From Methylovulum sp. (GTDB lineage: Bacteria > Pseudomonadota > Gammaproteobacteria > Methylococcales > Methylomonadaceae), in the NCBI RefSeq assembly GCF_028687615.1, contig NZ_JAQTZU010000002.1, forward strand, positions 124,001-188,000: DNA of 64,000 nt. The letters run 5' to 3'. The translations under genes and the position numbers were made by a program. Shown here in pieces: positions 1 to 64,000 of this stretch (its first letter is position 1; the number at the start of each line of letters is the position of its first letter). The notes under the pieces are model-generated. The model searched no databases. It was given only the letters and a program-made list of their open reading frames with translations, and was not told where the DNA came from.

Positions 1-720
1 GCCTAAGTTACAGCCGTGGACGTGTAGCGGATGGCTGACACCGATTTCTTTAACCGCAGTTGCCAACACTTGCAAAATATCGCGTGGGGTTACGCCGTAA
101 TGGGCGTTTTGCTCGTCCAAATCCAGTTTGCGTTGGTTGAATTTGAAGGCGTTGATGCCGCCAGGATTAACGACTTTTACGCCGATGGCTTTGGCGGCAT
201 TCATCGTCCACGCCACATAATCGTTAATGGCTTTTTGGTCTTTTTTGGCAGTGAGCATCCGCAGCAAATAATCATCGCTGCCGAGCATGACGTAACCGCC
301 TTTGTCCAAAATGGGGATGTCGCCCATTTCCATGTGTGCTTGGCGGGCGTTGATGGGCAATAGCGCAGGTTCAAACCCCGCTGTGTAACCCATTTCTGCG
401 TAACGGTAGCCAGTCACAAACGTGCTGGGCATCGCGTGTCCGCAACCGGAACGGCAGATATGGGTGCTGGCGACAGGGTCTTGGCGGTGATCTTCCGGCA
501 ACAAGGTGCGGGCGATATTGCCCTTGCCGCCGCCGATGTGGGTGTGCATGTCGATAGCGCCGGACATGACCACCTTGCCTTTTAGGTCGTATTCTTTGTC
601 AGGTTTGGCTTCCGCTGGCGGGTTGATGATGCGCCCGTCTTGGATGTAAAGGTCTTGTTGAAGGCCTGCAATGCCAGCGGCGGGGTCGTAGATAGTGCCG
701 CCTGTGAGTTTGATTAACAT
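1..720 (-). CDS. fhcA: Formyltransferase/hydrolase complex subunit A (formylmethanofuran dehydrogenase subunit A-like), N-terminal part
   Basis: The frame starts at the ATG complementary to 718-720 and runs off the left edge, so only about the first 240 residues are visible. The protein opens MLIKLTGGTIYDPAAG and contains VVMSGAIDMHTHIGGGK, the metal-binding HxH motif of the amidohydrolase superfamily, then a Cys/His-rich stretch (HICRSGCGHAM) and the conserved PINARQAHMEM segment of FmdA/FhcA. In methylotrophs FhcA works with FhcB, FhcC and FhcD to convert formyl-tetrahydromethanopterin to formate in the cytoplasm (family knowledge). fhcB lies upstream on the same strand but four unrelated genes separate the two, which is unusual. 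Family assignment is firm. Confidence 0.93.
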   Translation of the reverse strand, partial: MLIKLTGGTIYDPAAGIAGLQQDLYIQDGRIINPPAEAKPDKEYDLKGKVVMSGAIDMHTHIGGGKGNIARTLLPEDHRQDPVASTHICRSGCGHAMPSTFVTGYRYAEMGYTAGFEPALLPINARQAHMEMGDIPILDKGGYVMLGSDDYLLRMLTAKKDQKAINDYVAWTMNAAKAIGVKVVNPGGINAFKFNQRKLDLDEQNAHYGVTPRDILQVLATAVKEIGVSHPLHVHGCNLG

Positions 721-816
721 GGGGTTTCCTTAGAATGTATTGTGCCTGTTAGGTTGAACTGAGCCTTAAGCTCCCTACACGGTTAAATTTTTACAGTATT
801 CCGCCGCTACCCGTAG

Positions 817-1077
817 CTAAGGGAAATATTTATAAATATCTTTGCGAGGTAAAATACGAGCAAATATTATCGTGTCATCAACGATTCCGATTCGATAGTC
901 AGCCAAACGAATACGGTAAAAACGCTCATAGCCTTGCATTTTTTTCATGTGCTTGATGCTTGATAAGTTATCCGCCAATTTACAATCTTCGATAATCTTT
1001 TTCATGCGGTTTAAAATTTTGGGGTCTTGAATGGCGCGTAAATCTTTAGCAAATCGAGCCTCAAATTTTACCTTCAT
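817..1077 (-). CDS. RelE/ParE-family toxin
   Basis: An 86-residue basic protein starting MKVKFEARFAKDLR and ending in the pattern YRIRLADYRIGI...FARILPRKDIYKYFP, which is the typical C-terminal beta-sheet and Arg/Lys-rich end of RelE-superfamily toxins. Such proteins are usually ribosome-dependent mRNA endonucleases or gyrase inhibitors; which of these applies here cannot be read from the sequence. Its ATG overlaps the stop of the upstream small acidic gene by 4 nt, the translationally coupled antitoxin-toxin arrangement. The pair sits between fhcB and fhcA. The toxin family call is good; the cellular target is unknown. Confidence 0.82.
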   Translation of the reverse strand: MKVKFEARFAKDLRAIQDPKILNRMKKIIEDCKLADNLSSIKHMKKMQGYERFYRIRLADYRIGIVDDTIIFARILPRKDIYKYFP

Positions 1078-1289
1078 TCGTGCTTGCCGTTTAAGATGGC
1101 AAAAATCTCCTCTTCCGGGACAAAATCATCCTTCCTGCCTTCGCTGATCGCATTCGCCAGCGCCACTTCTTCCAGCACTTCCAAGAGGATTTCATGAAAA
1201 ATCCCACGCTTATCCTTGATAAGGCCAATCATGACTTCTGTTAGCAAAGCTTTGGTTTTTTCATCGTCTAGTGATGCAACGGCATTCAT
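1074..1289 (-). CDS. Putative antitoxin partner of the RelE-like toxin
   Basis: A 71-residue acidic, helical protein (MNAVASLDDEKTKALLTEV...) ending ILNGKHE and overlapping the toxin start by 4 nt. The position directly in front of a RelE-like toxin, the small size and the acidic charge fit an antitoxin; similar short proteins with EVALANAISEG and DFVPEEEIFAIL segments accompany RelE-like toxins. No classical DNA-binding fold (RHH, HTH) is obvious, so autoregulation cannot be asserted. The 19-nt gap to the next gene upstream suggests it may be cotranscribed with the AbrB-type gene. Confidence 0.72.
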   Translation of the reverse strand: MNAVASLDDEKTKALLTEVMIGLIKDKRGIFHEILLEVLEEVALANAISEGRKDDFVPEEEIFAILNGKHE

Positions 1290-1308
1290 TTTATACCCCT
1301 CAATTCAT

Positions 1309-1572
1309 CTAATCCCATTCAAATTCCAGCATACCCGTTTTGCAAACCACCAGAGCTTGTCCTGGCTTCATCAGTATCACGGCAGCGCGACGGCTTTTTA
1401 ACATGCCAAATCCCGCCGTAGTTTGCTCGGCGTTAGCATCGCTCAGGCGCAATTCAATGTGGTCGCCTACGATGGTGGCCTGCATTTTACAGCCAGCATT
1501 TATACCCGATTGTTCCCGAATGCTTTTGGGGAGGGTGATTTGCCCTTTGCTGGTTACAGAGGTGGTTTGCAT
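1309..1572 (-). CDS. AbrB/MazE-type (SpoVT-AbrB domain) DNA-binding protein
   Basis: An 87-residue protein from the ATG at 1570-1572: MQTTSVTSKGQITLPKSIRE is the hallmark swapped-hairpin SpoVT-AbrB motif. A longer in-frame extension upstream (to 1632) lacks family similarity, so the start at 1572 is preferred. Proteins of this size act either as transition-state-type regulators or as antitoxins. No PIN or MazF toxin follows; the next gene downstream is the antitoxin of the RelE-like pair, so it may be an additional repressor of that operon or an orphan. The distal half (QTTAGFGMLKSRRAAV) resembles tails seen in AbrB-type antitoxins. Confidence 0.82.
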   Translation of the reverse strand: MQTTSVTSKGQITLPKSIREQSGINAGCKMQATIVGDHIELRLSDANAEQTTAGFGMLKSRRAAVILMKPGQALVVCKTGMLEFEWD

Positions 1573-1616
1573 GATGTCCGTTTTATTAATGCTATGTGTA
1601 ATTGACCCAAGGTCAT

Positions 1617-2234
1617 TTAATCTTCCGCCCAAGTATCAAATATCTCGTTCACACTCATTGCCAATTCTGGAAATAGATACGGCACGGCCATATCGTCGTT
1701 GGTGTACATGTGTTGCAATTCATATTTTTGTTGTGCGTTTAATACGAATTGGTGAATGGTTTGGTGCCCAGGGAACACTAGCCAATATTCCGTCACGCCA
1801 CTTTCTTGGTAAAGCCCATATTTGGTATGGATTTCCCGTTTGGCTGTGCCTTTAGAGAGAATTTCAATAATCCAATCGGGCGCGCCGTTACAGCCTTGTT
1901 GGTCGAGTTTTTCTTCCGGTTGGCACACAACACAAATGTCCGGCTGGACAACGGTATGTATCTCTTCGTTTTTTAAGATCGATTTTTTGCGGTCATAAAG
2001 CCGGACATCAAACGGTGCGGCATAAACGCGGCATTTTTTGTGTTTGAAGTAGGGCAATAAACAACCAAGCAAGTTGCTGGAAATATCCTGATGCCTGACA
2101 TTCGGCGCAGGTGACATCATCATAATCTTGCCTTTGATTAACTCCACCGCTTCCTTTAACTGCCATGTCAAATAATCGGCATAGCTGTAGCTTTGGTTTA
2201 AATCTAGTTGTTTGAGATGGATGATCTTGGGCAT
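1617..2234 (-). CDS. Uma2-family (DUF820) PD-(D/E)XK nuclease-like protein
   Basis: A 205-residue protein with the Uma2 pattern: SYADYLTWQLKEAVELIKGKI near the N-terminus, PAPNVRHQDISSNLL, then VVQPDICVVC, GAPDWIIEILS and the Lys/Tyr-rich KYGLYQESGVTEYWLV. The D/E-containing strands (PDI.V and WI.EI.S) are the restriction-endonuclease-like core of the family. Biological roles of Uma2 proteins are mostly unknown; they are abundant in cyanobacteria and some proteobacteria and are often associated with mobile or toxin-antitoxin regions. Here it sits immediately downstream of fhcB, on the same strand, upstream of the AbrB-type gene. Confidence 0.83.
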   Translation of the reverse strand: MPKIIHLKQLDLNQSYSYADYLTWQLKEAVELIKGKIMMMSPAPNVRHQDISSNLLGCLLPYFKHKKCRVYAAPFDVRLYDRKKSILKNEEIHTVVQPDICVVCQPEEKLDQQGCNGAPDWIIEILSKGTAKREIHTKYGLYQESGVTEYWLVFPGHQTIHQFVLNAQQKYELQHMYTNDDMAVPYLFPELAMSVNEIFDTWAED

Positions 2235-2255
2235 AAGCTTTTAATTTGTAGGGGT

Positions 2256-2360
2256 GGGTTGCCTAATGCGCCTACTTTGGGTAGGCGTTAGCCGTAACCC
2301 AACAATCAAGGCTATAAATGTTGGGTTACGCTACCATGCCCTTTTGGGTAAACTCAACCT
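2256..2360. repeat. REP-like palindromic intergenic repeat running into the 3' end of fhcB
   Basis: Positions 2256-2300 form a long imperfect hairpin: GCGCCTAC tttg GTAGGCG is the core, flanked by GGGTTGCCTAA and TTAGCCGTAACCC. A second piece with TTGGGTTACGCTACC follows at 2320-2334. The GGGTTA...TAACCC words recur at 12028-12057 and 12236-12265. The last codons of fhcB lie inside this element. Confidence 0.55.
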
Positions 2361-3614
2361 ACATTGCTGTTCTATCGCATTCATAACGTCTGCGGTACTC
2401 GGCAAACCCGAATCACGCAATTTTTTCAAACGGATAGCAACGACATTATCCATACGATAAGCATGTCCGGCATGGTCAATGCCCGGCGTACCCACGGGAA
2501 TAAACACATCCGGTTCTTTGCTGAAAGTCATGCCGGAACGGCCGATTACAATGGTTGGTAATTCAGTCACAGGCGGAACGGAGGCGACGTTAAATGCTTG
2601 CACCCAAACCAGCGCATCCGCTTCGCCGTTTGCCAGCAAGTCGCGGGAATCGTTCAGGAACGGGTCGTATTCGGGATAATCCCGGCTAAAGCGTGTCCGC
2701 GCCGGATAGCCAGTCGTCCAGCCACAGACTTGGTTGGCGGTTTGGTCGCCTTCTTTCCCTGCCAGCGGCAAGCCGGAGCAGCGGGTGTTTTGGTCATTCA
2801 GGTCTTTAATCATTTCTGACAGCATTTGCACTGTCAATTCGGCTTGGCTGTAAGCCAATGCGCCAGCAGCCCAAGTGACTACGCCGTATTTGGCGGCTTT
2901 CAACTGGTCGGCTATGGTTTGCAAATCAGCGATGGCAATGCCAGCGACGCTTTCGGCGCGGATCGGTTGTTTTTTGACCAGGGCGCGTAGCACCGCCAGC
3001 ACTTCCGGCAAATCTGCCGTAGCGCATTCCCAAACGTGCGCTTGGTTGCCGTTCGGCGAGGTGGAGGCGTCGCCGGATGGGGCTTTGCCGAGATAAACCA
3101 CTTGCCGCTGGCTGGTGTCTTCAACAAACATCGCCTCCGTCCATAAATGCCGCTCGAAAAATCGTGGTGCGAAGGCTTCCAAATCGGTGCCGACAATCAA
3201 CAACAAATCGCAACGGTTTTTCACTTCCGCCAATGTCGTGTTCATCCAGCCAGAATCTTGCAAGGCGAGGAAGTTATTGCGGGCGCCGACGAAATTCATA
3301 TTATCGACCACTGCGCCACAACGGTCAGCTAAAGCCAAAAGCCCGCGCATCCCGTTGACATCGGTCGCACAGCCGCCGATCACGGGTAGATTGGTGGCCT
3401 TTAACAGCGTTGCTGCTTTGGCAACGGCAATCTCTAAGCTGACTTCTTTACCATCTACGCGCGGGTGGGTGTCAGTGATGGGCTGTTCAAACAGCGGCGT
3501 GTTGACCGCGCAGCCGTTGGCCGTCACTTTCAGCGATACGCCGTCAACCTGTATGGTTAGGTCATCGGTGCCGATACCACAAAAAGGACTGGGTACTTCT
3601 GTTATTTCAGTCAT
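2331..3614 (-). CDS. fhcB: Formyltransferase/hydrolase complex subunit B (formylmethanofuran dehydrogenase subunit B-like)
   Basis: A 427-residue protein beginning MTEITEVPSPFCGIGTDDL, the conserved N-terminal Cys motif of FwdB/FhcB, followed by ANGCAVNTPLFEQP, the VIGGCATDVNGMRGLLALAD segment and VGARNNFLALQDSGWMNTTLAEVK. In methylotrophs FhcB lacks the redox cofactors of the archaeal dehydrogenase and has a structural role in the hydrolytic complex (family knowledge). It is the first gene of what should be an fhc operon, but Uma2, AbrB and toxin-antitoxin genes intervene before fhcA. The extreme C-terminus (SLPKRAW) is encoded by repeat-like DNA, so the native end may have been altered. Confidence 0.94.
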   Translation of the reverse strand: MTEITEVPSPFCGIGTDDLTIQVDGVSLKVTANGCAVNTPLFEQPITDTHPRVDGKEVSLEIAVAKAATLLKATNLPVIGGCATDVNGMRGLLALADRCGAVVDNMNFVGARNNFLALQDSGWMNTTLAEVKNRCDLLLIVGTDLEAFAPRFFERHLWTEAMFVEDTSQRQVVYLGKAPSGDASTSPNGNQAHVWECATADLPEVLAVLRALVKKQPIRAESVAGIAIADLQTIADQLKAAKYGVVTWAAGALAYSQAELTVQMLSEMIKDLNDQNTRCSGLPLAGKEGDQTANQVCGWTTGYPARTRFSRDYPEYDPFLNDSRDLLANGEADALVWVQAFNVASVPPVTELPTIVIGRSGMTFSKEPDVFIPVGTPGIDHAGHAYRMDNVVAIRLKKLRDSGLPSTADVMNAIEQQCRLSLPKRAW

Positions 3615-4075
3615 TAAACTATCCTTTGATGTTATTTTGATGGCTAAAAACGCCGGTTGCCGACGTAGATTGCTGGTATTCTAGCCTGAATTTGTCAGAC
3701 TGTCTTGAAGCACACGACAGTAAATAGTCAGTATTATGAAAAAGGGAAATTAAAGAGATTAGAATTTTTAGTCGCTTTGATTTGGAAGGATTGTTCTGAA
3801 ATGTCTGTTGAGAGGCCAAATAAGTTTTTATGATGTTTGATTAACAGCGTATATGGGCTATACTTTGTACCAATAAAGCCACTATAATTATCAAAGTAAC
3901 AACAATTTTTTTTGTGGGTTGTTTAAAAACTATAGTGTTTTTGGCGTTTATTAATCTACAAAAGATTTATCGCCGGGAAAGCGTATTAAATATTTTTGTA
4001 TGGCTCAAAATATAAAGGCTTGATTTATATTTTGATTTACTTGTTTTTCCCCCCTTAACCCTCTAGGAAAATTTT
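3615..4075. promoter_or_regulatory. AT-rich divergent region with an inverted repeat in the ompA-like leader
   Basis: No convincing gene is visible in these 461 bases between the divergent fhcB and OmpA-like genes. Both promoters must lie here. The clearest signal is a perfect 10-bp inverted repeat, AAAATATAAA ggcttga TTTATATTTT at 4007-4033, about 45 bases before the OmpA-like start; it could be a leader hairpin or an operator. An AGGA ribosome binding site precedes the start codon. Confidence 0.4.
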
Positions 4076-5125
4076 ATGAAAAAATTACATGTATTGGCCC
4101 TTGCTACATTGACTGGTGTAGGCATGGTGTCCTTGGCACAAGCTGATGAAGTTGTTGATAACAGATGGTATGTTGCGCCTTTTGGAAGCTATGTCCGCAC
4201 CGGTGGTGATCGTGGTGCTGAAGATGGTTGGGGCGCGGGCATGGGCGTTGGCAAAATGCTTGACAAGCATTTTAATGTTGAATTAAAAGGTTTTTATCAA
4301 GAATTCGATAGTAAACCGAAGAGTCAAGGCGAGTGGCAATTAGCGGGTGGAACGGCTGAATTACAATACTATTTCTCACGAGGCAAATTAGCTCCATACA
4401 CAGTGGTCGGCGCAGGTGGAATGAATACTTCCGCTCACGGTGTTGATGCGGCTTCATTTATTGGTGAAGCTGGCGCAGGTTTGTCTTTTGAAGTGAATGA
4501 TAATTTGTTCTTGCGTGGTGATGTCCGCTACCGCTATAACAACAATTTTGATGCCACATTTGGTCGGAATGATGATGAATTCCACGACATGGTGGTCAAT
4601 GTCGGATTTGTCGTGCCATTCGGCCCAAAACCGGCGGCGCCGGCTCCATTTGTAACGCCGGCTCCGGTTGAAAAAGCGATAGATTGTTCAACAATGGATT
4701 CAGATGCCGATGGTGTCAATGATTGCCAAGACAAATGCCCTGCAACTATAGCGGGCAGCAAAGTTGATTTTGAAGGTTGCCCAATCAGCCTGGAACTTAA
4801 AGGTGTAAACTTTAAAGTGGACTCAGCGGAATTGACTGTCGATGCAATGGGTATTTTGGATCGTGTTGCTGCAAGCCTGAACGATTATCCTGAAAAAGAC
4901 GATATTGAAGTGCGTGGACACACCAGCAGCGAAGCCAGTGACGCTTATAACCTGAAGTTGTCACAAAGACGTTCGCAATCAGTGGTTAATTACCTGAAAA
5001 TGAAAGGAGTCACCAACCGTTTGTCCGCTAGAGGTTTTGGTGAAAGACAACCGATTGCTGACAATGCTACTGAGCAAGGAAGATCGTTGAACCGCCGCGT
5101 TGAATTGATCTGGATGGGTAAATAA
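4076..5125 (+). CDS. OmpA-family outer membrane protein
   Basis: A 349-residue protein with a signal peptide cleaved after AQA at about residue 23. Residues 24-190 are rich in alternating aromatic and polar residues (WYVAPFGSYVRTGGD, LFLRGDVRYRYN), as in an 8-stranded beta barrel. A Pro/Ala linker follows, then one thrombospondin type 3-like calcium motif (DSDADGVNDCQDKCP, about 210-225), and a C-terminal OmpA peptidoglycan-binding domain with DIEVRGHTSSEASDAYNLKLS and RGFGERQPIADN...GRSLNRRVEL. It probably links the outer membrane to peptidoglycan. It is a monocistronic gene with its own terminator. Confidence 0.93.
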   Translation: MKKLHVLALATLTGVGMVSLAQADEVVDNRWYVAPFGSYVRTGGDRGAEDGWGAGMGVGKMLDKHFNVELKGFYQEFDSKPKSQGEWQLAGGTAELQYYFSRGKLAPYTVVGAGGMNTSAHGVDAASFIGEAGAGLSFEVNDNLFLRGDVRYRYNNNFDATFGRNDDEFHDMVVNVGFVVPFGPKPAAPAPFVTPAPVEKAIDCSTMDSDADGVNDCQDKCPATIAGSKVDFEGCPISLELKGVNFKVDSAELTVDAMGILDRVAASLNDYPEKDDIEVRGHTSSEASDAYNLKLSQRRSQSVVNYLKMKGVTNRLSARGFGERQPIADNATEQGRSLNRRVELIWMGK

Positions 5126-5150
5126 TCTTCTCGACAAGTCCTTGCTGTTG

Positions 5151-5180
5151 AAAAAACCCGCCGTAATGGCGGGTTTTTTT
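5151..5180 (+). terminator. Rho-independent terminator of the OmpA-like gene
   Basis: AAAAAACCCGCC gtaat GGCGGGTTTTTTT: a GC-rich stem with a T tract, 25 bases after the stop codon; the symmetric A tract means it could act in both directions. Confidence 0.92.
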
Positions 5181-5318
5181 ATGGTCAAAAATTAATCCGT
5201 TACGTGCGGATTTGCCTAGCGATAACAAATGCCATATCAGTTGGGGGCGGACTTTAGGCTATAATTTCGAGAATCCATCAAACCAAGATGGTTTTTTATC
5301 AACAGGAAGCCGTTAATT

Positions 5319-7025
5319 ATGCGTTCACCCGCGTCAGAACTATCTCAAACCATCTACCATTGCCGACAATCTTTCCAATCCGCCGCTATTTTTAGCCTGT
5401 TCATTAATCTGCTGATGCTGTTGCCCGCCATTTATATGATGCAGGTTTATGATCGCGTGTTGGGCAGTAACAGCACATCAACGTTGCTCATGCTGACGCT
5501 GTTGGCGGTGGTGTTGTTTGCCATGTTGGGCGCATTGGAATGGATACGTTCACAAATTTTGATTCGGGTCAGCGCCCGTTTCGATGTCCTGTTGAATGAA
5601 CGGCTTTATAAAGTCTTGTTCCGCCAGGCCCTGGTCAGCGGAGGCAAAAGCAGTACCCAGCCGTTGAGTGATCTGCTGGTGTTACGGCAATTTTTAACCG
5701 GCAATGGTTTGTTTGCTTTTTTTGATGCACCTTGGCTGCCTGTGTATGTCGGTTTGCTGTTTTTATTTCATCCGACTTTTGGCGGGGTTGCCATTGTTTC
5801 CGCCATTTTGTTGATTTTATTGGCGATATGGAACGAGCGGGCGACCCACGACGATTTGGAACAGGCTAACCGCGTGTCGGTGGAAAGCGCCAACATCACG
5901 GCACGCAATCTGCGTAATGCCGAAGTTGTCCACGCCCTGGGGATGTTGCCGGATTTAATGTCACGCTGGCAAGACAAGCAGCAAAAATTGATCATGTTGC
6001 AGGCCGTTGCCAGTGAAAAAGCGGGTCTGATCGCCGCTTTGTCAAAAACTTACCGGTTGACGATCCAATCGCTAATTTTGGGCTTAGGCGCATGGTTGGC
6101 AATAGAAAAGCAAATCAGCCCGGGTGTCATGATCGGCGGTTCGATTTTGTTGGGCAGGGCCTTGGCCCCGATTGATTTAATGATAGGGAGCTGGAAACAA
6201 TTTTTATCGGCGCGTACCGCTTACGAGCGGTTGAATATCTTGTTGGCGCAATTTCCTGTGGAAGCCGAACGTATGCCATTACCTGCGCCTAAAGGCGAAT
6301 TGAGGGCGGAACAAGCCGTTGTTGTGCCGCCAGGTTCCAAGATTGCCGTTATCAAAGGGATTAATTTTGTCATTCAACCCGGCTCTTTTGTCGCTTTGAT
6401 TGGTGCTAGCGCCTCCGGCAAATCCACATTGGCGCGTACGCTGCTGGGCATCTGGCCGGTGGCAAATGGTGCGGTGCGCCTTGATGGCGCGGATGTGTCC
6501 CAGTGTGACCGTAACTTGATAGGCCAATACATGGGCTATCTGCCGCAAGATATAGAATTGTTTGACGGTAGCATTGCCGAAAACATCGCCCGGTTTGGTG
6601 AAGTGGACAGCAATAAAGTGGTTGCAGCGGCGCAAGCGGCAAGTGTGCATGAGATGATTTTGCATCTGCCGCAAGGTTACGATACCGAGATAGGAAGCAC
6701 GGGCGGGATGTTGTCGGCAGGGCAGCGCCAGCGTGTCGGCTTGGCGCGGGCTTTATATGGCGAACCGGTGCTGGTGGTGTTGGACGAGCCGAATTCCAAT
6801 CTCGATGACCAAGGGGAGCTGGCGCTTGCTAAGGCCCTGTCGGCATTGAAACAGCGCGGTAGCACCATCATCGTGATCACCCATCGTGTTGGAATTTTAA
6901 GTTTGGTTGACCGCATCATGGTGTTGAACGAAGGGGCATTGGTGTTGGATGGGGCGCGTGATGAAGTGCTGGCGAAACTTAACCAGCGGCAATTGCAACC
7001 GGCCGCCCAAGGAGCGTCGGCATGA
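5319..7025 (+). CDS. Type I secretion system permease/ATPase (PrtD/HlyB-like ABC transporter)
   Basis: A 568-residue half-transporter. The N-terminal half has about five to six membrane segments starting SAAIFSLFINLLMLLPAIYMM and the PrtD-type MQVYDRVLGSNS motif; no C39 peptidase or C39-like domain precedes it. The nucleotide-binding domain has the Walker A GASASGKSTL (about residue 365), the Q-loop LPQDIELF, the signature LSAGQRQRVGLARAL and the Walker B VLVVLDEPNSNLD. It pumps unfolded proteins with C-terminal signals across the inner membrane together with the HlyD and TolC partners encoded next (family knowledge). Its stop overlaps the next start (ATGA). The RTX proteins at 42.4-44.0 kb and 59.2-61.7 kb are candidate substrates. 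Confidence 0.94.
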   Translation: MRSPASELSQTIYHCRQSFQSAAIFSLFINLLMLLPAIYMMQVYDRVLGSNSTSTLLMLTLLAVVLFAMLGALEWIRSQILIRVSARFDVLLNERLYKVLFRQALVSGGKSSTQPLSDLLVLRQFLTGNGLFAFFDAPWLPVYVGLLFLFHPTFGGVAIVSAILLILLAIWNERATHDDLEQANRVSVESANITARNLRNAEVVHALGMLPDLMSRWQDKQQKLIMLQAVASEKAGLIAALSKTYRLTIQSLILGLGAWLAIEKQISPGVMIGGSILLGRALAPIDLMIGSWKQFLSARTAYERLNILLAQFPVEAERMPLPAPKGELRAEQAVVVPPGSKIAVIKGINFVIQPGSFVALIGASASGKSTLARTLLGIWPVANGAVRLDGADVSQCDRNLIGQYMGYLPQDIELFDGSIAENIARFGEVDSNKVVAAAQAASVHEMILHLPQGYDTEIGSTGGMLSAGQRQRVGLARALYGEPVLVVLDEPNSNLDDQGELALAKALSALKQRGSTIIVITHRVGILSLVDRIMVLNEGALVLDGARDEVLAKLNQRQLQPAAQGASA

Positions 7026-8413
7026 TTCCGGTTGACAAACAAGCCATTAATAAACAAGCTCTTGATAAACAAGCTTTTGATAAACGTCCTCTGGATAAAC
7101 AAATGGACATGGATATAAACCGCTATGCCGATGACCGCCCGATACGCCACCTGGGCTATTTTATGGTCATTTTGATTTTTGGTTTTTTTGGCGCGTGGTC
7201 GGTGTTGGCGCCGCTGGGCAGTGCGGCTTTGGCTCCCGGCAGCGTGGCTGTGGAAGGTTACCGCAAGACCGTGCAGCATTTGGAAGGCGGCATTATCAAA
7301 GCCTTGCATGTGCGTGATGGCGACAGCGTCACCAAAGGCCAAGTCTTGATCGAATTGGAAGACACTTCGTCACGGGCGCAACTGGAAACCTTGCGAGGCC
7401 AGTTGTTTTCGGCATTGGCGCGGGAGGCGCGTTTAATTGCCGAACGCGACGGCAAAGCGGCCGTGGGCTATCCTGGACTGTTGAAAAACGAGCGTGGCGA
7501 TCCCCGTGCCCAGGAAGCGATCCGGGTGCAAGACCAATCCTTTGCCGTGCGCAAACATTCGCGCAATGGCGAAATCGGCATCTTACAAGAGCAACGCCAG
7601 CAATTGGCCACCAAAATTGAAGGCATTAGGGCACAAAAATACAGCCGTAACAGCCTCGTCGATTCCCTTAGTAAAGACTTGGTCGATTTTCGTGCCATGC
7701 TAAAAGAAGGCTATGTCGAAAAACAGAAAGTGACGGAACTGGAACGGCGATTGGCGGAAGCCCGGGGCGATGAAGGGGACTTCACCGCCAATATTGCCAC
7801 CGCGCAAAACCAAATCAGCGAAACCTCGCTGAAAATCCTGCAAATTGAGAAAGAATTCCAGCGTCAGGTCATAGACGAGCTGAGCAAGGTGCAGACCGAG
7901 CTTTCAGAATTACGCGAAAAAACCCAGTGGTTGGATGACACCGTCACCCGAACGGTCATCAAAGCCCCCGATGCGGGCATGGTGCTAGGTTTGACCGTGC
8001 ATACCCTGGGGGCGGTCATCCCGCCTGGCGGGCATTTGTTGGACATAGTCCCGCAACAGGAAAAACTGCTGATAGAAGCGCAGGTTTCGCCGATAGATAT
8101 AGATCGGGTGCATATCGGGCAAAGCACAGAAATCCGTTTTAGTGCGTTCAAAAGTGCGAAAACGCCGAAAGTTGCCGGACGATTGATCGCCTTGTCCGCA
8201 GACCGCTTAAGCGATGAAAAGAAAGAAAACAGCTATTACCTTGCCCGTGTCGAGGTCGATCAGGAAGGGCTTAAGGAACTGACCAAACGGGGGCTGATTT
8301 TATTGCCGGGTATGCCGGCTGAAGTCTTGATCAACACGGGAGACCGCACTTTTTTTGAATATCTGGTGCAACCTTTAAGCAATATATTTGCCCGCTCGTT
8401 AATTGAGGACTAA
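7022..8413 (+). CDS. Type I secretion membrane fusion protein (HlyD/PrtE family)
   Basis: A 463-residue adaptor with one transmembrane segment (about 48-68, YFMVILIFGFFGAWSVLAPLG), a lipoyl/biotinyl-like half (VQHLEGGIIKALHVRDGDSV), a long coiled-coil hairpin through residues 150-300, and the HlyD C-terminal barrel (TRTVIKAPDAGMVLGL, then VSPIDIDRVHIGQ). It bridges the ABC transporter and the outer membrane channel. Start overlaps the upstream stop by 4 nt. The cytoplasmic N-terminus carries five consecutive pentapeptide repeats (DKQAI, NKQAL, DKQAF, DKRPL, DKQMD) from residue 5, encoded by 15-bp repeats, which is not a normal HlyD feature. Confidence 0.94.
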   Translation: MIPVDKQAINKQALDKQAFDKRPLDKQMDMDINRYADDRPIRHLGYFMVILIFGFFGAWSVLAPLGSAALAPGSVAVEGYRKTVQHLEGGIIKALHVRDGDSVTKGQVLIELEDTSSRAQLETLRGQLFSALAREARLIAERDGKAAVGYPGLLKNERGDPRAQEAIRVQDQSFAVRKHSRNGEIGILQEQRQQLATKIEGIRAQKYSRNSLVDSLSKDLVDFRAMLKEGYVEKQKVTELERRLAEARGDEGDFTANIATAQNQISETSLKILQIEKEFQRQVIDELSKVQTELSELREKTQWLDDTVTRTVIKAPDAGMVLGLTVHTLGAVIPPGGHLLDIVPQQEKLLIEAQVSPIDIDRVHIGQSTEIRFSAFKSAKTPKVAGRLIALSADRLSDEKKENSYYLARVEVDQEGLKELTKRGLILLPGMPAEVLINTGDRTFFEYLVQPLSNIFARSLIED

Positions 8414-8417
8414 GTTG

Positions 8418-9752
8418 ATGCGTTACCCGATAGTTTTATCTTTGCTGGCTACATTGAGTGCGCCAGTGGCGGCGGATGATTTATTGTCGCTGTACCAACG
8501 CGCCGTGCTGGCTTCGCCCGAACTGAACAGCAGCGAATATTCGTTGGACGTGGTCAAGGCCCAGGAAGACCAGGCTTTTGGTAAATTATTGCCGGAGGTG
8601 AGCGTGGTCGGTAACTATTCTTTAAACCGCTTCCATCAGGAAGCGGCGGGATTCCGTCGCGCATTTACCAGCGATTACCCTGGTACGCGGGCCAGTGTCA
8701 ACTTACAACAACCGTTATTTGATTTGCAGGCGTATTTACTGATGAAAAGCCAGCAATCACGCACTTCGCAATACGAAGAAAACCTGCTGGCCGCCCATCA
8801 AAAACTGATTGCCGATTTGATCGAGCGTTATATCAACGCCTTGAAAGCCAAAGATAAAAATGAAATCATTGCCGCCGAATTAGCCTCCACCGAAAAACAA
8901 CTGGCCCGTGTCGATGCCATGCACAAGCGGCAATTGGCGATGGTGACCGATTTGTACGAACTCCAGGCGCGTACCGAAACCTTACGCACCAACTTGATTG
9001 ACAGCGATAACGACGCCCGGATTGCGTTGGAAAAATTGCGTGAATTGACGGGTGATGCGGTGACCAGTATCCAACCGGCGCGTCTGGATGCAACACAGCT
9101 TCCGCCCGAAAACGGTATTGAAACCTGGGTCAAACAAGCCGGGCAGATCAACCCGGAATTGCAAGGGCTCAAACACGCCGTCGAATCGGCCCGGCAAAGC
9201 ATCAATGCTTACCGCGCCGGGCATTTGCCACGCATTGAATTGCAACTTAGCGGCACCTACAGCGACACCGTTTATAACAACCAGACCACGTCGCCTTACG
9301 ATATAGGCACAGCCGCCGTCCAGGCCGTCGTGCCCATTTACGAAGGCGGCATCACCAGCGCCAAGGTCGGGGAAGCGGAAGCGCGGAAAAAACTCGCCGA
9401 AGCCGAACTTGAAAAGAAACTGCGGGAACTGGAGCAAATGACGCGGGCGGCTTATCTGGACATGGTCACTTCACCCAAACGCAGCCAAGCCACTGACCGG
9501 CAATTGCAAGCCAGTGAACAATCACGGGATGCGATGAAAAAAGGCTATGAATTGGGCGTGGTGACGATAGTTGATTTGCTCAATGCCGAAAAACAATTGT
9601 CCGAAGCGCGAAAAGCCCAGCGCGAAGCGCGTTACCGTTATTTCATGGCCCGCAGTTCATTATATTTCCAAACCGGTGGCTTGATAGGCGATGAGCTTAT
9701 AAAATTCAACCAATGGCTGGTTGCCGACGCCCGCGCCAAAAAAGCACACTAA
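8418..9752 (+). CDS. Type I secretion outer membrane channel (TolC/PrtF family)
   Basis: A 444-residue protein; the ATG at 8418 with GAGGAC upstream (8405-8410) is preferred to the in-frame TTG at 8403. A signal peptide (MRYPIVLSLLATLSAPVAA) precedes DDLLSLYQRAVLASPEL, the conserved opening of the TolC repeat. Two long helical halves follow, each with the NPEL/SPEL and AEKQLSEARKAQREARYRY-type signatures of outer membrane efflux proteins. It forms the trimeric channel-tunnel for the type I system encoded just upstream. Three genes with overlapping or 4-base junctions form one operon. Confidence 0.93.
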   Translation: MRYPIVLSLLATLSAPVAADDLLSLYQRAVLASPELNSSEYSLDVVKAQEDQAFGKLLPEVSVVGNYSLNRFHQEAAGFRRAFTSDYPGTRASVNLQQPLFDLQAYLLMKSQQSRTSQYEENLLAAHQKLIADLIERYINALKAKDKNEIIAAELASTEKQLARVDAMHKRQLAMVTDLYELQARTETLRTNLIDSDNDARIALEKLRELTGDAVTSIQPARLDATQLPPENGIETWVKQAGQINPELQGLKHAVESARQSINAYRAGHLPRIELQLSGTYSDTVYNNQTTSPYDIGTAAVQAVVPIYEGGITSAKVGEAEARKKLAEAELEKKLRELEQMTRAAYLDMVTSPKRSQATDRQLQASEQSRDAMKKGYELGVVTIVDLLNAEKQLSEARKAQREARYRYFMARSSLYFQTGGLIGDELIKFNQWLVADARAKKAH

Positions 9753-9771
9753 TTGGGATGCCACTTCTATG

Positions 9772-9888
9772 CTTAGGATTTGACCATTAATAACTTCCTG
9801 ATATTAAGACCTGACGGGTTTTTGAAACCCGTCAGGTCTAGAGTTTCAAGAATGGTTCAGGGAAGTTATTTTTAGCCAAATCCTTAGG
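9772..9888. repeat. Palindromic element, family A, copy 1
   Basis: A 117-bp element with imperfect terminal inverted repeats of about 27 bp: the left end reads CTTAGGATTTGACC...TAACTTCC and the right end GGAAGTTA...CCAAATCCTTAGG. Inside sits a perfect hairpin, GACCTGACGGG...CCCGTCAGGTC. Other copies: 11038-11155 and 13247-13362. It has no coding capacity and looks like a MITE-type element. Confidence 0.85.
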
Positions 9889-10008
9889 AATGTGCATGGA
9901 ATAAATTCGCGGATCAAGACCTGTCAGGTTTCTTGTGCCCCAGAGGGTATGAAAACCTGACAGGTCTGACGAGCCGGTGCGGAAATTATTCCATGCCCAT
10001 TCCTTAAG
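9882..10008. repeat. Palindromic element, family B, copy 1
   Basis: Shares its first bases (CCTTAGG) with the end of the family A copy. Terminal inverted repeats: CCTTAGGAATGTGCATGGAATAA at the left, TTATTCCATGCCCATTCCTTA at the right; the central hairpin is GACCTGTCAGG...CCTGACAGGTC with a 21-base loop (cttgtgccccagagggtatg-like). Other copies: 13146-13253, 27564-27669 and 46112-46237. Confidence 0.85.
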
Positions 10009-10255
10009 TTTCTAGGGTTAAATCTCGCGATAGGATTAGACCTGTCAGGTTTCTTGTGCCCCAGGGTATGAAAACCTGACAGGTCTGACGAGCTGGTGCG
10101 GAAATTATTCCATGCCCATTCCTTAAGTTTCTAGGGTTAAATCTCGCGATAGGATTAGACCTGTCAGGTTTTCAAAACCTGACAGGTCTGACGAGCTGGT
10201 GCGGAAGACCTGTCAGGTTTCTTGTGCCCCAGAGGGTATCAAAACCTGACAGGTC
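10009..10255. repeat. Tandem duplication of the right part of the family B element
   Basis: After the first family B copy, a unit of about 119 bp (spacer TTTCTAGGGTTAAATCTCGC, central hairpin, right arm) is repeated, followed by a third and fourth partial unit. Central hairpins lie at 10039-10085, 10158-10188 (loop nearly lost) and 10207-10255. The loop bases differ between units (ccccagggtatg versus ccccagagggtatc), showing independent drift or replacement. Confidence 0.8.
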
Positions 10256-10275
10256 TGACGAGCCGAAACTGTTGC

Positions 10276-10301
10276 GGAATACAAACCTAGGTTTGTATTC
10301 C
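10276..10301. repeat. Perfect 26-bp palindrome
   Basis: GGAATACAAACCT/AGGTTTGTATTCC is exactly self-complementary. The preceding bases ACTGTTGCGGA-TACAAACCTAG reappear at 59009-59033 in another intergenic region, so this is one end of another dispersed repeat. Confidence 0.75.
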
Positions 10302-10398
10302 CAAAACACACAAGTCCAGGCTTCCACTTAAAATCTTTAACCCCGTTGCAATTCAACCGCCACCCAAACTTGTTTGGCTTTTTGACTTAGCCGTGACC

Positions 10399-10905
10399 AT
10401 GAAATTATTAATAGAATATTTGCAGCTTTGCTGGTTTATCAATAATCCCATAGACTTACACCCTTCCAGGGCGTTTTTGTGGAAAAACATCGGGTTTTAT
10501 GTCATTTCGGGAATCATTGTCGAAGCCAATATCAGCGACCCTGCCGATGCGACGCTGGAAGTGGCGATGCGGACGATGGTCGCCTTGCTGTTGCTGTCCA
10601 TGCAAATACTGTCCACCAAAAAATCATCGGTCTTTTACCAATTGCAGACCGCCGTTTTTATGTGCGAAAACTTTATTATGACCCTGGGGATAGGGGTCGA
10701 AATCTTCGATGCGTTTGCACAAGGCACGCAATATGAAGAATACCCGATTTATCTGGGTGCGCTGTTGGTTCTCTGGTATTTGGCAATTATCAGCTACATT
10801 TTCAAGCGCGTGTTCGGGTTCCATTATGCCCGCTGCATCGGCTTGGCTTTCTTGTATTTTGGCTTGACTTACGGCGGGCCATTTTTGCTGATGGAAGTGA
10901 TGTGA
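10399..10905 (+). CDS. Hypothetical multi-pass membrane protein
   Basis: A 168-residue protein from the ATG at 10399 (an in-frame GTG lies at 10393). Around four to five hydrophobic segments are visible: WKNIGFYVISGIIVE, RTMVALLLLSMQI, FIMTLGIGVEIF, YLGALLVLWYLAIISYIF and CIGLAFLYFGLTYGG. No catalytic or family motif is recognised. It precedes the pilin region on the same strand but is separated from it by a family A element and the sigma-54 promoter, so a shared function with pili is not supported. It is likely a real gene because hydrophobic segments are contiguous and codon use matches neighbours. Confidence 0.7.
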   Translation: MKLLIEYLQLCWFINNPIDLHPSRAFLWKNIGFYVISGIIVEANISDPADATLEVAMRTMVALLLLSMQILSTKKSSVFYQLQTAVFMCENFIMTLGIGVEIFDAFAQGTQYEEYPIYLGALLVLWYLAIISYIFKRVFGFHYARCIGLAFLYFGLTYGGPFLLMEVM

Positions 10906-11037
10906 TGGCGGGTAAGTGGGCCGTTGCCCACAGTTAAGAGTTTAATTTAATTAAAACCCGACCTACATTGATATTAACCACAAAAACATAATCGTAACCG
11001 CATGAATATTATTAAGTTAATGACGATGCTTTCTTAG

Positions 11038-11155
11038 CCTTAGGATTTGGCCATTAATAACTTCCCGATATTAAGACCTGACAGGTTTTTGAAACCTGTC
11101 AGGTCTAGGATTTCAAGAATGCTTCAGGGAAGTTGTTTTTAGCCAAATCCTTAGG
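11038..11155. repeat. Palindromic element, family A, copy 2
   Basis: Full-length copy bounded by CCTTAGG on both sides. Its central hairpin reads GACCTGACAGG...CCTGTCAGGTC, whereas copies 1 and 3 read GACCTGACGGG...CCCGTCAGGTC: both strands of one stem pair changed together, so pairing is kept. Confidence 0.85.
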
Positions 11156-11441
11156 GTGAAAGTGTAGGCTGCGGATTTTACAAATTGTAATGTTAAAAGA
11201 CGTTTGCGCCACTATTTATGCCAACGACTTATGCCAACGACATGACATTTTTTGTCACAAGCTGACTGGCGCGGGCAATTCAAGCGGGGGCGATGGCTGG
11301 GTTTATTCGCGGGCGATGGGCGGGCTAAAGCGGTTAACGCCCGTGGCGGTTGCTTTATAACGGGGCGATGGCTGGGTTTGTCGGCCCGGGCATCCGCAAA
11401 AACCGGCAAACCGGCGGTAAATAGCGGCGGTGTATGTGCAG

Positions 11442-11457
11442 TGGCACACATCCTGCT
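11442..11457 (+). promoter_or_regulatory. Sigma-54 promoter of the pilin gene
   Basis: TGGCACACATCCTGCT matches the sigma-54 -24/-12 consensus (TGGCAC-N5-TTGCW) at nearly every position with correct spacing between GG and GC. It lies 80 bases before the pilin start. Type IV pilin genes are classically RpoN/PilR controlled, so context agrees. Confidence 0.88.
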
Positions 11458-11536
11458 TTATCCTTGTCGAGTTTTCTCATCCCGTTTCCAAGTTGAGTTT
11501 TCTCGTCCCGTTTCTAACCCTAAAAGGCAATCTATT

Positions 11537-12016
11537 ATGAAAAATCAAATGCAAAAAGTTCAACAAGGTTTTACCTTAATCGAGTTGATGATCGTGGTCG
11601 CGATCATCGGTATTTTGGCGGCCATTGCGATTCCGGCTTACCAAACCTATACTGCCAGAGCTAAATTTTCTGAAGTGGTATTGGCGACTGCCGGCGTGAA
11701 AGCGGCGCTTGATGTTTGCGCCCAAACCGCGAACACCATGGCAGGCTGTGCCGCCGAACCTGCGGTTGTCGCTGCTATGGCTAACGTCAATAATGCTGGG
11801 AATACTACTAAATATTTAGCCGCTGCTACTCCTGTAGTTTTAGGTATTGCTGGAGAGGTAGCCACACTGACAGCGACAGCGGCAGCAACTTTGAATAGTG
11901 AAACCTATATAATTAACGGCACTTACGATCCAGTTATTGGTGGTGGCGCAGGCGGCAGAGGCTCGGTAGAGTGGATAAAAGGTGCTGGTAGTTGTGTTGC
12001 TGCTGGCTACTGCTAA
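11537..12016 (+). CDS. pilA: Type IV major pilin (PilA-like)
   Basis: A 159-residue prepilin from the ATG at 11537: an 11-residue leader ending in QQG, then mature [20 protein letters not shown], the type IV N-methyl-Phe helix with Glu5. A longer open frame upstream has no similarity and is rejected as the start. Two Cys pairs are possible: C56/C66-region ([12 protein letters not shown]) and a C-terminal pair SCVAAGYC, where the last gives a very short disulfide loop. The prepilin peptidase cleaves after Gly; polymerised pili serve motility, adhesion or DNA uptake. The middle region is Ala/Thr-rich and low in complexity. Preceded by a sigma-54 promoter and followed by a pilin accessory gene. 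Confidence 0.93.
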
Positions 12017-12027
12017 TCTTGTAGTAT

Positions 12028-12057
12028 CGTAGGTCGGGTTAGCGCTAGCGTAACCCG
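12028..12057. repeat. REP-like palindrome
   Basis: GTAGGTCGGGTTAGCGC followed by TAGCGTAACCCGG makes an inverted repeat around AGCGCTAGCG. A related palindrome (GTCGGGTTAGG...CTAACCCGACC) sits at 12234-12265, so two copies flank the pilin terminator. Confidence 0.65.
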
Positions 12058-12133
12058 GCAACAGAAGCAGGGCGGGGTTTGAAACCCCGTCCGTAACGTT
12101 TCAAGAGACTTGTCCAGCCGCTATGTTTGTTAC

Positions 12134-12170
12134 AAAAAACCGCTTTGGGTTGACCTTAAGCGGTTTTTTT
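12134..12170 (+). terminator. Rho-independent terminator of pilA
   Basis: AAAAAACCGCTT ... TAAGCGGTTTTTTT: a stem of about 9 bp with a T tract, 120 bases after the pilin stop codon. Confidence 0.88.
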
Positions 12171-12333
12171 ATGTGTGTGCATTGGCGGGTGGCGTTAAAA
12201 TAACAAGCAACCGGACAACATCGGAACGCAATCGTCGGGTTAGGTTAGCGCTAACCCGACCTACGCATTATGCGTTGACTATCGGCGGGTAATGTTAAAA
12301 TAACCCGCCCGCCACCACGGAAATTGACCAAAA

Positions 12334-13092
12334 ATGTTAATCACCCTCCACAAACCTAAAAAACGCGTAACGGCGGCGCTATTGCATTTTGGCGCCAGTA
12401 TCGGCTTTTTTTCGCTGATCATGTGGGTTTTGATCAATTGCTGGTATCCAGGCGTTTATTTTGATACGGAAGGCGGCTTGCAGGGCATTAAAATTGTCGC
12501 TGGCATTGATGTGGTTTTAGGCCCGCTCATGACCTTGATTGTCTTTAACCCCCAAAAAAGCACCCGCGAATTGACGGTTGATATCGGCATCATTGCCGTC
12601 GTACAAATTATGGCCCTGCTGTGGGGTGTTTATACGCTGCATAAGCAACGGCCGGTGGCCGTGGTGTTTTGGGGGAAGGGTTTTATGACCGTACCCGCAC
12701 AAGCATTGGATGACCAAGCATACAAGATTGATGGTCTGAGGGCTTTTAGTGATGCTTCGCCTGCAATTATCTATGCTGAAAATCCCATCATTCTGGCTGA
12801 TTTGAAGAAAATGATGGATTTGATATTAAAACAACGTATCCCGCCGCATCATCAAACCTGGCTATATCGCCCGCTCAAAGACCATTTCGCCGATATAAAA
12901 CCCCGGCAATTAAACATTGACGGGATCATTGCCAAACATCCCGATGTAAAAAACCCATTGCTGCCGATACTGCAAAAACATAAGCAAAGCATCCATGATG
13001 TGCTGTATTTTCTATTACAATCAAAATATCACGATGGCATTTTGATATTTGCCCGGAACGGTCAATATCTGGGGGCCGTCACGCCTGATTGA
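12334..13092 (+). CDS. Type IV pilin accessory protein (TfpX/TfpZ family)
   Basis: A 252-residue protein with a membrane N-terminal half (LLHFGASIGFFSLIMWVLINC, IKIVAGIDVVLGPLMTLIVFN, IGIIAVVQIMALLWGVYTL) and a soluble C-terminal half. The YPGVYFDTEGG loop and the GIDVVLGPLMTLIVF segment are characteristic of the pilin accessory proteins encoded directly downstream of major pilin genes in Moraxella (TfpZ) and Pseudomonas. They affect pilin stability and the amount of surface pili (family knowledge). It is separated from pilA by a strong terminator and repeats, so it probably has its own promoter or relies on read-through. Confidence 0.85.
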   Translation: MLITLHKPKKRVTAALLHFGASIGFFSLIMWVLINCWYPGVYFDTEGGLQGIKIVAGIDVVLGPLMTLIVFNPQKSTRELTVDIGIIAVVQIMALLWGVYTLHKQRPVAVVFWGKGFMTVPAQALDDQAYKIDGLRAFSDASPAIIYAENPIILADLKKMMDLILKQRIPPHHQTWLYRPLKDHFADIKPRQLNIDGIIAKHPDVKNPLLPILQKHKQSIHDVLYFLLQSKYHDGILIFARNGQYLGAVTPD

Positions 13093-13145
13093 CCGGTCTG
13101 GGCGGGCATAAGCTTTTCTGTTTTGATAATAGTTGTAATCTTTAA

Positions 13146-13253
13146 CTTAGGAATGTGCATGGAATAAATTCGCGGATAAAGACCTGTCAGGTTTTTAAAA
13201 CCTGACAGGTCTGACGAGCCGGTGCGGAAATTATTTCATGCTCGTTCCTTAGG
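13146..13253. repeat. Palindromic element, family B, copy 2
   Basis: CTTAGGAATGTGCATGGAATAA ... TTATTTCATGCTCGTTCCTTAGG, with a compact central hairpin GACCTGTCAGGTTTTTA...CCTGACAGGTC and no long loop. Its right end overlaps the left end of the next family A element through CCTTAGG. Confidence 0.85.
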
Positions 13254-13362
13254 ATTTGGTCATTAATAACTTCCCGATATTAAGACCTGACGGGTTTTTG
13301 AAACCCGTCAGGTCTTAAGTTTCAAGAATGGTTCAGGGAAGTTATTTTTAGCCAAATCCTAT
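13247..13362. repeat. Palindromic element, family A, copy 3
   Basis: Begins CCTTAGGATTTGGTCATTAA and ends AGCCAAATCCTA, with central hairpin GACCTGACGGG...CCCGTCAGGTC. Directly abuts family B copy 2, repeating the A/B adjacency seen at 9.88 kb but in the order B-A. Confidence 0.85.
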
Positions 13363-13378
13363 ATCCTGCCAATAAATG

Positions 13379-13412
13379 GCCCGGGGATAACTTTTATCCC
13401 CGGGCCTTTTTC
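13379..13412. terminator. Strong GC-rich terminator hairpin
   Basis: GGCCCGGGGATAA cttt TATCCCCGGGCC followed by TTTTT. It isolates the pilin accessory gene from the cox operon downstream. Confidence 0.85.
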
Positions 13413-13588
13413 ATTTATGACAAATTCATAACAAGGACAACTGGTTTCTATCAGCGTCATAGGTTAAAATTACCCAGTATATTTGTGATTATTATAACGT
13501 AAAGGGAAAAGTCGGCCCAGGCTGCTTGGATATTACGAACGATATGACGCACACAAGAGTTTATAACTACTATCGAAGGGGCTGCTCC

Positions 13589-15115
13589 GTGAAAAATACA
13601 AAGCAACTATTCGCAGGTCTGTTTTTAATGGCTTCAAGTCTTGGAACAGCGCAGGCGGAATATACGCTCAATTTAACAAAAGGGGTCACAAAGGTCAGTC
13701 ATGACGTTTATGACCTGCACATGCTGATTCTATGGATTTGCGTAATCATTGGCCTTGGTGTGTTCGGCACTATGTTTTACTCGATTTACCATCACCGTAA
13801 GTCGAAAGGGCATAAAGCGGCACAATTTCATGAAAACACGACTGTTGAAATCATCTGGACGATTATTCCTACCTTGATCTTGGTGGGTATGGCGATACCC
13901 GCCACGAAAACTTTGATGGAGCTTGACGATGTGCAAGATTCCGAGATGTCCATCAAAGTGACGGGATGGCAGTGGAAATGGGAGTACGATTATCTGGATA
14001 ATGGCATCCATTTTTTTAGTAGCCTTGATGAGGCCAGTAACAAGGCGCGTCAAGTCGGTTCGGGCGTTGACCCCCGTTCAGTTCCGCATTATCTGTTAAA
14101 TGTTGACCACCCTTTGGTCATCCCGACCAAAAAGAAAATCCGTTTTCTCTTTACCGGTGCGGATGTGATCCATTCCTGGTGGGTGCCTGATTTGGGCTGG
14201 AAAAAAGACGCTATCCCGGGCTTTATTAATGAATCTTGGACTTCGGTCGATAAACCCGGCACTTATCGCGGCCAATGTACTGAGTTATGCGGCAAAGACC
14301 ACGGTTTTATGCCGATTGTCGTGGTTGCTATGGATCAGCCCGATTATGATGCCTGGGTTAAAAAGACTCAGGATGAATCGCAAAAAGGGGCTGATTTGAG
14401 TGACCAAAGCCATGATCAGTTGGTATCTAAAGGGGCGGGCGTTTATGCAAAAAACTGTTCGACCTGCCATTTGCCTGATGGCAAAGGTGTTCCGGGGGCA
14501 TTTCCTGCCATTACCGGCAGCGCGGTGGTCAAAGGCGATATCAATGCCCAAATCAATTTGGTCTTGAATGGCAAGGGCGGAATGCCGGCGTTTGCAAAAA
14601 TGTTAAAAGCTGATGAGTTGGCGCAAGTTATCACTTTTACCCGTAATGCACTGGGTAATGCTGTTGGCGATGAAATACAGCCAAAAGCCATACAAGAGTT
14701 ATTGCCAAAAAAATCAGCCGCACCTGTTGTTAAAACAGAGGTTAAAGCCGCAACGCCCGAAAAAGTAGAAGCTGTTGCCGATATGTCCAAAGACGAGTTA
14801 ATCGCTTTAGGAAAATCGGTTTATGACAGTAACTGTAGCTCTTGCCATCAACCGGAAGGGCAGGGCATGGCTCCTATGTTCCCTGCGTTAAAAGGCAGTG
14901 CTTTGATCAAGGGCGACATTAATGCCCAGGTGGATTTATTGTTGAATGGAAAAGGCATGATGCCTGCTTTTGGTCATACGTTAAATGCAAAAGATTTTGC
15001 CTCGGTTGTTACCTTTACCCGCAATAGCTTGGGCAATTCGACCAATGATGTTATACAACCATCAGCCATACAAAAATTGCAAGCCGCCCTGCCGCCTGCA
15101 CAGGACGATGAATAA
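13589..15115 (+). CDS. coxB: Cytochrome c oxidase subunit II with two C-terminal cytochrome c domains
   Basis: Starting at the GTG at 13589 (GAAGGGG ribosome binding site at 13575) gives 508 residues with a signal peptide ending AQA; an upstream in-frame TTG lacks such support. Two membrane segments (about 43-63 and 88-106) are followed by the CuA cupredoxin domain with ligands H195, C230, E232, C234, H238 and M241 (QCTELCGKDHGFM). Then come two class I cytochrome c domains, hemes bound by CSTCH (290-294) and CSSCH (416-420), joined by a Pro/Ala/Lys linker. The two domains are clearly duplicated (KGDINAQ...LNGKG.MPAF in both). One c domain is usual in caa3 oxidases; two are uncommon. First gene of the cox operon; passes electrons to subunit I. 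Confidence 0.95.
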   Translation: MKNTKQLFAGLFLMASSLGTAQAEYTLNLTKGVTKVSHDVYDLHMLILWICVIIGLGVFGTMFYSIYHHRKSKGHKAAQFHENTTVEIIWTIIPTLILVGMAIPATKTLMELDDVQDSEMSIKVTGWQWKWEYDYLDNGIHFFSSLDEASNKARQVGSGVDPRSVPHYLLNVDHPLVIPTKKKIRFLFTGADVIHSWWVPDLGWKKDAIPGFINESWTSVDKPGTYRGQCTELCGKDHGFMPIVVVAMDQPDYDAWVKKTQDESQKGADLSDQSHDQLVSKGAGVYAKNCSTCHLPDGKGVPGAFPAITGSAVVKGDINAQINLVLNGKGGMPAFAKMLKADELAQVITFTRNALGNAVGDEIQPKAIQELLPKKSAAPVVKTEVKAATPEKVEAVADMSKDELIALGKSVYDSNCSSCHQPEGQGMAPMFPALKGSALIKGDINAQVDLLLNGKGMMPAFGHTLNAKDFASVVTFTRNSLGNSTNDVIQPSAIQKLQAALPPAQDDE

Positions 15116-15171
15116 GGCATCACTGATTCTTGTCCATTTACGCTTTTTCTATTATTTCGAGGTATAAAACT

Positions 15172-16791
15172 ATGTCTGCTGTTGTAGCTGAACATGATGG
15201 TCATCATCACGATGATCACGCCCACGGCCCTGAGAAAGGCTTGTTAAGATGGATAGTGACCACTAACCATAAAGATATTGGTACGCTTTATTTATTGTTT
15301 GCGCTGACCATGTTTTTTGTCGGTGGGGCTATGGCGCTGGTTATCCGTGCCGAGTTGTTTGAGCCAGGTTTGCAGTTTGTTGAGCCGCAGTTTTTTAATT
15401 CAATGACCACCATGCACGCGCTGGTCATGGTGTTCGGTGCGGTTATGCCGGGCTTTGTGGGGCTGGCTAACTGGATGATCCCGATGATGATTGGCGCGCC
15501 GGATATGGCGTTGCCACGCATGAACAATATGAGTTTCTGGATGTTGGTTGCCGGGGTTTTATTGCTGGCAAGCACTTTGTTTATGGAAGGCGGCGCACCT
15601 GCTGCGGGCTGGACATTGTATCCGCCGTTGGTTTTGCAAACGGGTAAGGCCCTGCCTTTTGCGATATTTTCAGTGCATTTACTGGGGGTTTCGTCAATCA
15701 TGGGGGCGATCAACATTATCGCCACTATTTTCAATATGCGTGCGCCTGGCATGACCTTGATGAAAATGCCATTGTTTGTTTGGACTTGGTTGATCACCGC
15801 CTTTTTGTTGATTGCGGTCATGCCGGTTTTTGCAGGCGCGGTGACCATGTTGTTGACCGACCGGTTTTTTGACACCAGCTTTTTTGATGCCGCAGGTGGC
15901 GGTGACCCTGTCCTTTACCAGCATATTTTCTGGTTTTTCGGCCATCCTGAAGTTTACATCATGATTTTGCCGACTTTTGGCGTGGCTTCGACCATTATTC
16001 CTGTGTTTGCCCGCAAGCCTTTGTTTGGGTACAGCTCTATGGTTTATGCGACCGCATCAATTGCTTTCTTATCATTCGTCGTTTGGGCGCATCACATGTT
16101 CACCGTCGGTATGCCGATAGCCGGTGAACTGTATTTCATGTACGCAACCATGTTAATCGCGATTCCTACGGGTGTTAAGGTGTTTAACTGGACAGCGACT
16201 ATGTGGAAAGGCTCCATGACTTTTGAAACCCCCATGTTGTTTTCAATTGCTTTTGTCGTGTTGTTTACCCTAGGCGGTTTCACTGGCCTGATGATGTCGA
16301 TTGCGCCATCTGATTTCCAATACCATGACACTTATTTTATCGTTGCCCATTTCCATTACACCTTGGTTCCGGCGTCGGTCTTTATTCTGATGGCGGCAGG
16401 ATATTATTGGTTGCCCAAATGGACAGGCCACATGTACAACGAAAAAATCGGCCAATTGCATTTTTGGTTATCTGTCGTATCAGTCAATATTTTGTTTTTT
16501 CCCCAGCATTTCTTGGGACTGGCAGGTATGCCGCGCCGGATTCCAGATTATGCCGTGCAATTTGCAGATTGGAATATGATTTCCAGCGTCGGCGGTTTTA
16601 TCTTTGGAATTAGCCAATTGTTATTTTTGTATATCGTCATTGATACTATCAGAGGCGGAACTGGTGAAAAAGTCAGTGATGAAGTGTGGGAAGATGCACA
16701 TAAACACGGTTTGGAGTGGACTTTACCATCACCTCCACCGTACCACTCATTTACTACACCACCGACTGTAATTCCGACTGAGCATATTTAA
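15172..16791 (+). CDS. coxA: Cytochrome c oxidase subunit I
   Basis: A 539-residue protein from the ATG at 15172 with a CGAGGT ribosome binding site. The N-terminal cytoplasmic part has a His/Asp-rich cluster ([13 protein letters not shown]). Twelve membrane segments follow with the heme and copper ligands: [10 protein letters not shown] (low-spin heme), [10 protein letters not shown] (CuB His cross-linked to Tyr), WAHHMFTVG (CuB) and VAHFHYTLV (high- and low-spin heme). The K-channel Tyr in HPEVY and the D-channel pattern place it with A-type heme-copper oxidases. It is the catalytic proton-pumping subunit. Whether it carries heme A is open because the adjacent heme A synthase domain appears degenerate. 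Confidence 0.97.
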
Positions 16792-16861
16792 GCAGTTTTG
16801 CAAAGCCATGCACTTATTCGATGCGCCACTTGCTTTAATGGGGGGCGCATCAGGTGACAGA

Positions 16862-16960
16862 ATGAAAACAAAAACAAAAAATATTTTGACGGCGGTATTA
16901 TTGGCAATTGTCGCTATTGCAATCTATGTGTTTGCAGTGATCAAGGCGGTTTCTCAATGA
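16862..16960 (+). CDS. Small single-span membrane protein between coxA and ctaG
   Basis: A 32-residue frame, [20 protein letters not shown] and on to AVIKAVSQ, with a basic N-terminus and one transmembrane helix. Its TGA overlaps the ATG of ctaG (ATGA), showing translational coupling, and the CAGGTGACAG bases before it give a plausible ribosome binding site. Short one-span proteins in this slot are known from other proteobacterial cox operons and thought to help oxidase assembly. It is too short for standard ORF cut-offs. Confidence 0.72.
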
Positions 16961-17493
16961 ACGATGATGTCAAGCAAAAAAACGCCAAATTAGTACGCAC
17001 TTTGGTATTCGTGGTGGTTGCTATGTTCGGTTTCGGTTTCGCCCTCGTCCCGCTTTATGACGTGCTCTGTGATATTACCGGACTGAATGGCAAAGTGGCG
17101 TCGGTAGCAGTTAAAGAAATTGTTTATCCGGTTGATAAAGATAGGGAAGTCAGCGTCGAATTTGTGACTTCGCTGAATGAATCGGCACCGATGTTGTTCC
17201 GTTCGGAAACTAAAAAACTGAAAGTTCATCCTGGTGAATATTACACGGTTAATTTTTATGCCGAAAATTTGACGGATAAGGTCATGGTCGCACAGGCAAT
17301 TCCAAGTATTTCACCAGGTTTGGCTGCCGAATATTTTAAAAAGACCGAGTGTTTTTGTTTTACAGAACAAACTTTCAAACCGCGCGAAGGCCGGACGATG
17401 CCGGTACGTTTTGTGGTCGATCCAAATTTACCTAAGCAGTACAAAATAATCACGCTTGCTTATACATTTTTTGATAATACTAAAACACAGTAG
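16957..17493 (+). CDS. ctaG: Cytochrome c oxidase assembly protein CtaG/Cox11
   Basis: A 178-residue protein: short cytoplasmic N-terminus, one membrane anchor ([27 protein letters not shown]) and a periplasmic immunoglobulin-like domain with the copper-binding CFCFTEQ motif at about 128-134. Cox11 delivers copper to the CuB site of subunit I. The conserved NVSPALAAQYF-like stretch appears as [17 protein letters not shown]. Coupled to the small gene upstream and followed 17 bases later by coxC. Confidence 0.95.
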
Positions 17494-17510
17494 AAGGATA
17501 GGGGAATAAC

Positions 17511-18395
17511 ATGTCTTCAAACGAAACTTATTACATTCCGCATAAGGCGACCTGGCCGGTGATGGCTACCGCTGGTTTAATGTTGACGCTGGCGGGTTTT
17601 GCAAATTATTTGAACCATTCGTCTATTGGTTCACCCATGATGATTATTGGTTTTGCCATCTTCATCGTGATGCTGGCGGGATGGTTTACGTTACAGGCGA
17701 CTGAGAGCGAAGCGGGCATGTATAGCGCCCAGGTAGGCATTTCCTATCGGATGGGCATGATGTGGTTTATCTTTTCTGAAGTGATGTTTTTTGCCGTTTT
17801 CTTCGGATCACTTTGGTACACCCGCAATTTGTCAGTGCCTTGGTTAGGTGGTGAAGGCATAGGTGCGGCGACTAAAGAATTATTATGGCCCGAATTTGAA
17901 GCCCATTGGCCGACTAACGGCCCAGCTAAATTGATCAACGGCTTGCCGACCCAAGACGGTGAATTTGAGCCTATGGGTGCTTGGGGGCTGCCGTTCTTAA
18001 ACACTCTGATCCTGTTGAGCAGTGGCGTGACGTGTACTTGGGCGCATCATGGTTTGTTGGCAAATAAACGTGAGCAACTGATAAAAGGTTTGATCGCCAC
18101 TGTCGCTTTGGGCTTTTTGTTCGTTGCTTTCCAAGCGTTTGAATATCATGAAGCTTATACCGAAATGGGTCTGACTTTGGGATCAGGTATTTATGGCTCG
18201 ACTTTCTTTATGTTGACCGGTTTTCATGGTTTACATGTTTGTATCGGCGCCATAATTTTGAGCGTGGTGCTGTTCCGTAGCGCCAAAGGCCATTTCAAAC
18301 CGGAAAATCATTTTGCTTTTGAAGCGGCGGCCTGGTATTGGCATTTTGTTGACGTGGTTTGGTTAGGTTTGTTTATTTTTGTGTATCTGATTTAA
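17511..18395 (+). CDS. coxC: Cytochrome c oxidase subunit III
   Basis: A 294-residue seven-helix membrane protein with YYIPHKATWPVMATAGL at the start, FILSEVMFF-like FIFSEVMFFAVFFGSL, and the C-terminal GFHGLHVCIGAIIL...AAAWYWHFVDVVWLGLF signature of subunit III. Glu in FSEVMFF and the WHFVDVVWL pattern are intact. Subunit III stabilises the subunit I proton path. Last gene of the coxB-coxA-small protein-ctaG-coxC operon, closed by a terminator. Confidence 0.96.
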   Translation: MSSNETYYIPHKATWPVMATAGLMLTLAGFANYLNHSSIGSPMMIIGFAIFIVMLAGWFTLQATESEAGMYSAQVGISYRMGMMWFIFSEVMFFAVFFGSLWYTRNLSVPWLGGEGIGAATKELLWPEFEAHWPTNGPAKLINGLPTQDGEFEPMGAWGLPFLNTLILLSSGVTCTWAHHGLLANKREQLIKGLIATVALGFLFVAFQAFEYHEAYTEMGLTLGSGIYGSTFFMLTGFHGLHVCIGAIILSVVLFRSAKGHFKPENHFAFEAAAWYWHFVDVVWLGLFIFVYLI

Positions 18396-18410
18396 ACGGC
18401 CCGAAAAACA

Positions 18411-18448
18411 AAAAAAGCGTTGTCTGTCTGTGGCAACGCTTTTTTTTT
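18411..18448 (+). terminator. Rho-independent terminator of the cox operon
   Basis: AAAAAAGCGTTG tctgtctgtgg CAACGCTTTTTTTTT. The A tract on the other side means it may also serve the convergent DUF2909 gene. Confidence 0.9.
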
Positions 18449-18473
18449 GTGTAAAGCTTTTGTAAGCCTTTGT

Positions 18474-18737
18474 TTACTTAACTGGTTGTAATGCTGGTGT
18501 TGCTTGTCTTATTGTGTTGATTTGTGCGCCTATGCCGTGCGGTTTCAAGATTCCGGTTGCCAGGGCAATAAAGATAAAAATGAACAATAAAACGGAAAGC
18601 GAGATACGGAAGGTCAAGGCTTTGACAATTTTTTCGGAATGTTCTTGGTTCTTATCTTTTATCAAGTTAAAAAGTGCGATGCCAAGGCTGATAATAATCA
18701 GGGCAAACGCGAAAATGGCTATGCTTTTTATGATCAT
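18474..18737 (-). CDS. Twin-transmembrane protein (DUF2909 family)
   Basis: An 87-residue protein from the ATG at 18735-18737 (MIIKSIAIFAFALIIISLGI); the longer frame upstream is not supported. Two hydrophobic helices (2-22 and 46-64) flank a charged loop, followed by the GILKPHGIG motif near the C-terminus, typical of DUF2909. In Pseudomonas and relatives this gene lies on the opposite strand between coxC and surf1, exactly as here. Its role is unknown but position implies a link with the oxidase. Confidence 0.83.
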   Translation of the reverse strand: MIIKSIAIFAFALIIISLGIALFNLIKDKNQEHSEKIVKALTFRISLSVLLFIFIFIALATGILKPHGIGAQINTIRQATPALQPVK

Positions 18738-18828
18738 GTCGGTGTTGTGCTTGTGGAATAAAGTTATTTTCGATTGTTCAGGTTTGAATACCAAACGTTA
18801 ATTAATGCAAGTTCGATGAAATGATGCC

Positions 18829-19539
18829 ATGCCGTTTAAAATAATCCCCACCTTGGTTTATCTGGTTTTGTTGCCGATTTTGCTTGCATTGGGAAACTGG
18901 CAGCTTAACCGTGCAGAAGAAAAACGGCAATTCCTTGTTTTGCAGGAACAGCAAGCCAATAGCGAAGTGATGGCTTTGTCCGTGTCCAGTCAAGATGATG
19001 TGCAAGATTTAAGATATAAAAAAGTACGGTTCACGGGGCATTATGACGTAGCGCATCAATTTTTGCTCGATAATCAGGTTTATGCCGGCAAAGCGGGGTA
19101 TTTTGTGTTGACTCCTTTTGTGCTTGAAAGTGGGGCAAAAGCGGTGTTGGTCAATAGGGGATGGTTGCCTTTAACGCCAAACCGTGCCATTTTGCCAGAT
19201 GTGAAATTTACCAGTATCCAAACAACAATTACGGGAAGAATCAACCAATTTCCGAGTGTCGGCATCAAACTCCCCGAAGCCGATATTCCGGCTGGTAATT
19301 GGCCTTCTGTGGTGCAAGTTGCCGATAGTTCAATTCTGGCTAAGAAACTGGGGTATCCTTTGTTCAGCTTTCAGGTCGAATTGGACAAGCATTTTCCAGA
19401 TGGCTATACCCGCGAATGGCAAACAAGCACCCTGATGCCACCCGAACAACACACCGCTTATGCCATGCAATGGTTTGCGTTGGCTTTAACGTTGACGCTA
19501 CTTTTTATTGTGTACAGTTTAAAAAAATCAAATGATTAA
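18829..19539 (+). CDS. SURF1-family oxidase assembly protein
   Basis: A 236-residue protein with the standard SURF1 layout: N-terminal membrane helix ending in LGNWQLNRAEEKR, a central periplasmic domain (GKAGYFVLTPFVLESGAKAVLVNRGWLP) and a C-terminal helix preceded by PEQHTAYAMQWFALALTL. SURF1 assists heme A insertion into subunit I. The stop overlaps the next gene by 8 bases. The neighbourhood (coxC, DUF2909, SURF1, small thioredoxin-like protein, CtaA) is the normal gammaproteobacterial order. Confidence 0.93.
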   Translation: MPFKIIPTLVYLVLLPILLALGNWQLNRAEEKRQFLVLQEQQANSEVMALSVSSQDDVQDLRYKKVRFTGHYDVAHQFLLDNQVYAGKAGYFVLTPFVLESGAKAVLVNRGWLPLTPNRAILPDVKFTSIQTTITGRINQFPSVGIKLPEADIPAGNWPSVVQVADSSILAKKLGYPLFSFQVELDKHFPDGYTREWQTSTLMPPEQHTAYAMQWFALALTLTLLFIVYSLKKSND

Positions 19540-20269
19540 CCAACAACAAAAAAACCACCTAATTATTTTAGTTATTTTTGGGATGTCGGTCATCCCCGTC
19601 CTGATTGCTTGGAGCCTTAGCAAAAACACCGCTTTGCTGACGGGTAGCGTCAATAAAGGTCAATTAATAAGCCCGGTTGTCGCGACTGATTGGGCCGAAT
19701 TTTCGGGTTTTGACGAATTTTCCGAGAAAAATATTGGCGAAATCAAAGGGCATTGGCTGATAGTTAATGTCATGCCCAAAAACCAATGTGCACAAGTGTG
19801 TTTGGACTCCCTATTAAAAACCAAGCAATTACGTTTGATGCTTAATAAGGAATTGCCACGGACGCGGCGTATTGTAATGATACTTAAGGAAATTAAACCT
19901 GGAATCGCTAAACAGTATTGGCTTAAGGATGCTTTGTTATGGCGGTTGCGCCAAACCCAAAACAAACAAGATGAAGCGTTGTTTACAGAGTTGTTGCATG
20001 AACAAAATAAACTTGACGACGCATTGGTTACAAAATTGATAGCTCAGGACAAACCTGAGCTTGCCTCCAGTTCTGATTTAATCAGGATCAAACCTAGCAT
20101 TAGTTTGATAAAAAAAATGACCGACATTAGAAAAAGCGATATACCCGATGGCATGTTGTTTTTAATCGACCCGTTGGGCAACTTGATGATGCAATACGAG
20201 CCTGGATTTGATCCTTACCAAGTGAAAAGTGATCTTATGCACCTGTTGAAAATCTCCCAAATTGGTTAA
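19532..20269 (+). CDS. Membrane-anchored thioredoxin-fold-like protein of the oxidase cluster
   Basis: A 245-residue protein with one N-terminal membrane helix (LIILVIFGMSVIPVLIAWSLS) and a periplasmic domain. IKGHWLIVNVMPKNQCAQVCLDSLLKTKQLRLMLNKE resembles SCO/thioredoxin-fold proteins, with a C-x3-C pair, and the C-terminal IPDGMLFLIDPLGNLMMQYEPGFDP matches the end of that fold. Proteins of this kind occupy the slot between surf1 and ctaA in other gammaproteobacteria and are assumed to act in oxidase maturation. A charged stretch around 145-180 (NKQDEALFTELLHEQNKLDD) looks like an insertion relative to the shorter relatives I know. Function is inferred. Confidence 0.75.
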   Translation: MINQQQKNHLIILVIFGMSVIPVLIAWSLSKNTALLTGSVNKGQLISPVVATDWAEFSGFDEFSEKNIGEIKGHWLIVNVMPKNQCAQVCLDSLLKTKQLRLMLNKELPRTRRIVMILKEIKPGIAKQYWLKDALLWRLRQTQNKQDEALFTELLHEQNKLDDALVTKLIAQDKPELASSSDLIRIKPSISLIKKMTDIRKSDIPDGMLFLIDPLGNLMMQYEPGFDPYQVKSDLMHLLKISQIG

Positions 20270-20289
20270 TAAAAAGGGAACGAGAAGTA

Positions 20290-22257
20290 ATGTTTAGAAA
20301 ATTAACCCTGTTTAGCGTTGTCCTGGCGTTAATCGTTATCGTATTAGGTGCCTACAGCCGATTTTCCGGCGGGCAACTGAGTTGCCCCGACTGGCCGACT
20401 TGTTACGGGCAGTTATTCATCGGTGATATTTCGCAGTTGAACATGCCATCGGGTGTTGGACTTGTTGGCATTTGGAAAGAACTTGCCTACCGTTATGCTT
20501 ACCTATTGTTAGGCTTGATTATTTTGCCGATGGTTATATTAAGTTGGCGGGAAAAATCCTCTCGGCTTGTCGCGGTGGCAACAATGTCGGCATTGTTGGT
20601 TTGCGTCGGTTCGCAGGCCATTTTGAATTATTGGCTGGTCAAGCTACAGGCCATGCCGATAGTCGTGACAGGCAGCATAATTCTAAATATGGTTAGTTTT
20701 TGGCTGTTGTGTGGATTGTATCTGTACAGTAAAGCCAATATTATTTTGCTAAACAAGGCTGCTTCAGTTTGGTTTTGCCGGTTTGCCATGCTGGTTTTAT
20801 TTTTGCAGATTAGCTTAGGTGCGTGGGTCAGTGCCAACCATGCCAGCTTGGTGTGTGTCGGGTTTCCACAATGCAACGGGCAATGGCTGCCCGTAGCGGA
20901 TTATCAAAACGCTTTGAATTTATTAGGCGGTTTGCTTAGTGGCTATAGTGGTGATTTGTCTTATGACCAGCAAGTGGCGGTCAATGTCTTGCACCGCTGG
21001 GGCGCGGTGGTGTGTTTCTTCCTGTTGACTGCATTGATATGGGGCAGCCTGTCGGTAAATAAACCCAGACCCGTCAGGGTGGCTGCTTTATGGTTAAGCC
21101 TCTTGGTTTTTGTTGAAATTAGCTTGGGCATTGCTGGTTTTAAATTAGCAATGCCTGTATGGGTCGTCGTTGTCCACAATGCAATAGCTGCATTGTTAAT
21201 GTTGCCGTTGCTGGCGATCAGTTTTTATAGTCGCTATGGATTGATGGAAGCCGAACCGGTGCTTGCCGGACCGGAACCGGCGGTTGCCACGGTCAGCGAA
21301 GATATTGCCGAAGCGCTTTATGAAGAACCCGCTCCTGAATCATTGTTGTTGCGGCTGAAAAGCCAACTAAAACGTACCCGTTCAGGTTTGGGCGGTATTT
21401 TGACGAATCTGGCACTGGGTTCCAAGGCAATTGACCAGGATTTGCTTGAAGATCTGGAAACCCGTTTATTGATGGCGGACATAGGCATTAATGTCACTAC
21501 CGACATTATCGCGCAGTTGACGCAACGGCTTGAACGCCATCAACTCAGCGACGGCGAAGCATTGTCGGCGGCTTTGAAAGAAGAATTGCTCAATATTTTA
21601 CAGCCGTGCAACCAGCCGTTGTGCATACCGAAACAAGATAAGCCTTTTGTCATTTTGGTCGTCGGCGTCAATGGTGCTGGCAAAACCACGACCATAGGCA
21701 AATTAGCCAAACGTTTGCAGGTGCAAGGCCACAGCGTCATGCTGGCGGCGGGTGACACGTTTCGGGCGGCGGCGGTTGAACAATTGCAAACCTGGGGAGA
21801 ACGGAACAAGATCCATGTCGTGGCGCAGCATACCGGTGCCGATTCGGCCTCAGTGATTTATGATGGTGTGCAATCCGCCCAGGCCAAGGGCATAGACGTG
21901 TTGATCGCCGACACCGCAGGACGTTTGCATACCAAATCGAATCTGATGGACGAATTGAAAAAAGTCAAACGTATCATGGCTAAGTTGGATGAAACTGCGC
22001 CGCATGAAGTGTTGCTGGTATTGGATGCGGGGACTGGACAAAATGCCTTGTCGCAAGCGAAATTGTTCAATGAAGCTGTAGCCTTAACGGGTTTGGTGTT
22101 GACCAAATTGGATGGCACGGCAAAAGGCGGCGTGATTTTTGCCCTTGCTAAACAATCAGGCATTCCTATCCGTTTTATCGGTATCGGCGAAGGTATTGAT
22201 GATTTGCAAGATTTTAATGCCGAAAATTTTGTAAACGCCTTATTTGCCAATGATTAA
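20290..22257 (+). CDS. Fusion of a degenerate heme A synthase (CtaA/COX15-like) with the SRP receptor FtsY
   Basis: One uninterrupted 655-residue frame. Residues 1-315 have eight membrane helices and the CtaA cysteine motifs SCPDWPTC and CVGFPQC. Conserved His of the C-terminal half are present (H235 in VLHRWG, H296 in VVHNAIAALL), but the two of the N-terminal half are replaced: KELAYRY (Y67 where EXXHR is expected) and VVTGSI (S129 where VVTxH is expected). Residues about 320-350 are acidic, like an FtsY A domain, followed by a complete NG GTPase: RTRSGLGG, P-loop GVNGAGKTTT (459-468), DTFRAAAVEQL, DTAGR (541-545) and TKLDGTAKGG. Met319 (position 21244) could start FtsY alone but lacks a ribosome binding site. 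ftsE and ftsX follow. ctaB, normally next to ctaA, is missing. Confidence 0.9.
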   Translation: MFRKLTLFSVVLALIVIVLGAYSRFSGGQLSCPDWPTCYGQLFIGDISQLNMPSGVGLVGIWKELAYRYAYLLLGLIILPMVILSWREKSSRLVAVATMSALLVCVGSQAILNYWLVKLQAMPIVVTGSIILNMVSFWLLCGLYLYSKANIILLNKAASVWFCRFAMLVLFLQISLGAWVSANHASLVCVGFPQCNGQWLPVADYQNALNLLGGLLSGYSGDLSYDQQVAVNVLHRWGAVVCFFLLTALIWGSLSVNKPRPVRVAALWLSLLVFVEISLGIAGFKLAMPVWVVVVHNAIAALLMLPLLAISFYSRYGLMEAEPVLAGPEPAVATVSEDIAEALYEEPAPESLLLRLKSQLKRTRSGLGGILTNLALGSKAIDQDLLEDLETRLLMADIGINVTTDIIAQLTQRLERHQLSDGEALSAALKEELLNILQPCNQPLCIPKQDKPFVILVVGVNGAGKTTTIGKLAKRLQVQGHSVMLAAGDTFRAAAVEQLQTWGERNKIHVVAQHTGADSASVIYDGVQSAQAKGIDVLIADTAGRLHTKSNLMDELKKVKRIMAKLDETAPHEVLLVLDAGTGQNALSQAKLFNEAVALTGLVLTKLDGTAKGGVIFALAKQSGIPIRFIGIGEGIDDLQDFNAENFVNALFAND

Positions 22258-22282
22258 GCCTTGATTAACTAAAATATCGCCT

Positions 22283-22939
22283 ATGTTAAAGTTTGAAAAT
22301 GTCAGTAAACGTTATCAGGAAACCGGCGAAGTGTTGCGTGATGTCAGTTTCCATTTACGGCACGGTGAGCTTGCTTTTCTGACTGGACATTCGGGGGCGG
22401 GCAAGAGCACTTTGTTAAAATTGATTGGGGTGATGGAACGCTGCAATAAAGGCCAAATATTTCTTGATGGTGAAAACCTAAGCCATGCAAAAGAAAAGCA
22501 AATCCCCTACTTGCGCCGTAAAATGGGCTTTATTTATCAAGATTACAAGCTGTTACAAGACCGGACGGTGTTTGACAATGTTGCATTGCCATTGGTGATC
22601 GCAGGTTTTGGACATCAGGAAATTGGCCGTAAAGTGAGGGCGGTGTTGGATAAAGTCGGCCTGTCGGGCAAGGAAAAAAAATTCCCGTTGGCTTTGTCGG
22701 GCGGGGAGCAGCAACGGGTTGGAATTGCACGGGCGGTGGTAAATAAACCGCCGATTATCATCGCCGATGAGCCGACAGGTAATCTTGATCCTGAATTATC
22801 TTCTGAAATCATGAGCTTGTTTGAAAGTTTCCAGCAAGTCGGCGTTACCGTATTCATCGCATCGCATGATATTTCGTTGATAAAAAAAATGAACCATCGT
22901 GTGTTAAAGCTTGACCACGGCCAATTGGTGTCGAGCTAG
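22283..22939 (+). CDS. ftsE: Cell division ATP-binding protein FtsE
   Basis: A 218-residue ABC ATPase: Walker A GHSGAGKSTLL (about 37-47), Q-loop FIYQDYKLL, signature LSGGEQQRVGIARAVV and Walker B IIIADEPTGNLD. The sequence FENVSKRYQETGEVLRDVSFHL is typical for FtsE. With FtsX it forms a membrane complex that activates periplasmic peptidoglycan hydrolases at the septum. Its stop (TAG) is directly followed by the ftsX ATG, and it lies 25 bases downstream of the ctaA-ftsY fusion, in the standard ftsYEX order. Confidence 0.96.
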   Translation: MLKFENVSKRYQETGEVLRDVSFHLRHGELAFLTGHSGAGKSTLLKLIGVMERCNKGQIFLDGENLSHAKEKQIPYLRRKMGFIYQDYKLLQDRTVFDNVALPLVIAGFGHQEIGRKVRAVLDKVGLSGKEKKFPLALSGGEQQRVGIARAVVNKPPIIIADEPTGNLDPELSSEIMSLFESFQQVGVTVFIASHDISLIKKMNHRVLKLDHGQLVSS

Positions 22940-23974
22940 ATGAACAAATATAATAAAAGACGGCAACAGACACGGGAAGTCAAACCGCCTAAATATCTTA
23001 AACCGGCTAAATCCGATAGCCGCCAGAATACGGTGGCTGGCGGTAGTTTTATGGATAAGCTAAATGCTTACCGTGACCTTCATGCCCATGCCCTTTTTTC
23101 CAGTTTAGGGCGCTTGGTGGCATCGCCATTCACATCTATCATGACCGTTGCTGTGCTCGCCATTGCCATATCCTTGGCTAGCGGTTTTTATCTGGTGTTG
23201 GTCAATTTTCAGCAATTGACCAGTCATTTGGAGACCAGCACACAAATTTCCTTGTTCCTTAAAGAGGAAGTGTCAGAACTCCATGCCAAAAAGCTGGCGG
23301 ATGGCATCAGAAACAAGCCTGAAGTACAGCAAGTCACGTTGATTAACAAGGAGCAGGGCTTAGCGGAATTTAAAACTTACAGTGGTTTTGGTTCAGCTAT
23401 TTCTGCTTTAAAAACCAATCCCTTACCAATAGTTATCCAGGTATTGCCGAAAAATTCCCTGACTGACAAGCGGCAACTTGAGGCACTTTTGCATGAATTC
23501 CAGCAAAATGTGGACGTTGATCTGGCCCAGATGGATATGCAATGGCTAGAGCGTTTGCAGTCGATTATCGCCGTTGGCGAGTGTGCGGCGACCATACTTA
23601 ACCTGATGCTGGGTTTGGCGGTATTGTTTATTACCGCAAACACCATTCGTCTGGAGCTTCATAGCCGTCGTGAAGAAGTGATTATCGCCAAATTGGTCGG
23701 AGCCACTCATGGCTTTATTCAGAGACCGTTTTTATACGCCGGTCTATGGATTGGTTTTATCTCTGGTGTTGTGGCTTGGTTTATTGTCACTGCCATGATG
23801 TTGATATTGAGATCACCTGTAGAAACCCTGTCTTCTCTTTATGGCGGCAATTTTCATTTGGTGTTTTTTAGTTTTACAGAAACGCTTAAATTGATCGGAA
23901 TTTCGTCTTTATTGGGTGTTGTAGGCTCCTGGGCTGTTTTGATGTATCAGCTTCAGCATACCAAACCTGAATAA
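22940..23974 (+). CDS. ftsX: Cell division protein FtsX
   Basis: A 344-residue membrane protein. A basic N-terminal tail (about 45 residues) precedes helix 1 (SIMTVAVLAIAISLASGFYL), then the large periplasmic loop that engages the hydrolase activator (STQISLFLKEEVSELHAKKLA...), and three helices at the C-terminus with NTIRLELHSRREEVIIAKLVGATHGFIQRPFLYAG, the conserved FtsX coupling region. Start is immediately after the ftsE stop. Confidence 0.95.
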   Translation: MNKYNKRRQQTREVKPPKYLKPAKSDSRQNTVAGGSFMDKLNAYRDLHAHALFSSLGRLVASPFTSIMTVAVLAIAISLASGFYLVLVNFQQLTSHLETSTQISLFLKEEVSELHAKKLADGIRNKPEVQQVTLINKEQGLAEFKTYSGFGSAISALKTNPLPIVIQVLPKNSLTDKRQLEALLHEFQQNVDVDLAQMDMQWLERLQSIIAVGECAATILNLMLGLAVLFITANTIRLELHSRREEVIIAKLVGATHGFIQRPFLYAGLWIGFISGVVAWFIVTAMMLILRSPVETLSSLYGGNFHLVFFSFTETLKLIGISSLLGVVGSWAVLMYQLQHTKPE

Positions 23975-23994
23975 AACTTGAACTTTAAAAATTG

Positions 23995-24021
23995 TTGGCA
24001 CTCACTAGCACCGAGTGCTAA
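23995..24021 (+). promoter_or_regulatory. CIRCE operator (HrcA site) upstream of rpoH
   Basis: TTGGCACTC-N9-GAGTGCTAA matches the CIRCE consensus TTAGCACTC-N9-GAGTGCTAA at 17 of 18 arm positions with the exact 9-base spacer. It lies 35 bases before the rpoH start. Such a site predicts that the HrcA repressor controls synthesis of the heat-shock sigma factor. hrcA itself is not in this window. Confidence 0.9.
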
Positions 24022-24056
24022 AATTTATCCAAGTTTTTACCTATCGGGGGACTAAT

Positions 24057-24914
24057 ATGAGTAACGCCTTAACTTTACCGGTCAATTTATCTGTCGGCAC
24101 CTTTGACGCCTATCTGAATCTTGTTAGACAGATGCCTAAATTAACATCTGAGCAAGAACATGAATTAGCTTTGAAATACCGAGACGATGGTGATCTGGAA
24201 GCGGCTAGGCAACTGGTCATGACCAATCTGCGTTTTGTCGTGCATGTCGCCAAAGGTTACAGCGGTTATGGTTTGTCCATGCCAGATATTGTCCAAGAAG
24301 GCAATGTTGGTTTGATGAAAGCCGTTAAACGTTTTGATCCCGATATGGGGGTACGCTTGGTGTCCTTCGCCGTGCACTGGATCAAGGCTGAAATCCACGA
24401 ATATGTCATCAAAAACTGGGCTATCGTCAAAATTGCGACCACCAAAGCCCAGCGCAAGCTGTTTTTCAATTTACGCAAATCCAAAGATGATTTGGGTTGG
24501 TTGTCCAATAACGAAGCCGAAGCCATTGCCAGTGATTTGAATGTCGAGTTGAGCAGCGTCTACGAAATGGAAAAGCGTCTGGGCAATCGCGATATGCCCT
24601 TTGATATGAGTGATGACGACTCAGATGAAGACAGCTACATCGCACCGGCTAATTATCTTCAGCAACATGGAGCCGACCCTGCAATGCTGCTGGAAAACGC
24701 CGATTGGGGCGGACATGAGCATGATTTGCTGCATGATGCGATGGCGACTTTGGATGAACGTAGCCTGGACATTGTTTCCAGCCGTTGGTTGGCGGAGAAA
24801 AAAGCCACTTTGCATGAGTTGGCGGAACGTTACAATGTTTCGGCGGAGCGGATACGGCAATTGGAACAAAATGCGATGAAGAAACTTAAGGCCGCCGTGG
24901 TCTTAGAAGCTTGA
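24057..24914 (+). CDS. rpoH: RNA polymerase heat-shock sigma factor RpoH (sigma-32)
   Basis: A 285-residue sigma-70-family factor from the ATG at 24057 with GGGGGAC upstream. Region 2 contains NLRFVVHVAKGYSGYGLSMP and DIVQEGNVGLMKAVKRFDP; the RpoH box is recognisable as QRKLFFNLRK; region 4.2 ends AERYNVSAERIRQLEQNAMKKLK. It directs heat-shock transcription. The order ftsY-ftsE-ftsX-rpoH is typical for gammaproteobacteria. A CIRCE element sits in its leader and a terminator follows. Confidence 0.97.
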   Translation: MSNALTLPVNLSVGTFDAYLNLVRQMPKLTSEQEHELALKYRDDGDLEAARQLVMTNLRFVVHVAKGYSGYGLSMPDIVQEGNVGLMKAVKRFDPDMGVRLVSFAVHWIKAEIHEYVIKNWAIVKIATTKAQRKLFFNLRKSKDDLGWLSNNEAEAIASDLNVELSSVYEMEKRLGNRDMPFDMSDDDSDEDSYIAPANYLQQHGADPAMLLENADWGGHEHDLLHDAMATLDERSLDIVSSRWLAEKKATLHELAERYNVSAERIRQLEQNAMKKLKAAVVLEA

Positions 24915-24952
24915 GCTAGCCAAGATTTAACACGTAACATTTGGTATCGAGT

Positions 24953-24988
24953 AAAAAGGCTTAACGATCCATCGTTAAGCCTTTTTTA
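24953..24988 (+). terminator. Rho-independent terminator of rpoH
   Basis: AAAAAGGCTTAACGAT ccatcg-centred stem with TTAAGCCTTTTTT: stem of about 13 bp and a T tract, 40 bases after the stop. Confidence 0.92.
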
Positions 24989-25126
24989 TTTGCGGCAATT
25001 ATTCTTTCCGACGCTAATTAAAAGATAACAAGTCCTTAGGTGGGCTAGGGGTCAACATTAAAGCCCGTCGTTTTAAATTTATAATCGGCAAAAATTGCCC
25101 TAGCCCATTTAAAAAAAGGGGGATTC

Positions 25127-25780
25127 TTAAAATGTAATGATGCTTTCGCCGTCACTGACCAGCACAATATCCGCAGGACGCACGGCAAACAAGCCGACGC
25201 ATACTACGCCGGTGATATTGTTGATCAGCCGTTCTAGTTCAATCGGTGTTGAAATCGTCAAACCGTGGACATCCAAAATATGGTTGCTATTGTCGGTCAC
25301 GCAGCCTTCGCGGTACACAGGTGTTCCGCCCAATTTCACCAATTCCCTGGCGACATAGCTTCTAGCCATTGGGATGACTTCCACTGGTAAAGGGAATTTG
25401 CCCAATACATCCACCCGTTTAGAACCATCGGCGATGCAGACAAATTTTTCGCTGGCGGCGGCGATGATTTTCTCGCGCGTCAATGCCGCACCGCCGCCTT
25501 TAATCAATTGTTTCAATGGGTTGATTTCATCGGCCCCATCGACATACACTTGCAGCGGGCCGACCGCGTTCAAATCCAACACGGGGATGCCGACTTTTTT
25601 CAGATGCTCGGTGGTGCCTTCCGAGCTGGACACCGCGCCTTCAATTTCGCCTTTCATATCGGCGAGATAATTGATGAAATGCTTGATGGTTGAACCAGTG
25701 CCTACGCCGATGATGCCGACATCTTTCACATATGGTAAGGCGGCATGGGCAACTTTTTGTTTTAACTCGTCTTGTGTCAT
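25127..25780 (-). CDS. rpiA: Ribose-5-phosphate isomerase A
   Basis: A 217-residue protein with the RpiA motifs [63 protein letters not shown] and the [12 protein letters not shown] active-site segment. It interconverts ribose 5-phosphate and ribulose 5-phosphate, needed for nucleotide synthesis and, in type I methanotrophs, for the ribulose monophosphate cycle. Divergent from ilvA with two long palindromes between the two genes. Slightly shorter than or equal to the usual 218-220 residues. Confidence 0.96.
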
Positions 25781-25817
25781 AGCGGTTGTAGCTCCTGTAA
25801 AGTGTTTGGGGTGTGCG

Positions 25818-25891
25818 ATATGAATTTTCCCATTAGTTCTTGCACGGTATACTTAATAATACCGTGCAAGAACTAATGGGAAAATCCATAT
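25818..25891. repeat. Long palindrome, about 33-bp arms
   Basis: Arms ATATGAATTTTCCCATTAG-TTCTTGCACGGTAT and its complement differ by a single base; the loop is 7 bases. It lies just upstream of rpiA and could form a cruciform or an RNA hairpin in its leader. Confidence 0.8.
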
Positions 25892-25902
25892 CCAATTCAA
25901 TA

Positions 25903-25993
25903 GGTTATTAATTGTTTCATAAGTGCTTGCCAAAGCAATTTTAGTGAAAAAAACGATTTTAGTGCAAGCACTTATGAAACAATTAATAATACC
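25903..25993. repeat. Long palindrome related to 31926-32007
   Basis: Left arm GGTTATTAATTGTTTCATAA-GTGCTTGCC, right arm GCAAGCACTTATGAAACAAT-TAATAATACC, with about 30 unpaired central bases. The outer arms are shared with the element at 31926-32007 while the centre is different, so this is a dispersed family (family C). Confidence 0.8.
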
Positions 25994-26028
25994 GCAGAAC
26001 CCCGTATTATTCAGCCCATTTTTAACTC

Positions 26029-27552
26029 ATGCCCCAAAAATACATAGAAAAAATACTCCGCGCCAAAGTCTACGATGTCGCGATAGAAACCCCGCTTGAT
26101 TTCGCCCGCTCCCTGTCCGAACGTTTACAAAATACCGTCTATTTAAAACGTGAAGATTTACAGTCCGTGTTTTCGTTCAAACTACGCGGTGCGTACAACA
26201 AAATGTCCTTGTTGGATGCCGGCGAAAAACAACACGGTGTTATCGCCGCTTCCGCCGGCAACCATGCCCAAGGCGTGGCGTTATCGGCAAACCGCTTAGG
26301 CATCAACGCCTTGATCGTCATGCCCACGACCACGCCGGAAATCAAAATCAAATCCGTCCGCGCTATGGGGGCTGAAATCGAACTGTTCGGCGATTCCTAC
26401 AGCGAAGCCTACACCCATGCCCAGCAATTGGCGGACGCATCACAACGCGTTTTTATCCATCCTTATGATGATCCCGATGTCATTGCCGGACAAGGCACGG
26501 TGGCGATGGAAATCTTGCGCCAACACACCGCCGGTTTGGACGCGATTTTTGTCCCTGTGGGTGGCGGTGGCCTACTGGCTGGCGTTGCCGTGTATGCCAA
26601 ATTCGTCCGCCCTGACATCAAAATCATCGGTGTCGAACCGGATGACGCCGATTGCCTAAACCGGGCTTTGCAAGCAGGTAGCCGGGTCATCTTGAATCAG
26701 GTGGGTTTGTTCGCCGATGGGGTCGCCGTCAAGCAAGTCGGCGCGGAGCCGTTCCGTTTGGCAAAAAAATATGTCGATGAAGTCATCACCGTCAACACCG
26801 ACGAAATCTGTGCGGCAATCAAGGATATTTTCGATGATACCCGCTCCATCGCCGAACCGGCCGGCGCGTTGGCGATTGCAGGTTTGAAAAAATATGTAGA
26901 GCGTGGACAAATCACCGGACAAACACTGGTGGCGATAGACAGCGGCGCGAACATCAATTTTGACCGCTTGCGCTATGTCGCAGAACGGGCGCAAGTAGGT
27001 GAACACCGCGAGATTTTGCTGGCGGTCAGCATCCCCGAAGAACCCGGCAGTTTTTTGGCGTTTTGTAAATTGCTGGGCGGGCGGAGCATCACCGAGTTCA
27101 ATTATCGTTATTTTGATGCGGCAATGGCGCAAGTGTTTGTCGGTATTTCCAGTAGCGGCTTGGAAACCGACCGCGCCAGCGTCATCGCCCATCTGCAAGC
27201 GCACGGTTTCCTCGTCACCGACATGACCACTAATGATCTGGCGAAAGAACATATCCGTTACATGGTGGGGGGCCATGCACCTTGCGAATTGCACGAAATT
27301 ATTTACGGCGTCGAATTCCCCGAACGTCCCGGCGCGTTGTTGAAATTTTTGCTTGAATTGGGTGGGCGCTGGAATATCAGCCTATTCCATTACCGCAATC
27401 ACGGAGCGGCGTTTGGAAAAGTGCTTATGGGTTTGCAAATGCCGCAAACCGAGCAAAAATCTTTCGAACAATGTTTGGAGGAATTAGGTTTTATCTATCA
27501 AGAAGCGACCGAAAATCCGGCTTACCGTTTGTTTTCGGGTGGGATGAGTTAG
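26029..27552 (+). CDS. ilvA: Threonine ammonia-lyase, biosynthetic (IlvA)
   Basis: A 507-residue PLP enzyme. KREDLQSVFSFKLRGAYNKM contains the PLP Lys in SFKLRGA, AASAGNHAQGVALSA and PVGGGGLLAGVA bind the cofactor phosphate, and SGANINFDRL ends the catalytic domain near residue 310. Two ACT-like regulatory modules follow (EIPEEPGSFLAFCKLLG-type and EFPERPGALLKFLLELGGRWNISLFHYRNHGAAFGKVL), as in isoleucine-inhibited IlvA. It deaminates threonine to 2-oxobutanoate, the first committed step to isoleucine. No attenuator is visible in front; the upstream space is filled by palindromes. Confidence 0.96.
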   Translation: MPQKYIEKILRAKVYDVAIETPLDFARSLSERLQNTVYLKREDLQSVFSFKLRGAYNKMSLLDAGEKQHGVIAASAGNHAQGVALSANRLGINALIVMPTTTPEIKIKSVRAMGAEIELFGDSYSEAYTHAQQLADASQRVFIHPYDDPDVIAGQGTVAMEILRQHTAGLDAIFVPVGGGGLLAGVAVYAKFVRPDIKIIGVEPDDADCLNRALQAGSRVILNQVGLFADGVAVKQVGAEPFRLAKKYVDEVITVNTDEICAAIKDIFDDTRSIAEPAGALAIAGLKKYVERGQITGQTLVAIDSGANINFDRLRYVAERAQVGEHREILLAVSIPEEPGSFLAFCKLLGGRSITEFNYRYFDAAMAQVFVGISSSGLETDRASVIAHLQAHGFLVTDMTTNDLAKEHIRYMVGGHAPCELHEIIYGVEFPERPGALLKFLLELGGRWNISLFHYRNHGAAFGKVLMGLQMPQTEQKSFEQCLEELGFIYQEATENPAYRLFSGGMS

Positions 27553-27563
27553 TTTTTGCATGT

Positions 27564-27669
27564 CTTAGGAATGGGCATGGAATAGTTTTGGCAATTACCC
27601 GCTAGACCTGTCAGGTTTTAAAAACCTGACAGGTCTCAATCCTCGAACTTATTCCATGCCCATTCCTTA
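27564..27669. repeat. Palindromic element, family B, copy 3
   Basis: CTTAGGAATGGGCATGGAATA ... TTATTCCATGCCCATTCCTTA, here with almost perfect terminal arms, and a compact central hairpin GACCTGTCAGGTTTT...CCTGACAGGTC. It sits 12 bases after ilvA, so it may double as a transcription barrier. Confidence 0.85.
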
Positions 27670-27926
27670 CGATGTGTTGGGATTATTGTTTGAATGGCTT
27701 TTATGCCTAAAATTAGGCTCATTAGATGAAAACATTGGTTGTTATTGTCATTTTGTGACAATAATTGTCATGTTACCAATCAATCAGCGCAATTAGTATG
27801 CTTAAAAATACGGCTTATTTGATTCTAAAATGGTGTTTTTATTAAAAACACTTATTTTTTTAAAAAATAGGCATCGATATTGCTTTGTTTATTGAAAATT
27901 CTACATTTATCGAGTACAAACCAATA

Positions 27927-28775
27927 ATGCCAAAAATAATTTGCCCGACCAGCAAACCGAAAAATACTTTTCGTAAATTACTCATTTCTGGAGTCAGCGC
28001 GTTCTCATTTTTACTATCCGGCGTCGCCCTTTCTGGACAAGTCAATTTAATACACAATGGCTCTTTCGAGTCCACCACCGTCAGCAATTCGGCTAAAGTC
28101 AACAACTCTAATCTTAGCGGTTGGAATATAGGGACTGGTACGGGAGGCGGATATACGTTTTTAACTTTTTCAGGTCAGGCAGGTGTCAATGTTGGCGGCG
28201 GTTTTCCTTTATGGAATGTGAATAATGTGATTCCGAATTCAAGTCCTGATCAGGGAAAATTTATTGTATCAGATGGTGCATACCACTTGACGACCCTGTA
28301 TCAAACAGTGACGGGGCTGACGGTTGGAAAATATTATGACCTGGCTTTTTATCAAGCTGCGGGACAACAAAAGGGGTTTGATGGTTCCACAACAGAGCAA
28401 TGGCTGGTTAGTTTTGGCGGGGCATTGACTACCACAAATAGCATCCTTCTCCCTAGTGGGCAAACTTATACTGATACGACACAGGTTGTTACTGGAGGCC
28501 AAAATCAATATTCGCATCTAATGAGTAATCCAAATCATGGTTTTGTTCCTTGGGAGCAGCAACATATGACGTTCAGGGCAACGGCCCAAAGCGAATTGAT
28601 TGGGTTTTTGGCCTTGGGTGGGCCATTAGGCCAACCACCGTTTTCTTTGATTGATGGCATTTCCTTAACCGAACAAGTGCCAGAGCCCGGCAGCGTGTTG
28701 TTGATGCTGGTGGGCGGGGTTGCGTTTGCATTCTTGAGAAGACGTAATCTGACCAAAACAGTTGCCAACGTGTAA
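27927..28775 (+). CDS. PEP-CTERM sorting domain protein
   Basis: From the ATG at 27927 the protein has 282 residues: an N-terminal signal region (LLISGVSAFSFLLSGVALS), a beta-rich body of the DUF642/choice-of-anchor type (NLIHNGSFEST...LSGWNIGTGTGG, then LYQTVTGLTVGKYYDLAFYQAAGQ), and the C-terminal signal VPEPGSVLLMLVGGVAFAFL followed by RRR. That tail is recognised by exosortase (EpsH) in the inner membrane, and such proteins are exported with exopolysaccharide. An upstream in-frame TTG (27885) is a less likely start. No exosortase gene is in this window. Confidence 0.88.
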   Translation: MPKIICPTSKPKNTFRKLLISGVSAFSFLLSGVALSGQVNLIHNGSFESTTVSNSAKVNNSNLSGWNIGTGTGGGYTFLTFSGQAGVNVGGGFPLWNVNNVIPNSSPDQGKFIVSDGAYHLTTLYQTVTGLTVGKYYDLAFYQAAGQQKGFDGSTTEQWLVSFGGALTTTNSILLPSGQTYTDTTQVVTGGQNQYSHLMSNPNHGFVPWEQQHMTFRATAQSELIGFLALGGPLGQPPFSLIDGISLTEQVPEPGSVLLMLVGGVAFAFLRRRNLTKTVANV

Positions 28776-28791
28776 TTGAAAACTGTGGTAT

Positions 28792-28830
28792 AAGCGTGTG
28801 CCGTTTCCTAAACGGCACACGCTTTTTTGT
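28792..28830 (+). terminator. Rho-independent terminator of the PEP-CTERM gene
   Basis: AAGCGTGTGCCGTTT cct AAACGGCACACGC TTTTTTG: 15-bp perfect stem with a T tract. The downstream gene starts only 20 bases later. Confidence 0.92.
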
Positions 28831-28850
28831 TTTTATCTTTTTCATTAATT

Positions 28851-29705
28851 ATGGAAATTCTCCAGCAACTGCACATAGCCCCTTTTGTCGTCGATGTCTT
28901 CAGGCTATCGATTTGGTTGCTGGTCATCATGGTCATTTTTGTGCCTCTGGAAAGGTTTTGTCCTTTACATCCGCAGAAATTTTTCCGTAAAGCATTTTTT
29001 ACCGATTTCATTTATTTTTTCTTAAGCGGCCTTCTGCCTAAATTCTTTATCGCCTTACCGATGTCGTTAATCGCGCTAGGTCTGCATGGCTTTATTCCCG
29101 GTGAATTGCATCAACAAGTTGCCAGTTTGCCAATGTGGGCACGTTTTAGTGCGGCAATGGTTGTTGGAGAATTTGGCACTTACTGGGGGCATCGCTGGAT
29201 GCACGAAATCCCGTTTTTATGGCGTTTCCATGCGATCCATCACAGCGCGGAACAAATAGACTGGTTGGTCAATACCCGTGCCCATCCTATTGATCTGGCC
29301 TTTCCCCGTCTCTGCGGTTTTGTCCCCATGTATTTATTAGGATTGGCCCAGGCCAGTGGCAATAGCATGGATCTGATGCCTTTACTGGTCACGTTGGTGG
29401 GGACTATTTGGGGATTTTTCATACACGCCAATCTTCGTTGGCGATTTGGCTGCTTGGAATGGATGATCTCAACCCCTGCTTTCCATCATTGGCACCATAC
29501 CAACGATGGCCCGGAGTTTATCAACAAAAACTATGCCCCCATGCTGCCTTGGATGGATAAACTTTTCGGCACCTTTTACCTGCCTAAAAAACAGTGGCCT
29601 ACGCGTTATGGTATTAATGACACAATGTCGCCCAGCATTGTGCAACAGTTGATCCAGCCTTTTTCCTCCTCTAAAAAGCTTCCGACCCGGAATACAGGTT
29701 TTTAA
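28851..29705 (+). CDS. Fatty acid hydroxylase/sterol desaturase superfamily protein
   Basis: A 284-residue membrane protein from the ATG at 28851. Several hydrophobic segments surround histidine boxes characteristic of the di-iron hydroxylase superfamily: GHRWMHE, FHAIHHSAE and FHHWHHTND. These residues bind two iron atoms that activate oxygen for C-H hydroxylation of a lipid or sterol-like substrate. Type I methanotrophs make sterols and hopanoids, but the substrate cannot be read from this sequence. No lipid-related genes adjoin it. Confidence 0.9.
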   Translation: MEILQQLHIAPFVVDVFRLSIWLLVIMVIFVPLERFCPLHPQKFFRKAFFTDFIYFFLSGLLPKFFIALPMSLIALGLHGFIPGELHQQVASLPMWARFSAAMVVGEFGTYWGHRWMHEIPFLWRFHAIHHSAEQIDWLVNTRAHPIDLAFPRLCGFVPMYLLGLAQASGNSMDLMPLLVTLVGTIWGFFIHANLRWRFGCLEWMISTPAFHHWHHTNDGPEFINKNYAPMLPWMDKLFGTFYLPKKQWPTRYGINDTMSPSIVQQLIQPFSSSKKLPTRNTGF

Positions 29706-29898
29706 TCTGGGGCTATGTCACCTAAGCATTTAGCTTGGTCGCCCATGCTAAACCTAGCAAAGTATAACTAGCAAAGTATAAATAGCGTGGATTCAACTGT
29801 TTCAATGCCATTTTTGCATAGCGACAAGTTTTAACTTTACTCCTTCCCGATTTTTTGGCATAACAAAACCACTTTATGGTCAATTTGTGCTGACAGCC

Positions 29899-30408
29899 AT
29901 GTTTATTTTTATCGCGTTCAGTTTGGGCTTATGTTTTTTGTTGCAGGCCGCCAGCCCTTGGCTGGGTTGGCTGGTGACGCCGTGGGTGTTGTATGGCGGT
30001 TTGATCGTGGCGGTGATAAGTTTGGTGGCGGTGATGCTTGACCGAGGTTTTTCCCGATTTTGGCATGATCTGTTTTCGGGCAGCGTGTTGCTGGTTTGGT
30101 ATGCCCACTGGCAGCCGTTGTTTAAAGATGACACGCCGGTGTTTTTTGCTTATGCCTTATATTTTGTTTTTATGACGGCGTTTATTGAATTATTTTTCAT
30201 TGCCCAACGGCAAAATATTGATAAGGATGTTTTACGCCATTTGCAAATGCTCGCCAAAAATCTTCAGATCAAATCCTGGATGGTGATGGTGTTGGTTTTG
30301 GTGAGCTTGGAATTGCTGGATCATTACATGCTGTATCCGGTTGCTATGACTTTGTTAATGTTACGGTATGCTTTGTCAACTTATTTGGAACCGGAATCGG
30401 GTTCGTAG
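29899..30408 (+). CDS. Hypothetical membrane protein
   Basis: A 169-residue protein from the ATG at 29899 (GTG at 29887 is an alternative). Five hydrophobic segments are visible: MFIFIAFSLGLCFLLQA, GWLVTPWVLYGGLIVAV, FSGSVLLVWYAHW, FFAYALYFVFMTAFIELFF and MVMVLVLVSLELLDHYMLY. No motif is recognised. Upstream bases 29706-29898 hold no gene, only short direct repeats of GCAAAGTATAA. Codon use resembles the neighbours. Confidence 0.65.
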   Translation: MFIFIAFSLGLCFLLQAASPWLGWLVTPWVLYGGLIVAVISLVAVMLDRGFSRFWHDLFSGSVLLVWYAHWQPLFKDDTPVFFAYALYFVFMTAFIELFFIAQRQNIDKDVLRHLQMLAKNLQIKSWMVMVLVLVSLELLDHYMLYPVAMTLLMLRYALSTYLEPESGS

Positions 30409-30434
30409 CTAGGTTTAGGGTTGGTAAGCTTTAA

Positions 30435-30480
30435 ATCCAAACAGATGACATCCTTTGGCGTGATGTTTATCTGTTTGGAT
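30435..30480. terminator. Hairpin between convergent genes
   Basis: ATCCAAACAGAT ... ATCTGTTTGGAT pair perfectly with an inner ACATC/GATGT stem. It lies between the convergent membrane protein gene and dacA; a T tract is absent, so termination is only a suggestion. Confidence 0.45.
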
Positions 30481-30490
30481 GGGATGAAAT

Positions 30491-30535
30491 ATCCTGTGTA
30501 TCTAATCCTGTGTATCTAATCCTGTGTATCTAATA
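30491..30535. repeat. Three-copy 14-bp tandem repeat
   Basis: ATCCTGTGTATCTA is repeated three times head to tail (30491-30534), ahead of AATAAAGG. Short tandem repeat in noncoding DNA; a likely site of copy-number variation. Confidence 0.85.
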
Positions 30536-30587
30536 AAGGATGATGCAAGCCATTTTGCATGACGTGGGGATGGATGCCCATCAGGCA

Positions 30588-31760
30588 TTAGCCATTACGA
30601 TGATAACGGCTTTTATTTGGCTTGATGGTTTTCGTCAGTTTGCTGATTTTAGAAGTGCTGCGTACATTGGTTTTACTGGTTTTAAGCGTACTGCGATGAT
30701 GAGCTTTGGTAAATTTAGCTAGGCTTGGGGGATGGCTTTTATTGGTATTTTTGGCGATCCTGATGGCTTTTTTATGCTTGCCTGAAGGGTGGCTGATGTG
30801 GGCGTGACGGCTGTGGGTGAGTGTTTTGCTGTGATGTCTTTTCGGTGGGGTGTATTGTGCATAAGAGTGGCGCGGTGCATCATGGCCACAACCGAGCTGG
30901 TAGGGTGGTGTGCTGGGGAACTTGGCCGGTATCGCGGTGATGGTTTTATTAGGATAATCATTTAGGGCATTGCCAAAACCATCATCCATCATCGAAGTCA
31001 TCAGTTGGTAACGTTCTGAACTGGTCATGCCGCCCATGACCACCCCAATCAAGCGTTTGCCGTTTTGTTGGGCGGAGGACATCAGGTTATAACCGGAACC
31101 GCAGGTGAATCCGGTTTTCATACCTTCTGCACCGGGATAATTGGCGGTAAATTTATTGATGCCGCGCAACTCCTGTCCACGGAAATAAAAATTGTGGGAG
31201 GCAAAATACGGGTAATAATTCGGAAAATCGTGCAATGTCCGATAAGCCAATAAACCTAAGTCACGCGGCGTAGTCACTTGCCATTGGTGGGGCAGGCCAG
31301 TGGCGTTCATAAAATGGGTGTCATACATCCCCAGTGCATGGGCTTTTGCCGTCATGCGGACGGCGAAATTATCTTCATTGCCGCCTAGATGCTCAGCTAA
31401 CACCACGGCGGCGTCGTTGGCGGAGCGCGTGATCAATGCCAGTATCGCTTCTTCGACGCTCAAGTTTTCGCCAGTCCTTAAGCCCAGCTTGCTATTGGGT
31501 TGGCGGGCGGCGTAACTGGAAGTTGTCATCATCTCGTTTAACTGGATTTCCCCTTGCCGCAAGGCGGAAAACGCCATGTACAGCGTCATCACTTTGGTCA
31601 GCGAAGCCGGGAACCAAGCGTGGTTGGCATCTTGCTCGAAAATGACCTTGCCGTTATCCGCGTCTATCAAGATGGCGGCATGGCGGCTATAACTGGCTCC
31701 CGATACTAGGGATAAGCACAGTGACATTAAAACAAGCAGGGTTAGTTTTACATTCTTCAT
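30588..31760 (-). CDS. D-alanyl-D-alanine carboxypeptidase (PBP5/6 family) with a basic His/Lys-rich tail
   Basis: A 390-residue protein from the ATG at 31758-31760, with a signal peptide ending near SGAS. The three active-site motifs are present: SLTK (53-56), SAN (113-115) and KTG (215-217). The enzyme trims the terminal D-Ala from peptidoglycan stem peptides in the periplasm. After about residue 285 the usual beta-sheet domain and amphipathic membrane anchor of PBP5 are absent. Instead the last 100 residues are low complexity and strongly basic (KRHHSKTLTHSRHAHISHPS, KHKKAIRIAKNTNKSH, SKISKLTKTIKPNKSRYHR). The tail might bind anionic cell wall polymers or membrane. Confidence 0.9.
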   Translation of the reverse strand: MKNVKLTLLVLMSLCLSLVSGASYSRHAAILIDADNGKVIFEQDANHAWFPASLTKVMTLYMAFSALRQGEIQLNEMMTTSSYAARQPNSKLGLRTGENLSVEEAILALITRSANDAAVVLAEHLGGNEDNFAVRMTAKAHALGMYDTHFMNATGLPHQWQVTTPRDLGLLAYRTLHDFPNYYPYFASHNFYFRGQELRGINKFTANYPGAEGMKTGFTCGSGYNLMSSAQQNGKRLIGVVMGGMTSSERYQLMTSMMDDGFGNALNDYPNKTITAIPAKFPSTPPYQLGCGHDAPRHSYAQYTPPKRHHSKTLTHSRHAHISHPSGKHKKAIRIAKNTNKSHPPSLAKFTKAHHRSTLKTSKTNVRSTSKISKLTKTIKPNKSRYHRNG

Positions 31761-31925
31761 GTTAGAAAGTTTTCTATAAGTCGGACACTCAAAGACCATC
31801 GCCATTTTACTGTTGGTTTTTACTTGCGTGGCAAGCGGATTGCCAACAGCGGCTGTAAATAAAGAATGTCAGGGGGATCGGCGGGAGGATAAAGGTCAAG
31901 TAATCAATCCTATTCAAAAAGAATA

Positions 31926-32007
31926 TTGATTGTTTCATAAGTGTTTGCCAAAAAAGCGTGGGCGCGGTATTCCATGTTCAATGCAAGCACTTATGAAATA
32001 ATTAACA
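31926..32007. repeat. Long palindrome, family C copy 2
   Basis: Arms ATTGATTGTTTCATAAGTGT and GCAAGCACTTATGAAATAAT-TAA around a centre that differs from 25903-25993. The rest of the 31761-32154 gap holds no gene that I can see. Confidence 0.75.
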
Positions 32008-32154
32008 GTAACAACATGTGGTAATTTTGCACACTATCACATTCTATCAAACGAAACCCGATGATAAAACGCTAATATTGGGTTGAATGATAAATAAACG
32101 GTCTGACAGACATTAATATGCTGCCAGGCATGCTTTGCTAAATGACAATATTAA

Positions 32155-33159
32155 TCAATCTTTGCCGAGTTTCTTGCTACAGGCATAAGGCGGCCCGCCT
32201 TGGCAAATGCCCCAATATTTTCCAGATTGGCCCTCATTGCTGGGCTTCCAATTTTCTGAAAATGCTTCAAACACCACGCCTGAGCGGTGCGCTTGCGCCA
32301 ATTTTTTAAACGTTGACCGCACCACCAAGGCTTGGTTTTCGGCACTGGCAATGCCGCAACGGTGTCCGGTCTTATCATTGATCGACACGGCTTTATCAGG
32401 GCCATTGGGCCAGCCGAATTCGGTAATCATGATGTCTTTATCGGGATTGGCCTGATGGACTTCATTAAGCCGGGCAAGGTGGAAATCCGCCGCTTGTTCT
32501 GCACGGGTGCACGGGTGCAGGCTCGAAAAATGATTTTCCCACCACGGAAAAACATTGATGCCGATCCAATCAACTTGGTCAGAAAAAATGGTTTTTTCAC
32601 AGCGCAACGAGCGGTTGCACCATTCCCACCAGGTGTCAATCGTAGTTACAGGTTGCGGCACTTTGGCCTCGCGCATGGCTTGGATGCAGCGTGTGATTTC
32701 ACCGTCGAATTTATAGCCATGACGGGTTCTAACTTCCGAACCGCAGCTTAATTTGATGATGGTTTTCGGAAACGTCCGGGCGAGATAAATTCCTGTGGAA
32801 ATGGATTGCGAATTGACTTTCTCATCCTTGTCTATCCACAAAATCGCAATGACTTTAAGATGCCGCGCTTCGGCGGCGGTAAAGGTGTAATCCAGGCCGT
32901 TGAGGACACCATAAGTCATAATGCAGCGAAAAGGCGTGTCCTTGACTATTTTATCCAGCAAGGTATCAATCAATTTTTTGGACGGGTTCGGGCCATAATC
33001 AGGATTGATCGTACCGACATAAGGGCTGAAAGCGACACACTGCAACGGCGGCTCGATGTGTTTTTGCTTACTGGACTCGGGGGCGGGTTTGTTGGCGGCG
33101 ATGGCTAGGCCAGCCAGATTTAGGAACAGCGAAAACAACAACAAAAATACGTTGGTCAT
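32155..33159 (-). CDS. Glycoside hydrolase family 17-like protein (beta-1,3-glucanase fold)
   Basis: A 334-residue secreted protein with a signal peptide (MTNVFLLLFSLFLNLAGLAIA). The barrel motifs CVAFSPYVGTINPDYGP, IKLSCGSEVRTRHG (acid/base Glu of the GNE-type loop, here GSE), WIGINVFPWWE and IMITEFGWPNGPD (nucleophile Glu), ending VVFEAFSENWKPSNEG, fit GH17. GH17 enzymes cleave or rearrange beta-1,3-glucans; bacterial ones can make cyclic or branched glucans. The 321 bases upstream (33160-33480) hold no gene, only a small palindrome GGTACGCacaGCGTACC at 33388-33405. Confidence 0.82.
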   Translation of the reverse strand: MTNVFLLLFSLFLNLAGLAIAANKPAPESSKQKHIEPPLQCVAFSPYVGTINPDYGPNPSKKLIDTLLDKIVKDTPFRCIMTYGVLNGLDYTFTAAEARHLKVIAILWIDKDEKVNSQSISTGIYLARTFPKTIIKLSCGSEVRTRHGYKFDGEITRCIQAMREAKVPQPVTTIDTWWEWCNRSLRCEKTIFSDQVDWIGINVFPWWENHFSSLHPCTRAEQAADFHLARLNEVHQANPDKDIMITEFGWPNGPDKAVSINDKTGHRCGIASAENQALVVRSTFKKLAQAHRSGVVFEAFSENWKPSNEGQSGKYWGICQGGPPYACSKKLGKD

Positions 33160-33481
33160 GATTAAGCTCTGCGGGCAGGCTAAAGGAAAACAATATGATA
33201 GGGGATTTTGACCATTAGCTGTTTATTTCTTAGCATTGGCATTGGCAGATAACGTCCTCGGAGGGTGTTATCTGAATCGACTGGCCCAAGTTTGGATGGG
33301 GATTAAAAAACTAAAGACGCTGTGCAGATCAAATCAATATATCTGGATTTATTGACCACGCCTATGTAAGGGCCGCCAATGCAAAAGGTACGCACAGCGT
33401 ACCCTACGATGGATTGCTAAAACCGAAAACGTGACCGTTTGAAGTATAGTCGCACTAAAAAATTTGGAAGATACCGCTGTG

Positions 33482-33739
33482 ATGATCTCTGGACAACGTC
33501 ATAAAGCCATTGCCTTTTTACGCCAAAATCTTTTCAGCAGCTTGTTGATGCTGGTGTTTGCGTTGGCCGCAGTCAAATTGTATAGCTTATACGCCCAGGC
33601 TGATGTTGATGATGGACATTGGCAACAATTTAAAATTGACCATGATTGTAAAATGCAGGCTGGTGAAAAGGGCTTGCAACGCTTAAGCTGGAAATGCAAT
33701 GACGGGCAAATTTATTATAGTTGGCGGCAACAGCGTTAG
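33482..33739 (+). CDS. Small membrane-anchored hypothetical protein
   Basis: An 85-residue protein from the ATG at 33482 with GGAAG at 33466; GTG at 33479 is an equally spaced alternative. One membrane helix (FSSLLMLVFALAAVKLYSLYA) follows a basic N-terminus, giving a periplasmic C-terminal half with two Cys (HDCKMQAG, WKCNDGQIYYSWRQ) that may form a disulfide. No family recognised. Confidence 0.65.
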   Translation: MISGQRHKAIAFLRQNLFSSLLMLVFALAAVKLYSLYAQADVDDGHWQQFKIDHDCKMQAGEKGLQRLSWKCNDGQIYYSWRQQR

Positions 33740-33924
33740 GAGGGTAAACCACGTCCCGTCTGGGCACTTTGCGGCTACCCTGTTTCCAAGCTCATCGCCT
33801 TTGGGTAACGGCTTGCACTAAGGTACAATGTTACAAGCCGTGTAGGGTAAGACTAGAAGCGATGGCTTCGGTGGAAATACCCATCATGCTGAATTTTTTT
33901 AAACCATAAAAACGAGGATATATC

Positions 33925-34326
33925 ATGAAAAAAAGTTTGTTTCTGGCTATGGCGATGCTGTTTTCCGGTTCTGTGTTGGCGAGTGCCGACCATTATTTGT
34001 TGCGTGACGGCAAGCATGTCCATCACTTAAAAATCATTAAGATGAATGATGAAATTACCGTCAGTGCCGATGTGGATTTTGAACCGAACGCCAATGAAGA
34101 AGGCAAATATCCCTGTTCAGCCGATGTTTCCGGCACTGCCAAACAAGTTGCCGATAATGAATTGATCATGAAGAAACACTCGGAAAGCGAAGCCAATTAC
34201 TGCGAGCTAAAAATCCATTTGACGCCAACAGGTGCAACCGTAGAGCAATCCAAAGATTGTGATAATTTCGCGGCGGGCATTTGCCATTTTTCTAGCGACG
34301 GCAAAGAAATGGTTAAATTTAAATAA
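33925..34326 (+). CDS. Small periplasmic hypothetical protein
   Basis: A 133-residue protein with a clear signal peptide (MKKSLFLAMAMLFSGSVLAS) and a GAGGAT ribosome binding site. The mature part is beta-rich with four Cys (YPCSADV, NYCELKI, KDCDNFAAGICHF), so two disulfides are possible. No known domain is recognised. It stands alone between the membrane protein at 33.5 kb and a repeat-rich region. Confidence 0.72.
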   Translation: MKKSLFLAMAMLFSGSVLASADHYLLRDGKHVHHLKIIKMNDEITVSADVDFEPNANEEGKYPCSADVSGTAKQVADNELIMKKHSESEANYCELKIHLTPTGATVEQSKDCDNFAAGICHFSSDGKEMVKFK

Positions 34327-34368
34327 GGGATGTTGGGGGCTCTCCGTTTTCTTCCGCCCCAGAAGGAG

Positions 34369-34450
34369 CGCGTACCCTTTCTGGGGCATAAAGGCATCCT
34401 GCCCGCCAATTGCGGTCAAGAGACCTAAGCTCCAAAAAACGAAAACCTGA
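34369..34450. repeat. Dispersed repeat shared with 41211-41290
   Basis: GCGTACC-TTTCTGGGGCATAAAGG and CATCCTGCCCGC...TTGCGGTCAAGA...GCTCCAAAAA(A)CGAAAAC occur in the same order at both places with a few differences. Function unknown. Confidence 0.75.
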
Positions 34451-34472
34451 GCGTTTAAAAGCGTACATAAAA

Positions 34473-34514
34473 CATGACCGTAGAGACGCTGCATTGCAAG
34501 GTCTCTACGGTCAT
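34473..34514. repeat. Perfect 15-bp inverted repeat
   Basis: CATGACCGTAGAGAC and GTCTCTACGGTCATG are exact complements separated by 12 bases. It sits just after the stop of the RTX remnant (minus strand) and could terminate or stabilise that transcript. Confidence 0.75.
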
Positions 34515-34521
34515 GCCGGTT

Positions 34522-34945
34522 TTACACCAACCAAACCCCGCCAGCCGCCAAACCGTCGGTATTCAGGTTTGAAGCTAAAACGCCCGTCAACTGCACCGCC
34601 GTATCCGCCGCGCCATTGCCTTGGAAGACATAAGTGTTGCCCACGGCGGTGAACGCCACCGTCTCCCCTGCGCTAAAATTGGCTTGCAGGTACTTGAACG
34701 CCGTCGCCATGTTTTTAACGGATAAAGCCAATGCCGTGCTGTAACTGTTCACATCGTCGAAGCCGAACTGTTTTTACCCAGCAACACGTCGTTTCCACCG
34801 TGCCTTGCCAGGCCAAGTTTTCGACGTTGGCGGTGAGGGTGGTGTAGTTGAAGGTGCTGATGACGGTGTCTGGAACTGGCGGCTTCCGTGACCACATCGC
34901 CCACGTCATCGACGAAGTACAGGTCGTCGCCTAGCAGCCTGCCGG
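34522..34945 (-). pseudogene. Remnant of an RTX-type secreted protein (C-terminal part)
   Basis: Fragments in three frames together read like the end of a Methylococcales-type RTX protein: DDLYFVDDVGDVVTEAAS, then DTVISTFNYTTLTANVENLA, then GGNDVLLGKN in a second frame, then FGFDDVNSYSTALALSVKNM and FKYLQANFSAGETVAFTAVG to a TAA at 34522. The frame changes and missing repeats show decay by deletions. It is the same style of linker as in the intact RTX gene at 59.2-61.7 kb. An IS1182-type fragment borders its 5' side. Confidence 0.78.
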
Positions 34946-34958
34946 ACTTAGCCCCCAG

Positions 34959-35330
34959 TTAACTAGGCAATGTGCTTTCAAAAACAAAAAATACGGATTT
35001 CAAGGTTACTAACGCGGTTTTATAGCTAAATCCCCCCCGTTTTTCATCGTAGCCCGCTTGCCCAAGGCGGCGGCTGGAAAACACGCCGGTGGCATAGCCA
35101 TAGACCAGCAAGGACAACAGCAGGGCCGGATGGTACGCCTTGCCGCCACGACCGGCATACGCTTGGGTGATGACGGCCAAGTCCAATTGGCCTATGACTT
35201 CCACAATAAAACGAGCCGGATGATTTTCGGGTAACCATTCATCCAATGAGGGGGGGCAGATAGTCGGTGTAGCGGTCGATGGTGCGAAAGCGGCTCAAGT
35301 TTATAACCCGTGTGGCAATGGGGCTGTTAT
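34959..35330 (-). pseudogene. N-terminal fragment of an IS1182-family transposase
   Basis: The frame from 35246 reads LDEWLPENHPARFIVEVIGQ and YHPALLLSLLVYGYATGVFS, the DUF772 N-terminal domain of IS1182/IS5-type transposases. Upstream, FRTIDRYTDYLPP continues in another frame; a run of seven C (minus strand, near 35248-35256) where six would keep LPPSLDEWLPE in frame explains the shift. The sequence is lost after residue about 75 and merges into the RTX remnant. Not functional. Confidence 0.8.
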
Positions 35331-35513
35331 CGCATTACATGCAGCAGTAAGTCCGACAGGCTGCTAGCGGCGAAAACCGTCTTAAACCGGCCCAACCCAA
35401 TCACGCGTTTGTCATTCACCGGTAATAAATAACTGGCATGATTTAAGGGATTATCAAATTAGTTTGTAATCATAACGATACTATTTTCATTCACTTGATA
35501 TGAGCACATCCCT

Positions 35514-37367
35514 ATGAATGGCAAAAAATCATTTTTTTATTCATCGCTAGCACTCGGTGTTGCTTTAGCGATCAATAGCAGCACGGCCCTAGCTACCGCC
35601 CCCGTGACGGCAACTCCAATCCAACACCTTATCGTGGTCATTGGCGAAAACGTCGCTTTCGATACCTTATACGGTGCTTATAAGCCAGCTAAAGGGCAAG
35701 CTATAAAAAACTTATTGTCCACCCGCATTATCAATGCGGACGGTACCCCAGGCGTTAATTTCGCCAAAGCCTTGCAACGTGAAGGCAGCAACCTGACTAA
35801 ACGATACGATGCAAGACCAGTGCGTGGCGCGCCTTATGCGGCATTGCCACAACCATTACAAACCGGCATTCTCGACCCCAGCACTTTTACATTTGTCGGT
35901 GGCATTCCTGACCCGCGTTTTCCGGCTGACCTGCCCAACGGCCCGTTCCAAATCACCAAATATGTCCCTTATGGCTCAGCCAACTCGGCAACTGGCGATC
36001 CAGCCCATAGATTTTTCCAAATGTGGCAACAAACCGGCGGCAATAACCGTGACCACAGCCTATTTACTTGGGTGGCGACAACGACTGGCACAGGTGGCGA
36101 CAACGGACCCAACGGCCCTAAACCAGGCGATTCGCAACAAGGCGGCGAGCTGATGGGCTTTTTTAATATGTCACAAGGCGATGCGCCAATTTTCAAGCAA
36201 TTGGCACAAAACTATGCGTTGAGCGATAACTTCCACCAATCGATTATGGGTGGGACCGGGGCGAACTTTTTCTCCATCGCCACTGCTGACGTTGCGATCT
36301 ATAACAATGCCGGTGTACTGACACCTCCAGCTAATCAAATTGAAAATCCAAGCCCACTGGCAGGGACTGAAAACTTCTACACCCAAGATGGCTATGCTGG
36401 CGGTTCTTATGTGAAGTGCTCGGATGCCAAACAACCAGGCGTCAGATCAATTCTAAGAATCCTTGAGACCCAAAACCGTGCCAGCAATTGTGCAAAAGAC
36501 GCATTCTATTTGGTCAACAATTACGATGTCCCTTACAACGTAGACGGTTCAGCCAAAACCCTGGGGCCAACCCAGTTTGTCTATCCACCACAAACCGTGC
36601 CAACCATAGGCGAAGCCTTGTCAGCCAAGGATGTGAGCTGGAAATGGTATACCGCAGGCCGTGACACGAATGATATATTGAATGACGAACTGTATCCTTA
36701 TATCCATGCCCTTGTCGATAAGCAAGTCCCTATTGATACCCCAAACCGTGCACAAGTTGTCGATGCCATCACCTTTTCAAATACCCGGACGGTGGTTTAT
36801 AACAGCATTGGCGATCCGCACAACGCCTCTGCCAATGTGGTCACCACACCTGCATTGCGCGACCATCTAAAAGGTATGGAAACATTCCTGAGCGATGTCA
36901 GCAATGAGACGTTGCCTGCGGTTTCTTTTGTCGTACCTAAAAATCTGGTTAGCGGCCACCCTGGTTATTCAGCCCCTGTGCGCTATGAGTTGTTCATCAA
37001 AGACTTGGTTGAATCAGTACAGGCCAAACCGGCATTATGGGCGAACACGGCAATCATCGTCACTACAGATGAAGGTGGTGGCTATTTCGACTCCGGTGTG
37101 ATCCAAAATCTGGACTTTTTCGGTGACGGCCCACGGATTCCAATGCTAGTCGTATCGCCGTATGCGAAAAAAGGTTTCGTCGATCACGTCTATCATGACC
37201 ATGCGTCAATTTTGAAATTTATCGAACATAACTGGGGCTTGAATCCTTTATCAGCGCGTAGCCGTGATAACTTGCCTAACCCGGTTGCCGGCAGCAATCC
37301 TTACTTGCCTGCCAACCAGCCAGCCATTGGCGATATGACCAGCCTGTTTGATTTTCCTGCGCCATAA
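35514..37367 (+). CDS. Secreted phosphoesterase (phospholipase C/acid phosphatase family)
   Basis: A 617-residue protein with a signal peptide (FFYSSLALGVALAINSSTALA). IQHLIVVIGENVAFDTLYGAY matches the N-terminal metal/nucleophile motif of the phosphoesterase family (QHVVVIMQENRSFD-like, here GENVAFD), with NYALSDNFHQSIMGGT and GGGYFDSGVI...GPRIPMLVVSPYAKKGFVDHVYHDHASILKFIEHNWGL as later metal-binding parts. Relatives include phospholipase C and acid phosphatase AcpA-like proteins; substrate is not evident. It may serve phosphate scavenging from the periplasm or outside. Monocistronic. Confidence 0.88.
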   Translation: MNGKKSFFYSSLALGVALAINSSTALATAPVTATPIQHLIVVIGENVAFDTLYGAYKPAKGQAIKNLLSTRIINADGTPGVNFAKALQREGSNLTKRYDARPVRGAPYAALPQPLQTGILDPSTFTFVGGIPDPRFPADLPNGPFQITKYVPYGSANSATGDPAHRFFQMWQQTGGNNRDHSLFTWVATTTGTGGDNGPNGPKPGDSQQGGELMGFFNMSQGDAPIFKQLAQNYALSDNFHQSIMGGTGANFFSIATADVAIYNNAGVLTPPANQIENPSPLAGTENFYTQDGYAGGSYVKCSDAKQPGVRSILRILETQNRASNCAKDAFYLVNNYDVPYNVDGSAKTLGPTQFVYPPQTVPTIGEALSAKDVSWKWYTAGRDTNDILNDELYPYIHALVDKQVPIDTPNRAQVVDAITFSNTRTVVYNSIGDPHNASANVVTTPALRDHLKGMETFLSDVSNETLPAVSFVVPKNLVSGHPGYSAPVRYELFIKDLVESVQAKPALWANTAIIVTTDEGGGYFDSGVIQNLDFFGDGPRIPMLVVSPYAKKGFVDHVYHDHASILKFIEHNWGLNPLSARSRDNLPNPVAGSNPYLPANQPAIGDMTSLFDFPAP

Positions 37368-37403
37368 ACAGATTTAGGTCTTAGCACCATTTCGGTACCC
37401 TGT

Positions 37404-37431
37404 GTAGGGACAGGCTAAAACCTGTCCCTAC
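37404..37431. repeat. Hairpin after the phosphoesterase gene
   Basis: GTAGGGACAGG ctaaaa CCTGTCCCTAC is a perfect 11-bp stem. No T tract follows, so it is either a repeat or a factor-dependent terminator. Confidence 0.6.
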
Positions 37432-37543
37432 CATTCAAATAAACAACAACGAATTACCGCGTTAATCATCTACAAATCCCTTGCATTCATAAACACAATC
37501 CCGTATTAAACCTGCGGCAATAATCCCATACATAGAAAATGGC

Positions 37544-37900
37544 TCAAGATTTAGCCAACAATGCGGTTGCCTGAAAAGTTATCCCTTTCCAGCCAAACTT
37601 CATAAAATTCCTGATATTCTGATGTCCCGTACCATCGGGGTTTTGCAAAACATCGATACGGTAAAAATCCCCAAACAGATTTAGCGTTGTTTGTTCATCA
37701 AGTTGATGGATCATCGCGAATGCAAAAATTTTGCAAGATCCCTCGTTAGTCCCTGCTTGATTTATCAGCATTTCATCACCCAAACCATTGCTGAATGTCG
37801 TGGGCTGATAATGATAATGTCCAGTAATGACCGCGATGGTGTCAGCAAAACTGACCGGGACATTGTCGGTTATTTTTTCAAGAAACAAAGCCAATGGCAT
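37544..37900 (-). CDS. HopJ-family protein
   Basis: A 118-residue protein: the N-terminal ITDNVPVSFADTIAVITGHYHYQPTTFSNGLG and the C-terminal LFGDFYRIDVLQNPDGTGHQ followed by NIRNFMKFGW are the signature of the HopJ family. Despite the name (from a Pseudomonas type III effector candidate), these short proteins are widespread in non-pathogens and their role is unknown. The frame ends 18 bases before the end of the isochorismatase-like gene on the same strand, suggesting cotranscription with smpB and the hydrolase. Confidence 0.86.
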   Translation of the reverse strand: MPLALFLEKITDNVPVSFADTIAVITGHYHYQPTTFSNGLGDEMLINQAGTNEGSCKIFAFAMIHQLDEQTTLNLFGDFYRIDVLQNPDGTGHQNIRNFMKFGWKGITFQATALLAKS

Positions 37901-37917
37901 AGCTCAACACCTTAAGA

Positions 37918-38472
37918 TCAACGAAGCAAACGGGAAATAGCTTTAAACTCAGGATGGGCGGCATCACGCAGCCATTCGAATACCACAGATTCATGATTCG
38001 TCACCGTCACACCTTGCTGGCCCAAGCGTTTGAGCGCGTAAAGCTTATGCCCTTCTTTACGTGAACACACGGCATCTTCAACCACCTGGACCTGGTACCC
38101 TAAACACAACAATTCCAAAGCAGTCTGTAAAACACAAACATGGGTTTCCAAACCCAGCAAGATGATTTGCTTACGTCCAGTTGCTAGCAAAGCCTCTGAA
38201 AATCCCGGCGCGGCGCAACAAGAAAACCCTGTCTTTTCAAAAAACAAGGTGTTTTCAGGCAGCTTGGTAACAAGCACACGTTCAGTCAGTCCCAAGCCTT
38301 GCGGATATTGCTCGGTGACTAATACCGGAACGGACAAGCGTTGCGCGACTTCCAGCAAAATCCCGGCATGGAAACATAGCCCTGGGGCTTCCGCCATCAC
38401 CGCCGTTAATTTACTCTGGACATCAATAACGACGATGACACTGTCCGCCGCCGTCAACAAAGAGGTGTTCAT
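37918..38472 (-). CDS. Isochorismatase-family cysteine hydrolase
   Basis: A 184-residue protein from the ATG at 38470-38472. SVIVVIDVQSKLTAVM carries the catalytic Asp, LVTEQYPQGLGLT the middle Lys/Gln region, and IILLGLETHVCVLQTALELL the nucleophilic Cys. This is the nicotinamidase/isochorismatase superfamily; the substrate is not determined, and the short form without a zinc-binding DxHxxD motif argues against nicotinamidase. It begins 2 bases after smpB on the same strand. Confidence 0.88.
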   Translation of the reverse strand: MNTSLLTAADSVIVVIDVQSKLTAVMAEAPGLCFHAGILLEVAQRLSVPVLVTEQYPQGLGLTERVLVTKLPENTLFFEKTGFSCCAAPGFSEALLATGRKQIILLGLETHVCVLQTALELLCLGYQVQVVEDAVCSRKEGHKLYALKRLGQQGVTVTNHESVVFEWLRDAAHPEFKAISRLLR

Positions 38473-38474
38473 AG

Positions 38475-38960
38475 TTAAGCCTTTTTCATAATCCGCGCTT
38501 TTTCGCGCTGCCAATCACGGTCTTTTGAAGCCGCGCGTTTATCGTGCAATTGCTTGCCTTTAGCCAGGCCAATTTCCAGCTTGGCCCGGCCATTTTTCCA
38601 GTACATCGACAATGGAATCAAGGTATAACCTTTGCGCTCAACCGCTCCAATCAACTTATTAAGCTCATGGCGGTTCAGCAGCAATTTTTTTGACCGCACC
38701 GACTCAGGGTTGATATGCGTGGAAGCCGACAACAAAGCCGAAATATGTGCACCGGACAACCATGCCTCACCGCGTTTTATCGCCACATAGCTTTCTTTTA
38801 ACTGTACTTTGCCGGCCCTGAGACTTTTCACTTCCCAGCCTTGCAAGACCAAGCCCGCCTCAAAGCGTTCTTCAATGAAGTATTCATGGGTGGCCTGACG
38901 GTTGACGGCGATGGTCGAATTTTGTTGGGATTTAGCTTTTTTAGGATTTTTATCAGCCAT
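38475..38960 (-). CDS. smpB: SsrA-binding protein SmpB
   Basis: A 161-residue protein with [28 protein letters not shown], the oligonucleotide-binding core, [26 protein letters not shown] and the C-terminal tail [20 protein letters not shown] ending IMKKA that enters the ribosomal mRNA channel. SmpB delivers tmRNA to stalled ribosomes. The divergent ratA-rnfH pair nearby is the standard gammaproteobacterial context, here separated by a transporter gene. tmRNA (ssrA) is not in the window. Confidence 0.97.
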
Positions 38961-39098
38961 AGGGCGGGAAAGACAATGAATGGAGTAAAGGAATTGCGGA
39001 TGTGCCGCGAATTTAAAACTGACGCAAGGGAATAATTTTGTTATTTTACGCGATTATTTTTCGATAATAATAATTAAAGTCAGTTTTTGAGGACGCGC

Positions 39099-40460
39099 AT
39101 GTCAGATACAAAAAAATCCCCCCAAGGCGAATGGTCGTCGCATTTTGCATTTATTCTGGCGGCTACCGGTTCAGCGGTCGGATTGGGCAATATCTGGAAA
39201 TTTCCGTACATCACCGGCGAAAACGGCGGCGGCGCGTTCGTGCTGGTGTATTTGCTGTGTGTCGCCCTGGTTGGACTCCCGATCATGATGGCGGAAACCC
39301 TGATGGGTCGACGTGGGCGGCATAATCCGGTGACCACGATGGAAGCCCTGACCGCCGAAGCCAAAGCCGATGAGCACTGGCATTATCTAGGCTGGATGGG
39401 CATTATCGCGGGCATGCTGATATTGTCTTACTACAGCGTGATTGCCGGCTGGGCGACCGCCTATGTCTTCAAAGCCTTTTCCGGCAGTTTTTTTGATGCC
39501 GACGCCCACGCCATCAAACAGCTTTTTGCTGATTTTATCGCCAGCCCTATCCAGCTTATTTTTTGGCATACGGCGTTTATGCTGGCAACCATGTCGATAG
39601 TCAAACGCGGCATAAGCCACGGCCTGGAAAAATCCCTGCGTTTTTTGATGCCCTGTTTGTTTGTCCTGCTGATTCTATTGGTCGGCTACGCCATGACCAC
39701 GCCCGGTTATTTTCAAGGCCTACATTTTTTATTTAACGCCGATTTCAGTAAATTAAGTGGAAACTCGATACTCACCGCATTAGGCCAGGCTTTTTTTAGC
39801 TTAGGCATAGGCATGGGTGCAGTGATGGTTTACGGGGCTTATTTGCCGAAAAAAATCTCCATCACCGAAACGGTGGTCATTGTTTCCATTGCCGACACGG
39901 TCGTCGCGTTGTTGGCTGGCATCATCATTTTTCCGATTGTTTTCACAAATGGCCTGGAACCGAATTCCGGCCCAGGCCTGATTTTCGAAACCCTGCCGAT
40001 TGCGTTTGGCTCAATGATCGGTGGCTGGTTGTTCGGAATTCTGTTTTTCGTCATGCTGGTCGTTGCCGCCTTGTCATCGTCGGTCGCCTTGATCGAACCG
40101 ACGGTGACTTGGCTGATTGAAACCCGTGGTTTTAGCCGCGAAAAAGCTTGCCTTTGGTCAGGTTTGGTGACCTGGTTGGTTGGCTTTGCGAGCATTTTCT
40201 CCTTCAATAGCTGGTCAGAGTTCAAGGTTTTTGGCCTCACGCTGTTTGAATTGCTCGATTATGCCACCGCCAACCTGATGTTGCCGATAGGCGGTTTTGC
40301 CATCGCCATTTTTGCGGGTTGGGTCATGGTGCGGGACCACAGCGAACAGGAACTGGATTTGCCGAACCCGCAAAGTTACCAGATTTGGGAATTGCTCATC
40401 AAATACCTTGCCCCCGCCGCCGTTTTTTTCGTGTTCTTAGACGTTGTAGGAGTGCTTTAA
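39099..40460 (+). CDS. Sodium-dependent transporter of the NSS/SNF family
   Basis: A 453-residue protein from the ATG at 39099 (GAGGA upstream). About 11-12 membrane segments; FILAATGSAVGLGNIWKFPYITGENGGGAF is the diagnostic TM1 with the sodium-site residues, followed by GWMGIIAGMLILSYYSVIAGWA. Bacterial relatives (LeuT, MhsT, TnaT) import amino acids with sodium. The specific substrate is not evident. It stands between smpB and ratA and its stop is 2 bases from the ratA ATG, indicating cotranscription with ratA-rnfH. Confidence 0.93.
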   Translation: MSDTKKSPQGEWSSHFAFILAATGSAVGLGNIWKFPYITGENGGGAFVLVYLLCVALVGLPIMMAETLMGRRGRHNPVTTMEALTAEAKADEHWHYLGWMGIIAGMLILSYYSVIAGWATAYVFKAFSGSFFDADAHAIKQLFADFIASPIQLIFWHTAFMLATMSIVKRGISHGLEKSLRFLMPCLFVLLILLVGYAMTTPGYFQGLHFLFNADFSKLSGNSILTALGQAFFSLGIGMGAVMVYGAYLPKKISITETVVIVSIADTVVALLAGIIIFPIVFTNGLEPNSGPGLIFETLPIAFGSMIGGWLFGILFFVMLVVAALSSSVALIEPTVTWLIETRGFSREKACLWSGLVTWLVGFASIFSFNSWSEFKVFGLTLFELLDYATANLMLPIGGFAIAIFAGWVMVRDHSEQELDLPNPQSYQIWELLIKYLAPAAVFFVFLDVVGVL

Positions 40461-40462
40461 GG

Positions 40463-40894
40463 ATGACGATTGTACAAAAAAGCGCGTTGGTCAAATATTC
40501 TGCCAAACAAATGTTTGATTTGGTCAATGACATTGAAGCCTACCCGCAATTTCTGCCGTGGTGCAGCGACAGCCGCATCCTGAAACGCAACGATGGTGTC
40601 GTTGAAGCGGAACTGTCCATTTCCAAAGGTGGTTTTAAAAAATCCTTTTCCACTCGCAACAAAATCGATCAAGGCGGCACCATCACGGTTTCTTTATTGG
40701 ACGGGCCGTTTTCGTATCTGGAAGGGGTTTGGAATTTTATGCCCTTGCGCGAAGACGCCAGCAAAATCTCCTTAGATTTAGAATTTGAAATGTCCAGCAA
40801 ACTCGCGAGCTTGGCGTTTGGTGCCGTGTTCAACCAAATCTGCAACACTATGGTCAGCTCCTTCACTAACCGCGCCAAGCAAGTTTATGTCTGA
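40463..40894 (+). CDS. ratA: RatA, START-like (COQ10/polyketide cyclase) protein
   Basis: A 143-residue protein from the ATG at 40463 (AAGG upstream). VQKSALVKYSAKQMFDLVND and IEAYPQFLPWCSDSRIL are the hallmark of the COQ10/RatA START-like family. In E. coli RatA was described as a toxin that blocks 70S assembly, while mitochondrial Coq10 binds ubiquinone; which role applies here is unknown. It overlaps rnfH by 8 bases, the usual pair. Confidence 0.92.
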   Translation: MTIVQKSALVKYSAKQMFDLVNDIEAYPQFLPWCSDSRILKRNDGVVEAELSISKGGFKKSFSTRNKIDQGGTITVSLLDGPFSYLEGVWNFMPLREDASKISLDLEFEMSSKLASLAFGAVFNQICNTMVSSFTNRAKQVYV

Positions 40895-41165
40895 GACTTT
40901 GGAGGTCGAAGTCGCTTATGCCCTGCCGGGCCGACAAACGCTAATCGCGCTCGCATTGCCAGCCCCTACCACCGCCGCCGACGCAATTGCCACGTCGGGG
41001 ATTTTGGCGCAATTCCCCGAACTGGATCTGGCAACGCTAAATGTGGGGATTTTTGGGCATATCACCCCACTGGCCCAGCCCCTGCGTAAGGGAGACCGCG
41101 TGGAAATTTACCGCCCGCTTATTCATAATCCCAAAGACGCTAGACGGTTACGGGCGGCGAAGTAG
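40887..41165 (+). CDS. rnfH: RnfH-family ubiquitin-like protein
   Basis: A 92-residue protein from the ATG at 40887. EVEVAYALPGRQTLIALALP, then VGIFGHITPLAQPLRKGDRV and EIYRPLIHNPKDARR are the conserved RnfH (beta-grasp) motifs. The family has been proposed as an antitoxin partner of RatA; that function is not established. It is the last gene of the transporter-ratA-rnfH operon. Confidence 0.93.
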   Translation: MSETLEVEVAYALPGRQTLIALALPAPTTAADAIATSGILAQFPELDLATLNVGIFGHITPLAQPLRKGDRVEIYRPLIHNPKDARRLRAAK

Positions 41166-41210
41166 CCATGCTTCAAACAGCCATGTTTTCGGTTTTTAGT
41201 GGAGTGGGGA

Positions 41211-41290
41211 ACGCGTACCTTCTGGGGCATAAAGGCATCCTGCCCGCTAGTTGCGGTCAAGATGACCGCGCTCCAAAAACGAAAACGTGA
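41211..41290. repeat. Dispersed repeat, second copy (see 34369-34450)
   Basis: ACGCGTACCTTCTGGGGCAT and the following blocks match the copy at 34.4 kb. It lies in the 250 bases between rnfH and aqpZ. Confidence 0.75.
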
Positions 41291-41416
41291 TTGTTCAGAG
41301 TATATGTCCTAAATATTTTGGCATTTGACTTGTAGTTATGAATACCCTAGAGTCTGTAAGCTTGGCTTGCCCGGGTCGTTATTTATCAATAACAATTTTA
41401 ACGAAGAGGAATAAAC

Positions 41417-42106
41417 ATGAAACAATATGTAGCGGAATTTTTTGGGACATTTTGGCTGGTTCTTGGTGGTTGTGGTAGCGCGGTGCTGGCGGCGGCATTT
41501 CCAGATGTGGGCATTGGCTTGCTCGGCGTGTCTTTGGCTTTCGGTTTGACGGTTTTAACAATGGCTTTTGCCATAGGCCATATTTCAGGTTGTCATCTTA
41601 ATCCAGCCGTGTCCATCGGGCTTTGGATGGCCGGACGCTTTCCTGCCAATAAATTATTGCCCTATATTGTTGCCCAAGTCATCGGCGGCATCGTGGCGGG
41701 TGGTGTTTTATACCTGATTGCCAGCGGCAAGGCCGACTTTAGTCTGGCAGGCGGATTTGCAGCGAATGGTTATGGCGAACATTCCCCAGGTGGTTATTCG
41801 CTGGTGGCTGCGCTAACCACGGAAGTGGTTATGACTATGATGTTCCTGTTCATCATACTCGGAGCCACCGATGCCCGCGCACCGGCAGGTTTCGCGCCTA
41901 TCGCCATAGGCTTGGGATTGACACTGATCCATTTGATCAGCATTCCGGTGACCAACACGTCGGTTAATCCAGCCAGAAGCATGGCGGTTGCCGTTTATGT
42001 GGGAGATTGGGCTATGGCGCAACTTTGGCTGTTTTGGGTCGCCCCGATAATCGGGGCGATACTGGGGGCGTTGGTTTATCGGTTTATTGGCAGCAGTGAC
42101 GATTGA
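41417..42106 (+). CDS. aqpZ: Aquaporin Z
   Basis: A 229-residue six-helix channel protein with both NPA motifs (NPA 62-64 in [14 protein letters not shown] 184-186 in [11 protein letters not shown]). The selectivity residues fit a water channel: Phe of [11 protein letters not shown], His of [18 protein letters not shown] and the Arg after the second NPA. It lets water cross the inner membrane during osmotic change. GAGGA precedes the start. A GC hairpin follows at 42137-42166. Confidence 0.96.
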
Positions 42107-42136
42107 TCGTCTTGCTTTGGGGATAGGCAAAATAGG

Positions 42137-42166
42137 TTGAGGGGGGATTTGAAAATCCCCCCTCAA
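42137..42166. repeat. GC-rich hairpin after aqpZ
   Basis: TTGAGGGGGGATTT g AAAATCCCCCCTCAA is an almost perfect 14-bp stem. The run continues into CCCCCTTT...AAAGGGTGGG. It may terminate aqpZ transcription or be a REP-type repeat. Confidence 0.55.
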
Positions 42167-42368
42167 ACCCCCTTTACCAAAGGGTGGGCAAGTTTGCTTG
42201 CGAAGTTGGTGATCAAGACGTAAAGCCATCCTTTTTATAAAGGGTGGCGGCACTACATCATCTGGTTATTCAATATCTTATGGGTTCTTAGCTATACAAA
42301 CCCCGTCCAATTGATTTCATAACCCTCCGACAAAATGCCTTGGCATATTGCCCGCCCTTAAACAGGTA

Positions 42369-43970
42369 TTAAAGTATTAAGTTCGCGGCTAAAGGGGCGG
42401 ACAGGATACCGTTTAGGGAGATACTAAAATCTGCTTGGAGATCCCCATTGATGTCACCATAAAGGCCTGCACCAGAGAATCCATTGTCGAAACGCAATTG
42501 ACCTTCCACCCCGGTAAATTGATTATTACCAATGTAAGTGAACGCTTGGTTGCCATTTTCGTTGATAACGGCATCTATCCCAGAAAGGTCAATCTTATCT
42601 AAGCCTGCAAAATCGTTAATGCTGTCTTGCCCATTATAAAAAAAGTTTTGGCTCGGACTTTGTACTTCGTTGAGGGCTAAGAACTTGAAAATATCGTTAC
42701 CCGCGCCACCAATCAGCGTGTCGGAACCTTGCCCGCCAATCAGCGTATCGTTGCCGTTACCGCCAGAAAGCGTATCATCGCCTGTCCAGCCAGTAAGGGT
42801 GTCATTACCGTCGCCGCCGTTCACCGTGTCATTCCCCATGCCGCCATTTAAGGTATCGTTACCGGCTAAACCATTTAGCATGTCATTACCGTTGCCTGTT
42901 GTTTTGGTATCCGCTAGCCCCGTGCCTGTGAATACCTGGTCTGTGGCGATAATCAAGCGGTTGCTGCCAGCGGCGGTTTCTTGCAGCATTTTGGTGAAAT
43001 TGCTCAGTTGAATGCTCGCATCTTCTTGATAATCCCCATTAAAGTCGAATTCAAGGGTGGCGTAATTCCCGGAAAGACTAAAAGAAGGGGTTTGAACCAA
43101 ACGATATTGACCGGTTTCGCCGCTAAACTCGGCATCGCCGATATAATCACCCCAGAACTGGAAATCTTGGATATTCATGAATAACTGGTCACCAACGCTA
43201 AAATCGGTGATTACGTCCGCGTGCATGCCATCGGGTTCGGTAAATCTGAAAATATCGTTACCCGCGCCGCCGTTGAAAATATCCCTGCCAAAACCACCGT
43301 CCAGCGTATCGTTACCATCACCGCCAAAAAGATGGTCGCGACCTTCGCCACCGACCAGGTAATCGTTGCCGCCCAAGCCTAATAAACGGTCATTGCCTGA
43401 ACCGCCAGTCAATGTTTCTCCTGCGGCAGTCCCGGTTTTAATTTGATTGGCGGCAACGATCAATACGCCTGAATTAAGGGCGGTTTCGACTAGGTTGACA
43501 GTATTTTTTATAAATATCGTGGCATCGGCTTCACCATCACCATTGGCATCAATTTCAATACCCGTTGGGTAAGGATAATTAATGTCTATAGGCAAGTTAG
43601 TTAGGTTGTTTGGGTCATCTGTATAGCGGATTTCCCCAGCCACTCCGTTAAACTGTTGATTGCCAATGAAATGATGCGCCGTCAAAGCTGAAAAGTCGAT
43701 GCGGTCACCCACGGCAAACGACTGGATTTTATCGCCGTTGGCATCCGTAGCAATTTTGTATTGAAACGTGTCATTTCCGGCACCACCATGCAAGGTGTCT
43801 GATCCAGCACCACCTTCTAGAATATCGTCTCCCAAGCCGCCCGAAAGATAATCCGCTCCGCCGCCGCCGCGTAAAATATCGTTTCCGGCTAGTCCGAACA
43901 AAGCATCAGTGCCTGCCGTGCCAATCAAGGTATCTACACCTGCTGTACCTACTTTTATTTTGATGGTCAT
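42369..43970 (-). CDS. RTX calcium-binding protein with three repeat/linker modules
   Basis: A 533-residue protein made of three successive modules, each a block of GGxGxDxLx nonapeptides (for example GGGGADYLSGGLGDDILEGG, GGEGRDHLFGGDGNDTLDGG, GGDGNDTLTGWTGDDTLSGG) followed by a serralysin C-terminal-like segment with D.I..F..GD.IDFS, FNGVAGEIRY/FSGETGQYRL/FTGVEGQLRF and a D.NGD...D..I calcium loop. No catalytic domain is seen. There is no signal peptide; the hydrophobic C-terminus (SAPLAANLIL) fits a type I secretion signal. The type I secretion operon at 5.3-9.8 kb is a candidate exporter. It folds outside the cell on calcium binding. Confidence 0.92.
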   Translation of the reverse strand: MTIKIKVGTAGVDTLIGTAGTDALFGLAGNDILRGGGGADYLSGGLGDDILEGGAGSDTLHGGAGNDTFQYKIATDANGDKIQSFAVGDRIDFSALTAHHFIGNQQFNGVAGEIRYTDDPNNLTNLPIDINYPYPTGIEIDANGDGEADATIFIKNTVNLVETALNSGVLIVAANQIKTGTAAGETLTGGSGNDRLLGLGGNDYLVGGEGRDHLFGGDGNDTLDGGFGRDIFNGGAGNDIFRFTEPDGMHADVITDFSVGDQLFMNIQDFQFWGDYIGDAEFSGETGQYRLVQTPSFSLSGNYATLEFDFNGDYQEDASIQLSNFTKMLQETAAGSNRLIIATDQVFTGTGLADTKTTGNGNDMLNGLAGNDTLNGGMGNDTVNGGDGNDTLTGWTGDDTLSGGNGNDTLIGGQGSDTLIGGAGNDIFKFLALNEVQSPSQNFFYNGQDSINDFAGLDKIDLSGIDAVINENGNQAFTYIGNNQFTGVEGQLRFDNGFSGAGLYGDINGDLQADFSISLNGILSAPLAANLIL

Positions 43971-44148
43971 TTATTTATCCTCGTGAAGGTTAATGGTGGT
44001 AAATCAGCGATAATTTTCCAGCGGTGTCGTAACTCATTTAAAAATATTGAACATTTACTTTAATATCAATAACATGGATAGATAATAGTGATGTTCAAAC
44101 GGGCGATACCGACACCGCTGTGGAGGCATCGCCCAATAACTCTAAGGA

Positions 44149-44262
44149 TATGGCAAAAAATAACTTCCGCTAATGGTCCCCACGCTCTGCGTACCCGCAG
44201 GGCATAGATGGAAACCCGGTCAGGGACGCTCTGCGTCCCGAACCGCAGAGCGGGAACGATAA
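44149..44262. repeat. Dispersed repeat (copy 1; copy 2 at 52113-52173)
   Basis: ATATGGCAAAAAATAACTTC then CCCACGCTCTGCGTACCCGC and GGGAACGATA occur at both loci; copy 1 has an extra palindromic insert (GGGACGCTCTGCGTCCC). The remaining bases between the RTX gene and metZ (43971-44321) hold no gene. Confidence 0.7.
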
Positions 44263-44321
44263 TATACCAAGTGGATTTGATAATCCCGCATCTTGTTATG
44301 GTTTGCTATGTATTTATCGTT

Positions 44322-45503
44322 TTACAAACCTAGCGATAAATCCCCTTCTATATCCTGGATATTTTCCAAGCCCACCGAAATTCGGATTAAACCGTCATTA
44401 ATACCCGCCGCCGTCCGCGCTTCGGGGCTTAAACGGCCATGCGTGGTGCTTGCCGGATGGGTGATGGTAGTTTTGACATCTCCCAGGTTTGCGGTGATGG
44501 ATAACAAGCGGGTCGAATCAAGCAAACGCCACGCCGCGTCTTTGCCGCCGGATAATTCAAAACTGACGATGCCGCCGAAATGGCTTTGCTGGCGTTTGGC
44601 GAGTCCGTGTTGTGGGTGAGATTCTAAACCAGGGTAATAGACTTTGCTGACACTAGGTTGCGCTTCCAGCCATTGCGCCAAAGCCAAGGCGTTGTCGCAA
44701 TGGGCTTTCATGCGGATCGCCAAGGTTTCCAAGCCCGACAAAAACACCCACGCATTGAACGGGCTCATGCTCGCGCCGCCTGTCCTTAAGTAAGGATAAA
44801 CCGATTTTTCGATAATTTCTTCGCTGGCGATCACCGCACCACCGACGCAACGGCCTTGCCCGTCGATGTATTTGGTCGCCGATTGCACGACAATGTCCGC
44901 GCCTAAAGCTAAAGGTTTTTGCAGGGCGGGGGTGCAGAAGCAGTTATCGACCACCAACAAACTGCCGTTTTGATGCGCCAGTTCGGCGAGTTCGGCAATA
45001 TCGGCGATGCCCGTCAAGGGATTGGATGGTGTTTCCAAAAACAGGAAACGTGTGTTGGGTTTGATTGCCGCCGCCCATGCTGCCGTGTCGGTCAAATCGA
45101 CGAAATCGCAGCTTACGCCGAACTTACCAAAATAATTTTCAAACATCAGCACGGTGTTACCGAACACGCCCCGCGAGCAAACGATATGGTCACCCGCTTT
45201 CAGCAAGCTCATCCCCACCGCCATGATCGCCGCCATGCCGGAAGAAAACGCCAAACAGCGTTCGCCTTGTTCCATCAAGGCCAGACGTTCCTGAAACGCC
45301 CTGACCGTGGGATTGGTAAAGCGCGAATAAATATTGCCAGGCTTTTTGCCGGTAAAGCGCAAAGCGGCATCTTCTGCGCTGGCGAACACATAGCTGGAGG
45401 TGGGGAAAATCGCGATGCTATGTTCATCTTCGTGGGTGCGCTGGTGTCCGGCGCGGATGGCTTGGGTTTCCAAGGAGTATTCGTTCCAGTTGATTTCGGT
45501 CAT
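44322..45503 (-). CDS. metZ: O-succinylhomoserine sulfhydrylase (MetZ)
   Basis: A 393-residue Cys/Met-metabolism PLP enzyme. AIFPTSSYVFASAEDAALRF, YSRFTNPTVRAFQERLA, SSGMAAIMAVGMSLLKAGDH, LVVDNCFCTPALQKPL and SATKYIDGQGRCVGGAVI (PLP Lys in SATK) follow the family order; the GQGR after the Lys and HVHP-less context favour MetZ over MetB. It forms homocysteine from O-succinylhomoserine and sulfide. No SAM-responsive riboswitch is visible upstream. Cystathionine gamma-synthase is the alternative call. Confidence 0.9.
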   Translation of the reverse strand: MTEINWNEYSLETQAIRAGHQRTHEDEHSIAIFPTSSYVFASAEDAALRFTGKKPGNIYSRFTNPTVRAFQERLALMEQGERCLAFSSGMAAIMAVGMSLLKAGDHIVCSRGVFGNTVLMFENYFGKFGVSCDFVDLTDTAAWAAAIKPNTRFLFLETPSNPLTGIADIAELAELAHQNGSLLVVDNCFCTPALQKPLALGADIVVQSATKYIDGQGRCVGGAVIASEEIIEKSVYPYLRTGGASMSPFNAWVFLSGLETLAIRMKAHCDNALALAQWLEAQPSVSKVYYPGLESHPQHGLAKRQQSHFGGIVSFELSGGKDAAWRLLDSTRLLSITANLGDVKTTITHPASTTHGRLSPEARTAAGINDGLIRISVGLENIQDIEGDLSLGL

Positions 45504-45680
45504 GATCGGCGTGAGTTAGTGAAGACGTGAGTTAGTCAAATAGTTGAGGGCGATTTTAACATTGATTGTTTATGTCTGGGATTCCAAAAATTGTGTGGAC
45601 AGTTGAAGCTGGAATTAAGTGGAAACATTTCGGCATAGTTGGGAAAACTAACGCTGGCCGGGGGGCGGCAACAGGCGGAT

Positions 45681-45916
45681 GCCCTTGAAGACCAAAGTCG
45701 TGCCGCCGCCCTTTGCCGGCCACGACCGAGGGGATGGCGGCCTTCACCGCTGAATTTGGCGTGCTGGAAACCGAAACCGACATTGAGTCATTCGACCAAA
45801 GGCTTGATGAAATTGTCGCCAGGATTGAAGCGGATGGCTTGATGTCTGACTGCAATCAGGATAAGCGATGCGCACTACGCGGGCTGTTTGAAGTATATGT
45901 TGATGGACGCTTATAA
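45681..45916 (+). pseudogene. Possible small decayed gene
   Basis: Two frames on the plus strand suggest one protein broken by a frameshift: MPLKTKVVPPPF from 45681, then EGMAAFTAEFGVLETETDIE and DQRLDEIVARIEADGL to the TAA at 45914. The second half is acidic and helical and looks coding. I do not recognise the family. The other bases between metZ and cstA (45504-46111) show nothing else. Confidence 0.3.
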
Positions 45917-46111
45917 AACAACTCGTAAAGTAATAGCTTATCAATGGATTATCAATGGATTAGTCTCTAAAAAAGTACAGATTCTAAGCTTTCGCAAACT
46001 TGTGGCTGATAAAAATGCTTAATTCGGATAAAGTGGCAAGCATTCATCGTAGACTATGCTTAAACTGCCCGGGCTACTGATCTAGTTTCAACGCAAATCC
46101 TCAAACTTTTG

Positions 46112-46237
46112 TTTAGGAATGTGCATGGAATAAATTCGCGGATCAAGACCTGTCAGGTTTCTTGTGCCCCAGAGGGTATCAAAACCTGACAGGTCTGACG
46201 AGCCGGTGCGGAAATTATTTCATGCCCGTTCCTTAGG
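46112..46237. repeat. Palindromic element, family B, copy 4
   Basis: TTTAGGAATGTGCATGGAATAA ... GAAATTATTTCATGCCCGTTCCTTAGG, with the long-loop central hairpin (loop cttgtgccccagagggtatc) identical to that at 10207-10255. It lies 48 bases before cstA. Confidence 0.85.
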
Positions 46238-46284
46238 CAGTACCCAAGTGGCTTCAAAACCCATCAACCCACGAGCAAATCCCT

Positions 46285-48354
46285 ATGAAAAATCTCCAAC
46301 AAACGTTCATCTGGCTTACCATCGCCATTATCGGCGCGTCGGCAATCGGCGGCATTGCCATCCAGCGCGGCGAAAGCATCAATGCCTTGTGGTTTGTCAC
46401 CGCAGCCCTGTGTGTCTATGCGATAGCCTTCCGCTTTTATGCCGCATGGATTGCCGCCACCGTGTTGGTGGTGGATGATACTCGCGCCACGCCCGCCGAA
46501 CGCTTGGATAACGGCCATGACTTCACGCCGACCAACAAATGGATCGTGTTCGGACACCATTTTGCCGCGATAGCCGGTCCCGGCCCTTTGGTCGGCCCCA
46601 CCCTTGCCGCGCAATTTGGCTATTTGCCTGGCACGCTGTGGATTTTGTTCGGCTCGGTCTTGGGCGGTTGTGTGCAGGACATGGTGACGCTGTTCATGTC
46701 CACGCGCCGCGATGCCAAAAGCCTAGGGCAAATGGCGAGGGATGAATTGGGCGCGTTGGGCGGTACGGCGGCGTTGATCGCCACGTTTACCATCATGATT
46801 ATCCTGATTGCGGTGCTGGGTTTGGTGGTGGTCAATGCCATGAAACATAGCCCGTGGGCGACGTTCACCGTGTCGGCGACGATCCCGATTGCCATCATTG
46901 TCGGTTTTTACATGCGCCATTTTCGCCCGGGCCAAGTGCTGGAAGCCTCGGCGATTGGCGTGGCCCTGTTGTTATTGTCGGTTGCCGCTGGTGGTTGGAT
47001 AGACCATCATCCCATCATGCGCGTGTGGTTTGACCACGAAGGTTTGACCTTGGCGTGGTGGGTCATGGCCTACGGTTTTGCGGCGGCGATCTTGCCGGTA
47101 TGGATGCTGCTTGCCCCGCGTGATTATTTGTCCACTTACATGAAGCTAGGCACGATCACCTTGCTGGCGGTGGCGATCATCGTCTTGCAACCCAGCGTCA
47201 AAATGCCCGCCATCACGCAATTCATTGACGGCACCGGGCCGATTTTCGGCGGCAAACTATTCCCGTTTGTGTTCATCACCATCGCTTGCGGGGCGATTTC
47301 CGGCTTCCATTCCTTGGTCGCCTCCGGCACGACCCCCAAACTGTTGTCGAACGAACGCGATATTTGCACCATTGGTTACGGCGGCATGTTGCTGGAATCG
47401 TTCGTGGCGATGATGGCGATGATTGCCGCCACGGTGCTGGACCCTGGCGTGTATTTCGCCATCAACAGCCCAGCAGGGATTGTCGGCAAAGAAGCGATAG
47501 ATGCCGTGGCGAAAATCTCGTCTTGGGGCTTTCCGGTGTCGGTCGAGCAAATGCAAGTATTGGCGAAAGACATGGGCGAAACCAGCTTGTTTGCGCGTAC
47601 TGGCGGTGCGCCGTCACTCGCCGTTGGCATGGCGAGCATATTCGGCAGCGCATTTGGGCAAGGGATGCTCGCGGTGTGGTACCACTTCGCGATTATGTTC
47701 GAGGCGATTTTCATCCTGACCACATTGGATGCCGGCACGAGGGTAGGGCGGTTCATGTTGCAGGACATGCTCGGCAATATCTGGCCGAAAATGGGCGAAA
47801 CGTCGTGGATGCCATCCGCGCTCATCACCAGCGCATTGGTGGTGTCCGGTTGGGGCTATTTTTTGTACATCGGCGTGATCGACCCGAACGGCGGCGTGAA
47901 CATCCTCTGGCCTTTGTTCGGCATCGCCAACCAAATGCTGGCGGCGATTGCACTGTGCGTGTGCACGACGATCTTGGTCAAATCCGACAAACTGAAATTT
48001 GCGTGGGTGACGGGTTTGCCGCTGACGTGGCTGATCATCATCACCAGCACCGCCGCGTGGCAAAAACTGACCAGTGATGACGTCCGCATCGGCTTCTTTG
48101 CCGCCGCCAACGACATGAGCGGCAAACTCGCCAGCGGCAGCCTGCCACCCGAAAAAGCCGCCATCGCCCCGCAGTTGATCTTCAACCTGCAACTGGATGC
48201 TTACATCACCATCGCCTTCGTCAGTTTGTTATGGCTGATTGTATTCGACATGCTGCGTGTCTGTAGCCGTTATTTGGCGGGAAAACCCGTGCCGCTGCTC
48301 ACCGAGTCGCCGCATATCCCTAGCCGTTTGCTTGAAGACTGGGTGCGTGACTGA
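46285..48354 (+). CDS. cstA: Carbon starvation protein CstA-family transporter
   Basis: A 689-residue protein with about 16-18 membrane segments. GHHFAAIAGPGPLVGPTLAAQFGYLPG and the GSVLGGCVQDMVTLFMSTRRDAKSLG stretch are strongly conserved in CstA. CstA and its paralogue BtsT import peptides or pyruvate under carbon limitation. Its stop overlaps the start of a YbdD-type gene (TGATG), the usual cstA-ybdD arrangement. The catabolite-related regulation seen in enterics cannot be judged here. Confidence 0.94.
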   Translation: MKNLQQTFIWLTIAIIGASAIGGIAIQRGESINALWFVTAALCVYAIAFRFYAAWIAATVLVVDDTRATPAERLDNGHDFTPTNKWIVFGHHFAAIAGPGPLVGPTLAAQFGYLPGTLWILFGSVLGGCVQDMVTLFMSTRRDAKSLGQMARDELGALGGTAALIATFTIMIILIAVLGLVVVNAMKHSPWATFTVSATIPIAIIVGFYMRHFRPGQVLEASAIGVALLLLSVAAGGWIDHHPIMRVWFDHEGLTLAWWVMAYGFAAAILPVWMLLAPRDYLSTYMKLGTITLLAVAIIVLQPSVKMPAITQFIDGTGPIFGGKLFPFVFITIACGAISGFHSLVASGTTPKLLSNERDICTIGYGGMLLESFVAMMAMIAATVLDPGVYFAINSPAGIVGKEAIDAVAKISSWGFPVSVEQMQVLAKDMGETSLFARTGGAPSLAVGMASIFGSAFGQGMLAVWYHFAIMFEAIFILTTLDAGTRVGRFMLQDMLGNIWPKMGETSWMPSALITSALVVSGWGYFLYIGVIDPNGGVNILWPLFGIANQMLAAIALCVCTTILVKSDKLKFAWVTGLPLTWLIIITSTAAWQKLTSDDVRIGFFAAANDMSGKLASGSLPPEKAAIAPQLIFNLQLDAYITIAFVSLLWLIVFDMLRVCSRYLAGKPVPLLTESPHIPSRLLEDWVRD

Positions 48355-48539
48355 TGTTGCGGCAATTGAAAGTTTTTTGGCGCGGTGTGCGCCAATTGTC
48401 CGGCGATGATGCTTACGAGCGGTATTTACGGCATTATGCCCAGCATCACGCCGATGCAGAAATTCCGCCGTTAAGCAAAGCCGAATTTTTTAAACAGTGG
48501 CAAGATGGGCAATGGCAGGGGATTAGGCGGTGTTGTTAA
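48354..48539 (+). CDS. YbdD/YjiX-family small protein
   Basis: A 61-residue protein (VFWRGVRQLSGDDAYERYLRH...PLSKAEFFKQWQDGQ). DAYERYLRHYAQHH and the S-x-x-EF[FY] pattern identify the DUF466/YbdD family, always encoded next to CstA-type transporters and thought to be a small partner subunit. Translationally coupled to cstA by a one-base overlap of stop and start. Confidence 0.9.
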   Translation: MLRQLKVFWRGVRQLSGDDAYERYLRHYAQHHADAEIPPLSKAEFFKQWQDGQWQGIRRCC

Positions 48540-48643
48540 ATAAAAATATCCAACTTTCCATATACATCAGCCATTTTTTCAATTAAAATTCGTCCCCTCC
48601 ATGATTTTGGGGTGTTAGCTCAGTTGGTAGAGCAGTGGACTCT

Positions 48644-49352
48644 TAACAAATAGGAGCGTTTATTGGCAACAATAAACTGAACATGTGGCTGTATGCTGGA
48701 AACCCCTAAGAGCTTCAACTACGCCTGCCAGCGTAAAAATGTTGAAGATTGGGCAATCAGCAGGCAACTCTTGACAAAGTTTTTTGATTTATCAAAACAT
48801 TACGTTAGTGGCACGGGATGGTGATGTTAGATAATCCAAATAAAAAAGGAACTTTGGGAGAAATCGCCGTTTGCAAGGAACTGTTGAAACTGGGTTTTGA
48901 TGTTTTTGTAGAAGTTGGCAGCGATTCAAAAGTTGATTGGGTTGTTTTAGATGAAAACTATGTTTGTTATAAGGTTCAAATAAAAGCAACTTACTCAAAT
49001 AACGAAACCGTTGAAGTTTATTCTAAAAAAAGCTGTCTTAATCCAAAATACAATTCAACTTATCAAGTTCAACAAATTGATGCTTTTGCTGTGTATGTCA
49101 TAGATAAAGATATTGTCTTTTATGTGTCAGCAAAAGAGATCCTTAAAAACAGCAAACGCTCTAAATTCAGATTAATGCCAAGCAAAAACGGACAGCAACT
49201 GAACGTCCGCTATGTGCAAGATTATTTGGATTTCAAGAAAGCCCTCAGAGACTTAACGCCGCACACCCAAACCGTTGAAACGGCGGGTGATGAGAAAGTC
49301 CAGACTACAACGTTTTGATGATAAAGCGGTTGGTGAAAGCCAAAGTAGCAAG
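48644..49352 (+). ncRNA. Group I self-splicing intron in tRNA-Lys
   Basis: A 709-nt insert. P1 is clear: exon bases CUCU pair with internal guide GGAG (48653-48656), giving the required U-G wobble at the splice site. P2 is a perfect 8-bp hairpin (48658-48677, loop GCAA). P4/P5 elements are visible: TGCTGGAAACC (48694), a CTTCAAC/GTTGAAG stem (48713-48747) and a Q-like AATCAGCAGG (48755-48764). The intron ends in AGCAAG (omega-G). The 3' half with P7/P8, probably around GAGAAAGTCCAGACTAC (49289-), overlaps the end of the encoded ORF; I could not fold it fully by eye. Confidence 0.88.
48818..49318 (+). CDS. Intron-encoded PD-(D/E)XK-type homing endonuclease
   Basis: A 166-residue protein inside the intron. 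GTLGEIAVCKELLKLGFDVF, then VGSDSKVDWVVLDENYVCYK and VQIKATYS give the E...D...QxK layout (E15, D40, Q54, K56) of the group I intron-associated PD-(D/E)XK family represented by I-Ssp6803I of the Synechocystis tRNA-fMet intron. It would cut intronless tRNA-Lys genes and drive intron homing. ATGs at 48818 and 48824 are both possible starts. The last 20 residues overlap the intron's catalytic core. The gene is more AT-rich than its neighbours, consistent with lateral transfer. Confidence 0.87.
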   Translation: MVMLDNPNKKGTLGEIAVCKELLKLGFDVFVEVGSDSKVDWVVLDENYVCYKVQIKATYSNNETVEVYSKKSCLNPKYNSTYQVQQIDAFAVYVIDKDIVFYVSAKEILKNSKRSKFRLMPSKNGQQLNVRYVQDYLDFKKALRDLTPHTQTVETAGDEKVQTTTF

Positions 49353-49402
49353 TAATCCATAGGTCCAGGGTTCGAGTCCCTGACGCCCCACCAAAAAATA
49401 TC

Positions 49403-49437
49403 AAAGGCTTAGGTTGTTATGACCTAAGCCTTTTTTA
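49403..49437 (+). terminator. Rho-independent terminator of tRNA-Lys
   Basis: AAAGGCTTAGGT tgttatg ACCTAAGCCTTTTTT, 9 bases after the tRNA 3' end. Confidence 0.92.
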
Positions 49438-49566
49438 TTGGGCGCGAAATAGCCAAATTAGCATAGCTTTCTTGTTCGAATAGCTTTCTTGTTCGAATAA
49501 CTGGAAAAAATTGGAAACAACTTTCTTGGTTATAATGAATCGCCCCATAAATACCGCGCAGTTATT

Positions 49567-49653
49567 GTAGGGTACGCTGCGCGTACCTTTTAAAACATGG
49601 CGGCTTTTTCCCATGTCTTTCCTATCTATCAAAGTACGCGCAGCATACCCTAC
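49567..49653. repeat. Inverted repeat with 20-bp arms
   Basis: GTAGGGTACGCTGCGCGTAC and GTACGCGCAGCATACCCTAC, one mismatch, around a 45-base centre. A shorter relative (GGTACGCacaGCGTACC-CTACG) is at 33388-33410. The neighbouring bases 49467-49501 also contain a direct duplication of AGCTTTCTTGTTCGAATA. Confidence 0.7.
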
Positions 49654-49741
49654 TTTTGTGGCAAAGTTTTGATCCCAAAAGCATATTAAAACTTATGCAA
49701 CGGTTAAAAAATGCAGGCTTCGGTTTTAAAACAGGCAGGGT

Positions 49742-50206
49742 ATGACTGATTCTATCGACCCGGCCGCCCGTTCGCGGACGATGGCGGCTATCCGCAGCAA
49801 AAATACCCAACCGGAAAAATGGGTGCGCTCGGCCTTGCACCGGCAAGGTTTCCGTTTCCGGCTGCATAATAAAAAACTGCCCGGTTCACCAGATTTGGTT
49901 TTGCGTAAATACCATGCCGTTATTTTCATCAATGGGTGTTTTTGGCATCAGCACCAGGGCTGCAAAGCGTCGCATCTACCTAAAACACGGCAGGATTTTT
50001 GGGGGCACAAGTTCGCCCGCAATGTCGCGCGTGACCAAAAAGTGCTATACCAGCTTAAAATGCTGGGCTGGCGGGCGGCAATTGTTTGGGAATGCGGCTT
50101 GAAGAAAAAACATAGGGAAGCGACTTTACAGCACTTGGTGGCCTGGTTGTGCAGTGGTGCGGAATATTTTGAAATGCCGGTGTATGATGAATTTAGTGAT
50201 TTATGA
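49742..50206 (+). CDS. vsr: Very short patch repair endonuclease (Vsr)
   Basis: A 154-residue protein. RSRTMAAIRSKNTQPEKWVR, GFRFRLHNKKLPGSPDLVL (catalytic Asp in SPDLVL), VIFINGCFWHQHQGCKASHLP (zinc and metal-binding His/Cys) and WRAAIVWECGLK are typical of Vsr. The enzyme nicks T:G mismatches made by deamination of 5-methylcytosine and is usually encoded next to a cytosine methyltransferase. No methyltransferase or restriction gene is nearby, so it is an orphan here. It looks intact. Confidence 0.92.
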   Translation: MTDSIDPAARSRTMAAIRSKNTQPEKWVRSALHRQGFRFRLHNKKLPGSPDLVLRKYHAVIFINGCFWHQHQGCKASHLPKTRQDFWGHKFARNVARDQKVLYQLKMLGWRAAIVWECGLKKKHREATLQHLVAWLCSGAEYFEMPVYDEFSDL

Positions 50207-50292
50207 CGCGGTTTATTAACATCAGCCTAAGGCGATTTTCGAGAAAGAACAGACCATCAAAAATCTGATTCGTAGAAAAACTAAAGTCCACA

Positions 50293-50370
50293 GTCCACGA
50301 AAATCACGAAAGGCACGAAAAAAAATAACGTGGAGACGTTTTTTTCGTGTTTTTTGTGTCTTTCGTGGAC
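50293..50370. repeat. Long imperfect palindrome
   Basis: GTCCACGAAAATCACGAAAG ... CTTTCGTGGAC with inner CACGAAAAAAA / TTTTTTCGTG pairing. It occupies most of the 217-base gap between vsr and thpR. Confidence 0.65.
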
Positions 50371-50423
50371 AGATTTTTTGGCAAATTCATTGCAGGAAAT
50401 CACCTTAAGAAGCCAAGACAATC

Positions 50424-50933
50424 ATGAAACGTCTATTTTTCGGCATAGAACCCGACCACGAAACCCGCCAACGATGCACCATAATCATGCAGGCACTCAG
50501 TAGCCAGAAAAACCGACCCGTTCCGGCGGCAAACCTGCATGTCACCTTGCTATTTTTAGGCTTGATAGAACCGGCCAAAGAAAGCGCGTTGCTTGAAGAG
50601 GCGGCTACGGTGGCATTCCCGCAGCTAACCATCACCTTCGACCAGCTTAGTTATTGGCAAAAGCCTGGTATTTTGTGCCTGACCGCCAGCGGCATAGCCC
50701 CCCGGCTCTTGGCGTTGGTTGACCAGCTAAGCACCATAGCAAAGAAATTGGCGGTCACTGTTGACGGGCGGCCTTATCAAGCGCATGTCACTTTGGTCAG
50801 GAAAGCCAGGCAGGCCGTTGAGTTGGTGTTCGATCCGGTTAGTTGGCAGGCCGATAGTTTTTGTCTGTTTGAATCCTGTCCGTCTGAAAACGGTGTGGAA
50901 TATCGTGTACTCAAGCGATGGCCGATGGAATGA
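50424..50933 (+). CDS. thpR: RNA 2',3'-cyclic phosphodiesterase (2H phosphoesterase)
   Basis: A 169-residue protein with the two HxTx motifs of the 2H superfamily (LHVTLLFLG near 46-54 and AHVTLVRKA near 120-128) and the N-terminal RLFFGIEPDHETRQR. ThpR hydrolyses 2',3'-cyclic phosphate RNA ends and can ligate 2'-5' in vitro. Length fits the family (about 175). It is followed by the MaoC-like gene on the same strand. Confidence 0.92.
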   Translation: MKRLFFGIEPDHETRQRCTIIMQALSSQKNRPVPAANLHVTLLFLGLIEPAKESALLEEAATVAFPQLTITFDQLSYWQKPGILCLTASGIAPRLLALVDQLSTIAKKLAVTVDGRPYQAHVTLVRKARQAVELVFDPVSWQADSFCLFESCPSENGVEYRVLKRWPME

Positions 50934-51062
50934 CAGACGGTTAAAAAAGTGTTGGCATAGCCCTGGCTTTCAAACTGAACCGCTGCGATTTTTGTGGTTT
51001 ATTTTCTGATTGACCGAAATGCGCCTAAAATAACCATTCCGATCCATAGTGACCTACAGGCG

Positions 51063-51995
51063 ATGAAAGAGCAGTTGTTTACCTTCGAACAAATTCACAT
51101 TGAAGTTGCACGTAATGCTTCCGATGACTTCAACTTGTTTCACGACAAACACAAATGGCTGGAGATTACCCATAACCCGTTCAAAGGCCCGATTGTGTTG
51201 GGTTTCCAGTTAAATACACTGATCGAGTACCAGATGCGTATGTACCGCGAGGCACTCCATGAGGATGAAATCATCGCCGACAAGCAATTGCGTTACAGCA
51301 ATTATCAGATCATCTTCGTCAATGCCCTGCGCCCGCGCCAGGAAATGTCGTTGGAAATTAAAAAAACCCTGATCAACACCATTCCTGACCTGACCATATC
51401 CAACCGCGTCACGATTAAATCGCAAGGCAAAACCATCTTGCTTGGCTACAAAAAAGAAACCCAACATCCGCTGTTTTTGAACGGTACGGATTTAAGCGTG
51501 TTGCCGGATTTGAACACCCTGCCCGACAAATCCCCAGTGCCGGGCAGCGATTTCTTTTTAAAACGCAAATGGATGTATAACGGCAACGTCAAAAATTTCC
51601 TGTCCGGTTCGCTGGCGGAACAATCCGATTATTTTGATGAACTGGCCCATATCGCCCGGTATCCCGAAATGTTTCCGTGTAGCTTGACTTCCGGGGCCTT
51701 GTTGGACAAGGCCCAGCTTGAGAATCACGATTTCAAGGCCAATCCGATGGTGTACACCTCGCATGATATTTCGGTAGACCGGTTTTTGGTCAAGCAAATC
51801 AAAAATAACGATAAAGTGCATATTTTGGTCAGGCAATTGCCGGAATCAAAAAGCAATACCCTAAACCACACCAGCATTTTGCTGCGTACCTACGAATGTT
51901 ACGGCTTGCTCGAAAATCGGGAGATTCTGTTCAGGATCAAGCTGAATCTGGTGCCCTTGGAAGAAATTATCAAAAACTTGCGTTCAAAAACTTAG
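51063..51995 (+). CDS. MaoC-like hotdog-fold protein
   Basis: A 310-residue protein from the ATG at 51063; the frame is open further upstream without support. FEQIHIEVARNASDDFNLFHDKH...NPFKGPIVLGFQLNTLIEYQM resembles the active-site helix of MaoC/(R)-hydratases, where D-x-N-x-x-H is the catalytic signature; here it reads D-D-F-N-L-F-H. A second similar half follows (FKANPMVYTSHDISVDRFLVK), so a double hotdog is likely. The substrate is unknown; a fatty acyl-CoA or ACP derivative is an inference. No lipid genes adjoin it. Confidence 0.6.
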   Translation: MKEQLFTFEQIHIEVARNASDDFNLFHDKHKWLEITHNPFKGPIVLGFQLNTLIEYQMRMYREALHEDEIIADKQLRYSNYQIIFVNALRPRQEMSLEIKKTLINTIPDLTISNRVTIKSQGKTILLGYKKETQHPLFLNGTDLSVLPDLNTLPDKSPVPGSDFFLKRKWMYNGNVKNFLSGSLAEQSDYFDELAHIARYPEMFPCSLTSGALLDKAQLENHDFKANPMVYTSHDISVDRFLVKQIKNNDKVHILVRQLPESKSNTLNHTSILLRTYECYGLLENREILFRIKLNLVPLEEIIKNLRSKT

Positions 51996-52112
51996 TGGCG
52001 ATGACGTGGCGGTTTTGTCTGTCTGGTCATTTTTAAATACCCGCTTAACTTTTGCGTAATTCCGGCCATACCAAAACATGCCCCATCAATTAACAATTAA
52101 AAAGCTTAGGTT

Positions 52113-52173
52113 ATGGTAAAAACAACTTCCGCCAACCGTTCCCACGCCCTGCGTACCCGCAGGGTAAAAATGG
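52113..52173. repeat. Dispersed repeat, second copy (see 44149-44262)
   Basis: TTATGGTAAAAACAACTTCC and TTCCCACGCCCTGCGTACCC match copy 1 with a few substitutions and without its inner insert. Confidence 0.7.
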
Positions 52174-52250
52174 GAACGATAAAACCAGCTCAATCAAGCT
52201 ATTGCAATTATTCCTACGTCAAACATTACTAGCCCATAAACACAGAAATT

Positions 52251-53846
52251 ATGAATACTTTAGAACTTTGGCAACGCTATCTGGATTGGCTTTATTTTAA
52301 TGAAGACTTAGGGCTGTATCTGGATGTTAGCCGGATGCGCTTCGATGATGAATGGGTGGCGGCACTAGAGCCGAAATTCGCCCAGGCATTTAAAGATATG
52401 GACGCTTTGGAGCAAGGCGCCATCGCTAATCCTGATGAAAACCGGATGGTCGGTCATTATTGGTTGCGTGACCCTGATTTGGCCCCGGCGGAGCTGAAAA
52501 ATGAGATTGTCGAAAATCTGGATAAAATTGAAGCTTTTGTCGGGAAAATACACAAGGGCGGCATCCGTCCGCCCCGTGCACCCAAATTTACCGATGTGCT
52601 GTCGGTTGGCATCGGCGGTTCGGCGCTGGGGCCGCAATTTGTCGATGAAGCATTGGCTAGTGATTTTCCACCGCTGGCTATCCATTTTATCGACAATACC
52701 GATCCTGCGGGCATTGACCGCATCCTCAACCGGCTAAAAGACCGCTTAAGCAGCACCTTGGTCATCGTCACCAGCAAATCCGGCGGTACGCCTGAAACCC
52801 GTAATGGCATGATGGAAGTGAAACATGCCTATGAACAACAAGGTTTGGATTTCGCCGCCCATGCCGTCGCCGTCACCATGTTAGGCAGCAAAATGGATGA
52901 GCTGGAGCGCAATGAAGGCTGGCTCGCGGAATTTCCTATGTTCGATTGGGTGGGCGGGCGCACGTCGGAAATGTCATCGGTGGGCTTGTTGTCAGCATCT
53001 TTGCTGGGGATTGATGTCCACGCGATGTTGGCGGGTGCAAAAACTATGGACTTGGCAACCCGTACCCCCGAAATCAAGCGCAATCCCGCCGCCTTGCTGG
53101 CACTGTCCTGGTACCATGCGGGCAATGGCAAAGGTGAGAAAGACATGGTGGTTATCCCTTACAAAGATAGCTTGCTGTTGTTCTCTCGTTATTTGCAACA
53201 ATTGGTGATGGAATCCCTGGGCAAAGAAAAAGACCTGGACGGCAACACGGTGCATCAAGGCATTGCGGTTTATGGCAACAAGGGCTCTACCGATCAACAC
53301 GCGTTTGTACAACAGCTACGCGAAGGGATTGCCAACTTCTTTGCCATTTTTGTGGAAGTGTTGGAGGATAGGAATGGGGCTTCAATTGAAATTGAACCAG
53401 ACGTGACTTCTGGTGATTTTCTCTTCGGTTTTTTACAAGGTACGCGGCAAGCACTTTACGAAAATCACCGCGATTCAATCACCGTGACGATTGCTAAAGT
53501 GACCCCTAGGACGGTCGGTGCGCTGATCGCTTTGTTTGAGCGGGCCGTCGGTATCTATGCCACGTTGGTGAACGTCAACGCCTATCATCAACCTGGCGTG
53601 GAAGCCGGCAAAAAAGCCGCCGGGACCTTATTGGGCTTGCAACGGAAAATTCTGGCGGTTTTAAAATCAACCAACCAGCCACTGGAACTTGCGGAACTGG
53701 CAGAAAAAGTGGGGGCAAGTGATCAGGTCGAGCAAGTTTACAAAATCGTCCGGCATCTGGCTGCCAATCAGCGGGGCGTTGTTTTGCTTGGCGATCATGG
53801 CAAACCAGACCAGCTTGGCGTGAGTTACAAGTCTCTTGTCAACTAG
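52251..53846 (+). CDS. pgi: Glucose-6-phosphate isomerase
   Basis: A 531-residue sugar isomerase. [20 protein letters not shown] and [15 protein letters not shown] bind the phosphate; [36 protein letters not shown] contains the catalytic His/Gln region, and [20 protein letters not shown] the C-terminal Lys. The C-terminal extension of about 70 residues ([34 protein letters not shown]) looks like a small helical domain of the kind seen in cyanobacterial-type Pgi. It links glucose 6-phosphate and fructose 6-phosphate for glycogen metabolism and the ribulose monophosphate cycle. Confidence 0.95.
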
Positions 53847-53953
53847 AAAAATAAAATAATTTTATTAAATCAATTGGTTGTTTAGTTTTCTGGAGATTTG
53901 CAGATTCTTAACAGCATAAAGCGGCTTACCTGAGGGTACAGCCGCCATTAAAA

Positions 53954-54343
53954 TTAATGGGTAGAAGCATAAAGCTGTTGGATTTCTTTATACCGGTTAA
54001 CTGCATCGGCTAAAGCCGTTTTAGCTGTTTCCACGTCGTTTTTTTGCAGTGCCGAACGAACTTGCTTCAACACGTTGCTGGCTTGATTACGTTTTACATC
54101 CAGCACGTTATTGGCAATGTCTTTTTGTAACTGCCGGGCTTCGTTGACCAAGTCGATCAAGGTGTCGTTATTGCTGCCGTTGTTCAGCGCGGCTTGGGCT
54201 TCTTCCACTTTAGCCAAGGTATTGGTGATCGCCGCTTTCACATCTCCATACGATGGATTGGCGACGGCAAACGCATTGGCCGAAATGGCTGCCAAAGCGA
54301 CCGCCATAACAAAAGAAACTAGGATTTTTTTGAATGTGTTCAT
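53954..54343 (-). CDS. Small periplasmic helical protein
   Basis: A 129-residue protein from the ATG at 54341-54343 with a clear signal peptide (KILVSFVMAVALAAISANAFA). The mature part is a run of amphipathic helices (YGDVKAAITNTLAKVEEAQAALNN, NEARQLQKDIANNVLDVKR, LKQVRSALQKNDVETAKTAL). No family recognised. It is divergent from a MarR-type regulator with shared inverted repeats in between, so it is probably the main target of that regulator. Confidence 0.75.
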   Translation of the reverse strand: MNTFKKILVSFVMAVALAAISANAFAVANPSYGDVKAAITNTLAKVEEAQAALNNGSNNDTLIDLVNEARQLQKDIANNVLDVKRNQASNVLKQVRSALQKNDVETAKTALADAVNRYKEIQQLYASTH

Positions 54344-54459
54344 GGCATAAACCTCACGGTAGATAAATAAAATGGGGATACCTAACAACTAACTAAATGC
54401 TGTTTAGCTAAGGGCTAGTTAAGTTAAATTACTAGGATGGATAAATTCTAGCATATTTA

Positions 54460-54495
54460 GTTCTAATTAAAACCAATTTTGTTTTAATCAGAACT
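54460..54495. promoter_or_regulatory. Probable MarR operator (inverted repeat)
   Basis: AGTTCTAATTAAAAC caattt GTTTTAATCAGAACT: 15-bp arms with one mismatch. It sits about 120 bases upstream of the periplasmic protein gene. A related half-site, GTCCTAATTAAAACTA (54704-54719), lies 15 bases before the marR start. Repeated words in a divergent regulator/target region suggest autoregulation and control of both genes. Confidence 0.68.
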
Positions 54496-54733
54496 ATTTT
54501 TTATTTCCTAGTTTTTTGCTTGGTATTTCTTATCCGCAGAAATTCAGAAAATAGCTATTTATAGTTATTTATTTATTCCATCCGCTAGCTTTTCCAAGCC
54601 CTGAACTCAGGTCGGCGATAACTCAACCTCCGCAAGCCGTTCGGAACCAACATGGTATTTAGCATTTTTAATAGCTAGGCATGGAAAATAACGGCATTAT
54701 TTTGTCCTAATTAAAACTATTAATGTTAACAAA

Positions 54734-55204
54734 ATGACCACTCCCACCACATTTCCGACCGTGTTACGTGAGTTGCTGAGGACGCATCAGGCCTTTTTGG
54801 CCTATGCCGCCAGCCATGTGCATAAACTTGACCTGACTTTGCCGCAATTTGACATTATCATCACCCTGGGCAATACACCCGGCCTGCCTTATAAAAAGCT
54901 GGGCGAAAAAACCTTGATTACCAAAGGCACTTTGACCGGCGTAATTAGCCGCCTGGAAGATAAGGGACTGGTGCAACGGGTGGCTTCAGAAACTGATGGC
55001 CGCAGCCAGATTATCCGCTTGACCGAGGTAGGCAAGACCTTGTTTGAAAGCAGTTTTCCAGAGCATTTGTCATTTATTGGTCGGTTATTTTCAGATTATG
55101 CGCCGGAAGAAGTTGATGCCCTTGAAGCGGCATTGAAGCGATTGCATGAAGCCGTGGTGACAATGCGCAAGAATGGTGGCGAATCCTATGCGGATGAAGA
55201 ATGA
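54734..55204 (+). CDS. MarR-family transcriptional regulator
   Basis: A 156-residue winged-helix protein. LPQFDIIITLGNTPGLPYKKLGEKTLITKGTLTGVISRLEDKGLVQRVASETDGRSQIIRLTEVGK contains the MarR recognition helix and the D.R wing. MarR proteins usually repress neighbouring genes and release DNA on binding an aromatic ligand or on oxidation; no Cys sensor is present in the N-terminal region. Divergent from the periplasmic protein gene. Confidence 0.92.
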   Translation: MTTPTTFPTVLRELLRTHQAFLAYAASHVHKLDLTLPQFDIIITLGNTPGLPYKKLGEKTLITKGTLTGVISRLEDKGLVQRVASETDGRSQIIRLTEVGKTLFESSFPEHLSFIGRLFSDYAPEEVDALEAALKRLHEAVVTMRKNGGESYADEE

Positions 55205-55249
55205 GCTATCGCCCTGAAATCGGACAAGCCATCAATAAATCCTAAATCA

Positions 55250-56033
55250 AACTAGCGCCCCGTGTGGCTGCCACGCACGAAACCGATGTGGGATACGACC
55301 TGCAATCCAGCCTGATCGTCAGCGACCGGACGGGGTTGCCGTTGGCACCGGTGGCGCAACGGCTGGTCAGCGCCGACGGGAGCTACGCCACCTGCGGTGA
55401 TACGGCATCCTCTTCGCCCGCCAGACCCCATCTGGAGGAAGCGGGCGATTGCATCCGGCATTTGGACGCGCAAGGTTTCCCCAAGCCCAGAGTAGCATCT
55501 GATTGACCGCGAAGGCGGTTCGGTCGGCCATATCCGCCGTTGGGGTGCGGTGGGCGGCCTCTGGGTGGTACGGGCGAATGACAACCCCACGGTGGACTGC
55601 GCGGGCAAGCCTATGGCCTGCAAAGCGGTGGCGTAAAAACTGGCCTTCAGCAAGGCCCGGCAAGCCAGCTATCCAGGCAACTGCCCTGTCCATAGACCCC
55701 CCTTGTAGGGCGTTGCCCTAGCTCCTGCATCCATACAAGTCGATGGCAAGACCTATTGGCCGTGGATGGCGGAAACGGGGCCTTGAGCCGTCCTGCCAAA
55801 CCCAGCCACTTGTGCCCTGTGGGTACACTAGCCCGGAAGCCGCCGAACTGCGGACATTCCTCATCAAACTCAGTGGTAGGCAAATGCGCCATAAACTGGA
55901 ATTCACCAATCCCGCATTGTTGGCGGGTTTATGGGTTTTCCTGTCCATGTCCAAAATCATGGATGCCTACTTCCAAGTGGAGCTGGAGGCTTTAAAGGCA
56001 ACCGCACAGCAATTTTTGGGGGATGTTGTGTAG
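55250..56033 (+). pseudogene. Decayed IS4-family transposase
   Basis: Pieces in different plus-strand frames line up as one IS4-type transposase: ETDVGYDLQSSLIVSDRTGL and LAPVAQRLVSADGSYATCGD, then LIDREGGSVGHIRRWGAVGGLWVVRAND-like text, and at the end KLSGRQMRHKLEFTNPALLA, GLWVFLSMSKIMDAYF and TAQQFLGDVV before the TAG at 56031. Several frameshifts and a missing middle show that it is dead. No inverted terminal repeats were identified. Confidence 0.78.
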
Positions 56034-56195
56034 ATACTTATGCACAATGGGGGGCACAAGCGCCGGAAACGCCCGTCCTTCGCTACGCTTTGGACGATTT
56101 TATTCCGGCCTATGTATTAATGTAGGTTAAAACCGCTGTAATAGTGACATCCGTTTGCTATCTCGCCACAGTTCACTATAATGTGCGGCTTGCTT

Positions 56196-56372
56196 TCAGG
56201 TTCCAGTGGATAACTATCCACTGGTTAAACGGGAAGTCGGTGAGGTTTTCCAAATCCGACGCTGCCCCCGCAACGGTGATTCAGTAAAGGCTAGTCAAAA
56301 TACCACTGTGCTTCGCATGGGAAGGTGACCAGCCAGGCCCACAACGCCACTGATAAGCCCGGAGACCGGCCT
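56196..56372 (+). promoter_or_regulatory. Cobalamin (adenosylcobalamin-type) riboswitch
   Basis: The leader contains the conserved blocks of the B12 riboswitch in order: GGTTCCAGTGGATAACTATCCACTGG, GGGAAGTCGGTGAGG, the B12 box region TCCGACGCTGCCCCCGCAAC, and AAGCCCGGAGACCGGCC at the end. A hairpin (AAGCACTTCGG...) and a run toward the start at 56505 would form the expression platform. Cobalamin binding should lower expression of btuB and the downstream btuM. Confidence 0.96.
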
Positions 56373-56504
56373 AAAAGCACTTCGGCACAGCGGCGGGCTG
56401 TCTGCGAAATAAGGCTTTATCGTCTTTGCGACGTGGGTCTTGTTTGTGGTCGTTTTCGCGCTGTGATTTTATCTTCACGATGCGCGGGCGGCGCAGAGGA
56501 CATC

Positions 56505-58349
56505 ATGCAAAAAATTATAGCCAATTCCGTTTTACTTCTTATCCCTATCTCTTCCCTTCAGGCGGCACAGCCCGTTAATTTACCTGGGGTTATTGTCACG
56601 GCAACCCGGACCGAAACCCTCCAAAACGAGCTGGCGGCTGGCGCGACGGTTTACACCCGTCAAGACATTGACCGTTTGCAAGTCAAAACCTTACCCGATT
56701 TGTTTAAAGGCACGCTCGGCCTTGATATTGCCCAGAGCGGCGGTTACGGCCAACCTACGGATTTATTTTTGCGCGGCACCAATCCAGGCCATGTGCTGGT
56801 GTTGATTGACGGTATAAAGGTCGGTTCGGCAACGGTTGGCACAACGCCTTACGAATTGCTTCCGATGGACCAAATCGAGCGCGTGGAAATTATCCGCGGG
56901 CCACAATCGAGTTTGTACGGTTCGGAGGCCATAGGCGGGGTTATCCAGATTTTTACCCGTAAAGGCAGCCATGATGACGAAAAGCCGCAGGTCTCGCTGC
57001 AAGCGGGCGGTGGTTCTTATGATACGGCGCATACCGCCGGGACGGTGAGCGGCAAACTGGGGGCAAACTGGTATAACTTGGGGGTGTCACACATTGATTC
57101 ACAAGGTTTCAATGCCAAACGCAATAGCGACCCTGACCGTGACGGTTATGAAAATACCGGTGTGAATGCGCGTGTCGGGCATCGGTTTGCCAATGATGCG
57201 GAAATCGAGGCGTTTTTTATGCGCTCACAAGGCACGAACGACTATGATTCCAGCTTTGGCGGCAACAATTCGGCGTTCGTCAATCAAGTATTCGGGCTTA
57301 CGGGTAAGATGGATGTGCTGGAAAGCTGGCATACCCTATTGCGCTTAGGGCGGAGCAACGATGATTTGGACACTTTTTTCCCGGATGGCAGTTTTGAAAG
57401 CCGCTATAACACCACCCGCTGGAATGCCAGTTGGCTGAACCAAGTCCAGTTAAGCGACGCCCATCAATTGACACTCGGTGCGGATTACCGTTTCGATGAA
57501 GTCGAAAGCGGCGATTTGGACACCTTTAGCCCCGGTTTTAACACCTATAGCCAACGCTCACGTTATGATGCGGGTTTGTTCACCGAATTGCACAGCCGTT
57601 TGCTAGACCATCATTTTCTTAACGCGTCGGTGCGCGGCGATAAAAATGAAGCGTTTGGGGATTATGTGACGGGTAATGTCGGCTGGCGTTATAACTCGGC
57701 TTTCGGTATCAGCCCTTTTGCCAGTTTTGGTAACGCGTTCAAAGCCCCCACATTCAATGAACTGTATTGGCCTGACACGGGTTTTGGTGGTGGCAATCCC
57801 CATTTAAAACCGGAAGAATCACAATCTGTTGAAGTGGGCTTGGCGGGGGATCATGGCAAATTCCAATGGGAATTGCGGGCCTATCATACCGATGTTGAGC
57901 AGTTGATTTCCGGCTGGCCTCCGGTCAATGTCAATAAAGCGCGTATTGAAGGCATCGAAGCGCAGATCAGCACGGACTTGTTCGGCTGGCACCACAAATT
58001 GAACCTTAATTTGCTGGACCCGGTTGATGTGGCGACGGGTTTGCGCTTGCAACGGCGTAGCGATAAGTCATTATCTTTTGATGTGTCGCGTTCTTTTGGC
58101 GAGTTTGATGTGGGTGGTTATGTGCTGGCACAAGGCGACCGCCCTGATCTTGACTTTAGCACTTTCCCGGTTTCCCGCGTCAATCTGCCCGGCTTCGTCA
58201 CGGTGGATTTGCGCACGGCCTGGCATATCAATAAAAACTGGATGCTCAGTGGCAAGTTGAACAATTTGCTGGATGAGAAATACCAAACGGCGTATGGCTA
58301 TAACACGCCCGATAGAAACTTTTTTGTGTCTGTGCATTATAACCATTAA
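56505..58349 (+). CDS. btuB: TonB-dependent vitamin B12 receptor BtuB
   Basis: A 614-residue outer membrane receptor from the ATG at 56505 (AGAGGACATC upstream). A signal peptide ends in LQA; the TonB box/plug opens with VIVTATRTETLQNELAAGATVYTRQDIDRL, plug motifs LFLRGTNPGHVLVLIDGIKVG and VEIIRGPQSSLYGSEAIGGVIQIFTR follow, and the 22-stranded barrel ends in FFVSVHYNH, with an aromatic near the C-terminus. The calcium-like loop SDPDRDGYENTGVN resembles BtuB. The riboswitch directly upstream makes the substrate assignment strong. Confidence 0.95.
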   Translation: MQKIIANSVLLLIPISSLQAAQPVNLPGVIVTATRTETLQNELAAGATVYTRQDIDRLQVKTLPDLFKGTLGLDIAQSGGYGQPTDLFLRGTNPGHVLVLIDGIKVGSATVGTTPYELLPMDQIERVEIIRGPQSSLYGSEAIGGVIQIFTRKGSHDDEKPQVSLQAGGGSYDTAHTAGTVSGKLGANWYNLGVSHIDSQGFNAKRNSDPDRDGYENTGVNARVGHRFANDAEIEAFFMRSQGTNDYDSSFGGNNSAFVNQVFGLTGKMDVLESWHTLLRLGRSNDDLDTFFPDGSFESRYNTTRWNASWLNQVQLSDAHQLTLGADYRFDEVESGDLDTFSPGFNTYSQRSRYDAGLFTELHSRLLDHHFLNASVRGDKNEAFGDYVTGNVGWRYNSAFGISPFASFGNAFKAPTFNELYWPDTGFGGGNPHLKPEESQSVEVGLAGDHGKFQWELRAYHTDVEQLISGWPPVNVNKARIEGIEAQISTDLFGWHHKLNLNLLDPVDVATGLRLQRRSDKSLSFDVSRSFGEFDVGGYVLAQGDRPDLDFSTFPVSRVNLPGFVTVDLRTAWHINKNWMLSGKLNNLLDEKYQTAYGYNTPDRNFFVSVHYNH

Positions 58350-58430
58350 GCTACACGGTATTGGCGTTGCCCCTTGCGGAACCCTTGAGGGGCGATGCGA
58401 TACCACTTTATTCAATTTAGGAGAAACACG

Positions 58431-58994
58431 ATGAAATTAACGTTGAACACTGCCATCCTGCCATTGCTCATGCTGATGGCGGTCACTCGGGTGCATCATT
58501 TCGGCTCGGCCTGGTCATTGCCCGACGCCTCGTTGGCGGTATTTTTTCTGGCGGGTTTGTACGTCGGCAACCGTGCCTGGTTGGCAGGGTTGTTGGTGGC
58601 GGCGGGCTTGCTGGATTATCTGGCGATCAACCAATTTAACGTCAGCGACTGGTGCATGTCGCCCGCTTATGTTTTTTTGATCCCGACTTATGGCGTGATG
58701 TGGTTGGCGGGGCGTTACTGCGCGAAAGTTGCCGCGACTGGCAAACGGCAACTGGCGGTTTTTGTGGCTTTGGCGGGATTGGCGGCAACGGCGGCGTTTG
58801 TTATATCGAACGGCAGTTTCTTTTTGTTTTCAGGCCGATATGCAGATTTGTCCGTGCTGGATTATAGTTTGGCGGTTGCCAGCTATTTTCCGGCTTATTG
58901 GGCGGCTGCGGTGGTTTATGCGTTGGCGGGTTTGGCTGTGGTCAAGGCCGGTGGGGTTTTGATGCAGATTTCAGACCAGCATAAAATGGTTTGA
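58431..58994 (+). CDS. btuM: Vitamin B12 transporter S component BtuM (ECF type, group III)
   Basis: A 187-residue six-helix membrane protein from the ATG at 58431 (TTAGGAG upstream). RVHHFGSAWSLPDASLAVFFLAGLYV and NVSDWCMSPAYVFLIPTYGVMW match the BtuM family from Thiobacillus denitrificans, where the Cys (here C75) binds cobalt and supports decyanation (family knowledge). BtuM proteins are solitary ECF S components lacking a dedicated ATPase. Gene order riboswitch-btuB-btuM makes a compact outer and inner membrane uptake route for B12. Confidence 0.86.
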   Translation: MKLTLNTAILPLLMLMAVTRVHHFGSAWSLPDASLAVFFLAGLYVGNRAWLAGLLVAAGLLDYLAINQFNVSDWCMSPAYVFLIPTYGVMWLAGRYCAKVAATGKRQLAVFVALAGLAATAAFVISNGSFFLFSGRYADLSVLDYSLAVASYFPAYWAAAVVYALAGLAVVKAGGVLMQISDQHKMV

Positions 58995-59065
58995 TAGTGG
59001 TTGTGATTTAACTGTTGCGGAGTACAAACCTAGCACTCAGTCATTTTTATTTTGACGGGTATTTG

Positions 59066-59185
59066 CGTAGGCCGGAATAAGCCAGTTCGAGCGATAGCAA
59101 GCGCTGGTGTTTCCGGCAAACATCCTTTCCATTGCCGGAAACACCCACCCTGCGCTACGCACGGGCGGCCTTATTCCGGCCTACG
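59066..59185. repeat. Long nested palindrome
   Basis: CGTAGGCCGGAATAAGCC ... GGCCTTATTCCGGCCTACG as outer arms, with an inner pair GGTGTTTCCGGCAA / TTGCCGGAAACACC. Related words (CGCCGGAAACGCCCGTCC, TATTCCGGCCTATG) occur at 56063-56116 next to the IS4 remnant. The fragment ACTGTTGCGGAGTACAAACC at 59009 matches the region before the 26-bp palindrome at 10.28 kb. Confidence 0.75.
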
Positions 59186-59237
59186 TCAACTTGGCAGTTT
59201 TTGCAAACCAGCAAAAACCTACCAGGTCTACGTCGGG

Positions 59238-61667
59238 TTATCCGATAAACCCGTAATCCGCCAAGGCGGTGGTGGCGGTGTTGCCGATAATCGCCACTTG
59301 GCTGAGTTCGCTGGCGGTGACCAGCGCGTCGGTGTTGGCGGCAGTGAACAAGAACAAGCCAGATGATGCGCCGTTATCCACGGCAAACAACACCGTTTTA
59401 CCCAGTGAATATCCCGCCGTTGCCGAACCGATGGCGGCGGCGGCACTGGTGGTGTTGATGGCACCGGCAATATTTTGCTGCATGACCACCAATTCCGCGC
59501 TATTGGCAAAACCGCCGCTGCCTGATGCCCGCGCAATTCCGCCTTCCACCAGCAGATCGCCGTCCCCGATACGGATACCCGACTGGCTGAACTGTAGCTT
59601 ATCGCTTGCGGATGCAAAATCCGTGAGGGTGTCAAAGCCCATTTTGCTGTTAAAGACAAACGTATCCGCATTTGAACTTCCCGTGAGCCTATCAATACCC
59701 GCCCCGCCTTTTAAAATATTGGCACCGCTGTTGCCGACCAGCGTATCGTTATAATCACTGCCGGTCAGGTTTTCAAAATTCAGCAAAATGTCCGTGCCGG
59801 CACCGAGGGTGTTTTGGGCATTGTTGTTGGCGATATTGACCGTCACGCCCGCCGTCGCATTGGCGTAAGATACGGTGTCGATGCCATCTAGCCCCTTGAG
59901 CGTGTTGTTGCCTGCGGTTCCTGACAGCGTGTTAGCCAGCGCATTGCCAGTGCCATTCAGTGCGCCAGAACCTAACAAGTTGAGGTTTTCCAGCGTTGCC
60001 GCCAGCGTGTAGGAGAATGTGCTGTTGACGGTGTCGATACCGGAGCGGTCACTGATCTGGTCGCCAAAATTGTCGATAAAATATGTGTCGTTGCCTTCGC
60101 GCCCGTTTAGGGTGTCTGCGCCACTGGAACCATTCAGGACATTGGCGAAAGCGTTGCCGACTAATACGTCGCCGTCGAGCTTGCTGCCCGTGAGGTTTTC
60201 AATACTGATCAAAACATCGCCTGTGGCATCGCCACCGCTGCTCGTGTTTTCCCAAAGCCGGACAGTCACTGCGGTTGATGAAGCCAGATAGCTGGCTGTG
60301 TCCTGCCCGCTCCCGCCGTCCAAGGTGTCATTTTTGGGATCATAAAATCCGGGATTGTCGTTTCTGCTACCACCTGTCAATATGTCATCGCCCGCCCCGC
60401 CAAGCAAGGTATCGTTACCACCGCCGCCAAATAATTGGTCGTTGCCCGCCCCGCCGAAGAGTAGGTCGTTGCCATCCACGCCACTGCCGTCAGGGCTGGT
60501 GCTAAGGTAGCCGAACAATTGGTCGTCCCCTTGTTCCCCGAACAAACGGTCATCGCCTAGCCCTCCTGACAGTTTGTCATTGCCTAAGCCGCCGAATAAA
60601 TCGTTGTTTATGGCATCGCCAGTGCGGGTGTCATTCGTGCTTGTGGCGGCGCCGATGAAGTTGGCGGTGGTCAGGGCGCCTGGCAGTACGCCGTTGATAA
60701 ATAGTTTCGTGTCATAGCCATTCACATGATAGATGATGACCAAACTGCTGACCGTAGAAATGTTGCTCAACGCTTTGACGGTGTCAAAATCGCTGATGCC
60801 CAGTGAAGACACGTCCAGTTTGTCGAAACCAAGGTCAAAATCCAAGATGCTGTCATTTTGGTTGCCGTTTTCAGCGCGAAGGATAAAGCGGTCACTACCG
60901 GCACCGCCAGTCATGAAATCGGAACCCGCACCACCATCCAACTGATCATTGCCATCGCCACCAAATAATTGGTCTTGTTGATCGCCTCCAAACAACAAAT
61001 CATTGCCGGTACCGCCATACAGCAAGTCATTGCCATCAGAAACCCCATTGATGGCGGCGGTATTGCCGTAGAGTTTGTCATCACCCGCTTCCCCGAATAG
61101 CCGGTCATCACCTAGGCCACCCGCCAGCGTGTCATTGCCCAGGCCACCAAAAAAATCATCTTTTAGGCCGCCACCCGTTAAATTGTCATTGTTGGTGCTG
61201 GTCGAGTAAATAAAATCGGAGGCGATGAAATCATCTTTTACGGCACCTAGCATAACGGTTGAAAAGGTGCTGTCATTGCGGTAGAAACCGAAGCCGCTGT
61301 TTCCAGTCCCTGCATTGCCAAACAGGGTTTGTATTGAGGCAAAATCAGCGATCCCCCATTTTGAAACGTCGATGTGGTCTATACCGAGTTCGAAGTCATT
61401 GATTTGATTGTTAGCCGCCGAGCTCTCCTTATTGACGATAAAAATGTCCTGGCCTGCGCCACCAATATAAATGTCATTGCCGTTGCCGCCTTCCAGCTTG
61501 TCATTGCCATTGCCGCCCCTGAGTTCGTCATTGCCGTCATCGCCGCTCAGATAATCATTGCCGTCATTGCCCAACAATAAATCGTCGCCACCGAGTCCAT
61601 ATAGTTGGTCATCCGCATTGGTGCCGTCAATTTGTTCGCCGTTATTCGTGCCTGTTTTAATCGCCAT
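59238..61667 (-). CDS. Large RTX calcium-binding secreted protein
   Basis: An 809-residue protein from the ATG at 61665-61667 (MAIKTGTNNGEQIDGTNADD). It contains at least five blocks of GGxGxDxLx repeats separated by linkers of two types: DIFIVNKESS...INDFELGIDHIDVSKWGI and VTVRLWENTSSGGDATGD / VTVNIANNNAQNTLGAG, the latter followed by the VNSTFSYTLAATLENLNLLG linker of Methylococcales RTX proteins. The C-terminal 130 residues (FVFNSKMGFDTLTDFASASD...) match a common secretion-associated end. No enzymatic domain is seen. A likely type I secretion substrate; nearest system is at 5.3-9.8 kb. Confidence 0.92.
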   Translation of the reverse strand: MAIKTGTNNGEQIDGTNADDQLYGLGGDDLLLGNDGNDYLSGDDGNDELRGGNGNDKLEGGNGNDIYIGGAGQDIFIVNKESSAANNQINDFELGIDHIDVSKWGIADFASIQTLFGNAGTGNSGFGFYRNDSTFSTVMLGAVKDDFIASDFIYSTSTNNDNLTGGGLKDDFFGGLGNDTLAGGLGDDRLFGEAGDDKLYGNTAAINGVSDGNDLLYGGTGNDLLFGGDQQDQLFGGDGNDQLDGGAGSDFMTGGAGSDRFILRAENGNQNDSILDFDLGFDKLDVSSLGISDFDTVKALSNISTVSSLVIIYHVNGYDTKLFINGVLPGALTTANFIGAATSTNDTRTGDAINNDLFGGLGNDKLSGGLGDDRLFGEQGDDQLFGYLSTSPDGSGVDGNDLLFGGAGNDQLFGGGGNDTLLGGAGDDILTGGSRNDNPGFYDPKNDTLDGGSGQDTASYLASSTAVTVRLWENTSSGGDATGDVLISIENLTGSKLDGDVLVGNAFANVLNGSSGADTLNGREGNDTYFIDNFGDQISDRSGIDTVNSTFSYTLAATLENLNLLGSGALNGTGNALANTLSGTAGNNTLKGLDGIDTVSYANATAGVTVNIANNNAQNTLGAGTDILLNFENLTGSDYNDTLVGNSGANILKGGAGIDRLTGSSNADTFVFNSKMGFDTLTDFASASDKLQFSQSGIRIGDGDLLVEGGIARASGSGGFANSAELVVMQQNIAGAINTTSAAAAIGSATAGYSLGKTVLFAVDNGASSGLFLFTAANTDALVTASELSQVAIIGNTATTALADYGFIG

Positions 61668-61846
61668 GATTGTTTGCCTTTTATAAATAGAGGTTGGAGT
61701 AAGAGGAAAATCTATAAAAACTAAGAGATCAGCACTGTGGTCATAAAAATAGGCTAATTCAAACAACTATTAGACAGAAAGTTTCTATTTTACTTGGTAA
61801 AATGCTTAATAAACCCTTTTATGCCAACTGCGAAAACGAGTGAATT

Positions 61847-64000
61847 ATGCCAAATAAAACCTTTAGAAAAAGCCAGCCCAAATCGACCATCACGTTGGTT
61901 CCAGATTTAGGTATGGAAATCCATGATATTGTCGCTGATTTTAAACGTAATTACAGCCATCGTTTAGGCCGCGACCAAAATTGCCGGTCCCCCCATTACG
62001 CTTATGAAGCGTTATCACTGACCATCAGCGACCGTTTGACCGAACGCTGGAAAGATACCCAAAGCGCTTATCGCGAACAGGATTGCAAGCGAGCCTATTA
62101 TCTGTCGATGGAGTTTTTGATGGGGCGCACCCTCAGCAATGCCATGCTGAACCTGGGTATTTCTGATGCTGTGGAGAAAGCCATGTATGAATTGGGATTG
62201 GAAATGGAAGAGCTGATTGAGAGCGAGCCGGATGCGGGTTTAGGGAATGGCGGTTTGGGGCGTTTGGCGGCGTGTTTTATTGACAGTTGCGCGACCTTGC
62301 AATTGCCAGTGACCGGTTATGGCCTGCGTTATGAATATGGCATGTTCTGCCAGGCGATAGTCAACGGCGAACAAGTCGAAAAACCTGACCATTGGTTACG
62401 ATTTGGTAATATCTGGGAAATCGAGCGGTCTGAGTTTACCTACCGGATCAAATTTGGTGGACATACCGAAAAACATATTGATGAAAACGGTTATACCCGC
62501 GTAAGTTGGATTGATACCCATGATGTATTAGCGATTCCTTACGATACCCCAGTCCCTGGTTATCAAAACGGCACCGTCAATACCTTGCGTTTATGGAAAG
62601 CCACCGCCACCGAAGAATTTGATTTGCAAGAATTTAATGCGGGCGATTATGCCGAATCCGTTGCCGCCAAAAATACCGCCGAAAACATCACGATGGTGTT
62701 GTATCCTAACGATGCCAACGAAAACGGCAAAGCCTTGCGCCTGCGCCAGCAATATCTGTTGGCTTCCGCCAGCTTGCAGGATGTGATCGCCAGTTGGGTA
62801 CACCGGCACGGCCATGATTTTACGGACTTTGCCGAGAAAAACTGTTTCCAGTTGAATGACACGCATCCGAGTATCGCCGTCGCCGAATTGATGCGCTTGT
62901 TGATGGATGTTCATGGTTTAGGGTGGGACGCCGCCTGGAAAATCACCCGCAACACGATGGCTTACACAAACCATACCTTGCTGCCCGAAGCATTGGAAAG
63001 ATGGTCGGTCAATCTATTTAAACAGTTGCTGCCGCGGTTGATGGAAATTATTTTTGAGATCAACGTCCATTTTCTTGCCGAAGTCTCCGCACATTGGCCG
63101 GGCGATAAAGACCGTTGCATCCGCATGTCTTTGATAGAAGAAGGCCATGAGCAACAAGTCAGGATGGCTTATCTGGCGATAGTCGGCAGTTTTTCGGTCA
63201 ATGGCGTCGCCGCGCTACACTCAAAGCTGTTGCAACAGGGCTTGTTCCGTGATTGCTATGAATTGTGGCCGAAGAAATTCAATAACAAAACCAATGGGGT
63301 AACGCCAAGACGCTGGCTTGCCAACTGTAACCCCGAACTTGCCAAATTAATCACCGAAACCATCGGTGAGGGCTGGTTGACTAATTTGTCGTTATTGAAA
63401 AAACTGGAACCATTTGCGGATGATAAGGCATTCCGTAAACGCTGGTATGACACCCAGCAACAAGCCAAGCAACGGCTGGTTGATTTTAAAAGGCAGGAGC
63501 TGGATATTGAGTTGAATGTCGATGCCTTGTTTGATGTCCAGGTAAAGCGTATCCACGAATACAAACGCCAGTTGCTCAATGTCTTGCATGTGATCCATCT
63601 TTATGACCGCATCAAGCGTGGGGATACGGCGAACTGGACTAACCGTTGCGTCTTGATTGGCGGTAAGGCCGCACCCGGTTATTTCATGGCAAAAAAGACC
63701 ATCAAGCTGGTCAATAACGTTGGGGCCGTGATCAACGACGATCCTGAAATCGGTGATAAATTAAAACTGGTCTTCCTGCCTAATTACCGTGTTTCCGCGA
63801 TGGAAAAAATCTGTCCGGGTGCGGATTTGTCCGAACAAATTTCCACCGCCGGGAAAGAGGCTTCCGGCACGGGCAATATGAAATTCATGATGAACGGCGC
63901 GTTGACCATTGGCACCCTGGATGGCGCGAATATCGAAATCCGTGAGGAAGTCGGCGATGAAAATTTCTTCCTGTTTGGCTTGACCGAAGAACAGGTCGAG
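61847..64000 (+). CDS. glgP: Glycogen/maltodextrin phosphorylase (N-terminal 718 residues, truncated by the window)
   Basis: The frame from 61847 runs off the right edge. YYLSMEFLMGRTLSNAMLNL, EPDAGLGNGGLGRLAACFIDS, GYGLRYEYGMFCQ, NCFQLNDTHPSIAVAELMR, KKFNNKTNGVTPRRWL, VQVKRIHEYKRQLLNVLHV and GKEASGTGNMKFMMNGALTIGTLDGANIEI are the core motifs of glycogen phosphorylase, including the glucose- and phosphate-binding loops. The enzyme releases glucose 1-phosphate from glycogen. PLP Lys lies in the GTGNMKFMMNG segment. It is consistent with the glycogen storage of type I methanotrophs. Confidence 0.96.
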   Translation, partial: MPNKTFRKSQPKSTITLVPDLGMEIHDIVADFKRNYSHRLGRDQNCRSPHYAYEALSLTISDRLTERWKDTQSAYREQDCKRAYYLSMEFLMGRTLSNAMLNLGISDAVEKAMYELGLEMEELIESEPDAGLGNGGLGRLAACFIDSCATLQLPVTGYGLRYEYGMFCQAIVNGEQVEKPDHWLRFGNIWEIERSEFTYRIKFGGHTEKHIDENGYTRVSWIDTHDVLAIPYDTPVPGYQNGTVNTLRLWKATATEEFDLQEFNAGDYAESVAAKNTAENITMVLYPNDANENGKALRLRQQYLLASASLQDVIASWVHRHGHDFTDFAEKNCFQLNDTHPSIAVAELMRLLMDVHGLGWDAAWKITRNTMAYTNHTLLPEALERWSVNLFKQLLPRLMEIIFEINVHFLAEVSAHWPGDKDRCIRMSLIEEGHEQQVRMAYLAIVGSFSVNGVAALHSKLLQQGLFRDCYELWPKKFNNKTNGVTPRRWLANCNPELAKLITETIGEGWLTNLSLLKKLEPFADDKAFRKRWYDTQQQAKQRLVDFKRQELDIELNVDALFDVQVKRIHEYKRQLLNVLHVIHLYDRIKRGDTANWTNRCVLIGGKAAPGYFMAKKTIKLVNNVGAVINDDPEIGDKLKLVFLPNYRVSAMEKICPGADLSEQISTAGKEASGTGNMKFMMNGALTIGTLDGANIEIREEVGDENFFLFGLTEEQVE

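Follow-up and report, generated by a model that had tools for sequence, protein, structure and literature searches.

The gene described here encodes an FtsY whose NG GTPase is joined, in one open reading frame, to an eight-helix membrane domain of the heme A synthase (CtaA/COX15) type. Our preferred reading, with a probability of about 0.8, is that an inversion produced a permanently membrane-integral receptor for the signal recognition particle (SRP), in which the CtaA part serves as a pseudo-enzyme anchor. The gene lies in a window of 64,000 nucleotides (the whole stretch of DNA analysed) from a Methylovulum sp.; the fusion is the state of most of one order, the Methylococcales, and not a peculiarity of one genome.

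Domain structure and genomic context of the fusion

A single frame of 655 codons plus stop, with an ATG start and no internal stop, encodes both parts (Table 1). An earlier note on this DNA had described such a frame, joining an eight-helix CtaA/COX15-like domain to a complete FtsY NG region, and Pfam and NCBIfam bear it out. Pfam places COX15-CtaA at residues 4-305 (E 2.8e-36), and the SRP54-type N and G domains of FtsY are both present (SRP54_N at 371-433; SRP54 GTPase at 452-652, E 5.3e-77). The protein scores 368.8 bits against the FtsY equivalog of NCBIfam (cut-off 260.7), and in Foldseek its FtsY part shows 65% identity to E. coli FtsY (6fqd). The best PDB match of the CtaA domain model (pLDDT 91.7) is heme A synthase of B. 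subtilis (6a2j; TM 0.70, E 3.5e-7), and the predicted fold is the eight-helix, two-bundle one of CtaA/COX15 type 1.1. In the models the CtaA part has eight long helices and residues 320-349 of the linker are disordered (pLDDT < 50); the pTM of the full-length model is 0.50, so the arrangement of the domains is not fixed by it.

Table 1. Features of the fusion gene and its neighbours (positions in the window)
Feature	Position	Strand	Basis or remark
coxB with two C-terminal cytochrome c domains	13526..15115	+	upstream, same cluster as fusion
coxA	15130..16791	+	gene order; name presumed
ctaG/cox11	16957..17493	+	gene order; name presumed
coxC	17511..18395	+	gene order; name presumed
surf1-like gene	18829..19539	+	gene order; name presumed
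Conserved gene between surf1 and ctaA, no Pfam family	19532..20269	+	gene order, Pfam
ctaA-ftsY fusion gene, 655 aa	20290..22257	+	frame, Pfam/NCBIfam; conserved across order
CtaA N bundle, aa 1-146, TM1-4, substrate heme O half	20290..20727	+	domain model, alignment, 6a2j match
Tyr67 codon (His60 equivalent)	20488-20490	+	alignment
Ser129 codon (His123 equivalent)	20674-20676	+	alignment
CtaA C bundle, aa 158-315, TM5-8, heme b half	20761..21234	+	alignments, domain model
His235 codon	20992-20994	+	alignment
His296 codon	21175-21177	+	alignment
Flexible acidic/proline linker, aa 319-349	21244..21336	+	pLDDT, motif search
FtsY alphaN1 amphipathic helix with N and G domains, aa 350-655	21337..22254	+	Pfam, NCBIfam, Foldseek, pattern
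ftsE	22283..22939	+	gene order; name presumed
ftsX	22940..23974	+	gene order; name presumed
rpoH	24054..24914	+	start as in gene-order comparison; name presumed

The host genome is of Methylococcales type (3.49 Mb, 56 contigs, 99.96% complete). The earlier note had made its case depend on there being no second intact ftsY; none was found in this genome, where the fusion is the only FtsY copy found and the next SRP-GTPase match (contig 19, 36% identity) is read as an Ffh-type paralog. Being the only copy found is suggestive of an essential role in targeting.

The neighbours, which we take to be coxA, ctaG/cox11, coxC, surf1, ftsE, ftsX and rpoH, set the fusion between oxidase-cluster genes and ftsE-ftsX-rpoH; the ctaB of the host genome is on a different contig, C31. 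The coxB product carries CxxCH twice, after its COX2 domain. The conserved gene immediately upstream of the fusion encodes a CxxxC motif, is also found in the unfused families f7 and f8, and is perhaps an oxidase assembly factor. It had been suggested that the fusion ties protein targeting to this cluster, but the link is not essential: the fusion persists in three loci of family f4 (L144, L145, L146), in which no coxA, coxB or coxC was found in about 9 kb upstream.

Distribution among relatives

Searching related genomes for the same fusion, as the earlier note had proposed, gave an in-frame fusion in 51 of 61 genomes (the host and 60 relatives). Separate genes are present in seven, all from f7 and f8, and three could not be called (a broken frame in G014, a contig end in G015 and, in the 77% complete G023, no FtsY above the Ffh-type matches). 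In an order sample limited to genomes at least 90% complete, 139 of 151 have an open fusion, the genes are separate in 11 (10 in f7, one in f8) and the frame is broken in one (G460). Counted as fused are G468, with both parts in one 787-aa frame, and G026, whose alignment in the order sample begins at residue 239 and whose locus reads as a fusion. G014 and G460 were counted as broken rather than split because their own FtsY frames are broken or cut short. Both loci (L152 in G014) are interrupted by frame changes, in G014 near a seven-A run in the FtsY N domain, and these may perhaps be read errors.

Among the matches listed, carriers include Methylovulum, Methylomicrobium, Methyloprofundus, Methyloglobulus, Methylobacter, Crenothrix and a Bathymodiolus methanotrophic symbiont, and the nearest named genomes are Methylovulum miyakonense (79% identity) and M. 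psychrotolerans (75%). One scan gave 38 fusions among the 80 loci listed, all with titles of Methylococcales type except L059 and L074 (Gammaproteobacteria only) and L080 (thiotrophic symbiont). The L080 fusion, although titled as from a thiotrophic gill symbiont, is 99.2% identical to the methanotrophic symbiont copy L079, which probably reflects cross-contamination or mislabelling.

A class sample of 369 genomes (four of the order and 365 others) was also compared. Among the matches listed, only G000, G029 and G039 align over the CtaA part from its beginning, and outside the order no alignment covers more than its final 34 residues; the lowest alignment starts there were residue 285 (G092, via two stop codons) and residue 307 (G101). 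No CtaA-like upstream part was found in the ten out-of-order rows with open frames of at least 514 aa among those listed; one of these (L206) has a single weak hydrophobic stretch, and the upstream part of another (L211) is largely masked.

A simple link with methane monooxygenase was considered and rejected. PF02461 (AmoA/PmoA family, E ≤ 1e-20) is present in 51 of the 61 genomes; six of the seven unfused f7 and f8 genomes have it, and it was not found in some fused ones (for example, G051).

Origin by inversion

In unfused f7 (L135, L138) and f8 (L134), rsmD and two M16 peptidase genes, all leftward, are followed by rightward ftsY-ftsE-ftsX-rpoH and then by leftward ctaB, ctaA, the conserved gene, surf1, coxC, coxA and coxB; coaD lies beyond rsmD in L135 and L138. 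In fused f6 (L148, L149, L150) the rightward order is coxB to surf1, the conserved gene, ctaA-ftsY, ftsE, ftsX and rpoH, followed by leftward ctaB and rightward M16 peptidase genes and rsmD, with coaD in L148 and L150 (peptidase, UbiA/ctaB, rsmD- and coaD-type genes were assigned by Pfam in these comparisons). Judged from gene order, f6 differs from f7 and f8 by inversion of the block from ftsY to ctaB, between a peptidase gene and ctaA. Sedimenticola (L124), which is outside the order, is also unfused, and the genes compared there, ftsY-ftsE-ftsX-rpoH and ctaA-cox, are convergent as well.

All fusions fall in one clade of the FtsY tree (bootstrap/SH-aLRT 95/95, with the bootstrap not fully settled, some rows long and the fragment L142 left out), and f8 and f7 lie outside it. 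One origin of the fusion, by one inversion, is therefore the simplest reading of these comparisons. In the same tree L062 (titled Methylomagnum ishizawai) groups with Methyloglobulus and L076 (Crenothrix polyspora) with Methylobacter-type rows; the names of these MAGs may be wrong.

Asymmetric decay of the CtaA part

Alignment agrees with the earlier note on the residues of the window protein. In its N half the catalytic Glu is kept (E64) and the two His are replaced, Y67 and S129 standing at the positions of H60 and H123, whereas the C half retains both H235 and H296, and Cys32/38 and Cys189/195 are all kept. The numbers E57, H60, H123, H216 and H278, which we take to be those of B. subtilis, agree with the alignment. 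Excerpts of three papers describe, for characterised enzymes, an N half with the proposed heme O site and a catalytic Glu, a heme b held by two C-half His and, in the eukaryotic enzyme, a need for all four His (PMC13213658, PMC7327177, PMC8239418).

Among 78 distinct fusions the equivalents of E57, H60 and H123 are kept in 19, 44 and 41, respectively, and at least one of the three is missing in 72, the window's included. Those of H216 and H278 are kept in 73 and 76 (both together in 73). Each Cys of pair 2 is retained in 73, and those of pair 1 in 53 and 52. True standalone CtaA rows keep all nine checked residues (48 of 48). Six fusions are also intact at all nine (G024, G025, G030, G034, G040 and G060), so catalysis may survive in some species. 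Conversely, one or both C-half His are missing in five of the 78, so some fusions do without heme b, and in G026 the loop that bears the Cys is gone.

With 85 rows scored on the FtsY tree (free rows taken as intact from their own genome's separate ctaA, and G014 and G015 in the tree but unscored), the fewest changes needed are 15 at E64, 13 at H67 and 14 at H129, positions where the alignment is less certain for those N bundles that diverge most. Three are needed at H235, two at H296, six and seven at Cys pair 1 and three each at Cys pair 2. Mean identity of the N and C bundles is 30.6 and 40.4% in fusions, 52.8 and 46.4% in standalone CtaA (50 rows, including the contig-end piece L090 and the G014 fragment L152) and 75.1 and 60.5% in the separate second CtaA (ctaA2) discussed below. 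The usual order of conservation is thus reversed in the fusions, with the C bundle ahead of the N bundle. An alignment of 35 fusions has 19 columns in residues 1-318 that are invariant or nearly so, and 16 of them, including H235, H296, C189 and C195, fall in the C bundle.

In 20 close pairs dN/dS was 0.12 to 0.43 for the N bundle (17 pairs computable) and 0.07 to 0.21 for the C bundle (18 pairs), synonymous sites being unchanged or saturated in the remainder. These ratios point to a membrane domain under purifying selection. L079 and L080, a near-identical pair, differ by few changes in the CtaA part, all of them non-synonymous. G032 (L161, lineage g14) has an N bundle without TM2-TM3 and a C bundle that is kept; a frame of 565 aa is found in all four g14 genomes of the order sample (L161 is given as 564 aa). 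Without TM2-TM3, L161 would keep six helices, an even number of membrane passes.

A second CtaA in fused genomes

The host genome has a ctaA2 at G000:C6:69984-70877 (L133 9930-11018, minus strand), apart from the cox cluster and beside what is presumably a ygfZ-like gene. A separate CtaA match is present in 48 of the 51 fused genomes (none was found in G011, G040 and G050) and no second CtaA was found in any of the seven unfused ones. The 34 distinct ctaA2 sequences examined have Cys pair 1, neither Cys of pair 2 and, in 34 of 34, Asn in place of H60, a pattern matching 'type 1.3' in Table 1 of PMC8239418, a paper seen in excerpt; the excerpts covered here contain no activity test of a type 1.3-like CtaA. 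We assume that ctaA2 is active and probably makes heme A in most fused species, although its lack of the H60 equivalent speaks against this; such activity would explain why the fused N bundle lost its heme O site many times. G040 (L143, family f5), fused, with all nine residues and no ctaA2 found, may represent an early bifunctional state and is a candidate bifunctional heme A synthase-FtsY.

Membrane contact of the FtsY part

Free FtsY proteins with their N-terminus present (f7, f8 and Sedimenticola) all begin with an MFGFGKKK-like sequence (8 of 8; two further free rows are the G014 and G015 fragments). No lipid-binding motif of this type was found in any of the 78 fusion linkers, which occupy the place of that motif in free FtsY. 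The alphaN1 pattern is present ahead of the N domain in 75 of 78, the three misses carrying related sequence, and all 78 have five to eight hydrophobic stretches before NG. The fusions are therefore not FtsY of the proteobacterial type, which has the alphaA1 lipid motif and no transmembrane domain. As CtaA has its N-terminus inside, an even count of eight helices would put the NG domain in the cytoplasm.

An internal start giving free FtsY has no support as far as ATG codons go. No SD-like 4-mer precedes the in-frame ATG of Met319 in the window; an in-frame ATG with an SD-like 4-mer occurs near the linker in one of 78 fusions and 37 have no in-frame ATG there (the tally covered ATG; GTG and TTG codons are also present in the stretch).

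FtsY of E. coli and other proteobacteria is held at the membrane mainly via two lipid-binding domains (PMC2780400, excerpt). In E. coli alphaA1, the first 14 residues, makes the initial, dynamic contact and alphaN1 the stable, SRP-controlled one, and FtsY stays functional when alphaA1 is swapped either for a transmembrane segment or for a membrane protein unrelated to it (PMC5533587, excerpt). Since alphaA1 is replaceable there and alphaN1 is kept here, the fusion appears to be a natural repeat of this laboratory construct.

Proposed mechanism and alternatives

We propose that inversion of ftsY-ftsE-ftsX-rpoH-ctaB in the ancestor of most Methylococcales joined the 3' end of ctaA to ftsY and, in doing so, removed FtsY's own N-terminal lipid-binding motif. 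The sole SRP receptor would thus have been placed behind an eight-helix membrane domain, with its C-terminus expected to be cytoplasmic. The CtaA part would provide a constant first membrane contact, and alphaN1 with the NG GTPase the SRP-controlled step. Subsequently, the N bundle would have lost its heme O site repeatedly, while the C bundle would have kept the fold, the cysteines and the bis-His heme b site. In the species of the window, the CtaA part is most likely a pseudo-enzyme that binds heme b and acts as the anchor. The earlier note had likewise suggested that catalysis was lost and that the domain became a permanent anchor, which gains support from the fact that no separate FtsY was found and from the missing lipid motif; it also fits the loss of the catalytic half, selection on the membrane domain and the spare CtaA.

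One alternative is that the CtaA part has stayed active in heme A synthesis and merely shares its polypeptide with FtsY. The six fully intact fusions, the 94% complete G040 with no other CtaA match and a dN/dS below 1 for the N bundle in all 17 computable pairs agree with this, but it is improbable as a general explanation, given 72 of 78 fusions with an incomplete catalytic half, the shortened N bundle of G032, the 565-aa frame of all four g14 genomes and a second CtaA alongside the fusion in 48 of 51 genomes. Another is that the fusion is a frozen accident, in which one chain is made, FtsY is freed by proteolysis and the CtaA part is a neutral leader. Cleavage of the linker could release soluble FtsY: the linker is modelled as flexible, a soluble form of FtsY is reported in Streptomyces (PMC6022935, excerpt) and the title of a cited reference reports a cleavable anchor for E. 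coli FtsY. However, as the lipid motif is absent from all linkers, FtsY released in this way would lack its first membrane contact. A neutral leader also sits badly with purifying selection on the membrane domain, with the concentration of near-invariant columns in the C bundle and with a frame kept in 139 of 151 genomes, and we consider it unlikely. An assembly or frameshift artefact, for which the window offers no indication (two other loci, in G014 and G460, are frame-broken), has a negligible chance and was rejected, because the fusion recurs in independent genomes, among them the single-contig G019 and G054.

The preferred reading, a membrane-integral receptor on a pseudo-enzyme anchor, leaves a role for heme to be considered. 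As the C-half heme b site is strongly kept, the anchor is probably not bare, and the retained ligands suggest that heme is still bound in the C bundle, where it may aid folding or trimerisation or, less surely, serve in sensing. In Aquifex heme A synthase the C bundles form the core of a trimer (PMC7327177, excerpt) and, by analogy, the receptor may be trimeric via its C bundles. More speculatively, and in our view doubtful, an SRP receptor containing heme b could have an anchor whose assembly, oligomerisation or redox state depends on heme supply, coupling co-translational insertion to heme or respiratory status.

Whether FtsY needs a soluble phase has been argued from engineered fusions; as a membrane-integral FtsY seems to be the normal state in most of an order, the question becomes testable in nature. 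The order includes methane-oxidising genera, and some of these have large internal membranes. The fusion would also be a clean case of an enzyme that became an anchor through a single inversion: one half has decayed and the half with the heme b site has been kept, so that an SRP receptor dependent on heme is conceivable.

Comparison with known systems

Membrane-integral FtsY is already known, but an anchor of CtaA type was not found described, nor was any CtaA-FtsY fusion, in the titles and abstract starts of open-licence literature, in line with the earlier note. In Streptomyces lividans (Actinobacteria) the NG GTPase likewise follows a hydrophobic N-terminal segment (excerpts of PMC6022935 and PMC2780400). 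That segment is short in Actinobacteria, whereas the Methylococcales fusion uses an eight-helix enzyme domain from another pathway, with its heme site kept. Engineered E. coli FtsY carried on 3L-Pf3 or on an unrelated membrane protein works in vivo (Zelazny 1997, as cited in an excerpt of PMC5533587) and shares with the fusion a permanent anchor in place of the missing alphaA1 and a retained alphaN1-NG; it is man-made, and the Methylococcales form is natural and order-wide. The eukaryotic SRP receptor GTPase SR-alpha is also permanently membrane-held (PMC2780400, excerpt), but by a separate GTPase subunit, SR-beta, in contrast to the fused and putatively heme-binding domain described here.

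With CtaA of type 1.1 (B. subtilis, 6a2j) the fusion has in common the fold of two four-helix bundles, the Cys pairs and the heme b ligands, and it differs in its mostly incomplete catalytic half and in being joined to FtsY. CtaA also takes part in a natural gene fusion with CtaB (PMC8239418, Table 1, seen in excerpt), where the partner catalyses the preceding step in the pathway; in the Methylococcales the partner is FtsY.
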